IMG/VR virus record: IMGVR_UViG_3300032516_000136
Span: 1 to 29,035 of that record
Source of the DNA: a virus
Reading direction: 5' to 3' (one strand)
Length of the DNA: 29,035 bases
Part shown: positions 1 through 29,035 of the stretch, one piece after another
How the letters are laid out: the number at the start of each line of letters is the position of its first letter
Numbering within the stretch: the first letter of the stretch is position 1
Notes under the pieces: generated by a model
What the model was told of the DNA's origin: nothing
Seen by the model: the letters and a program-made list of their open reading frames with translations, nothing else
The model's database searches: none
Position numbers and translations under genes: made by a program

Positions 1-179
1 AAATAGTAAATTAATTTACCATCAGAAGTAAATCCTATGCCAACAAAATTATCTTTTTCATCAGTCTCAACATCAATAAAAAGAGGTAAGTGAGGATCAA
101 TTGGTGATTGAAGATCATTAATAATTAATGTAGCACCATATTGCTGAACTCCCCATTCAACAGTCTTCGTCAAAATCAT
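1..179 (-). CDS. DNA polymerase I-like (family A), N-terminal 3'-5' exonuclease part, cut by window edge
   Basis: Only the first 59 codons are in the window. Residues 33-50 read LFIDVETDEKDNFVGIGF, which matches the exonuclease I motif (D-x-E with surrounding hydrophobic strands) that opens the proofreading domain of family A DNA polymerases. The start is the ATG at 179, preceded by GAGGAGATT on the minus strand. It overlaps the end of the zinc-ribbon gene (157..300) by 23 nt in another frame, which suggests translational coupling. A stand-alone DnaQ-like exonuclease is possible because the polymerase domain lies outside the window. The replication context (primase-helicase and dNMP kinase in the same transcript) favours a phage replicative polymerase. 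Confidence 0.65.
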   Translation of the reverse strand, partial: MILTKTVEWGVQQYGATLIINDLQSPIDPHLPLFIDVETDEKDNFVGIGFTSDGKLIYY

Positions 180-300
180 TAATAATCTCCTCATCATCTT
201 TTTGTATACAATCTATACAAAGAAATTCAGTATCGGAAATAAAATCTCCAATATCCGAAATTCTTTTACATTCAATACATTTATACATTGTATGAAACAT
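157..300 (-). CDS. Small zinc-ribbon protein, 47 aa
   Basis: This short protein has two CxxC pairs, CIEC at residues 8-11 and CIDC at 28-31, spaced like a treble-clef or zinc-ribbon knuckle. An acidic tail (DDEEIINDFDED) follows. The start ATG at 300 has GGAGGG seven bases upstream, and the stop lies inside the polymerase gene start. The family is not recognised. Comparable mini zinc-ribbon proteins are common in phage replication operons and are presumed to bind nucleic acid or protein partners. The reading frame, RBS and overlap support a real gene. Confidence 0.65.
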   Translation of the reverse strand: MFHTMYKCIECKRISDIGDFISDTEFLCIDCIQKDDEEIINDFDEDC

Positions 301-303
301 TAT

Positions 304-384
304 TTAGCCCTCCATATCTGTGATAGTGTTTTTATAACATATCTTTTTAAGCCAATACCATTCTTTGTAATAATTAAAATACAT
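304..384 (-). CDS. Possible 26-aa peptide
   Basis: A 26-codon ORF rich in aromatic and basic residues fills the gap between the dNMP kinase and zinc-ribbon genes and stops 3 nt before the latter's ATG. It has no clear Shine-Dalgarno sequence, and no family is recognised. It may be untranslated leader for the gene below it, whose RBS lies inside its last codons. Confidence 0.22.
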   Translation of the reverse strand: MYFNYYKEWYWLKKICYKNTITDMEG

Positions 385-421
385 AATAATAAGTAAGAAC
401 TAGTTGCTGCTGATAAAACTA

Positions 422-994
422 TTAAACTTTTCTTGATTTTGCTATACACTCTAATATCCTATCAGCGAATCTTTCTAAGTTTTGTGGAGTAATGTTTTCT
501 GCTTCAGTTAAACGAAGATCAAAGTTATAGTCATCAAGATCATTCTCAGAAGGATCATTTATTAATCCTTTATGTACATTTAATTCGAGTTTTCTATCAA
601 GACGAACTAAATATCCTCCTTGTTTATGAATATAATTTGCTTCATTTTTAAATCTAACATCTGAAATAGCTATTAATGTATTTTCAGGAACTTTCTTAAT
701 CTTATCTTCAAATAGTTTATATACCCAATACATTCCATTCTCTGAAAACTGTCTACGAAGCAACCCTTCTGCTATCATAGCTTCTCTTGGAGTACGTCCA
801 CCAAGTTTGTGACAAGGTTCTTCTTTTAATTTACCATCTGTATGATCTCTGGTTAATCCATAGAATCTACGAACATCTTCTTTTAATGGATCAGCAAAAG
901 CATAGATTTGAAAATCTCTGGCTTTTAAATATGGATTACAAAGAAGAGACTTTCCTACTCCACGTTTACCTGATATTCCAACTATAGCAGCCAT
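422..994 (-). CDS. Deoxynucleoside monophosphate kinase (phage dNMP kinase), 190 aa
   Basis: This is a cytoplasmic kinase expected to phosphorylate dNMPs to dNDPs to feed phage DNA synthesis. The N-terminus IVGISGKRGVGKS carries a Walker A P-loop (GKRGVGKS, residues 9-16). Next comes YAFADPLKEDVRRFYGL, the segment that typifies the phage T4 gp1-like dNMP kinase family, then a TPREAM helix and an AISDVRFKNEA strand typical of the same fold. The length fits the family (about 180-240 aa). The start ATG at 994 has AAAGGAG eight bases upstream. It lies downstream of the replication genes and next to the DNA polymerase. Activity and substrate range are inferred from the family. Confidence 0.85.
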   Translation of the reverse strand: MAAIVGISGKRGVGKSLLCNPYLKARDFQIYAFADPLKEDVRRFYGLTRDHTDGKLKEEPCHKLGGRTPREAMIAEGLLRRQFSENGMYWVYKLFEDKIKKVPENTLIAISDVRFKNEANYIHKQGGYLVRLDRKLELNVHKGLINDPSENDLDDYNFDLRLTEAENITPQNLERFADRILECIAKSRKV

Positions 995-1022
995 TTTATA
1001 ACTCCTTTCTAAGAATTTTATA

Positions 1023-1194
1023 TTATTTATTAGTTATTATATCACGAATAAATAGATGGTCAAGGAAATACTCTTTGCCATCTTTTACTCCATCAATAAA
1101 ACCAACAATATAGACACGTTTAAAAGCTTCTTCTTTGTTGCATCTGTTTAGATTCTTAATTATTTTTTTTTTTAAATAAAGTTTTTATTTTCAT
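1023..1194 (-). pseudogene. Small gene with reading frame broken at an 11-A run (about 56 aa if restored)
   Basis: The ATG at 1194 has AGAGGATAGT just upstream and opens MKIKTLFKKK, but the frame meets TAA after 12 codons because of a run of 11 A (plus-strand T at 1163-1173). With one A fewer, or a +1 shift, the frame continues with a protein-like sequence (IIKNLNRCNKEEAFKRVYIV, then GFIDGVKDGKEYFLDHLF and RDIITNK) to a TAA at 1023. That downstream frame has no ATG, GTG or TTG start of its own. It may be a sequencing or assembly homopolymer error, transcriptional slippage on the A-run, or a real pseudogene. The family is not recognised. Confidence 0.5.
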
Positions 1195-1195
1195 A

Positions 1196-1324
1196 CTATC
1201 CTCTTAAAAGTAATCCTAGTACAAATAAACATCCTTTCCAACCCCACATTTGATATGACATAGTTAAAGCAAGAATACTACCTAGGAATTTTATAGGAAA
1301 TATGGTTATTTTAGATTGTTCCAT
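1196..1324 (-). CDS. Small membrane protein, 42 aa
   Basis: The ATG at 1324 lies inside the 3' end of the 89-aa gene (1311..1580), with AAGGAAAAGACC as RBS, and the TAG stop abuts the next start. Residues 8-24 and 30-41 are hydrophobic (FPIKFLGSILALTM and WKGCLFVLGLLL), giving one or two membrane segments. No family is recognised. It is one of several tiny membrane proteins in this operon, any of which could be a superinfection or lysis accessory factor, but nothing in the sequence proves that. Confidence 0.5.
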   Translation of the reverse strand: MEQSKITIFPIKFLGSILALTMSYQMWGWKGCLFVLGLLLRG

Positions 1325-1580
1325 TGGTCTTTTCCTTCTCAATTTCATATGGCATTGCTTTCATACTGAAAAATACTAAATAGGCTAAAAGTCTCGCAGC
1401 TTGTGCGTCTGTAATATCAAATGTACTTTTAGCCAAATTGTGGATAGTTGTCCATCTAGGATCTATATACCAATAAGAAACTAACTTTTTGTACTCTACA
1501 TAGCACATTTGACCAACAGTTGAAGGAGGTATATTATTTAAATCTAAATCAACTCTTTCGTTGTGAGTGATGAATGGCAT
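1311..1580 (-). CDS. Hypothetical phage protein, DUF6899-like, 89 aa
   Basis: The start MPFITHNERVDLD, the central YVEYKKLVSYWY block and the C-terminal KAMPYEIEKEKTNG recall the small phage proteins grouped as DUF6899, which begin MPYI and end in PYE-K-EENGDVY-like sequence. No molecular role is known for that family. The start ATG at 1580 has AAGGAGATAG upstream. The end overlaps the small membrane gene by 14 nt. The family match is from memory of the pattern and is moderate; that this is a real gene is well supported. Confidence 0.72.
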   Translation of the reverse strand: MPFITHNERVDLDLNNIPPSTVGQMCYVEYKKLVSYWYIDPRWTTIHNLAKSTFDITDAQAARLLAYLVFFSMKAMPYEIEKEKTNGTI

Positions 1581-1621
1581 TTTCTATCTCCTTAATAAAT
1601 TTAGGCATAGATTTAAGATCT

Positions 1622-1801
1622 TCAAATATATTTACAAAGAAAAGATTCTACTAGTTCGTGAATTGCTAAAGGAATTTCATAAACAGGAAGTCTACATTCT
1701 CTTATACGAAAACACTATATTTCATTTTTAGTAAAATAATCACCTGCTGTATTATAATGTTGCTTATTGTGAGGAATTGTTTTTATTTGTATATTAATCA
1801 T
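1622..1801 (-). pseudogene. Small conserved phage gene with an in-frame TAG at codon 29
   Basis: The ATG at 1801 overlaps the TGA of the deoxyribosyltransferase-like gene (ATGA, positions 1798-1801), a typical coupled start. The frame reads MINIQIKTIPHNKQHYNTAG, DYFTKNEI, then TAG (1715-1717), then CFRIRECRLPVYE and IPLAIHELVESFLCKYI to a TGA at 1622. The parts on both sides match one known small phage protein type (I-PH-QRY-T-GDW at the start, AIHELVE-LLCK near the end), so the stop splits a single gene. TAG ends other genes here (for example at 1196, 5217, 6182 and 9421), so it is not reassigned. This is either a nonsense mutation or amber readthrough. Confidence 0.55.
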
Positions 1802-2313
1802 AACCATCTTAAAAATTTATAATAACAAGCTTTAAGAAAGCATCTGTTATATAGATTAATCCTCCACATGAATCTTTTAGACCAACTTCCCCAGTATTTT
1901 TGTATTTGAATGGCCGCTTCTTCTAATGAGTGTACAATAAGGTCGTCTTCAAAAACTGCAATCAGACTAGCTGGTTTTGATTCTGGTTTATATACTCTAA
2001 CAATTGGTATCCAAAGAAAATAACGACCATATCCTATTTCATGTGCTACACCTTCACTTTTTAACTCTGGACTAAGATCAACAATTACATGAGCTTCTCT
2101 AATCATTTCTTTATCTCGTTTCCAATAATCTTTTAACAATGAAATTGGTTTATCTGTGAGAAGTTGTTTCTTTGATTTAATACGTTCAGTTAAGACAGGA
2201 TCTAATACATGAATACCTGCTCCTTCAAATATTTTTTTAGAGTGTCTGGCATAGATTACAATTTCTTCTTGTGATCTACCTGTCATCGCTTGTGCTGTAT
2301 AGATTTTAACCAT
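1798..2313 (-). CDS. Nucleoside 2-deoxyribosyltransferase-like protein, 171 aa
   Basis: The N-terminus (VKIYTAQAMTGRSQEEI) and the central DKEMIREAHVIVDLSPELKS followed by EGVAHEIGYGRYF resemble the Rossmann-like nucleoside 2-deoxyribosyltransferase superfamily found in phages. In that family a small protein transfers or cleaves the deoxyribose-base bond; the HEIGYG segment would hold the catalytic Glu. This suggests nucleotide salvage or base modification next to replication genes. The C-terminal 30 residues are basic and aromatic and are not part of the usual domain. The start ATG at 2313 has GAGGAGAAA upstream, and the start region lies inside the small membrane gene 2283..2411. The superfamily is moderately sure; the reaction is not shown. 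Confidence 0.65.
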   Translation of the reverse strand: MVKIYTAQAMTGRSQEEIVIYARHSKKIFEGAGIHVLDPVLTERIKSKKQLLTDKPISLLKDYWKRDKEMIREAHVIVDLSPELKSEGVAHEIGYGRYFLWIPIVRVYKPESKPASLIAVFEDDLIVHSLEEAAIQIQKYWGSWSKRFMWRINLYNRCFLKACYYKFLRWL

Positions 2314-2411
2314 TTTCTCCTCATAAAATATTCTGTTGATTTTCTATCAAGAATTAAACATAGCAGTAAACCTATTAAAATTCCTAAAATAAAAGGAATT
2401 AGTGGGTACAT
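2283..2411 (-). CDS. Small membrane protein, 42 aa, overlapping the next gene
   Basis: The ORF starts with YPLIPFILGILIGLLLCLI (residues 2-20), a clear single transmembrane helix, followed by a basic tail (DRKSTEYFMRRKWLKS). It begins 17 nt after the primase-helicase stop and overlaps the deoxyribosyltransferase-like gene by 31 nt, in the position expected for a real operon member. The SD is weak (ACGA), so it could depend on coupling. No family is recognised. Confidence 0.45.
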   Translation of the reverse strand: MYPLIPFILGILIGLLLCLILDRKSTEYFMRRKWLKSIQHKR

Positions 2412-2427
2412 AAAATATATATTCGTT

Positions 2428-3957
2428 TTAATACCCACTTACTTCAGTCTTTCCATTTTCAGGATCATATATTTTTATCATAATTGGTAAAACTGCTTCT
2501 CCAAATCTTGATTTAGTATGATACAGAAATAACTCACCTTTTTTTCTTCTTAAAGATAGCACACTATCTGCAAAAGCTGCTTTTTCATTACTTCCTCTAA
2601 GATCGTTTGAATTTGGTTCTTTATTTTCTATTTCAGACCAGTAAACTTGTTTTCCTTCATGATCTGCAAATATAAAAGTACAATCGAATTCTCTCATTAA
2701 TTTTTTAAACTCTCCAAACACTTGGGATAATTCAGTAGAACTATTTTCAGAACCTCTATGAATTCGAACTAATGAATCAATAAATACAACTTTCGGATTA
2801 TGTTTTTGAAGTAAACTCCTGAATTTATTGATAGAAATCTCAGAAGAGAAGTTATAATTATGACCAATAGCAATATTAAGGTTAAGATCAGACACACGTA
2901 GACCTTTACCAAATAAGAGTTTACGAAGTCTTGAACGAAGAAGGACATTACTAGATTCTTCATCAACATATAACACTTTTGCTGGATTTACTGCATACTT
3001 TTTTAACCAGCTACCTCCTCCTCTTGACATTTCAATTGCTAAATCTAGCATCAACCATGTTTTACCAATTCCCTGAAGTCCTCCAAGAATAATTGTGGAT
3101 TGTTCCGGTATAATACCGTTAACCAGCCATTGAATGTCAGCTTCTCCGTTCTCCATGAATTCTTGAACTTGCTGAGCATTATTATCTGATTCAATACTGA
3201 GTCCCTCAGACCTCGAATACTTTTGAATTTGACTGATTTTCGTAAGCAATTCGCTGATAGGATATTTAACTCGCTCAGCGTGAGGTTTAAGTAACTCAAC
3301 AATTTCTCCAGGTAATAAACCATCATGCCAGAATCTACCTGCAAGTTTAAAAAATGTGTTATCTCTGTTTCCTTCTTTGACATTTGAAAGTACCTCCTCA
3401 ATCCAGCCTTGCTGATTTCCTACTTTAATCTCTTTTTCTTTTCGGGTAATTAAATCTAATAACCAAGAAGGAGGAAAGGCTAAAGGTGTTTTTTCTGGTG
3501 ATCGTATCCATTTATATTCTTTACCATTAAACCCTATAGACGGTGGTGTTATAACATATGATCCATTTCCTTGTAAGTCACATCCTGGTAAGATACTTAT
3601 AATTTTTGTGTCAAGATCATTAAAACTTTGATGCCATCTAAAATAATAATGCATCCCATTTGGACTTTGATCTTGCCATGTACTCGGGAATTTGTATTGA
3701 GCTATACTTTTAAATCCATCATGCCTGGCATCTACATCAAAACAAATTAACTTACTGACTGATCCACATACAATTGCCATATTATATTGAGTAGACTTAA
3801 ACCACTTATTAATTTCTACCATCGAGGGTAGTCTAGTTTGAAATTCAGACCAGTTTATTACTGGTGACTTATACCTACCTTCTGATGAACTTTCTCTTCC
3901 CAAAATTGGAATTACTGATATGCCTTGCGATAGTAGATACTTCGCCTCTTGTAGCAT
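2428..3957 (-). CDS. Bifunctional primase-polymerase / RecA-fold helicase, 509 aa
   Basis: This is a two-domain replication protein. Residues 1-170 form an AEP-type prim-pol domain: catalytic FDVDA at 73-77 and SPNGMHYYF at 98-106, which matches the conserved SP-G-H-YF motif. Residues 275-509 form a RecA-like AAA_25/DnaB-type ATPase: Walker A GLQGIGKTW at 293-301, acidic LYVDEES at 329-335, Walker B KVVFIDS at 389-395, the ADHEGK motif near 431 and LRGSNEKAAFADSVLSLRR at 453-471. It probably unwinds and primes phage DNA for the family A polymerase encoded further along the transcript. The start ATG at 3957 follows the nuclease stop by 1 nt, with GGGAG upstream. The domain calls are clear; processivity and partners are inferred. 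Confidence 0.9.
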   Translation of the reverse strand: MLQEAKYLLSQGISVIPILGRESSSEGRYKSPVINWSEFQTRLPSMVEINKWFKSTQYNMAIVCGSVSKLICFDVDARHDGFKSIAQYKFPSTWQDQSPNGMHYYFRWHQSFNDLDTKIISILPGCDLQGNGSYVITPPSIGFNGKEYKWIRSPEKTPLAFPPSWLLDLITRKEKEIKVGNQQGWIEEVLSNVKEGNRDNTFFKLAGRFWHDGLLPGEIVELLKPHAERVKYPISELLTKISQIQKYSRSEGLSIESDNNAQQVQEFMENGEADIQWLVNGIIPEQSTIILGGLQGIGKTWLMLDLAIEMSRGGGSWLKKYAVNPAKVLYVDEESSNVLLRSRLRKLLFGKGLRVSDLNLNIAIGHNYNFSSEISINKFRSLLQKHNPKVVFIDSLVRIHRGSENSSTELSQVFGEFKKLMREFDCTFIFADHEGKQVYWSEIENKEPNSNDLRGSNEKAAFADSVLSLRRKKGELFLYHTKSRFGEAVLPIMIKIYDPENGKTEVSGY

Positions 3958-3958
3958 A

Positions 3959-4732
3959 TCACTCCCATTTCTTTATAAATTTTGTTGTTTCTATATTCCT
4001 AATAGACTGTTGTTTTAATTCTTCAAGTTGTTGAGGATCAGATATTAACTTAGTTTCAAACTCCCCATCCTCTTTACCAAACCTAACAATTTCAATAGCG
4101 TCAACCTTGATATTGAACCATTCTTCAATAAGGATAGTGTACAGAGCAAGCTGAATAAACTGTTCAGTAAATATACCAGACGATGTTTTCCAATCAGACA
4201 AAACAACAGAGTTACGACGTTTAGCCAACCTATCAAACTTACCAGCAATCCCATACCTAGTACTAGCACATATTGCTTCATGTTTAATAATTTCATCGTT
4301 GTTTTTCCTCTTCCATCGTCTAAACTTTTTAATACAAGAGAATATTTTTTGTCTATCTTTATTTGAAACTATTGAGTTATGTATTTCTTCATCTAATGGC
4401 ATTGCACTTTCATAATATTCTGCATAAAGGTGAACAAGTGATCCAATATTAGCAGCTTCTTTTGCTAATCTTCTACTTGCTCCACAAGATGACTTTAGTA
4501 CTTCTTCAATAACATATTCAGGCAATCTACTAACTTGTTCAGGAAATTGCTTAAGGAATTCGATACAAGCCTTTACTCCTTCTTTAATCATCCAGTTAAT
4601 TAATCTGAATGAAGTAGGATATCCCCCTTTAACAACTCCTGTAACAGAATCAATCTTTTTACCATCTAGATTATAAAAATGTCTTGATTCCTCAAAAGTT
4701 AATTTATGACCATTGCTTATGGATTCAATCAC
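3959..4732 (-). CDS. PD-(D/E)XK nuclease (RecB/Cas4-like exonuclease), 257 aa
   Basis: Residues 95-200 carry the signature of the RecB-like nuclease fold: H101 in NIGSLVHLYAEYY, E152 before the first core strand, GKFDRL with D167, DWKT with D180 and K182, and QLALY at 194-198. Such phage enzymes degrade one strand of duplex DNA for recombination or replication repair. It sits directly upstream of the primase-helicase with a 1-nt gap. The start is a GTG at 4732 just after the previous TAA; the overlapping ATG would read ATG TGA and cannot be used. The nuclease class is sure; direction and partner are not. Confidence 0.85.
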   Translation of the reverse strand: MIESISNGHKLTFEESRHFYNLDGKKIDSVTGVVKGGYPTSFRLINWMIKEGVKACIEFLKQFPEQVSRLPEYVIEEVLKSSCGASRRLAKEAANIGSLVHLYAEYYESAMPLDEEIHNSIVSNKDRQKIFSCIKKFRRWKRKNNDEIIKHEAICASTRYGIAGKFDRLAKRRNSVVLSDWKTSSGIFTEQFIQLALYTILIEEWFNIKVDAIEIVRFGKEDGEFETKLISDPQQLEELKQQSIRNIETTKFIKKWE

Positions 4733-4733
4733 A

Positions 4734-4982
4734 TTATTCTCTATTTATGTATTCTACCATTTTATCAGCTGTTTTCTGTACAAGATTCCACCATTCGTCA
4801 TAATTAGTAGAATTAGAAAATACAGATTGAGATATAACAGCGTGCTGAATAGATCCTTGACGTTGAATTAGTCGAGTACGTTCATCTGAGGTGTTTTTTA
4901 CAACTGTCCCAGATGAAACATCTTTAATAACTTCTTTCATTGGTTCTTTGGATTCTTCTGAACTTCCTTGATTAATTATCAT
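4734..4982 (-). CDS. Hypothetical protein of the recombination block, 82 aa
   Basis: The first 35 residues are Ser/Glu/Lys-rich and probably disordered. The second half (RTRLIQRQGSIQHAVISQS, then DEWWNLVQKTADKMVEYIN) is a helical unit resembling the C-terminal conserved segment of phage proteins found beside recombination nucleases and ssDNA-binding proteins. That resemblance is weak and gives no function. RBS AAGAGG lies upstream of the ATG at 4982. It ends 1 nt before the nuclease start. Confidence 0.6.
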   Translation of the reverse strand: MIINQGSSEESKEPMKEVIKDVSSGTVVKNTSDERTRLIQRQGSIQHAVISQSVFSNSTNYDEWWNLVQKTADKMVEYINRE

Positions 4983-4985
4983 AGT

Positions 4986-5206
4986 TTACCTCTTTAAAAG
5001 TTTAGTATATCTTAATTCCTCTTTTAACCTTTTTAATAGTTTTCTATCCCATATCGTTGATATCATTCTTCCAAGACATCTACATTCATCACAATGGTGA
5101 TTAAGGTATTCTTCTTTAGAAATTCCGTCTAACCAATTAAGTAAGTTTTTTCTAATTTTTTGTTTTAATTTAGTTAAAATGTTTTTTCATCATAAACACG
5201 GCACAT
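4986..5206 (-). pseudogene. Small basic cysteine-rich gene with frame broken at a 6-A run (73 aa if restored)
   Basis: The ATG at 5206 follows the SSB-like gene stop by 10 nt and reads MCRVYDEK, then stops at codon 11. In the -1 frame, entered at the A-run (plus-strand T at 5182-5187), a clean coding frame runs through NLLNWLDGISKEEYLNHH, CDECRCLG and MISTIWDRKLLKRLKEE to a TAA at 4986, just before the next RBS. One extra A would join them into one 73-aa protein. The downstream frame has no early start codon. C-x2-C-x-C and flanking His could bind metal. Candidate causes are a sequencing indel, polymerase slippage, -1 ribosomal shifting at A AAA AAC, or decay. Confidence 0.45.
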
Positions 5207-5216
5207 AATTAGTCCA

Positions 5217-5600
5217 CTAATCCAGAACAACAACTTTAAAGTTCTTAAATGATCTTCCACTTTTAGGGTTAGACTGCCATCCAATGAAAGTAACTTCTAT
5301 TTTTTCTCCTACAATTGCTTGCATTAGCTTTTGTTCTAACTGACCATTTTTAGAAGTTCCAATTTCAACCACATCATTGGCTTTAACATCAACTGATTTA
5401 TAGTTATTGTGTCCTTTTTCATTCTTTGTACCATCTGGAGTTCCTATAAAAGCAGTCCCCTCAATAGCTTTGAAAGAAAAAACATTTCCAAAAGTACCTG
5501 CTTTACTACCTGATAAAACTCCTACAAAATTATCTCCTGCATTATTAAATTTAACAGCTGGAGGATAGTTTCCCTTTTTATTTTTTATCTCTCTTGACAT
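5217..5600 (-). CDS. Putative OB-fold single-stranded DNA-binding protein, 127 aa
   Basis: No textbook motif is present, but the size, position and pattern fit a phage ssDNA-binding protein. A lysine-rich N-terminus is followed by alternating beta strands (NFVGVLSGSKAGTFGNVFSF) and a C-terminal strand pair KIEVTFIGWQ ... GRSFKNFKVVVLD. The last part resembles the terminal OB-fold strands of small phage proteins that precede recombination nucleases. It lies upstream of the nuclease and primase-helicase. The ATG at 5600 has a strong AAAGGAGAAAT. It ends with TAG. It lacks the acidic C-terminal tip of classical SSBs, so the role is an inference. Confidence 0.5.
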   Translation of the reverse strand: MSREIKNKKGNYPPAVKFNNAGDNFVGVLSGSKAGTFGNVFSFKAIEGTAFIGTPDGTKNEKGHNNYKSVDVKANDVVEIGTSKNGQLEQKLMQAIVGEKIEVTFIGWQSNPKSGRSFKNFKVVVLD

Positions 5601-5612
5601 TTTATTTCTCCT

Positions 5613-6059
5613 TTATTTCGAGTCTAAAAACAGTTTTATTTCTGACTGTAGGTTTAAAACTTTTTTCTTTAATTTAAGAAGTGCTTTGAATCGAGGTATG
5701 GAATCCACTGAAATAGTTCCTAAAAATTTATAAAGACAATCTAAATGTGCTTGATAGTTACTTTCTGCAATTTCAACAGGAGGAGAAACTCTTTTAAATT
5801 CAACAATATTTCCATCCAATTTCTTTAAATCATTATATCGAGGTTCTTTAATTGGTGTAGACAATAGTTCTTTAAATCCGTCGTGACCAGGATCATCTGC
5901 ATTATTAACTATATTACATTCCCCTTTTGTTTTTGTAGAACAGTTTGGACATTTCTTTTGGTTATTTATAGTCATTTTAACCATTCCACAAATTCCGCAA
6001 ACACCATTAGGAGTTTCATCTCCTTTTAGGTTATCATATGTTCGAGGATCGTCAGTCAT
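5613..6059 (-). CDS. Zinc-ribbon hypothetical protein, 148 aa
   Basis: The N-terminal CGIC (residues 21-24) and CPNC (37-40) form a zinc ribbon. The middle is polar, and the C-terminus (SIPRFKALLKLKKKVLNLQSE) is a basic amphipathic helix. The layout suggests a nucleic-acid or protein adaptor acting with the replication proteins, but no family is recognised. The RBS AAAGGAAAAT precedes the ATG at 6059. The stop is 13 nt before the SSB-like gene start. Confidence 0.65.
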   Translation of the reverse strand: MTDDPRTYDNLKGDETPNGVCGICGMVKMTINNQKKCPNCSTKTKGECNIVNNADDPGHDGFKELLSTPIKEPRYNDLKKLDGNIVEFKRVSPPVEIAESNYQAHLDCLYKFLGTISVDSIPRFKALLKLKKKVLNLQSEIKLFLDSK

Positions 6060-6060
6060 T

Positions 6061-6141
6061 TTATTTTCCTTTTGGATATAAATATCTGATAATTAAGTAT
6101 GTAAATAGTCCAACCCAAAATATTACTCCTTTCAAAAACAT
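6061..6141 (-). CDS. Small membrane peptide, 26 aa (39 aa from an upstream ATG)
   Basis: The peptide is nearly all membrane segment (GVIFWVGLFTYLIIRYLYP) with a basic end. The ATG at 6141 has AGGAAG seven bases upstream. An in-frame ATG at 6180, 1 nt after the holin stop, would add 13 residues but has no RBS. Because it follows the holin gene directly it could be an antiholin or spanin-like accessory factor; that is a guess from position only. Confidence 0.45.
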   Translation of the reverse strand: MFLKGVIFWVGLFTYLIIRYLYPKGK

Positions 6142-6181
6142 TTTAATCTTCCTATTTATGTGAACAAACATAATTGGCATA

Positions 6182-6610
6182 CTAATGCCTATCTTGAACA
6201 TTTTGCGATTTTTCCCAAGTCCTCATTCCTGCTAGTCCGAGAATCCCCAAAAGGACAGGCATCATCTCACTTAAATTTAATACAGGTAAGTCCTTCACAG
6301 GATGTCCTATTGATGCAAGAATAAATGATAAAAATGGTTGAATGACATAAGTCCATCCAAATGCACTTGCACAAATCCAGGTAATTGCTGGCCGACCACC
6401 TGATATAAACAGGTTAGAGGATTTAGCTTCTTCTTGGTTAACTTGAATTTGTGCCGTATCAACTAATGTTAAGGCTTTAAGTATTTCTTCACTATGTCTA
6501 TTTAACTCTTCCGCTAGCTTTTGTTGTGCCTCCATTTTCATCTTTGGATCTGGTATAAAATTAAGTGCTTTTTCGATAATTGGTGACAGGAAATCAAGAA
6601 ATGGTATCAT
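6182..6610 (-). CDS. Holin, GTA_holin_3TM-like, 142 aa
   Basis: The protein has a soluble helical N-terminal half (KMEAQQKLAEELNRHSEEIL) and then the family core. This is GGRPAITW at residues 71-78, a membrane segment to about 100, a loop, and a last membrane segment ending LLGILGLAGMRTWEK (120-134). This order and the GGRP...GMR-Y/W-EK ends match the 3-TM holins first described from gene transfer agents (PF11351). It would form membrane lesions for lysis. RBS AAAGGATAT. No endolysin is visible beside it, and it lies among leftward replication genes. Confidence 0.8.
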   Translation of the reverse strand: MIPFLDFLSPIIEKALNFIPDPKMKMEAQQKLAEELNRHSEEILKALTLVDTAQIQVNQEEAKSSNLFISGGRPAITWICASAFGWTYVIQPFLSFILASIGHPVKDLPVLNLSEMMPVLLGILGLAGMRTWEKSQNVQDRH

Positions 6611-6643
6611 GTTATATCCTTTTGCACTAAAAATTCTAAAAAC

Positions 6644-6793
6644 TTACTCTCCTTTTTGACAGTAAGCTAAGTGTTTCCCTTTTTCGTAACCCCATTTGCC
6701 ATCTTTTCTAATACTCACACCATAAGCTATTGTTTTTCTTGCTGGTTTTAAATTAGACCATGTAACAGGATCTAAATCTAATCCACTTACCAT
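6644..6793 (-). CDS. Small hypothetical protein, 49 aa (54 aa from ATG at 6808)
   Basis: The frame reads MVSGLDLDPVTWSNLKPARK and YGVSIRKDGKWGYEKGKHLA. It looks coding, but no family is recognised. The ATG at 6793 has GAAGG eight bases upstream. An ATG at 6808 in the same frame has none. Its first third overlaps the ORF 6753..6845 in another frame, which itself has the stronger RBS, so the two may be one frameshifted gene. Confidence 0.45.
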   Translation of the reverse strand: MVSGLDLDPVTWSNLKPARKTIAYGVSIRKDGKWGYEKGKHLAYCQKGE

Positions 6794-6845
6794 GGGTATA
6801 GCCTTCATTTTTCATTTGTTTGAAGAAATCATCTATTTCTAACAT
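6753..6845 (-). CDS. Short ORF with strong RBS, 30 aa, perhaps the 5' part of a split gene
   Basis: The ATG at 6845 is preceded by TAGGAGTTAAT, the best start signal in this stretch. The product MLEIDDFFKQMKNEGYTHG then runs into 11 residues of unlike composition before TAA. A +1 shift would carry it into the frame of 6644..6793. Read that way the two form one protein of about 66 aa. Whether it is one broken gene or two overlapping ones cannot be decided here. Confidence 0.35.
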   Translation of the reverse strand: MLEIDDFFKQMKNEGYTHGKWIRFRSCYMV

Positions 6846-6948
6846 ATTAACTCCTAAATCTAAAGTAAACTACTGATTTTGAATGATTTCAACATACTTC
6901 CTACCTTTAGCGGTCAGAATGATCAAAAAGCAATACATTTTTTAGGAA

Positions 6949-7314
6949 TCACAATAATTTCTTCAATTTGTCACATATAGATTTAATTCTTGCATTGATG
7001 TACTGATGCTTTGCTTTTAGTTCATAGGCTATCTGATTTTGCTTTAATCCTGACAAGTACAAATTTATGATGATTCTATCTTTGCTTGATAGCTTTAAAA
7101 CGTTGATTAAGGCACCTAGCTTGACCGCCATTGAGTTAGTTTTAAAGATATGACTATCAGACGGCAAAATGTCAGGATTCGCTTGTGGAGATTCTGAATA
7201 CTCATTATATTCGTTATATTTCCAGTAATTAGTATTACTTATTCGCTCATCTCTTAAAGGTTTATATAACTCTCCAAACTTCTTTTGTAGGTCTTTTTCT
7301 AACTCTTTTGACAT
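6949..7314 (-). CDS. HTH transcription regulator, sigma-70 region 4-like, 121 aa
   Basis: Residues 75-121 (LSSKDRIIINLYLSGLKQNQ, then IAYELKAKHQYINARIKSI) have the pattern of sigma-70 region 4 / LuxR-type helix-turn-helix: a leading helix, an L-G-K-Q turn, and a recognition helix after AYEL. The N-terminal 70 residues are polar with a Tyr/Asn-rich linker. Phage proteins of this type control middle or late transcription. An in-frame ATG lies upstream at 7338, but the ATG at 7314 has AAGGAGATTAAT directly before it and lies 1 nt after the previous stop, so it is preferred. Confidence 0.65.
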   Translation of the reverse strand: MSKELEKDLQKKFGELYKPLRDERISNTNYWKYNEYNEYSESPQANPDILPSDSHIFKTNSMAVKLGALINVLKLSSKDRIIINLYLSGLKQNQIAYELKAKHQYINARIKSICDKLKKLL

Positions 7315-7315
7315 A

Positions 7316-7564
7316 TTAATCTCCTTCATATCCATCATAAAGATGGTGTTCTCTATGCCAATTCATTACTTTATTCTTTGTGTAGATATTTGTTTTTTCA
7401 ATGCTTTCCCAGAATAAAAATAATGTCTTCATATTTTCTAATTGCTTAATAATATCTTGTTTTGAAAAATCATCTATAAGTTTATTATAAACATAATATT
7501 TCAGTAAATCTGCATGAGTATACTTATACTCTTCTTTGATTTCTTTTACTGTTTGATTTCTCAT
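7316..7564 (-). CDS. Hypothetical protein, 82 aa
   Basis: The ATG at 7564 is chosen because CAGGAGAAAAG lies just upstream; the ORF stays open 12 codons further without an RBS. The product is helical and charged (TVKEIKEEYKYTHADLLKYY) with an aromatic C-terminal half. No family is recognised. It overlaps the zinc-ribbon gene 7524..7706 by 41 nt and its own last codons carry the RBS of the regulator gene. Confidence 0.6.
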   Translation of the reverse strand: MRNQTVKEIKEEYKYTHADLLKYYVYNKLIDDFSKQDIIKQLENMKTLFLFWESIEKTNIYTKNKVMNWHREHHLYDGYEGD

Positions 7565-7706
7565 TTTCTTTTCTCCTGCGTTTGTAATTATGATATTCAC
7601 ATACTAGAAAATCTCTACGTCCTTTTGTAATTAAATATAGTTCATCTGTAAAATATGTAAACTGACAAAAATTACATTTTAGTTTAATACCATTTTGGTT
7701 GTTCAT
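7524..7706 (-). CDS. Small zinc-binding protein, 60 aa
   Basis: A likely metal site is formed by CNFC (residues 11-14) and CEYH (36-39), followed by a very basic tail (KRRRKENEKSNSKRNQRR). Nucleic-acid binding is plausible. The RBS AAGGAAAAT precedes the ATG at 7706. The 41-nt overlap with the following gene is long but both frames have good starts. The function is unknown. Confidence 0.55.
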   Translation of the reverse strand: MNNQNGIKLKCNFCQFTYFTDELYLITKGRRDFLVCEYHNYKRRRKENEKSNSKRNQRRV

Positions 7707-7709
7707 ACA

Positions 7710-8018
7710 CTATTTTCCTTTTTGTATTTTTATTAATTCCTTAGTTGCATACGGGGTAACTTTATCAATAACTTTATGATGCTGTCTACCAGATAAATGT
7801 ATATTATATCCTGCCTCAACAATATATAGCCAGAGATGTAATAACTCATGAAGTAATACTTCTATGAATAGTTCACTTTTGTCTATAGATTCTTTTGAAA
7901 TTAGTATTTTGAATTTGTTTCCTTTTGTATCTGTTAAACCATAACAACTAGAATTTCCGTGGTACAAAATATTTACTTCCTCAATAGTTCCTTTGAGGTC
8001 TAGCCTTTTATTCTTCAT
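7710..8018 (-). CDS. Putative HExxH zinc metallopeptidase-like protein, 102 aa
   Basis: The core EVLLHELLHLWLYI holds a HExxH motif (HELLH, residues 57-61) in a hydrophobic helix, as in zincin metallopeptidases such as SprT- or ImmA/IrrE-like proteins. A further His pair in GRQHHKVIDK (80-81) may give the third ligand. Before it lies a beta sheet (KFKILISKE). Small phage zincins of this kind are common and mostly uncharacterised; anti-repressor cleavage is only one idea. The ATG at 8018 has AAAGGAG upstream. The GGAG can pair with a CTCC five bases on, which may lower initiation. Confidence 0.62.
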   Translation of the reverse strand: MKNKRLDLKGTIEEVNILYHGNSSCYGLTDTKGNKFKILISKESIDKSELFIEVLLHELLHLWLYIVEAGYNIHLSGRQHHKVIDKVTPYATKELIKIQKGK

Positions 8019-8025
8019 TGGAGAA

Positions 8026-8226
8026 TTACTCCTTTATATATATTTTATACAAGTCCAGCATATAACCAAAACAAACAAGTTTTACAATGAACCCTAAGTA
8101 CTCTATTTCTCTTGCTTGATGAGGAGTAAGATACATTTCTTTTAAAAATATCATACGGCACCTCTTCATAGGAGAATTATTAACATAATTGCTACTAAGA
8201 ACATGATAATTATTAACAAGTCGCAT
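8026..8226 (-). CDS. Hypothetical protein, 66 aa
   Basis: The product is basic at the N-terminus with a hydrophobic C-terminal helix (YLGFIVKLVCFGYMLDLY), perhaps membrane-associated. A strong AAGGAGG lies upstream of the ATG at 8226, but with a long 14-nt spacing. An inner Met at residue 20 has no RBS. The family is not recognised. It is collinear with its neighbours and ends 7 nt before the metallopeptidase-like gene. Confidence 0.5.
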   Translation of the reverse strand: MRLVNNYHVLSSNYVNNSPMKRCRMIFLKEMYLTPHQAREIEYLGFIVKLVCFGYMLDLYKIYIKE

Positions 8227-8247
8227 TTGATTTTAATTTACCTCCTT

Positions 8248-8541
8248 TTAAATTATTTCTTCTACTAAAATTTCTGTTACCTCAAAAAGAGTTTTTCCAG
8301 TTCCATCCGGTTCTCGTGTCTTCCTTAATTTTATTTCTGCGTGTTTTTGTAATATGCTCGCCTCATAGCGTGTAAGACCATGCGCGATAATCTTACGCCT
8401 ACCATTATAAATAGTGACAAGTCTAAACCGTGAGAGATGCGCCACTGATACAATAGGCACATATTGTGGTTTAGGTTTAACGGTGTCGTTTGTTGCATCA
8501 ATCTTTTTCACGGCACTATTAAAGCGCGTAAGAAAGTCCAT
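8248..8541 (-). CDS. Hypothetical early protein, 97 aa
   Basis: The predicted fold is mixed: an N-terminal helix, then strands FRLVTIYNGRRKIIAHG and a helix TRYEASILQKHAEIKLRKT. The middle resembles a small dsRBD-like or ssDNA-binding alpha/beta unit, but no family match is claimed. The start ATG at 8541 has a strong TAGGAGGCC. Codons ending in G or C (GCG, CGC, GTG) are more frequent than in most of the window. Confidence 0.65.
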   Translation of the reverse strand: MDFLTRFNSAVKKIDATNDTVKPKPQYVPIVSVAHLSRFRLVTIYNGRRKIIAHGLTRYEASILQKHAEIKLRKTREPDGTGKTLFEVTEILVEEII

Positions 8542-8595
8542 TTTAAAGGCCTCCTAAAATTTTCCTTTTTAGTCCATGCCATTTATGACTTCATA

Positions 8596-8790
8596 TTATT
8601 CACCGTCCTTTATAATTCTTTCAACCGTCCTATATAATCCTAGCGCGGTTTTAGTTCCCCATGTTGTGCAATATAAGACCCGCTCTTTCCCGTCAATGGT
8701 TCGCGTCTCGCCTTTACATGGTTTTAAGTTTAGAACGTCTACCAATAACAAGCCGCGCCTTTCCTCTTCTTTTTCTGTTATATTTTCCAT
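8596..8790 (-). CDS. Conserved small phage protein, 64 aa
   Basis: The C-terminal half (TIDGKERVLYCTTWGTKTAL, then GLYRTVERIIKDG) is a pattern seen in small phage early proteins: a beta hairpin with a T-WG-KT turn and a final helix. The role is unknown. The ATG at 8790 has AAGGAGGCG upstream. It follows the 33-aa gene by 14 nt in the same transcript. Confidence 0.65.
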   Translation of the reverse strand: MENITEKEEERRGLLLVDVLNLKPCKGETRTIDGKERVLYCTTWGTKTALGLYRTVERIIKDGE

Positions 8791-8804
8791 AGTCTCGCGC
8801 CTCC

Positions 8805-8906
8805 TTAGTCTAGGTTTCCGTCGCTTGTAAAATCATAATCATTCGAGCGGATTATTTCTTCTATAGATTCCCGACTAGTTAAATATTCGTATTCATGTTG
8901 AAGCAT
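8805..8906 (-). CDS. Small phage protein, 33 aa
   Basis: The sequence ends SRESIEEIIRSNDYDFTSDG, a pattern (EE-I--NDYEFTEDG) typical of short acidic phage proteins that usually sit in early operons. The ATG at 8906 lies 15 nt after the previous stop; its RBS (GAGAAGA) is weak and far. The function is unknown. Confidence 0.55.
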   Translation of the reverse strand: MLQHEYEYLTSRESIEEIIRSNDYDFTSDGNLD

Positions 8907-8921
8907 AATAGAATAGTCTTC

Positions 8922-9170
8922 TCACAAACTTTTAAGGAATTCATTTCTTAAAACTTCTAACTTGTCTTCCGTCTTAAGGTCGAATTCCCCCTGTTCATCC
9001 ATTGTAGAATGTTGCTCAATGTCATTGCGCTCCTTTAGATATGCTTCAGCAGTTTTATATGTCTCGCATTTCTCGCCGTGTTCTTTTAGAATCTTTTCGG
9101 CGCACTCCCTCATGGCATTTTGTATCGTTACTCTAATATATTCTTTTTCCTGTTCCGTTATCTTTTGCAT
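8922..9170 (-). CDS. Hypothetical early protein, 82 aa
   Basis: The product is strongly charged and nearly all helical (KITEQEKEYIRVTIQNAMRE and LEVLRNEFLKSL at the ends). No motif is recognised. The ATG at 9170 is preceded by AAAGGAGATAAAT. It ends 15 nt before the 33-aa gene. Confidence 0.65.
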   Translation of the reverse strand: MQKITEQEKEYIRVTIQNAMRECAEKILKEHGEKCETYKTAEAYLKERNDIEQHSTMDEQGEFDLKTEDKLEVLRNEFLKSL

Positions 9171-9185
9171 ATTTATTTATCTCCT

Positions 9186-9419
9186 TTATAAAAGATTGTC
9201 TAATTCTTTTTGAGTAATAATATTCATACAATTTGAATCATTATCTCTTAACCATTGCCTTATATGTCTACTTGTTGTTCTACTCCAATATTTGTCTGTT
9301 TTGTAATACATATCTGCATCCTTGTCATAAAATGCTACTGGTGTTTTATAACTAAATAATACTATACATAGTTCCATTTCCACTTCTGTCATATTTATTC
9401 CTATTGAATTAAGTTTCAT
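9186..9419 (-). CDS. Conserved small phage early protein, 77 aa
   Basis: The stretch IVLFSYKTPVAFYD ... YYKTDKYWSRTTSRHIRQWL matches a recurrent pattern of small phage proteins (strand, Y-TPVA, W-TTS-HI). The function is unknown; a role early in infection follows only from promoter proximity. RBS CGGAGGTAAATAG precedes the ATG at 9419 and lies inside the end of the upstream gene. Confidence 0.68.
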   Translation of the reverse strand: MKLNSIGINMTEVEMELCIVLFSYKTPVAFYDKDADMYYKTDKYWSRTTSRHIRQWLRDNDSNCMNIITQKELDNLL

Positions 9420-9420
9420 T

Positions 9421-9597
9421 CTATTTACCTCCGATAGTTATTTCCTGCCATCTATAGCAAGCTTCATCATACTCCATTCCATCAAATTTTATTGCATTGT
9501 ACAACCAATTAAGTCTTATGGCCGTCTTCAAGTCTCCAAGTGTCATGGCTTGTTGTTCTGATGTGTCAATCTCTGATAATAAGATTTCAGAATTCAT
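9421..9597 (-). CDS. Small early protein, 58 aa
   Basis: An acidic N-terminus (MNSEILLSEIDTSEQQ) leads to a helical core (DLKTAIRLNWLYNAIKFDG, then YDEACYRWQ). The ATG at 9597 overlaps the end of the first gene in the transcript by 11 nt, so translation is probably coupled; a clear separate RBS is not seen. The stop TAG is 1 nt before the next start. The family is not recognised. Confidence 0.6.
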   Translation of the reverse strand: MNSEILLSEIDTSEQQAMTLGDLKTAIRLNWLYNAIKFDGMEYDEACYRWQEITIGGK

Positions 9598-9718
9598 TGT
9601 CTTCCACCCATACCTCTATTGAATCTTGAGTATACACTAATATAAATCCGTAGTTTGTTAAGTTATCAACAGTTGATTGAGTTATCATCTTTTCTGGTAT
9701 TTCTCTTATAAATTTCAT
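9587..9718 (-). CDS. First gene of the leftward transcript, small protein, 43 aa
   Basis: The ATG at 9718 has the strong RBS AAAGGAGGAAGG and lies about 25 nt downstream of the promoter -10 hexamer. The product (KFIREIPEKMITQSTVDNLT, then YGFILVYTQDSIEVWVED) looks like a small alpha/beta protein; the function is unknown. Being first, it should be made early and at high level. Confidence 0.65.
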   Translation of the reverse strand: MKFIREIPEKMITQSTVDNLTNYGFILVYTQDSIEVWVEDNEF

Positions 9719-9742
9719 ACCTTCCTCCTTTGCTTCATTCTA

Positions 9743-9771
9743 AGTGTAGCAGACATACCTAATTCTGTCAA
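9743..9771 (-). promoter_or_regulatory. Sigma70-type promoter of the leftward transcript
   Basis: On the minus strand the -35 hexamer TTGACA (9766-9771) is perfect, followed by a 17-bp spacer and TACACT (9743-9748) as -10, with TGC directly before it as an extended -10. The start of transcription should be near 9736, giving a leader of about 18 nt before the first ATG. This should be a strong host-RNA-polymerase early promoter. Confidence 0.85.
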
Positions 9772-9953
9772 TGGTTATTTTAAATTATTTTTTGTGTAAT
9801 AAAAATGGCTAGCTTGTGCATATTATGGCCAATCAACCAACAAACTAGTGAGTGAATGATTGGATACATAAAAGCTAATGTCATTAATTCTGCTATGTGC
9901 AATCCATTCTTGTTATACTTGATTTTATTCATACCCTAGCATAACAGGAAGTG

Positions 9954-9971
9954 ATGACACCTTAATGTCAT
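9954..9971. repeat. Inverted repeat ATGACA-6-TGTCAT
   Basis: Arms of 6 bp (9954-9959 and 9966-9971) are separated by CCTTAA, giving an 18-bp dyad of the size of a dimeric repressor operator. It lies about 185 bp upstream of the leftward promoter, so direct repression would need looping. Confidence 0.4.
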
Positions 9972-10093
9972 TCATGTGAAATCCTTGTGAATAATATATG
10001 CCTGTAATTTGCTTTGTTTGGTAGAATCAACTTATTGTCCTAATTTGTCTTATATGTAACAACTGCATGAATTTTGCATAAATAACTGTCTGT

Positions 10094-10110
10094 TTATTGA
10101 TTATCAATAA
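10094..10110. repeat. 17-bp palindrome TTATTGAT-T-ATCAATAA
   Basis: Perfect 8-bp arms flank a single T. The direct repeat TTTGCATA occurs on each side (10073-10080 and 10111-10118). It is a candidate binding site for a dimeric regulator or an origin-binding protein. Confidence 0.5.
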
Positions 10111-10128
10111 TTTGCATATTTACTATAT

Positions 10129-10144
10129 TGTTACATATGTAACA
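10129..10144. repeat. 16-bp perfect palindrome TGTTACATATGTAACA
   Basis: The dyad has no spacer. A related half-site (TATATGTAACAA) lies at 10051-10062, about 80 bp upstream. Its size and symmetry fit a repressor operator; the binding protein is unknown. Confidence 0.5.
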
Positions 10145-10300
10145 TCTAAGTTAAATTTCAATTAAGTTGTAGATTTTATATTGCTTTATTGCCATATTGA
10201 CCGCATATAGTGAGAGTATATTTTATAACTGATTCTCTTATGTAGAATACACGCATACACAAGATATACTCCAATTTTATGTAGCTATATGCGTATATAC

Positions 10301-10320
10301 ATAGTGTGTATATACACTAT
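10301..10320. repeat. Inverted repeat ATAGTGT-6-ACACTAT
   Basis: Arms of 7 bp at 10301-10307 and 10314-10320 enclose GTATAT. The sequence GTATATAC also occurs just before (10293-10300) and within. This alternating TA-rich segment melts easily and precedes the heptamer arrays. Confidence 0.35.
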
Positions 10321-10352
10321 ATCGTTATTATGTAATTAATAGTATAAATATA

Positions 10353-10390
10353 TAGTTAGTAGTTAATAGTTAATAGTTAGTAGTTAGTAG
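10353..10390 (+). repeat. Tandem heptamer array, TAGTTAR x5 plus TAG
   Basis: Five head-to-tail copies are seen: TAGTTAG, TAGTTAA, TAGTTAA, TAGTTAG, TAGTTAG, then TAG. Such short direct repeats resemble iterons bound by replication initiators or by small terminase at pac sites. The array is about 170 bp upstream of terS. Confidence 0.75.
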
Positions 10391-10435
10391 TATATACAGT
10401 TATTAATATACTTATAGTTGGATACAAGTAACTAG

Positions 10436-10466
10436 GTATTAGTAGTTAGTAGTTAGTAGTTAGTAG
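10436..10466 (+). repeat. Second TAGTTAG heptamer array, three full copies plus partial ends
   Basis: Copies lie at 10443-10449, 10450-10456 and 10457-10463, with GTATTAG before and TAG after. Two more single copies (TAGTTAA at 10521 and TAGTTAG at 10531, 10 nt apart) follow before the terS start. Confidence 0.75.
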
Positions 10467-10561
10467 ATTAACTATCAATAGTATAGCTAATATACAAATA
10501 ACCAATAAAATAGGTATAAATAGTTAATAATAGTTAGTAAATTAGATATAAGTATACTAAA

Positions 10562-11020
10562 ATGATTGATAATGATAAACAATTAATAAATACAATAGAT
10601 AAGAAACTCAATAAGAGACAATGGAAGTTTATTGAGTTAATGAATAAAGGATTATCTATACCAGAAGCTTATAGATTAGCTGGTTATACTGGTATTAATG
10701 CTCAACAGCCGTATCAATTGAATCATTATTTGAAAGGTAAGATAGCAGAAATAGCAGAAGCTAATGGTTTCAATCGTAATAGATTAATGGTTGAATTGAA
10801 TAAATTGATTGATTTGCCTTTGGATAATACCAAACTCAATGTAACATTAAGAGAGAAGCTATCAATCATTCGCACCCTGGCTAAGTGTCTGCCAGATGTG
10901 GACAAGCCAAAGGACAATCTGTCCAGATTTACCATTGTCAATAACGTTGTAACAACGCAAGTTGACAGTTCCCAGTTGCCATCTATTGCAACTACAAGCA
11001 TTGAAGCTGAATTAGTTTAA
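10562..11020 (+). CDS. terS: Terminase small subunit, 152 aa
   Basis: The N-terminal part (LNKRQWKFIELMNKGLSIPE, then AYRLAGYTG) is the DNA-binding helix-turn-helix seen in phage small terminases. The central LREKLSIIRTLAKCL helix fits the oligomerisation region. It would recognise the packaging site and recruit the large subunit. The length fits the family. No good RBS is present before the ATG at 10562 (upstream is AT-rich, AAGTATACTAAA), so expression may be low. It is separated from terL by two tRNAs and a small gene, which is unusual. The heptamer arrays directly upstream are possible binding sites. Confidence 0.75.
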   Translation: MIDNDKQLINTIDKKLNKRQWKFIELMNKGLSIPEAYRLAGYTGINAQQPYQLNHYLKGKIAEIAEANGFNRNRLMVELNKLIDLPLDNTKLNVTLREKLSIIRTLAKCLPDVDKPKDNLSRFTIVNNVVTTQVDSSQLPSIATTSIEAELV

Positions 11021-11179
11021 GTGGGTAGGGATGGGACTGAAGTATGTGGTTTGTATAGAATGGACTAGTAGACAGACCATAGATCCAAGCAAACTAAGCC
11101 CTCTAAATTGTTACATAAACTGTAATTAACTCGTAAGATTCAATTCATAAGGTATAGGGATATCAAACTATAAAATATT

Positions 11180-11254
11180 AGCGCTGTAGAGCAGTGGTAG
11201 CTCGCCAGGCTCATAACCTGGAGGTCGTTGGTTCAACTCCAACCGGCGCAACCA
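11180..11254 (+). tRNA. tRNA-Met(CAT), initiator-like, with encoded CCA
   Basis: A full cloverleaf is present: acceptor AGCGCTG/CGGCGCA, D stem GAGC/GCTC with a 7-nt loop, anticodon stem CCAGG/CCTGG with loop CTCATAA (anticodon 11212-11214), variable AGGTC, T stem GTTGG/CCAAC with loop TTCAACT, then A and CCA. Position 1:72 is an A-A mismatch and pair 11:24 is A:U, both hallmarks of bacterial initiator tRNA. The D arm and the stretch around the anticodon match initiator sequences closely. Only two of the usual three G:C pairs are present in the anticodon stem (29:41 is A:U). Confidence 0.88.
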
Positions 11255-11395
11255 TTTATTCCCCATAACTAAGGTTATGGTACTGAAACGAAAGTTTCAT
11301 GTATAGACTTCCTTTGCTGGGAAGGAATAGAAAGTTCAACACAATTTCCCAGGATTTAATAAGTATTCAGAAAGTACCAGGATTGCCGGTACATT
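11255..11395 (+). ncRNA. Hairpin-rich spacer between the two tRNAs
   Basis: In 141 nt four stem-loops can be drawn: CCATAAC/GTTATGG with a 4-nt loop (11263-11280); TGAAAC/GTTTCA capped by a GAAA tetraloop (11284-11299); CTGGGAA/TTCCCAG (11317-11352), which competes with CTTCC/GGAAG (11310-11326); and GTACC/GGTAC (11374-11392), ending 3 nt before tRNA-His. No ORF or third cloverleaf fits. It may be processing signals for a tRNA precursor or a separate small RNA. Confidence 0.45.
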
Positions 11396-11465
11396 GTGAC
11401 GGTAGCCTAAAGGTTAAGGCGTCCGGCTGTGAACCGGAATATGGGGTTCAATTCTCCCCGTCACC
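11396..11465 (+). tRNA. tRNA-His(GTG), slightly irregular
   Basis: The acceptor GTGACGG/CCGTCAC, D stem GCCT/AGGC, and anticodon stem TCCGG/CCGGA with loop CTGTGAA give anticodon GTG. The discriminator is C73, as in all bacterial tRNA-His. The T stem has only four pairs (GGGG/CTCC, one G-T) around TTCAATT, the base before position 1 is T rather than the usual G-1, and no CCA is encoded (CCT follows). It is probably functional but could be degenerating. Confidence 0.75.
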
Positions 11466-11482
11466 CCTTTAAGGAGAAAACA

Positions 11483-11638
11483 ATGCCATTAAAGACAGGA
11501 TCTTCAGATAAGGCTGTTTCAGCTAATATTTCAGAATTAAGTAATTCAGGGTATCCACACAGACAAGCCATTGCAATAGCCCTGTCTAAAGCTGGAAAGT
11601 CAAATAAACAAGTTAAGCACAAGAAAGCGAGTAAGTGA
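11483..11638 (+). CDS. Small DUF6496-like protein, 51 aa
   Basis: The sequence [20 protein letters not shown], then [16 protein letters not shown] with a Lys-rich tail, follows the pattern of a small basic phage protein family (MPL-KG-S-K-VS-NI-EL--G-P-KQAVAIAL--A), annotated as DUF6496. Its role is unknown; it is often near packaging genes. AAGGAG precedes the ATG at 11483. A longer in-frame start at 11429 would lie inside tRNA-His and has no RBS, so it is rejected. Confidence 0.7.
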
Positions 11639-11652
11639 TACTTTAAGTGCAT

Positions 11653-11675
11653 TTTGTGTTATCTAATAGCACAAA
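11653..11675 (+). promoter_or_regulatory. Stem-loop just before the terL ribosome binding site
   Basis: TTTGTGTTA and TAGCACAAA pair over 9 bp with one G-T, with the loop TCTAA. The hairpin ends a few bases before AGAGGATA, so it might influence terL translation or mark an RNA processing point. There is no T-run, so it is not a classical terminator. Confidence 0.35.
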
Positions 11676-11693
11676 TAGAGGATAAAATCTAAT

Positions 11694-12977
11694 ATGGCAC
11701 AACTGGTACTACATCCTGCTCAAAGTAAGATATTGGCAAGCAGTGCTAGATTTATAACTGCGATAGCAGGAATTCGTGGAGGTAAGACCACAATAGGTGG
11801 AATCTGGTTACTTAGCGAAATTGATAAGTTACGAGAACAGAACGAATTAGGAGATTTTTTAATTGCAGCTCCAACTTATAAGATTTTAGAACAAAGTACA
11901 CTACCCAAGTTTAAAGAGTTCTTTCCAAAGGACTGGGGAACTTGGATGGAGAATAAGGGTTATTTTAAGTTAAATTGGTTTAGACCAGGGAGTGATGAAC
12001 CTTGTCGTATTTATGTACGGTCAATGGATGAACCTGACAGTATTGAAGGAATGGATATTAGAGCTGGATGGTTGGATGAAGTTGGAAAGATGAAGTCTGC
12101 TGCATGGATTAATGCACAGGGTAGAGGATCTGTACATAAAGCTAGAATGATCCTAACCACAACTCCGTATAACACGGGATGGTTCTTCAGAGATGTGTAT
12201 CAGAAAGCTAAAGACGATAAAGACTACGAAGTAGTCATCTGGAAGTCAACAGACAATCCAGCGTTTCCAAAAGACGAGTATGAGCGAGCAAAGCGAACTT
12301 TACCCAAAGCAATCTTTGAAAGAAGATATGAAGGGAAGTTCACACGGTTGGAAGGATTGGTATATCCTGAGTTTGATGAAGAGTTCCATTGTGTGGAGCC
12401 TTTTGAAATCCCTAAAGATTGGCTTCGTTTTGGGGGGATGGATTTTGGACACTCTGTTCCTGCTGCTGTCTTATGTATTGCTCGTGATCCTGCAAGCAAT
12501 ACGTTTTATGTGTATAAAGAGTTCTATCGTTCGGAAGCTCTTTTAAAGACTTTAAGTGAATGGCTGCATAATGAGAGTTTAAAGTATGTTTTAGCAGATA
12601 CTCAAGCTGCTCAAAATATTTCTGAATTAAGATTACAATATGGTAATAAAGAAATACTTGAAGCTAATAAAGCAGTAGAGGTTGGGATACAAAGAATACG
12701 GTCATTGTTTGGGGATGGACGTTTAAAAATTTTTAGAGATAAGTGTCCTAATTTGGTTGAAGAGCTTTTAAGTTATCATTACAAGGCACCAAACGAAGAC
12801 ACACAGGATAATGATTCTCCTGTTAAGAAGCATGATCATGCTGTTGATGCTTTACGGTATGGATTCAGTAGACCGCTACAAGGTTTATATTTAAATAAAC
12901 CACAAAGGTCTAATACACATATTAAACAATATCACAGTAATTGGATGAAAGTTTCCGATTCAATAACGGGGTACTAA
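11694..12977 (+). CDS. terL: Terminase large subunit, 427 aa
   Basis: This is the ATP-driven DNA packaging motor and nuclease. Walker A is AGIRGGKTT (residues 25-33), Walker B AGWLDE (124-129) and the coupling motif TTTP (155-158). The C-terminal RNase H-like nuclease has its acidic residues in GGMDFGHS (D250), LADTQA (D302) and HDHAVDALRYG (D385). The length is typical of short forms (about 420-480 aa). The ATG at 11694 has AGAGGATA upstream at slightly long spacing. It is followed by portal with 1 nt between. Codon use is less A/T-ending than in portal, suggesting a different history. Confidence 0.95.
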   Translation: MAQLVLHPAQSKILASSARFITAIAGIRGGKTTIGGIWLLSEIDKLREQNELGDFLIAAPTYKILEQSTLPKFKEFFPKDWGTWMENKGYFKLNWFRPGSDEPCRIYVRSMDEPDSIEGMDIRAGWLDEVGKMKSAAWINAQGRGSVHKARMILTTTPYNTGWFFRDVYQKAKDDKDYEVVIWKSTDNPAFPKDEYERAKRTLPKAIFERRYEGKFTRLEGLVYPEFDEEFHCVEPFEIPKDWLRFGGMDFGHSVPAAVLCIARDPASNTFYVYKEFYRSEALLKTLSEWLHNESLKYVLADTQAAQNISELRLQYGNKEILEANKAVEVGIQRIRSLFGDGRLKIFRDKCPNLVEELLSYHYKAPNEDTQDNDSPVKKHDHAVDALRYGFSRPLQGLYLNKPQRSNTHIKQYHSNWMKVSDSITGY

Positions 12978-12978
12978 A

Positions 12979-14913
12979 ATGGCAACTCAAGATAATATGC
13001 CAAAAGAAGAAATAGATACTGAAGACATAAAAAAGATTGGAGATAAACAAGATCAATTTATTGCTTCTCCTGGAAAAGATTTTCAAGATCCAATTGCAAT
13101 TGAAGAGAAAGATCCAGATAAAAGAAAACTAAAAGAGCAAACAATTGTAGATAAAATTTCAAAGAAGTTTGATCAATGGAGTGCTTGGAGAAGACCATAC
13201 GAAAAAGTTTGGGATGAGTGTTATCGTCTTTATTTTAGTTCAACTGACAAACTTAAAACTCCAACTCGTTCATCTGTTACTGTACCCATCATCTTTCAAA
13301 TTATAGAAACTGCTCTTCCAAAGATTATAAATGTTATATTTTCTTCTAACGAAGATTTTTTTGAGTGTGTTCCTACTGATCCAGCGGAATTAGAAAGAAC
13401 AAATCTTGTAGAACTTCTTCTTGCATATCAACTTGCTCAAGCTGATTTCTTTGAGAAGTTTATGGACTTTACTAAACAACTTTTAATGTATGGAACTTCT
13501 TATTTAAAAGTATATTGGAAAGTAGTTAGAAAATGGGTTGTGGCAAGAGAACTTATTAGAGAACCTGTTTCTATTATGGGATTTAAATTAAAAGATGCAG
13601 TTTATGGAAAAGAGAAGAAAGAATATAAAGTTGTAGAGCGTAGACCTGAAGTAGATGTAATTGATATTCTTGATGTATTCCCTGATCCTGAGGCAAGAAG
13701 TGAAAGAGATTCTGAGGGAGTAATTATAAGATCTTGGATTAATATAGATCAATTAAAAGAACTTGGAGCTGGAAAATATCCAGTTTATGCAAATGTAGAT
13801 TCTGAAGACATTAAACCAGATAAGGCTTCATTTACTTCTTCAAGGCATGTGAGATATGCTATTCGTGGAACTTCTAGTGGAAATGCTGTTGATGCCCATC
13901 AAGTGGAATTATTGGAGTATTGGGGATACTGGGATCTTGATGGAGATGGAATAAGAGAAGAATGTTATATTGTTGTTGCTAATCGTAAAGTATTAGTAAA
14001 AGCAATAGGAAATCCTTTTGATCACCAGAAGCGTCCTCTTGTTCGTGCTGTTATGTTTCCCATTCCTATGGAGTGGTTTGGTATTGGACTTATTGAACCA
14101 GTTATAAATAATGTTCATGAACTTTGGACAATTCGTAGACAAAGACTTGATAATATTAATCAGGCATTAAATAGAATGTGGAAAGCTAATGCTTTAGCTG
14201 ATCTTGATCCTGATATGCTTGTTAGTTCTCCAGGTGGAATACTTTGGGTAGACCAGTTAACTGATGTTGAACCATTAGAACAAAATAATGTAACTGATCA
14301 AGCATTTACTGAAGCTGCTATGATTCAAACTGAAATCAAAGATGCTCTTATTCCTGATTCAGCAATGGGAACTCCACAGACAGGTAGATTAGGACGTACC
14401 GCTCGTGGAGCACAAATGATAATTGGTCAAGCTCTTGAAAAATTTGGAACTGCTATTAAGTTAATTGAAGAGATGGCTTTGAAAAGAGTTTTAAGAATGT
14501 TTTATCAACTTGATCTTCAATTTTTAGATGAAGATGAAGTATTTGAAAAGACAGGATTGTATGGTCATATATTTGACCGTGAAATAACTCCTGAAATGAT
14601 TCGTGCAGAATTTGAAATTAAAATTGTTGCTGTTAGTGATATCGTTGATAAAGAAAGTAAAATTAATAGAATTATTTCTTTTATGGGAATATTTGGAAAA
14701 GTATTATCTCCAGATAGTATCCTATCTCTTGCTAAAAAAGTTTGGAAACTTATGGGATTTAACAAAGATGAAATTAGTCTTACGGGAGTTTCAGCTCAAC
14801 CAGTACAAGGAAATGTAGTTGATGGTAATCTTTCTAATGCAGTTAGTGGACAAGTAGGAACTAATGGAGCAGAAACACCAATGGCTGCACCAAAGGAGAC
14901 TCCAAATGTCTGA
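12979..14913 (+). CDS. Portal protein (podovirus head-to-tail connector), 644 aa
   Basis: The protein should form the dodecameric ring through which DNA enters and leaves the head. A charged, disordered first 40 residues is followed by a helical stem region (WSAWRRPYEKVWDECYRLYF). Next come a wing with LDLDGDGIREE-type sequence near residue 315, GNPFDHQKRPLV, MEWFGIGLIEPV and IRRQRLDNINQALNRMW, which are typical of large P22/podovirus-like portals. The position between terL and scaffold supports the call. The C-terminal 50 residues are Asn/Val/Gly-rich. It overlaps the next gene by 8 nt. Codon use is strongly A/T-ending. Confidence 0.88.
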   Translation: MATQDNMPKEEIDTEDIKKIGDKQDQFIASPGKDFQDPIAIEEKDPDKRKLKEQTIVDKISKKFDQWSAWRRPYEKVWDECYRLYFSSTDKLKTPTRSSVTVPIIFQIIETALPKIINVIFSSNEDFFECVPTDPAELERTNLVELLLAYQLAQADFFEKFMDFTKQLLMYGTSYLKVYWKVVRKWVVARELIREPVSIMGFKLKDAVYGKEKKEYKVVERRPEVDVIDILDVFPDPEARSERDSEGVIIRSWINIDQLKELGAGKYPVYANVDSEDIKPDKASFTSSRHVRYAIRGTSSGNAVDAHQVELLEYWGYWDLDGDGIREECYIVVANRKVLVKAIGNPFDHQKRPLVRAVMFPIPMEWFGIGLIEPVINNVHELWTIRRQRLDNINQALNRMWKANALADLDPDMLVSSPGGILWVDQLTDVEPLEQNNVTDQAFTEAAMIQTEIKDALIPDSAMGTPQTGRLGRTARGAQMIIGQALEKFGTAIKLIEEMALKRVLRMFYQLDLQFLDEDEVFEKTGLYGHIFDREITPEMIRAEFEIKIVAVSDIVDKESKINRIISFMGIFGKVLSPDSILSLAKKVWKLMGFNKDEISLTGVSAQPVQGNVVDGNLSNAVSGQVGTNGAETPMAAPKETPNV

Positions 14914-15208
14914 AGAAACTTTATCTCATGCATCTGCTGAAGGTGATATAATTAGATCATTTTGCTTACATCCAGGATACAAACTTTATAGAGATGAAAT
15001 ACAAAAAATTATTGCTGATAGTAAAAATACTTGGCTTACCGGAACTGAAGAACAAGCTAGAGAAGCTAGGTTAGAAGCTAGAGGAGTGCAAAAAGCTCTT
15101 AGTCTTTTAACTAAATTTGTAGTTCTTGGAGATCAAGCTAAAAAGATTTTGGCAAATAATGCCACTCCAGATTTAAACGCTCTCGCGGATAGCGAACAAA
15201 GCGTATAA
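14906..15208 (+). CDS. Small helical protein between portal and scaffold, 100 aa
   Basis: The ATG at 14906 is preceded by AAGGAGACTCC inside the portal 3' end; an earlier in-frame ATG at 14864 lacks an RBS. The sequence is helical (DEIQKIIADSKNTWLTG, then EEQAREARLEARGVQKALSL). Small proteins of this kind commonly sit between portal and scaffold genes in podoviruses, and their role is unknown. Co-translation with portal is likely from the 8-nt overlap. Confidence 0.7.
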   Translation: MSEETLSHASAEGDIIRSFCLHPGYKLYRDEIQKIIADSKNTWLTGTEEQAREARLEARGVQKALSLLTKFVVLGDQAKKILANNATPDLNALADSEQSV

Positions 15209-15219
15209 GGAGAAGTAAA

Positions 15220-16032
15220 ATGGAAAATAACAACGATAATCAATCAGCACCCCTTGAGGATAATGCTGAGAAGACCGTTGATACTACTGACACCTCTAAA
15301 GAAGTAGGAGAGACAAAACCCACCGACAATACTCAACCTGCTCCTAAAGAGTTTAATGTGCAGCAAAGTTATGACGAGTTAAGGTCACAGTTTGATACCG
15401 TGAATAAATCGTATGGAGAACTTCGTAAGGAGTTTACTAAACGAACTCAGGAATCAGCTTCTGTTCAAAGACGACTTGACGAAGTTTATGATACACTCAA
15501 GAAAGCCACCGAAACTCCAATTGATCCTGCACAGTTTATTCGTGATTTACAGACACAAGGCCCAAAAGCATTGCAACCGCATTTTCAAAAGTGGTTAGAA
15601 CCAATTAAGTCTGACTATGAAAAAAAGATTAGTGAAACAAATGAGAAGAATATGGCACTAGAAACTGAAGTCAATTTAATGAGACGACGGTCAGATGCTA
15701 TTAACTATCCCGACTTCACTAAACTTGAACCTATAATGAAAGATTTAAGTGATGATTCTAACTGTCCTGTTAATTGGAATATGCCTATTGCAGATTGCAT
15801 TGATACCTTGTACAAACTAGCTAAAGATCGAAGTGCAGAAGGAGCCGTAGAAGAAGCAAGAAAACTCGGCGAAAAATCTGCTGAAAGTAAACTAGCGAGA
15901 GAGGCCCGAACGGGCACCGCTGGCGGTGGGAAATCTGTTTCAACATCCACTCCTGACCTCAACAAAATTACAGATATTGACGAACTTCGTAAGATCGTCG
16001 CTTCTCAAATTGGTGTGGCCGAGAGGGATTAA
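15220..16032 (+). CDS. Capsid scaffold protein, 270 aa
   Basis: The protein is acidic at its N-terminus (Asn/Asp/Glu/Thr-rich, residues 1-45), then helical coiled-coil (YDELRSQFDTVNKSYGELRK, FTKRTQESASVQRRLDEVYD and later EKKISETNEKNMALETEVNL). It ends with a Gly-rich stretch followed by DLNKITDIDELRKIV, a likely capsid-binding helix. It lies directly before the capsid gene, as scaffolds do. It should guide procapsid assembly and leave or be cleaved afterwards. RBS AAGGAGAAG. The 3' part has a locally GC-rich stretch (15901-15930) coding the Gly/Thr-rich linker. Confidence 0.8.
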   Translation: MENNNDNQSAPLEDNAEKTVDTTDTSKEVGETKPTDNTQPAPKEFNVQQSYDELRSQFDTVNKSYGELRKEFTKRTQESASVQRRLDEVYDTLKKATETPIDPAQFIRDLQTQGPKALQPHFQKWLEPIKSDYEKKISETNEKNMALETEVNLMRRRSDAINYPDFTKLEPIMKDLSDDSNCPVNWNMPIADCIDTLYKLAKDRSAEGAVEEARKLGEKSAESKLAREARTGTAGGGKSVSTSTPDLNKITDIDELRKIVASQIGVAERD

Positions 16033-16048
16033 GTAAGGAGATATTCCT

Positions 16049-17002
16049 ATGGCTGGTGTACTTAATACAAATATTACAACTACTAGTGGTTTTCCAAACG
16101 CTAGTGCAGCTATTTATTATGACAAACGGTTGTTAACCCGCCTTGAGAAAGAGCTACATTTTGACCAATTTGGTCAGAAGAAAACTCTTCCAAAAGGATC
16201 TGGTAGAACAATTACGTTTACTCGTTATACTAACTTCGCTGCGAATACGACACCTCTTAACGAAGGTGAGAGTCCTGATGGTTTGACACTTCAGTCAACC
16301 CAAATCCCTTGTATTCCTCTTCAGTATGGAGACTATGTTACTCTATCTGATTATTTGATCGGGGAATCAATTGATCCTGTTATTGAAGGTGCGTTAGATG
16401 TTCTTCAGTATCGTGCTGCTCTAAGCATTGATACAATTATCCGCAATTCTCTTGATGGTAATGTTACGAAGCAATTTGCTAATAAAGTTGCTAATGAAGC
16501 TGCAGTTATTGCCGTTATGACATCTTCAGAAATTCGGCGTGCAGTTTACACTCTTCGCAATGTTGCTGCAAAAAGAATTGGAAGTTCTTATCCTTGCGTT
16601 ATTTCTCCTGCTCAGTCTTTTGATTTACAGGGTGAAAATGCAACTGGAGCTTGGCTTGATATGAACAAGTATACTACCCCTGGCCCTCTTTATAAGGGTG
16701 AGATTGGTAGTATGTATGGTTCTCGTCTTGTTGAATCTCCAAACGTTTATATTCACGTTGCTGCTGGTGGTGGTTCTCCTGCTGCTGATGTTCATCAGGC
16801 TTATATGTTTGCTCAAGAAGCCTATGGTCTTGTGGAACTTGCTGGAAATAATCTAAAGACGATTATCAAACAGCTTGGTTCTGCTGGATCTGCTGATCCG
16901 TTGGATCAACGTTCAACAGTTGGTTATAAATTCAGTCATGTTACGAAGGTTCTTGATGTTCTTCGTGCGATTGAAATTTATACTGCTACAGCTGCGTATT
17001 AA
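16049..17002 (+). CDS. Major capsid protein, N4-gp56 family, 317 aa
   Basis: This should be the HK97-fold shell protein. The N-terminal layout YYDKRLLTRLEKELHFDQFG, then KTLPKGSGRTITFTRYTNF, LNEGESPDG and GDYVTLSDYL matches the N4-gp56 family of major capsid proteins. The rest also fits: a helix with YRAALSIDTIIRN and the strand VISPAQSFDLQ. Length and position after scaffold fit. The RBS TAAGGAGATATT is strong. It is followed by a 95-nt gap with a long stem-loop, consistent with separate control of this highly expressed gene. Confidence 0.9.
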   Translation: MAGVLNTNITTTSGFPNASAAIYYDKRLLTRLEKELHFDQFGQKKTLPKGSGRTITFTRYTNFAANTTPLNEGESPDGLTLQSTQIPCIPLQYGDYVTLSDYLIGESIDPVIEGALDVLQYRAALSIDTIIRNSLDGNVTKQFANKVANEAAVIAVMTSSEIRRAVYTLRNVAAKRIGSSYPCVISPAQSFDLQGENATGAWLDMNKYTTPGPLYKGEIGSMYGSRLVESPNVYIHVAAGGGSPAADVHQAYMFAQEAYGLVELAGNNLKTIIKQLGSAGSADPLDQRSTVGYKFSHVTKVLDVLRAIEIYTATAAY

Positions 17003-17030
17003 AGTTTATTCATTCGTTTATTAGAGGTTC

Positions 17031-17073
17031 GGGGTTAACCTTGGATTCTAGAAATTGGAATCCTAAAAACCCC
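17031..17073 (+). other. Two-part stem-loop after the capsid gene
   Basis: An outer stem GGGGTT (17031-17036) pairs with AACCCC (17068-17073), and an inner stem GGATTC (17043-17048) pairs with GAATCC (17058-17063) around a 9-nt loop. No T-run follows, so it may stabilise the capsid mRNA end, act as an RNase site or weakly reduce read-through. Confidence 0.5.
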
Positions 17074-17097
17074 ACAAGATTAGCTTAGGATAGAATA

Positions 17098-19281
17098 ATG
17101 GGTATTAAATTTCCTGAATTTGCTCCTGCTGATGGTGATGACGAAACTATATCACCTATTACCAATGCAAGAAGTGTATTAGGTGCTGATCCTATTACTG
17201 GAGCAACACGAAGAGTTACAGTTGATTCTGATCACTGTCTTTTGGTTAATATTAAAAAAGGAGATGCTTTTTCTTTTACTCCAGATAAAAGTTTAAGAGT
17301 TCAGTTTGCTAATTCAAGTCGTTTAATTTGGGATACAGAAATAGATTGGAATAAAGGATTATTAGATTCTAATTTAGAAATTTTTGGAGTTGGTTCATCT
17401 GCAGTTTTAAGACCTAAGCAGAATATCGGCATTAGATCTATTAGTTGGGATAGTGCTGCAGAATATACTTTATCAGATGTAAATAAACTTGAAATTATTA
17501 GCGGGTCTGCTAAGCTAAAAGCATTGTCTGGTAATGAAGTTAATTATGCATTTTCTAATGGTGCAGATTATACTTATGATTCGAATAAAATTATAGTTAA
17601 TGGCGGGATAGCTAAATTAGTTGGTATGGTAGGAGTTTATACACAATACCATTTAAATGAATCTTCTGGAACAACTGCCACTGATTCATCCGGTAATGGA
17701 AGAAATGGAACTACAGTTAATAATCCTTCTTGGGTAGCAGCTAAGTTAAATAATGGTTTACAATTAAATGGAACGAATCAAACGGTAAACTGTGGCGCGA
17801 TAGCTGGATTTGAAAGAACGAATGTGTTTAGTTTAGAAGCGTGGATTAAAACTACTAAAACAACTGCCCAATGTATAGTAAGTAAAATGTTATGGTCTGC
17901 CCCCTATACTGGTTGGAGATTTTTTCTTTCAGCTGGCAAACCTTATTTTAATTTATATGGAACATCAGATGTATTACAGATACATACAAATGATGTACTT
18001 TCAGATGGTAATTGGCATCATTGTATTGCTACTTATGACGGTACAAGTTTAGCTAGTGGAGTTAAAATCTATTTAGACGGTTCTTTAAAAACAAATATTG
18101 TTGATAATAATAGTATAACTTCCACAATTTTAAATAGTGCATCTTGTTATGTTGGAAGCCGAGAGAATGGTGGAGAAAGATGGCTGGGTATACTAGATGA
18201 AGTTGTAATTTATGATAAAGTGTTGTCCCAAGTAGAGGTTACATCACGATATAATTCAGGTGCAGGAACTGAAGGTGGTGGATACGATACTGGAAATCCA
18301 ACCATTGTCAATAATACAGGTTTTACCTTTGTTTCTAGTCTAGTACAATTCATAGAAACTTCTTCAAAACCCAGCGGTTCAGATATTAAATATCATATTT
18401 CTTCTGACAATGGATCTACTTGGAAATATTGGTCTGGATCATCGTGGACTATTACGGATAATACATATACGCAAGCTAATACAGCCAGCGAAATAAATAC
18501 AAATATAGGAAGCCTAGGATCTTCTGGTATTTTAAAATTTCGAGCATTATTACACTCAGATACAAGTATTGTCACACCAGAATTAGACAATATTTATACC
18601 AAAGAACTTATTACATATTCAACTCAAGATAACTTATATATTGATACAAAAGATGCTGCACAAATTATTGATTTAGCACTCCTGAATTGGCAAACTGCTA
18701 CATTTAGTTCAACTATACCAGTAAATACAGATATTAAAGTGTTATTTTCTGTTGATGGAAGAATTTCTTGGCTAACTTGGAATGGAGTTACATGGATTAC
18801 TCCAGTAGATTCTACTCTTAGAGTTAATGCTACAGATCTTACTACTGTAATAACTAATTTTAGCACTCTTCCTATAGGAATAAAAACTTTAGATATAAGA
18901 GTATTTTTAAATACAAATGATTTAAGTATTACTCCACTAATAGACAACTTAGATACAGTCATTAATGAAGGGTACAGTATAAGCGGATATTATGAGACAA
19001 ATATTTTTGATTCAAATTTAGTAAGTCAACTTTGGGAAATTTTTGACGCTAGTAAAATATCACCTTCTGGAACGTCAGTAGTTATTAAATGTAGAAGTTC
19101 AAATTCTTTGTCAGATATGGGAAGTTATGGATCTCCATTAACTATAGGTAATTCAATAGGATTAAACGGTCAATTTATTCAATTTTCAATTGAATTTGTT
19201 GGAACATTAACTGCTAGAGCTTTAGTTGACTATATTTCAGTAAGATATGTAACACCTTTGGTTTATGATATAAATCCATAA
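17098..19281 (+). CDS. Virion protein with LamG/concanavalin-like domain, 727 aa
   Basis: Residues about 183-392 form a LamG-like jelly roll: YHLNESSGTTATDSSGNGRN, then LQLNGTNQTVNCG, FSLEAWIKT, DGNWHHCIATYDG, VKIYLDG and ILDEVVIYDKVLS in the usual order. This domain binds carbohydrates or proteins on surfaces. Residues before it may be the virion anchor. Those after it are beta-rich with repeated GSTWKYWSGSSWTI-like turns, typical of fibre or decoration proteins. The position directly after the capsid suggests a head fibre or a tail appendage that binds the host. RBS TAGGATAG. The domain is sure; the place in the virion is inferred. Confidence 0.72.
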   Translation: MGIKFPEFAPADGDDETISPITNARSVLGADPITGATRRVTVDSDHCLLVNIKKGDAFSFTPDKSLRVQFANSSRLIWDTEIDWNKGLLDSNLEIFGVGSSAVLRPKQNIGIRSISWDSAAEYTLSDVNKLEIISGSAKLKALSGNEVNYAFSNGADYTYDSNKIIVNGGIAKLVGMVGVYTQYHLNESSGTTATDSSGNGRNGTTVNNPSWVAAKLNNGLQLNGTNQTVNCGAIAGFERTNVFSLEAWIKTTKTTAQCIVSKMLWSAPYTGWRFFLSAGKPYFNLYGTSDVLQIHTNDVLSDGNWHHCIATYDGTSLASGVKIYLDGSLKTNIVDNNSITSTILNSASCYVGSRENGGERWLGILDEVVIYDKVLSQVEVTSRYNSGAGTEGGGYDTGNPTIVNNTGFTFVSSLVQFIETSSKPSGSDIKYHISSDNGSTWKYWSGSSWTITDNTYTQANTASEINTNIGSLGSSGILKFRALLHSDTSIVTPELDNIYTKELITYSTQDNLYIDTKDAAQIIDLALLNWQTATFSSTIPVNTDIKVLFSVDGRISWLTWNGVTWITPVDSTLRVNATDLTTVITNFSTLPIGIKTLDIRVFLNTNDLSITPLIDNLDTVINEGYSISGYYETNIFDSNLVSQLWEIFDASKISPSGTSVVIKCRSSNSLSDMGSYGSPLTIGNSIGLNGQFIQFSIEFVGTLTARALVDYISVRYVTPLVYDINP

Positions 19282-19299
19282 AAATTTAAGGAGACTAAA

Positions 19300-19563
19300 A
19301 TGAAAGAAGAAGCGTTGTCACCAAGTTACGTACCAATTTCAAGAATAGTTGTATCCAAAGATGAAGCACAAAGTTGCACAGTTGGTGATACAGCTGAATT
19401 TAGAGTATCTGGAAAGATAACAGATATTCATGAATGTGAAGATGAATCTAGTAAATACTATGAGATTACTCTTGAACAGTCTAACTCTTCAAAAGAAGAG
19501 AAAAATCTTGAGAGTATGTCACCTGAAGAGATGAGAAAAAAACTGCCAGTGGCAGAAAGATAA
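19300..19563 (+). CDS. Small virion-block protein, 87 aa
   Basis: The N-terminal two thirds look like a small beta barrel (ISRIVVSKDEAQSCTVGDTA, then EFRVSGKITDIHECED, YYEITLE), and the acidic tail contains ESMSPEEMRKKLP. No family is recognised; a minor structural or chaperone role is possible from position. RBS AAGGAGAC precedes the ATG at 19300. Confidence 0.6.
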   Translation: MKEEALSPSYVPISRIVVSKDEAQSCTVGDTAEFRVSGKITDIHECEDESSKYYEITLEQSNSSKEEKNLESMSPEEMRKKLPVAER

Positions 19564-19575
19564 AAGGAGAAATTT

Positions 19576-20370
19576 ATGGAGTATAGTTTATTACATGGTA
19601 TCACAGAAAGTGATACTGAATTACAAGTTACTAATACAATATCTGATGTAAATAATAGTGGAGTATTAACTATTGAAAGTGAAACAATATATTTTACTCA
19701 TGTATCAGATAGTCAGTTTTTAGGTTTAACAAGAGGAGCTAACGGAACAACTGCTGCTACTCATGCTGCTAAAAAAGTAATTACAGTAGTGTCTATTAAT
19801 CCTTCTGGAACAACTGAAGTTGTTAGAGGATATAAAGATAATGCAGCTTCATTAAGAGTTAGTGGAGTAGATATTAATGGAAAGTATGTTCAGTCTTATT
19901 CAGGAGTATTTCACAATGATTCTTATGATACAAATGGTTTATTAGATACAAGATTTATTACTGGTGGTAATGAAGATATGGATTTAGAAATTCAATCTTC
20001 AAATGCTCTCCTTATTTCAGCAGTAGGAGAAAATACAAGTGGATTTGCTAAAATTGCTGCTCGTACAAATGTTGTGTTTAATCTTAGGGATGAAGCTGAC
20101 CAAGATTCACCTAAACAACTAATTCTTGATCGTGTAGATACTGGAACAGTTGGATCTGCAAATACTTCTGATGTAAATGTAACAGTTAATGCAGGAAATT
20201 TACGATTACTGTCTGGGAATTTAACAGGAACTGTTGTTCTTCCAACATTAACTGCAACTGAAGTATCAAGTTTAACTCCAGTTGAAGGTATGCTTGCTTA
20301 TGACTCTACTAATCATAAAGTAACTGTGTATAATGGATCATCTTGGAAAGTAGTTACATTTGATGCATAA
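19576..20370 (+). CDS. Fibre-like virion protein, 264 aa
   Basis: Residues 1-75 form a small beta module (SGVLTIESETIYFTHV ... FLGLTRGANGTTAATHA) found at the start of many phage fibre-like proteins. It also occurs in the 501-aa protein of this window. The middle is beta-rich with Asn/Thr/Ser. The end, LTPVEGMLAYDSTNHKVTVY, NGSSWKVV, is a common C-terminal fibre motif. It should be a trimeric head- or tail-attached fibre or spike. RBS AAGGAGAAA. Confidence 0.65.
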   Translation: MEYSLLHGITESDTELQVTNTISDVNNSGVLTIESETIYFTHVSDSQFLGLTRGANGTTAATHAAKKVITVVSINPSGTTEVVRGYKDNAASLRVSGVDINGKYVQSYSGVFHNDSYDTNGLLDTRFITGGNEDMDLEIQSSNALLISAVGENTSGFAKIAARTNVVFNLRDEADQDSPKQLILDRVDTGTVGSANTSDVNVTVNAGNLRLLSGNLTGTVVLPTLTATEVSSLTPVEGMLAYDSTNHKVTVYNGSSWKVVTFDA

Positions 20371-20451
20371 GTTTGCTGTGGGTGGGATAATTCCCTGAAA
20401 GCTGGAGATAACCACAATTAAAACAATCCAGCGAAGATTTAGGAGGAAAGA

Positions 20452-20931
20452 ATGTTAATAGGAACATTCCATAAATACGTACAACAATGTAATCCAAAAC
20501 TAAGGTTTTTATCATCTTCAGATGAGTCTAAACCTATTGGCTTATACTATATTGATGACTTTAAAATAGAGCATGTATGCGGAACAGACAGATTCTGTAC
20601 CCCTGAATTTATAGAGTTTGATTCTGTTGGTCATATAGTAAAGTCTGGATGGAGACGAACTATTGATATTCTTATTAGTAAAAAGTATGTTTCTGCTGAC
20701 AAAGCATCTGCTATTTTTGGTAGTTGCTTTAGTAAAGATTGCAAACATCTTAACACAAGATTTAAACCAGAGTTAGATCCAGTTGGAAGAGCTATTAGGG
20801 ATGCAAGTAAAGAAACTACAAAAGTTATGATTGAAGGGGAAGCTGTTGACAGTGTTCCAATGAAACGAGATGATATTATGGATATCTCCAGTATGATAAA
20901 TAAGAAGAAGGAGAAAGAAAATGCAGCTTAG
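20452..20931 (+). CDS. Conserved hypothetical virion-block protein, 159 aa
   Basis: The central part (GLYYIDDFKIEHVCG, then PEFIEFDSVGHIVKSGWRRT) is a pattern seen in phage proteins near connector genes; the C-terminus is Lys/Glu-rich. No function is assigned. RBS GGAGGAAAG lies just before the ATG at 20452. Its last 11 nt overlap the adaptor gene, whose RBS lies inside its Lys-rich tail. Confidence 0.6.
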   Translation: MLIGTFHKYVQQCNPKLRFLSSSDESKPIGLYYIDDFKIEHVCGTDRFCTPEFIEFDSVGHIVKSGWRRTIDILISKKYVSADKASAIFGSCFSKDCKHLNTRFKPELDPVGRAIRDASKETTKVMIEGEAVDSVPMKRDDIMDISSMINKKKEKENAA

Positions 20932-21622
20932 TACACTTTTAACAGATGTTCGTAGAGAATTACTAGAAATAAATCCAGTTTTCTGGAGTGATGCAGAATT
21001 AATACGTCATGCTAATAGAGCTGAATTAGACTATACGAATAAAACACGAGTTTTAGAAGGATCTTCTTATGCAACATTAGTTCAAGGACAAACAGAATAT
21101 GTTCTTCCATCAGACTGTATTTCTGTTAGACTAATGATGCACAATGTTCCTAATTCAGATGGAAATGATAACTGGAGAAGGATTTATCCAACAAATTTAG
21201 AAAAAATAGCTCAAGAAAAACCTAATTTTTTAGGTAACGGTGTAGATCAACAAGGAGGAAATCAAAGATACTGGATTTGGGATAACACTTTAATTGTACA
21301 ACCACCCCCTGATGCAACTAATGCTACATCAATTTGGTTGTATTATAAGGCTAAACCATCTACTATGTTATATCTTACAGATAGTATTAACTTACCAGAA
21401 GAACTCAGTGAAGCTATAACAGAATTTATTTTGTGGAAAGCATGGGATAAAGAAGAAGAGGATGATAAAGCTGATAAACATCATCAAGAATATTTAAGGT
21501 GTATTGGAGAAGGTAGAAAGTGGTTAAAGAAACGATCTTCTGATCAAAGATTTAAATTAGATATAGACTCACCAATATCATTCAATTTAGGAATCCCTGG
21601 CTATAATCCATTTCAACTATAA
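20921..21622 (+). CDS. Head-tail adaptor/connector protein, 233 aa
   Basis: The N-terminal helices (LSTLLTDVRRELLEINPVFW, SDAELIRHANRAELDY) followed by a beta part (GQTEYVLPSDCISVRLM and NTLIVQPPPDATNATSIWLY) and a C-terminal helix pair match phage adaptor proteins of the gp6/gp4-like type. These attach under the portal. Several Trp residues near the C-terminus may mediate packing. Overlap with the previous gene and RBS AAGGAGAAAG support the ATG at 20921. In podoviruses this adaptor is the first tail component. Confidence 0.75.
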   Translation: MQLSTLLTDVRRELLEINPVFWSDAELIRHANRAELDYTNKTRVLEGSSYATLVQGQTEYVLPSDCISVRLMMHNVPNSDGNDNWRRIYPTNLEKIAQEKPNFLGNGVDQQGGNQRYWIWDNTLIVQPPPDATNATSIWLYYKAKPSTMLYLTDSINLPEELSEAITEFILWKAWDKEEEDDKADKHHQEYLRCIGEGRKWLKKRSSDQRFKLDIDSPISFNLGIPGYNPFQL

Positions 21623-21626
21623 ATAT

Positions 21627-21740
21627 ATGCTATATATAAATAAAATAGAGGATAGAAAGTATCATCTTGTCATAGAATTAAATCGTATAATAGGCAACAA
21701 CACTTACAGAATTAAAAACACTAAAGGAGAATTAAAATGA
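21627..21740 (+). CDS. Small basic protein, 37 aa
   Basis: This ORF fills the gap between adaptor and the 147-aa gene and ends ATGA with it. It reads MLYINKIEDRKYHLVIELNR and YRIKNTKGELK, a credible two-strand unit. There is no clear RBS before the ATG at 21627, so it may be coupled to the adaptor gene (4 nt gap). The family is not recognised. Confidence 0.45.
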   Translation: MLYINKIEDRKYHLVIELNRIIGNNTYRIKNTKGELK

Positions 21741-22180
21741 AAGACTCACTCAAAGTTAAAGGTCATATTGATATTGTGTTAAGAGATGTAAATGGCGACA
21801 TTTTAGATGAACGACACATAGACAATCTAGTTGTTACAGCTGGTAAGAACTATCTTGCTGCTTGGTTAGCTGCTGCTTCACAGTCTGGAAAGTTTATGTC
21901 ATATGTTGGTTTAGGAGAAGGAATGACAGCTGCTGATGTTGCTGATGTTGATTTAGAAGATCCTTTGGCAACAAGAGTTCTTGGAACGTTATCTTCAAGC
22001 ACAAATGTTTGGCAGAATATTGCTGTTTTTGGTGCTGGAGTTGATACTGGAGCTGTTACAGAAGCAGGATTATTTAGTGTTGTTACAAGTGGAACATTAT
22101 TTGCTCACCAAGTATTTGATGTTATTAATAAAGGTGCGTCTGATAGCCTTCAAATTACTTGGCAAGTTACACTTGGATAA
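21737..22180 (+). CDS. Tail/fibre-associated virion protein, 147 aa
   Basis: The pattern KVKGHIDIVLRDVNGDILDE, then NLVVTAGKNYLAAWLA, VGLGEGMTAADVADVDL and TRVLGTLSS, is common in small phage structural proteins, often named tail fibre or capsid-fibre proteins. It is beta-rich and should be a virion appendage subunit. RBS AAAGGAG. It is followed by two hairpins (22202-22220, 22265-22287), so transcript levels may drop here. Confidence 0.65.
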   Translation: MKDSLKVKGHIDIVLRDVNGDILDERHIDNLVVTAGKNYLAAWLAAASQSGKFMSYVGLGEGMTAADVADVDLEDPLATRVLGTLSSSTNVWQNIAVFGAGVDTGAVTEAGLFSVVTSGTLFAHQVFDVINKGASDSLQITWQVTLG

Positions 22181-22201
22181 TAGTTTATAATTATTCTGAT
22201 T

Positions 22202-22220
22202 TGTATACTATAAGTATACA
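22202..22220 (+). terminator. AT-rich hairpin followed by TTTT
   Basis: TGTATACT and AGTATACA pair over 8 bp around ATA, followed by TTTTAG. The low GC makes it a weak intrinsic terminator or attenuator at best. Confidence 0.35.
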
Positions 22221-22264
22221 TTTTAGCGTATAACTTAAACTAATAGTTCATTTAAAGTCAAATT

Positions 22265-22287
22265 TGCCTGCTATAGGTAGGCATTTT
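22265..22287 (+). terminator. Hairpin with T-tract before the 501-aa gene
   Basis: TGCCTGC and GTAGGCA pair over 7 bp (one G-T) around TATAG, followed by TTTT. It could end part of the upstream transcripts, or modulate the following gene, whose RBS AAGGAG begins 3 nt after the T-tract. Confidence 0.45.
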
Positions 22288-22304
22288 AGAAGGAGAATAA
22301 ATTT

Positions 22305-23810
22305 ATGAGTGCAAAATTTCCAACATCTGTTGCTACGGATGCTGATTTGAGTATTGCTGTAAATAATCTTAATACGACTCTAACAGACAACCCACTTTCT
22401 GATAGTGCAACAACAGTTAATGTCATTAGCACTACTGGATTTCCTACTGCTGGATATGTAACGGTAGAGTTTGAAATTATTGCATATACCGGTAAAACAG
22501 GAACATCATTTACAGGATGTACAAGAGGAGCTGATGGAACAGCAGCTTCTTCTCATTCTTTAGGTGAATCAGTATTTCTTAATATTATAGCTGCTCATCA
22601 TAACTCATTAAAAGATGAGATTAAAGCTATTGAACAAAATCTTTCTGATAGAATAGGACTTCCTTCAGCTTCTGGAGAAACAATAACTCTTACAAGTGCT
22701 GAAATTGCAACTGTTGCAGCAACAGGACTTTATGTTGTAGCTGATACTTCAGAGTTAACTGGAGTTGTCACTGTGATAGGAGGAGTTACTTTAACAGAAG
22801 GTGTTGATTGGACTAAAGGAGCATATAATGATACTACTGCTCAGCTATTTGCAGTTGGTATTAATAATAAAGTAGCTTTACAGACAATTGTTACAGCATA
22901 TTGTTCTGGAGGTGAAGGAGACAATCACGTAACTTTAACTGCAGTTACACCAGGTAGCGCTGGAAATTCTATAGGTATTTCAAGTTCGCAACCAACTTAC
23001 TTAACTGTCTCAAATTCTACTTTAACAGGTGGTCTTGATGCATCTTCTAGTACAGTTAGCATAAATACTGCACACTCTAATAATGCAAGAACTTACACTA
23101 TACCTGATACAACTACTCTGGCTAACTTTTTAATGAGTAAAAGTAGTCAAACTGTTGAAGGCCAAAATACATTTAAAAGTGCTGTTATAATTGATCCTAC
23201 TACTAATCAGTTAGTTCTTGGAGGGGTATCTGCAGGAAATAAAATAACAATTACAGCACCAGCTCCTTCAGCAGATAGAGTATTGACAATTCCAGATCCA
23301 GGTGAAAATGCAGCGTTTGTTATGAATAAAGGAACACAAACGGTAAGCGGAATTAAAACATTTGATACACAGTTAATAGGAAAAGGAACTCTTACAAATG
23401 ATAGTGCAGCTACAAGTTATATAGGTGAATACTTAGAATCTATAGTTTCAACATTTACCTCTGTTCCTGCTAATGCAGTTATTGGAGATGTTACTTCTCT
23501 TACTTTAACTGGTGGAGATTGGGATATTACTGGCTTAGTAACTACGACTGCTTTTGGTGCTACTGTGACAGGATGGTGGATGGGACTTAGTATTACATCT
23601 GGAAATTCTGAAACTGGCTTAGTTGACGGATACAATATTGCAACTCCTCTTTCTCCTAATGCAGCTTCCAATATGACTAGTTGTATTCCTAAATATAGAC
23701 TTTCTAGAGTTGCTGGATCAACAGTAGTTTACTTAAAAATAAGAATGGTTTATAGCGGTGGGCCTGTTCCAAAAGCTGCCGGAAGTATCACAGCTAGGAG
23801 GGTAAGATAA
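22305..23810 (+). CDS. Fibre-like tail protein, 501 aa
   Basis: Residues about 24-94 are the same small module as in the 264-aa protein (TVNVISTTGFPTAGYVTVEF, then FTGCTRGADGTAASSHS). Residues 260-375 hold fibre repeats (YTIPDTTTLANFLMS, ... TVEGQNTFKSAVIIDP, ... RVLTIPDPGENAAFVM) typical of tail fibre shafts. The C-terminal domain is a beta sandwich (WWMGLSITSGNSETG ... TVVYLKIRMVYSGG). It probably serves in host contact. RBS AAGGAGAAT. It ends TAATG, sharing bases with the next start. Confidence 0.7.
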   Translation: MSAKFPTSVATDADLSIAVNNLNTTLTDNPLSDSATTVNVISTTGFPTAGYVTVEFEIIAYTGKTGTSFTGCTRGADGTAASSHSLGESVFLNIIAAHHNSLKDEIKAIEQNLSDRIGLPSASGETITLTSAEIATVAATGLYVVADTSELTGVVTVIGGVTLTEGVDWTKGAYNDTTAQLFAVGINNKVALQTIVTAYCSGGEGDNHVTLTAVTPGSAGNSIGISSSQPTYLTVSNSTLTGGLDASSSTVSINTAHSNNARTYTIPDTTTLANFLMSKSSQTVEGQNTFKSAVIIDPTTNQLVLGGVSAGNKITITAPAPSADRVLTIPDPGENAAFVMNKGTQTVSGIKTFDTQLIGKGTLTNDSAATSYIGEYLESIVSTFTSVPANAVIGDVTSLTLTGGDWDITGLVTTTAFGATVTGWWMGLSITSGNSETGLVDGYNIATPLSPNAASNMTSCIPKYRLSRVAGSTVVYLKIRMVYSGGPVPKAAGSITARRVR

Positions 23811-23965
23811 TGTGGGTAGTTAAAATTGATGAGATTGATGCAAGTTGTCATACTAGTGAGAATGATGCTCTTGTTCAAAAGCAAAGATTTATTGATGATA
23901 ATGTTAGTGAATCAGACCTTTCAATAGTAGAACAGGATACATATAATCCGCCATTACAAAATTAA
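23810..23965 (+). CDS. Small protein, 51 aa
   Basis: The ATG at 23810 shares its A with the previous TAA, and GGAGGG lies upstream within the fibre gene end, a strong coupled start. The product is acidic (WVVKIDEIDASCHTSENDAL, ... DDNVSESDLSIVEQD). No family is recognised; it could be a fibre chaperone given its place after a fibre gene. Confidence 0.6.
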   Translation: MWVVKIDEIDASCHTSENDALVQKQRFIDDNVSESDLSIVEQDTYNPPLQN

Positions 23966-23980
23966 ATAGAAGATACTTAA

Positions 23981-24826
23981 ATGATTACATACAATACTCC
24001 TGAATACAATGTATCCAAGTATGGTTATGATATATTGTTACGTGCTTTAAGTGACAATACTTCTATTATAGATAGTCTCTTAAAAAGTTCTAACATCCTA
24101 AAAAATGATACTATTACTATTTCTGATTTAGAACTTACTTCTTTTTGTTATTTATATTTTATCGAAAGTATTAATTTGAATGACGCTATTGGTAAGTTAT
24201 CCTACAAATCATTCTTAGAACTTATTAATTTATTAGATACTTTAATAAAACAATACTCTACATCTAAGTCTGATTCTATTAGTTTATCAGAAACTTTTAT
24301 TAAAGATTTATATCTTTCTTTTTTAGAATCTACTAATTTATTAGATAGTATATCAAAGCAATATTCGATACCTAAGAATGAAATTATTGGTTTATTAGAT
24401 ACTAGTAATAAATCAGTAAGTTTATCTTTATCTGATGCAGCTAATCTATTAGACAGTGAAGAAGAAGTATCAGGGTTAGGATTACTAGATTCTGTAATTT
24501 TGAGTGACACAAGTTTCAGAGAAACTATAAAAGCATTAGTCGAAACTTGTGAAATAAGTGAATCTGAAAAATTAGATACATTTTTAATTAAAGTTGAACA
24601 TCTAATGATTAATGATAATAAATCTTTAACAGTACTTCGTACTATGTTAGATAATGTTAATTTAGTAGATGCTTTAAGTCATATTTATGCTAAAAGACTA
24701 ATTGATTTTGTATTTCTACGCGATTATATCCATGTTGCAATTTGTGGAAAAAGATTTGTAGATTTTATTAGAATATCTGATTGGATTGAATTTAACTACG
24801 TTAAAAAAGCAAAATGGAACGCTTAA
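23981..24826 (+). CDS. Repeat-built tail-block protein, 281 aa
   Basis: Residues 60-160 are made of units of about 18 residues with the core NLLD-x3-K, arranged as a 36-residue super-repeat. Compare FLELINLLDTLIKQYSTSKS (78-97) and FLESTNLLDSISKQYSIPKN (114-133). Weaker units surround them. The C-terminus (FVFLRDYIHVAICGKRFVDF) is different and ends basic. Such Ser/Leu/Asp repeats are seen in some phage tail proteins, but no family is claimed. It could be a rod or fibre shaft. No strong RBS (AAGATAC) precedes the ATG at 23981. Confidence 0.65.
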   Translation: MITYNTPEYNVSKYGYDILLRALSDNTSIIDSLLKSSNILKNDTITISDLELTSFCYLYFIESINLNDAIGKLSYKSFLELINLLDTLIKQYSTSKSDSISLSETFIKDLYLSFLESTNLLDSISKQYSIPKNEIIGLLDTSNKSVSLSLSDAANLLDSEEEVSGLGLLDSVILSDTSFRETIKALVETCEISESEKLDTFLIKVEHLMINDNKSLTVLRTMLDNVNLVDALSHIYAKRLIDFVFLRDYIHVAICGKRFVDFIRISDWIEFNYVKKAKWNA

Positions 24827-24856
24827 GGTATCACTTTTGATACTTGAGGTAAACAA

Positions 24857-27800
24857 ATGCAAAAACTATCAATTTCAGTACCTGCTCAAAAATGGGGAAC
24901 TTTAAAAACTAAATATCCAGCTGATTCAAATGTTGTTGATGCTGCTGATTTTACTGCTGGTACTAAAAATATACAAACTTCTGTAAGTGGTCTTATAACT
25001 AAAAGACCTGGAGGTGTTGTATACTCAACTCTTTCTACTCCTGCTAAAGATCAATATGAAGTTATATTTTCTGACGGAGTTCATCATCTTTTAACAGTAA
25101 ATAATGGTATATTAAATTATACAACAGGAAACGGAGTTGAGCACCAGATTTTAACTGGATTATCTGCTACATTATATAATGAATTTGTGGCTATTAACGA
25201 TAAGGTATATTTTTCAAATGGAGTTACATTTAAAGTCTATGATCGTACAACCTCTTATGGAGGAGCAACTTATACATTTCCTACTCAAACAGTTAAAGAT
25301 GTAGGTTGCCAAGTTCCTCAAAGTGCTGCTACATTTAATGCAGACAGTGCTGGAGGATCTGTTCCTGTAGGCAGTCATCACTATATTGTAACATTTTTAT
25401 ACTATGGATCAGAAGAATCTAATGGAGGGCCAGCTTCGGCTGTTCATGTAGTTTCTTCTCCAAATCAAACAGTTAATTTAAAAACTATTCCTATTGGTGG
25501 ATATGGAGTTACAGCAAGAAATATTTATAGAGATGATAATGATGGAGTTTATGTTTTAGTTGGAGTAATAAACGATAATACCACAGTAACTTTTGCTGAT
25601 ACAGTTAATGCAGGTCTTACTCCTCTTCCTACTTTTAATAATATCCCTTCAGCTTGCACTTTACTTAATGTTTGGAATGATTCTTTATTTATTGGAGGAG
25701 TTCCAGGAGATCCTTATACACTTTTTTATTCAAATACCCTTACTCCAGATATTTTTGATCCAGATAATACTATTGACTGTGATACAGAAAATGTTATAAC
25801 TGCAATTGTTGAATATTTAGGTAGACAAGTTGTATTTAATAGAGGATCAATGGGACAGATACTTGGAGATACACCAGATACTTATAGATATATTGAAATT
25901 GATCCTTCTGTAGGATGTGTCGATAATCGTTCAGTTCAAATAAGAGTTATAAATGGTATTCCTTTATTAATTTGGTTATCAGAAAATGGTGTATACGCTT
26001 ATGACGGAAGTAACATAACATATATTAGTGATGATATCGAAGATCAAATAAATTTTAATATTCAACAATCTTCTATTCAGAAGAATAAAATTACTCAATC
26101 TTCTTTAACGGATTTTGAACAAGGATTTGATATAGATGGAAACTCTATAACTTCAATTGATGCAAGAAAAAGAGGAATTAATTTAGAATCTGATCCAGGA
26201 AATGTGACAATGAAAGGCCCTTATTGGGATACAGTTGCTCATCCATTAGCCACATTAGATGAACAAACTAATCCAACAATAACTTTTGATTCTGATGCAG
26301 ATTGGGAAGGTGGATTAGTTGTAGAAAATGTTGCTACAAAAGATGGACTTGATTCTTTTAAAGATATTCAGCCATTTACTCCAACGTTAGCAAGTGGAAC
26401 TTTAACCGGTGCTGCTTACATTGATGGATCTAATTTAAAACTTCCTGTTCATTCTGATTTTACTGGAGAGTCTAATAGCGGAAAATTTGGTACTGGTTTA
26501 GTTGGTTTTGGTACTATAATACGAGCTGCTTATCCTATAAGTATTAATAGGTCAGGGAATTTTACAACAATTTCAAATCAATATTATATAAGTGTTTTTA
26601 CTTCTGGAACTTTTTCATATAGATTAACGATTTGGTCAGATTTATTAGGAAGTCCAGGAGTTGTTCTTGCACAATCTGATCTTATTACGCAATCTTTTTC
26701 AGCTGGTATCAATCTTATAGATGCTTTTCATATTCCTATTTCATATACTACAGATAATAACACAACTTATTGGATTGGAATAAATGGAAATTATCCAACT
26801 TATATCAATAAATTTTATCCTCTTTATCTTGCTTTATCTGGAGGATATGGAAAAGTATGGGATTATTCTTCAGCAAGTTGGGTTACAATACCTGATCCAG
26901 GGCCAGGGGGATCATCTTTAACAATTTCTTACGTATTTTCACAAAAGGCAGTTCAATCTTTAGGAAGTTGGACTAGTCCAATTTATGATTCTTTATCAGA
27001 AACTGTTAAATCTTTAACTATTAATACAGGATCAACCTCTTTTCCTTCAGCCACATCAGGAAGATTAATTCTTGATGCTTCATCTGATCCGCTATTCATT
27101 TCTGGAATATCCACATACGTTTTAGTTAATCCTTCTGGAGATTATTCTGGGTTTCCATATGATAATAATAGATTTTACAGGTTTACCTGGGAGTTAGATA
27201 CAGTTGATGATAGAACTATTCCTTCAGTTCCAGCTCCTCAAATACCTACTTTTGGTGATGCTGTTTGGATAAGTCAAATTCTTGACTGTACAGCAGATGT
27301 TACTTCATATGATGAACTTTCTTTTGTTCAAACTGGAAGTGGCGGAGTAGTTACTATTGCTACGTCAACTGACGGAATTACTTTTTCCAGTTTTACAGAT
27401 TTAGGTTCTGCTGTTGTTCATCAATATGTAAAAATTAAGCTTATTCCTGGATCACTGTCAAATACTATCACTTCGGTTACATTTTCTTGGACTCTAACAT
27501 CAACTTTTGTCTCTAGCGCTATTGATATTGGCATTACTCCTTTGGGATGGGATATATTTCAGTCAGATTATCAAACTAATAGTGGAAGTGTGACATTTTA
27601 TATGAAAAGTGCTGCTACTTCTGGTGGATTAGCTGCTGCAACATGGTATTCGGTAACTAATGGTTCTTTTCCAACTACAAGTTTACCTATACTTGAATGG
27701 GTAGAATACAAAACAGTTATTACTTCATCTGCTAATCATGTCCCAACTATTCATAGTGTAACCATTAACTGGTTTCTTGGAAATGATGTAAATCAATCTA

Positions 27801-28399
27801 GAATAGCTTCAATATTTTATAATAAAAGTTACTTTTTGATTGCTTCTGAAATATTACAGACACATAATAATATTATTTTTGAGTTAGATTTTGAAGGAAA
27901 GTGGAGAGTTCACAAAGATGTTAATGTATCTACATTATCGTTCTTTTTTGGTATTCCATATTATGGAGATGCAGTAACTGGAGAAATTGTTAGTTTTCGT
28001 CAAGGATTACAGGATAAGGGTCAACCAATAACCTGTGATATTTTTACAAAAGAATTTGAGTTTTCTACTGAGTATGTAAGTAATATTGAGAAAGTAAAAA
28101 TACTAAACGAAGTAATTTTACAATTAGCTAATACTGGAGCTACGTTTAATGTTTATTTTTCTACTGATTCTGGAACAAACTGGAATCTATTATACAACAA
28201 TGCTGGATTTAATTCTTGGACTCTTCCAACTAATCGTATGATGAGTTTCGTTAGATTAAGACCAAATTATACTACTTCTATTTCATCAGGGCAAACAATA
28301 ATGCTTAATATTCACAATTCTGATTCGCAAGAAGTTAAAATACAATCTTTTAAACTTGAAGCTATTATTAGAAAACAAAAGAATGTAATAACAGGATAA
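24857..28399 (+). CDS. Large tail hub/stabilisation-like protein, 1180 aa
   Basis: The N-terminal 400 residues (VDAADFTAGTKNIQTSVSG, LITKRPGGVVYSTLS, then repeated blades with VYFSNGVTFKVYD and LWNDSLFIGG-like strands) resemble the beta-propeller opening of podovirus tail hub / stabilisation proteins such as P22 gp10-like factors. VITAIVEYLGRQVVFNRGSM fits the same group. The C-terminal 700 residues hold several beta-sandwich modules (TYWIGINGNYP, SLGSWTSPIYDS), more like baseplate-attached binding domains, and end with LEAIIRKQKNVITG. It probably plugs the tail below the adaptor and carries receptor-facing domains. The hub identity is inferred. It is the largest gene of the window. Confidence 0.6.
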   Translation: MQKLSISVPAQKWGTLKTKYPADSNVVDAADFTAGTKNIQTSVSGLITKRPGGVVYSTLSTPAKDQYEVIFSDGVHHLLTVNNGILNYTTGNGVEHQILTGLSATLYNEFVAINDKVYFSNGVTFKVYDRTTSYGGATYTFPTQTVKDVGCQVPQSAATFNADSAGGSVPVGSHHYIVTFLYYGSEESNGGPASAVHVVSSPNQTVNLKTIPIGGYGVTARNIYRDDNDGVYVLVGVINDNTTVTFADTVNAGLTPLPTFNNIPSACTLLNVWNDSLFIGGVPGDPYTLFYSNTLTPDIFDPDNTIDCDTENVITAIVEYLGRQVVFNRGSMGQILGDTPDTYRYIEIDPSVGCVDNRSVQIRVINGIPLLIWLSENGVYAYDGSNITYISDDIEDQINFNIQQSSIQKNKITQSSLTDFEQGFDIDGNSITSIDARKRGINLESDPGNVTMKGPYWDTVAHPLATLDEQTNPTITFDSDADWEGGLVVENVATKDGLDSFKDIQPFTPTLASGTLTGAAYIDGSNLKLPVHSDFTGESNSGKFGTGLVGFGTIIRAAYPISINRSGNFTTISNQYYISVFTSGTFSYRLTIWSDLLGSPGVVLAQSDLITQSFSAGINLIDAFHIPISYTTDNNTTYWIGINGNYPTYINKFYPLYLALSGGYGKVWDYSSASWVTIPDPGPGGSSLTISYVFSQKAVQSLGSWTSPIYDSLSETVKSLTINTGSTSFPSATSGRLILDASSDPLFISGISTYVLVNPSGDYSGFPYDNNRFYRFTWELDTVDDRTIPSVPAPQIPTFGDAVWISQILDCTADVTSYDELSFVQTGSGGVVTIATSTDGITFSSFTDLGSAVVHQYVKIKLIPGSLSNTITSVTFSWTLTSTFVSSAIDIGITPLGWDIFQSDYQTNSGSVTFYMKSAATSGGLAAATWYSVTNGSFPTTSLPILEWVEYKTVITSSANHVPTIHSVTINWFLGNDVNQSRIASIFYNKSYFLIASEILQTHNNIIFELDFEGKWRVHKDVNVSTLSFFFGIPYYGDAVTGEIVSFRQGLQDKGQPITCDIFTKEFEFSTEYVSNIEKVKILNEVILQLANTGATFNVYFSTDSGTNWNLLYNNAGFNSWTLPTNRMMSFVRLRPNYTTSISSGQTIMLNIHNSDSQEVKIQSFKLEAIIRKQKNVITG

Positions 28400-28400
28400 T

Positions 28401-28613
28401 ATGTCAAACAATCAATATTTTACTATAAAAGATCCAGCAATAAGAAGAAGTTTTGAGGATCTAGATAATATATCTCATTCTCATAATCCACAAACAGCTA
28501 TTCCCAAAGATTCAGATGGATCAATAGGATCTATTGTGCCAATTAATGATGGAACCAATTTTTATTTGTATGTCAAATTTCCAGATGGGTGGAAAAAATT
28601 TCAAGCAATTTAA
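28401..28613 (+). CDS. Small virion protein, 70 aa
   Basis: The sequence NNQYFTIKDPAIRRSFEDLD and GSIVPINDGTNFYLYVKFPD, GWKKFQ has the pattern of short tail proteins that bind the end of a hub or fibre. It starts 1 nt after the large gene stop; the RBS is weak (ACAGGATAAT). The function is unknown. Confidence 0.6.
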   Translation: MSNNQYFTIKDPAIRRSFEDLDNISHSHNPQTAIPKDSDGSIGSIVPINDGTNFYLYVKFPDGWKKFQAI

Positions 28614-28628
28614 ATAAGGAGAAATATT

Positions 28629-29035
28629 ATGCCAATACCTTTAGCAGTAGCATTAGCACCAGCAGCAATTGGATTAGCTAATAGTATATTTGGAAAGAAA
28701 AAATCAGCAAATGTTGATATCCCAGGAATGACTAAGACAATAACAGAAGGAAGTTCTAGACAACAGGGAATTGTTGGAAATCAAGCGCAAGCTCTTTCTG
28801 CATTAAATCCAGCGTATCAAACAGGAATGACTAATCTAGGAGCTGGATACACACAAACATCAGAAGATTTAGCTAAGAATTATCAAGCTAATCTTGCACA
28901 ATTAGGAACTGCTGACACAATGGCTGCTGAAAAGGCTAAAGCTCTTAATCAACAAGAAGCTGCTAGAAATATCCCTCTTCAACAACAGCTTATTCGTGAA
29001 CAATTAGCTGCTACTGGAGGAACTCGTACTGGTCA
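28629..29035 (+). CDS. Putative DNA ejection / internal virion protein, partial (135 aa seen)
   Basis: The ORF starts at 28629 after AAGGAGAAAT and is open to the window edge. A hydrophobic, Ala-rich N-terminus (PIPLAVALAPAAIGLANSIF) is followed by a basic GKKK and a Gln/Ala/Gly-rich helical region. This layout and the place after the tail hub are like podovirus internal or ejection proteins (P22 gp7-like type), which are released into the host envelope during DNA entry. The family is not proven by motif. Confidence 0.55.
   Translation, partial: MPIPLAVALAPAAIGLANSIFGKKKSANVDIPGMTKTITEGSSRQQGIVGNQAQALSALNPAYQTGMTNLGAGYTQTSEDLAKNYQANLAQLGTADTMAAEKAKALNQQEAARNIPLQQQLIREQLAATGGTRTG

Follow-up and report, generated by a model that had tools for sequence, protein, structure and literature searches.

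Genes and Features Upstream of terL

The DNA analysed here (the window), a virus record from IMG/VR, is 29,035 bases long, has a G+C content of 33% and may be an incomplete fragment. ARAGORN places a tRNA-Met gene with a CAT anticodon exactly at positions 11180-11254 of the plus strand, as the original prediction had done, and the Rfam model RF00005 matches positions 11180-11251 with 64.6 bits (E 4e-12); the gene is real. In its acceptor stem (AGCGCUG/CGGCGCA), A1 (11180) faces A72 (11250) unpaired and is followed by G2:C71, C3:G70 and G4:C69, with A at position 73. The D stem (GAGC/GCUC) closes a D loop of 7 nt and contains A11 (11190) paired with U24 (11202), an R11:Y24 pair being an initiator and formylase feature. 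The anticodon arm CCAGG-CUCAUAA-CCUGG (11205-11221) has the stem pairs C27:G43, C28:G42, A29:U41, G30:C40 and G31:C39. The variable loop of 5 nt is followed by the T arm GUUGG-UUCAACU-CCAAC, and the CCA end is encoded (11252-11254).

The tRNA-Met gene had been proposed to lie between terS and terL. The downstream half of this statement stands, as the terminase large subunit gene (terL) occupies 11694-12977 (+; phrog_2, E 3e-47), with the portal and major capsid genes further downstream, whereas the terS assignment lacks a profile match. The gene just upstream of tRNA-Met (10562-11020, +) encodes a 152-aa protein that gave no match in profile searches. It is probably the small terminase subunit, since it precedes terL in the related contigs L013, L005, L007 and L010, has a helix-turn-helix-like motif at its N-terminus, and weakly resembles PaP3 TerS, the best PDB match of its low-confidence structure model (pLDDT 61), at a non-significant E of 0.17.

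The gap between tRNA-Met and terL also holds a tRNA-His(GUG) gene at 11396-11467 (+; ARAGORN, Rfam 59.3 bits), which was missing from the original prediction. A tRNA-His usually carries an encoded G-1. Here C73 is present; position 1 is preceded by T, the encoded G-1 thus being missing, and the discriminator is followed by CCT, CCA not being encoded. The spacer between the two tRNAs (11255-11395) forms several small hairpins, folds better than 200 of 200 shuffles (z -2.7), is mostly missing from L013 and belongs to no Rfam family at the gathering score. Between tRNA-His and terL, a strong Shine-Dalgarno (SD) sequence (AAGGAG) precedes an ORF for a basic protein of 51 aa (11483-11638, +), which has no family match and is 82% identical in L013.

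SD-like sites were found for 28 of the 34 genes of the window against a background of 12%. Translation initiation therefore looks ordinary bacterial, and, given this strong SD use, a Bacteroidota host looks unlikely. The capsid profile matched 3 of 380 genomes of the Paceibacterota phylum, 8 of 378 of Pseudomonadota and 0 of 375 of Bacteroidota; a scan of genome contigs with the capsid protein gave no match. The bacterial initiator closest in sequence comes from a Paceibacterota MAG (89%), a similarity too weak for naming the host. Elsewhere in the window, a 727-aa protein of the structural region (17098-19281) contains a concanavalin-like lectin domain (Pfam Laminin_G_3, E 3e-22) and is possibly a receptor- or glycan-binding part, and a protein encoded on the minus strand (6182-6610) matches the GTA_holin_3TM family (E 4e-16).

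Identity of the tRNA-Met Gene

Formylation of bacterial initiator tRNAs depends on a 1x72 mismatch, G2:C71, C3:G70 and A11:U24, and their passage to the P-site on three GC pairs of the anticodon stem (PMC7949028); A73 and G4:C69 have been added as minor formylase determinants (PMC9976931). The tRNA-Met of the window (DETERMINANTS) has all the formylation determinants and two of the three anticodon-stem GC pairs, the 29:41 pair being its sole departure from the E. coli form among the listed features that set initiators apart from elongators. The original prediction was thus right in each of its statements on the cloverleaf: the A1-A72 mismatch, the A11:U24 pair, the initiator pattern of the D arm and anticodon region, and the replacement of one GC pair of the anticodon stem by A:U.

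A CAT anticodon is shared by initiators, elongator tRNA-Met and tRNA-Ile2, in which C34 is converted to lysidine. CAT tRNAs were therefore taken from bacterial genomes of several phyla and sorted by their 11:24 pair, and the elongators were divided into Met and Ile2 by the acceptor stem, an approximate split that has no effect on the initiator decision. As ARAGORN at times gives the acceptor stem eight pairs, with a shifted register, early tallies of CAT tRNAs hold a few misread entries, which later counts drop or avoid. Alignments of 28 initiators, 25 elongator Met tRNAs and 28 Ile2 tRNAs, with cloverleaf structures set by hand, gave three covariance models of our own, trained on bacterial tRNAs only. 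The window tRNA scored 85.9 bits with the initiator model, 69.2 with Ile2 and 68.4 with elongator Met, so the split-model comparison suggested originally came out in favour of an initiator, with a lead of 16.7 bits over the next best model. The models discriminate, since a held-out bacterial elongator (L431, 1692-1763) scored the opposite way (84.2 bits with elongator Met, 76.8 with Ile2, 69.4 with the initiator model).

That the gene encodes an elongator Met tRNA or a tRNA-Ile2 only resembling an initiator is, in our judgement, very improbable. Beyond the anticodon, such a reading could appeal to the A:U pair at 29:41 and to the D loop of 7 nt, as found in many elongators. Besides the lead of the initiator model, it is opposed by the reference elongators, which have Y11:R24 and, except for a few register-shifted calls, G:C or G:U at 1:72, whereas the window tRNA has A11:U24 and A1·A72. 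Judged by its sequence, the gene is an initiator tRNA (tRNA-fMet) gene of a tailed phage.

The two unusual pairs also occur in bacteria. A29:U41 was considered as an odd defect, and this was rejected because 18 of 86 distinct bacterial initiators share it and it is common in alphaproteobacterial initiators: four Pseudomonadota genomes have initiators of the A29:U41 type ending in ...CCTGAAGG, which we take to be the alphaproteobacterial pattern. The pair thus appears ordinary and would not exclude the tRNA from bacterial initiators; a literature search brought up no paper devoted to initiators with this pair. Likewise, A1·A72 was rejected as a phage-only feature, being rare yet present in at least 2 of 398 genomes of the Pseudomonadota phylum and at least 6 of 380 of the Paceibacterota phylum, both lower bounds as the search pattern additionally demanded AGCG, CGCAA and A73.

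Conservation in Related Phages

The nearest relative (L004/L013) has a capsid protein 85% and a TerL 86% identical to those of the window, and an initiator-type tRNA-Met(CAT) occupies the same slot before terL (L013, 7257-7331); no tRNA-His is present in L004/L013. The L013 tRNA scores 68.1 bits with the initiator model, 62.8 with Ile2 and 54.6 with elongator Met. It differs from the window tRNA at 13 sites. The pairs 4:69, 7:66 and 28:42 show double compensatory changes, 6:67 and 10:25 one-sided changes that preserve pairing, and the Levitt pair 15:48 covaries; the remaining changes are A·A to U:A at 1:72, U to C at base 33 and one base of the D loop. In window-L013 alignments scored against shuffles, the tRNA reached z 16.6 and the 100 nt directly upstream only z 2.3. 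Compensatory changes in a tRNA that is kept while the adjacent DNA hardly aligns point to a maintained, functional tRNA, and the pattern of changes argues for selection on a working molecule. The L013 copy is a less orthodox initiator, with U1:A72, U4:A69 and C33 and an initiator score only 5.3 bits above that of Ile2, a possible sign of relaxed constraint.

More distant relatives indicate that tRNA-Met is dispensable, as no initiator tRNA was found in L005, L007, L009, L010 or L280-L284; the slot before terL holds no tRNA of any kind in the first four, and in L006 it is occupied by a tRNA-Thr (2730-2802). A hot spot of tRNA gain and loss in the clade thus seems to lie in the gap before terL. 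A TerL search found one distant IMG/VR relative only.

Possible Role of the Phage Initiator tRNA

Codon compensation is the standard explanation for phage tRNAs. An initiator reads start codons and not internal AUG codons, so this explanation cannot account for a phage tRNA-fMet. Late translation might be biased, or a host tRNA lost to cleavage in defence replaced; both roles, suggested in the original prediction, are plausible but putative. We consider it fairly likely that the phage tRNA-fMet provides a supplement or a reserve to the host initiator pool. No plus-strand terminator was predicted from the small terminase candidate to terL, from which we infer that the tRNA would share a plus-strand transcript with the packaging genes. 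Host RNases would cut it out of the transcript, host MetRS would charge it, and host Fmt would formylate the Met-charged tRNA. It would then serve initiation at start codons, adding to the host pool during strong late-gene expression and backing it up after loss of host tRNA through stress or defence.

A rival proposal, which we hold to be unlikely, is that the gene serves counter-defence, supplying an initiator that escapes when toxins or nucleases cut or modify that of the host; VapC-type anticodon nucleases, AtaT-type acetylases and tail cleavers are examples. The initiator tRNA is a known target of toxins, and loop changes have been described by which phage tRNAs evade anticodon nucleases (PMC10264068). 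The window tRNA also departs from bacterial initiators at sites kept in at least 90% of them (pairs 5:68 and 6:67 and base 27), and C33 is found in the loop of both L013 and the Janthinobacterium phage Donnerlittchen. Nevertheless, the anticodon loop of the window tRNA, CUCAUAA, is that of the sampled host-type bacterial initiators, so it has no change at or near a cleavage site of the kind that marks nuclease evaders (PMC10264068), and evasion by loop mutation does not apply. Moreover, phages that face the initiator-cutting VapC-LT2 are reported, in general, to avoid having a tRNA-fMet gene (PMC10264068). On account of the unchanged loop and this avoidance, we favour supplementation or back-up of the host pool over toxin evasion; given its divergent acceptor stem and base 27, the tRNA may still evade toxins that read the acceptor.

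The patchy distribution of the gene, missing from L005, L007, L009, L010 and L280-L284, together with the loss of U33 and G4:C69 in L013, is what might be expected if a host tRNA had been captured and, bringing no present benefit, were a passenger or in decay. This seems rather improbable in view of the way three stem pairs and the 15:48 tertiary pair changed in compensation, the much better conservation of the tRNA than of neighbouring intergenic DNA, and the retention of CCA and of every formylation determinant in the window copy. Scarcely credible is a purely non-translational role as an attachment site or as processing punctuation of the late transcript. tRNA genes do act as att sites of prophages, and the inter-tRNA spacer has a better fold than its shuffles (z -2.7), but no integrase was found among the window proteins searched, and the gene, intact down to its encoded CCA, sits within the structural operon instead of beside an integrase.

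If pool supplementation is to be separated from replacement of damaged host tRNA, phage tRNA-fMet genes offer a clean test, and a 29-kb contig that has an initiator among its only two tRNAs is simpler to use for this purpose than a jumbo phage carrying dozens of tRNAs.

Initiator tRNAs of Phages and Bacteria

The original prediction implied that phage initiator tRNAs are rare, which was not supported. Each of two pattern scans of viral contigs gave at least 120 matches to initiator-type CAT tRNAs. In eight named phages checked singly, CAT tRNAs with A11:U24 and no G:C at 1:72 were found: Cronobacter GAP32, Pseudanabaena Pan5, Sinorhizobium phiLM21, Mycobacterium PegLeg, Janthinobacterium Donnerlittchen, Gordonia GodonK, Xanthomonas Elanor and Clavibacter CN1A. 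Their annotation reads plain tRNA-Met or is absent; unannotated initiator-type tRNAs lie in Elanor (L450, 1495-1570), CN1A (L451, 295-371) and Pan5 (L445, 402-474), where the beginning of a CDS named omega transcriptional repressor overlaps with the tRNA gene. Published examples of tRNA-fMet come from T5 and cyanophages (PMC4810235), the Erwinia jumbo phage pEa_SNUABM_47 (PMC7760394), Sinorhizobium phiLM21-like prophages (PMC12429752) and the huge phage 1-SewaA (PMC10747093). The tRNA-fMet of the window is thus a further example of a phage-encoded initiator, already known in many phages.

The two scans, the second of which left the anticodon stem free, were pooled (contigs L015-L134 and L470 onwards). 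Among the matches listed, 145 distinct viral initiator-type tRNAs have G30:C40 in 145 cases, G31:C39 in 129 and G29:C41 in 43, the 29:41 pair being A:U in 80 and U:A in 22. Copies from the second scan only (52 among the matches listed) have G30:C40 in all 52, G31:C39 in 36 and G29:C41 in 10. G29:C41 is thus lacking in 102 of 145 viral initiators among the matches listed and in 18 of 86 bacterial ones (present in 43 and 68, respectively; Fisher p 2e-13, host phylogeny ignored). A·A at 1:72 was seen in 15 viral tRNAs among the matches listed and in 2 bacterial ones (p 0.03). As both samples are partly pattern-selected and host phylogeny is uncontrolled, these contrasts are no more than a lead. 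We regard it as distinctly unlikely that phage initiators form a functional class of their own, always with G30:C40, having shed G29:C41, with a varied acceptor stem and a weak 1:72 like A·A, selected to work alongside the host initiator or to escape from it, be it by evading toxins or by changing the fidelity of start-site choice at late stages of infection. The tRNA-Met of the window would then be one clean example. The pattern at G30:C40 and G29:C41 is directly testable in existing E. coli initiator-replacement systems.

With bacterial initiators such as those of E. coli metY/metZWV, the window tRNA has in common a weak 1:72, G2:C71, C3:G70, G4:C69, A73, A11:U24, the CUCAUAA loop, G30:C40, G31:C39 and an encoded CCA. 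It differs from them in A1·A72 in place of the usual C1·A72, in A29:U41 in place of G29:C41, and in C5:G68, U6·G67, C27:G43 and the 7-nt D loop. C33 replaces U33 (loop CCCAUAA) in L013 and Donnerlittchen (L448), which belong to different phage groups. Several of the published phages with tRNA-fMet are larger or carry many tRNAs, whereas the window is a short contig with two tRNAs, located just before terL. phiLM21 likewise has an initiator-type CAT tRNA, with A11:U24 and G1·A72. In Donnerlittchen and Elanor (Mesyanzhinovviridae) such a tRNA adjoins terL, as it does in the window; in these phages of a different family, however, it lies just after terL and not before it.
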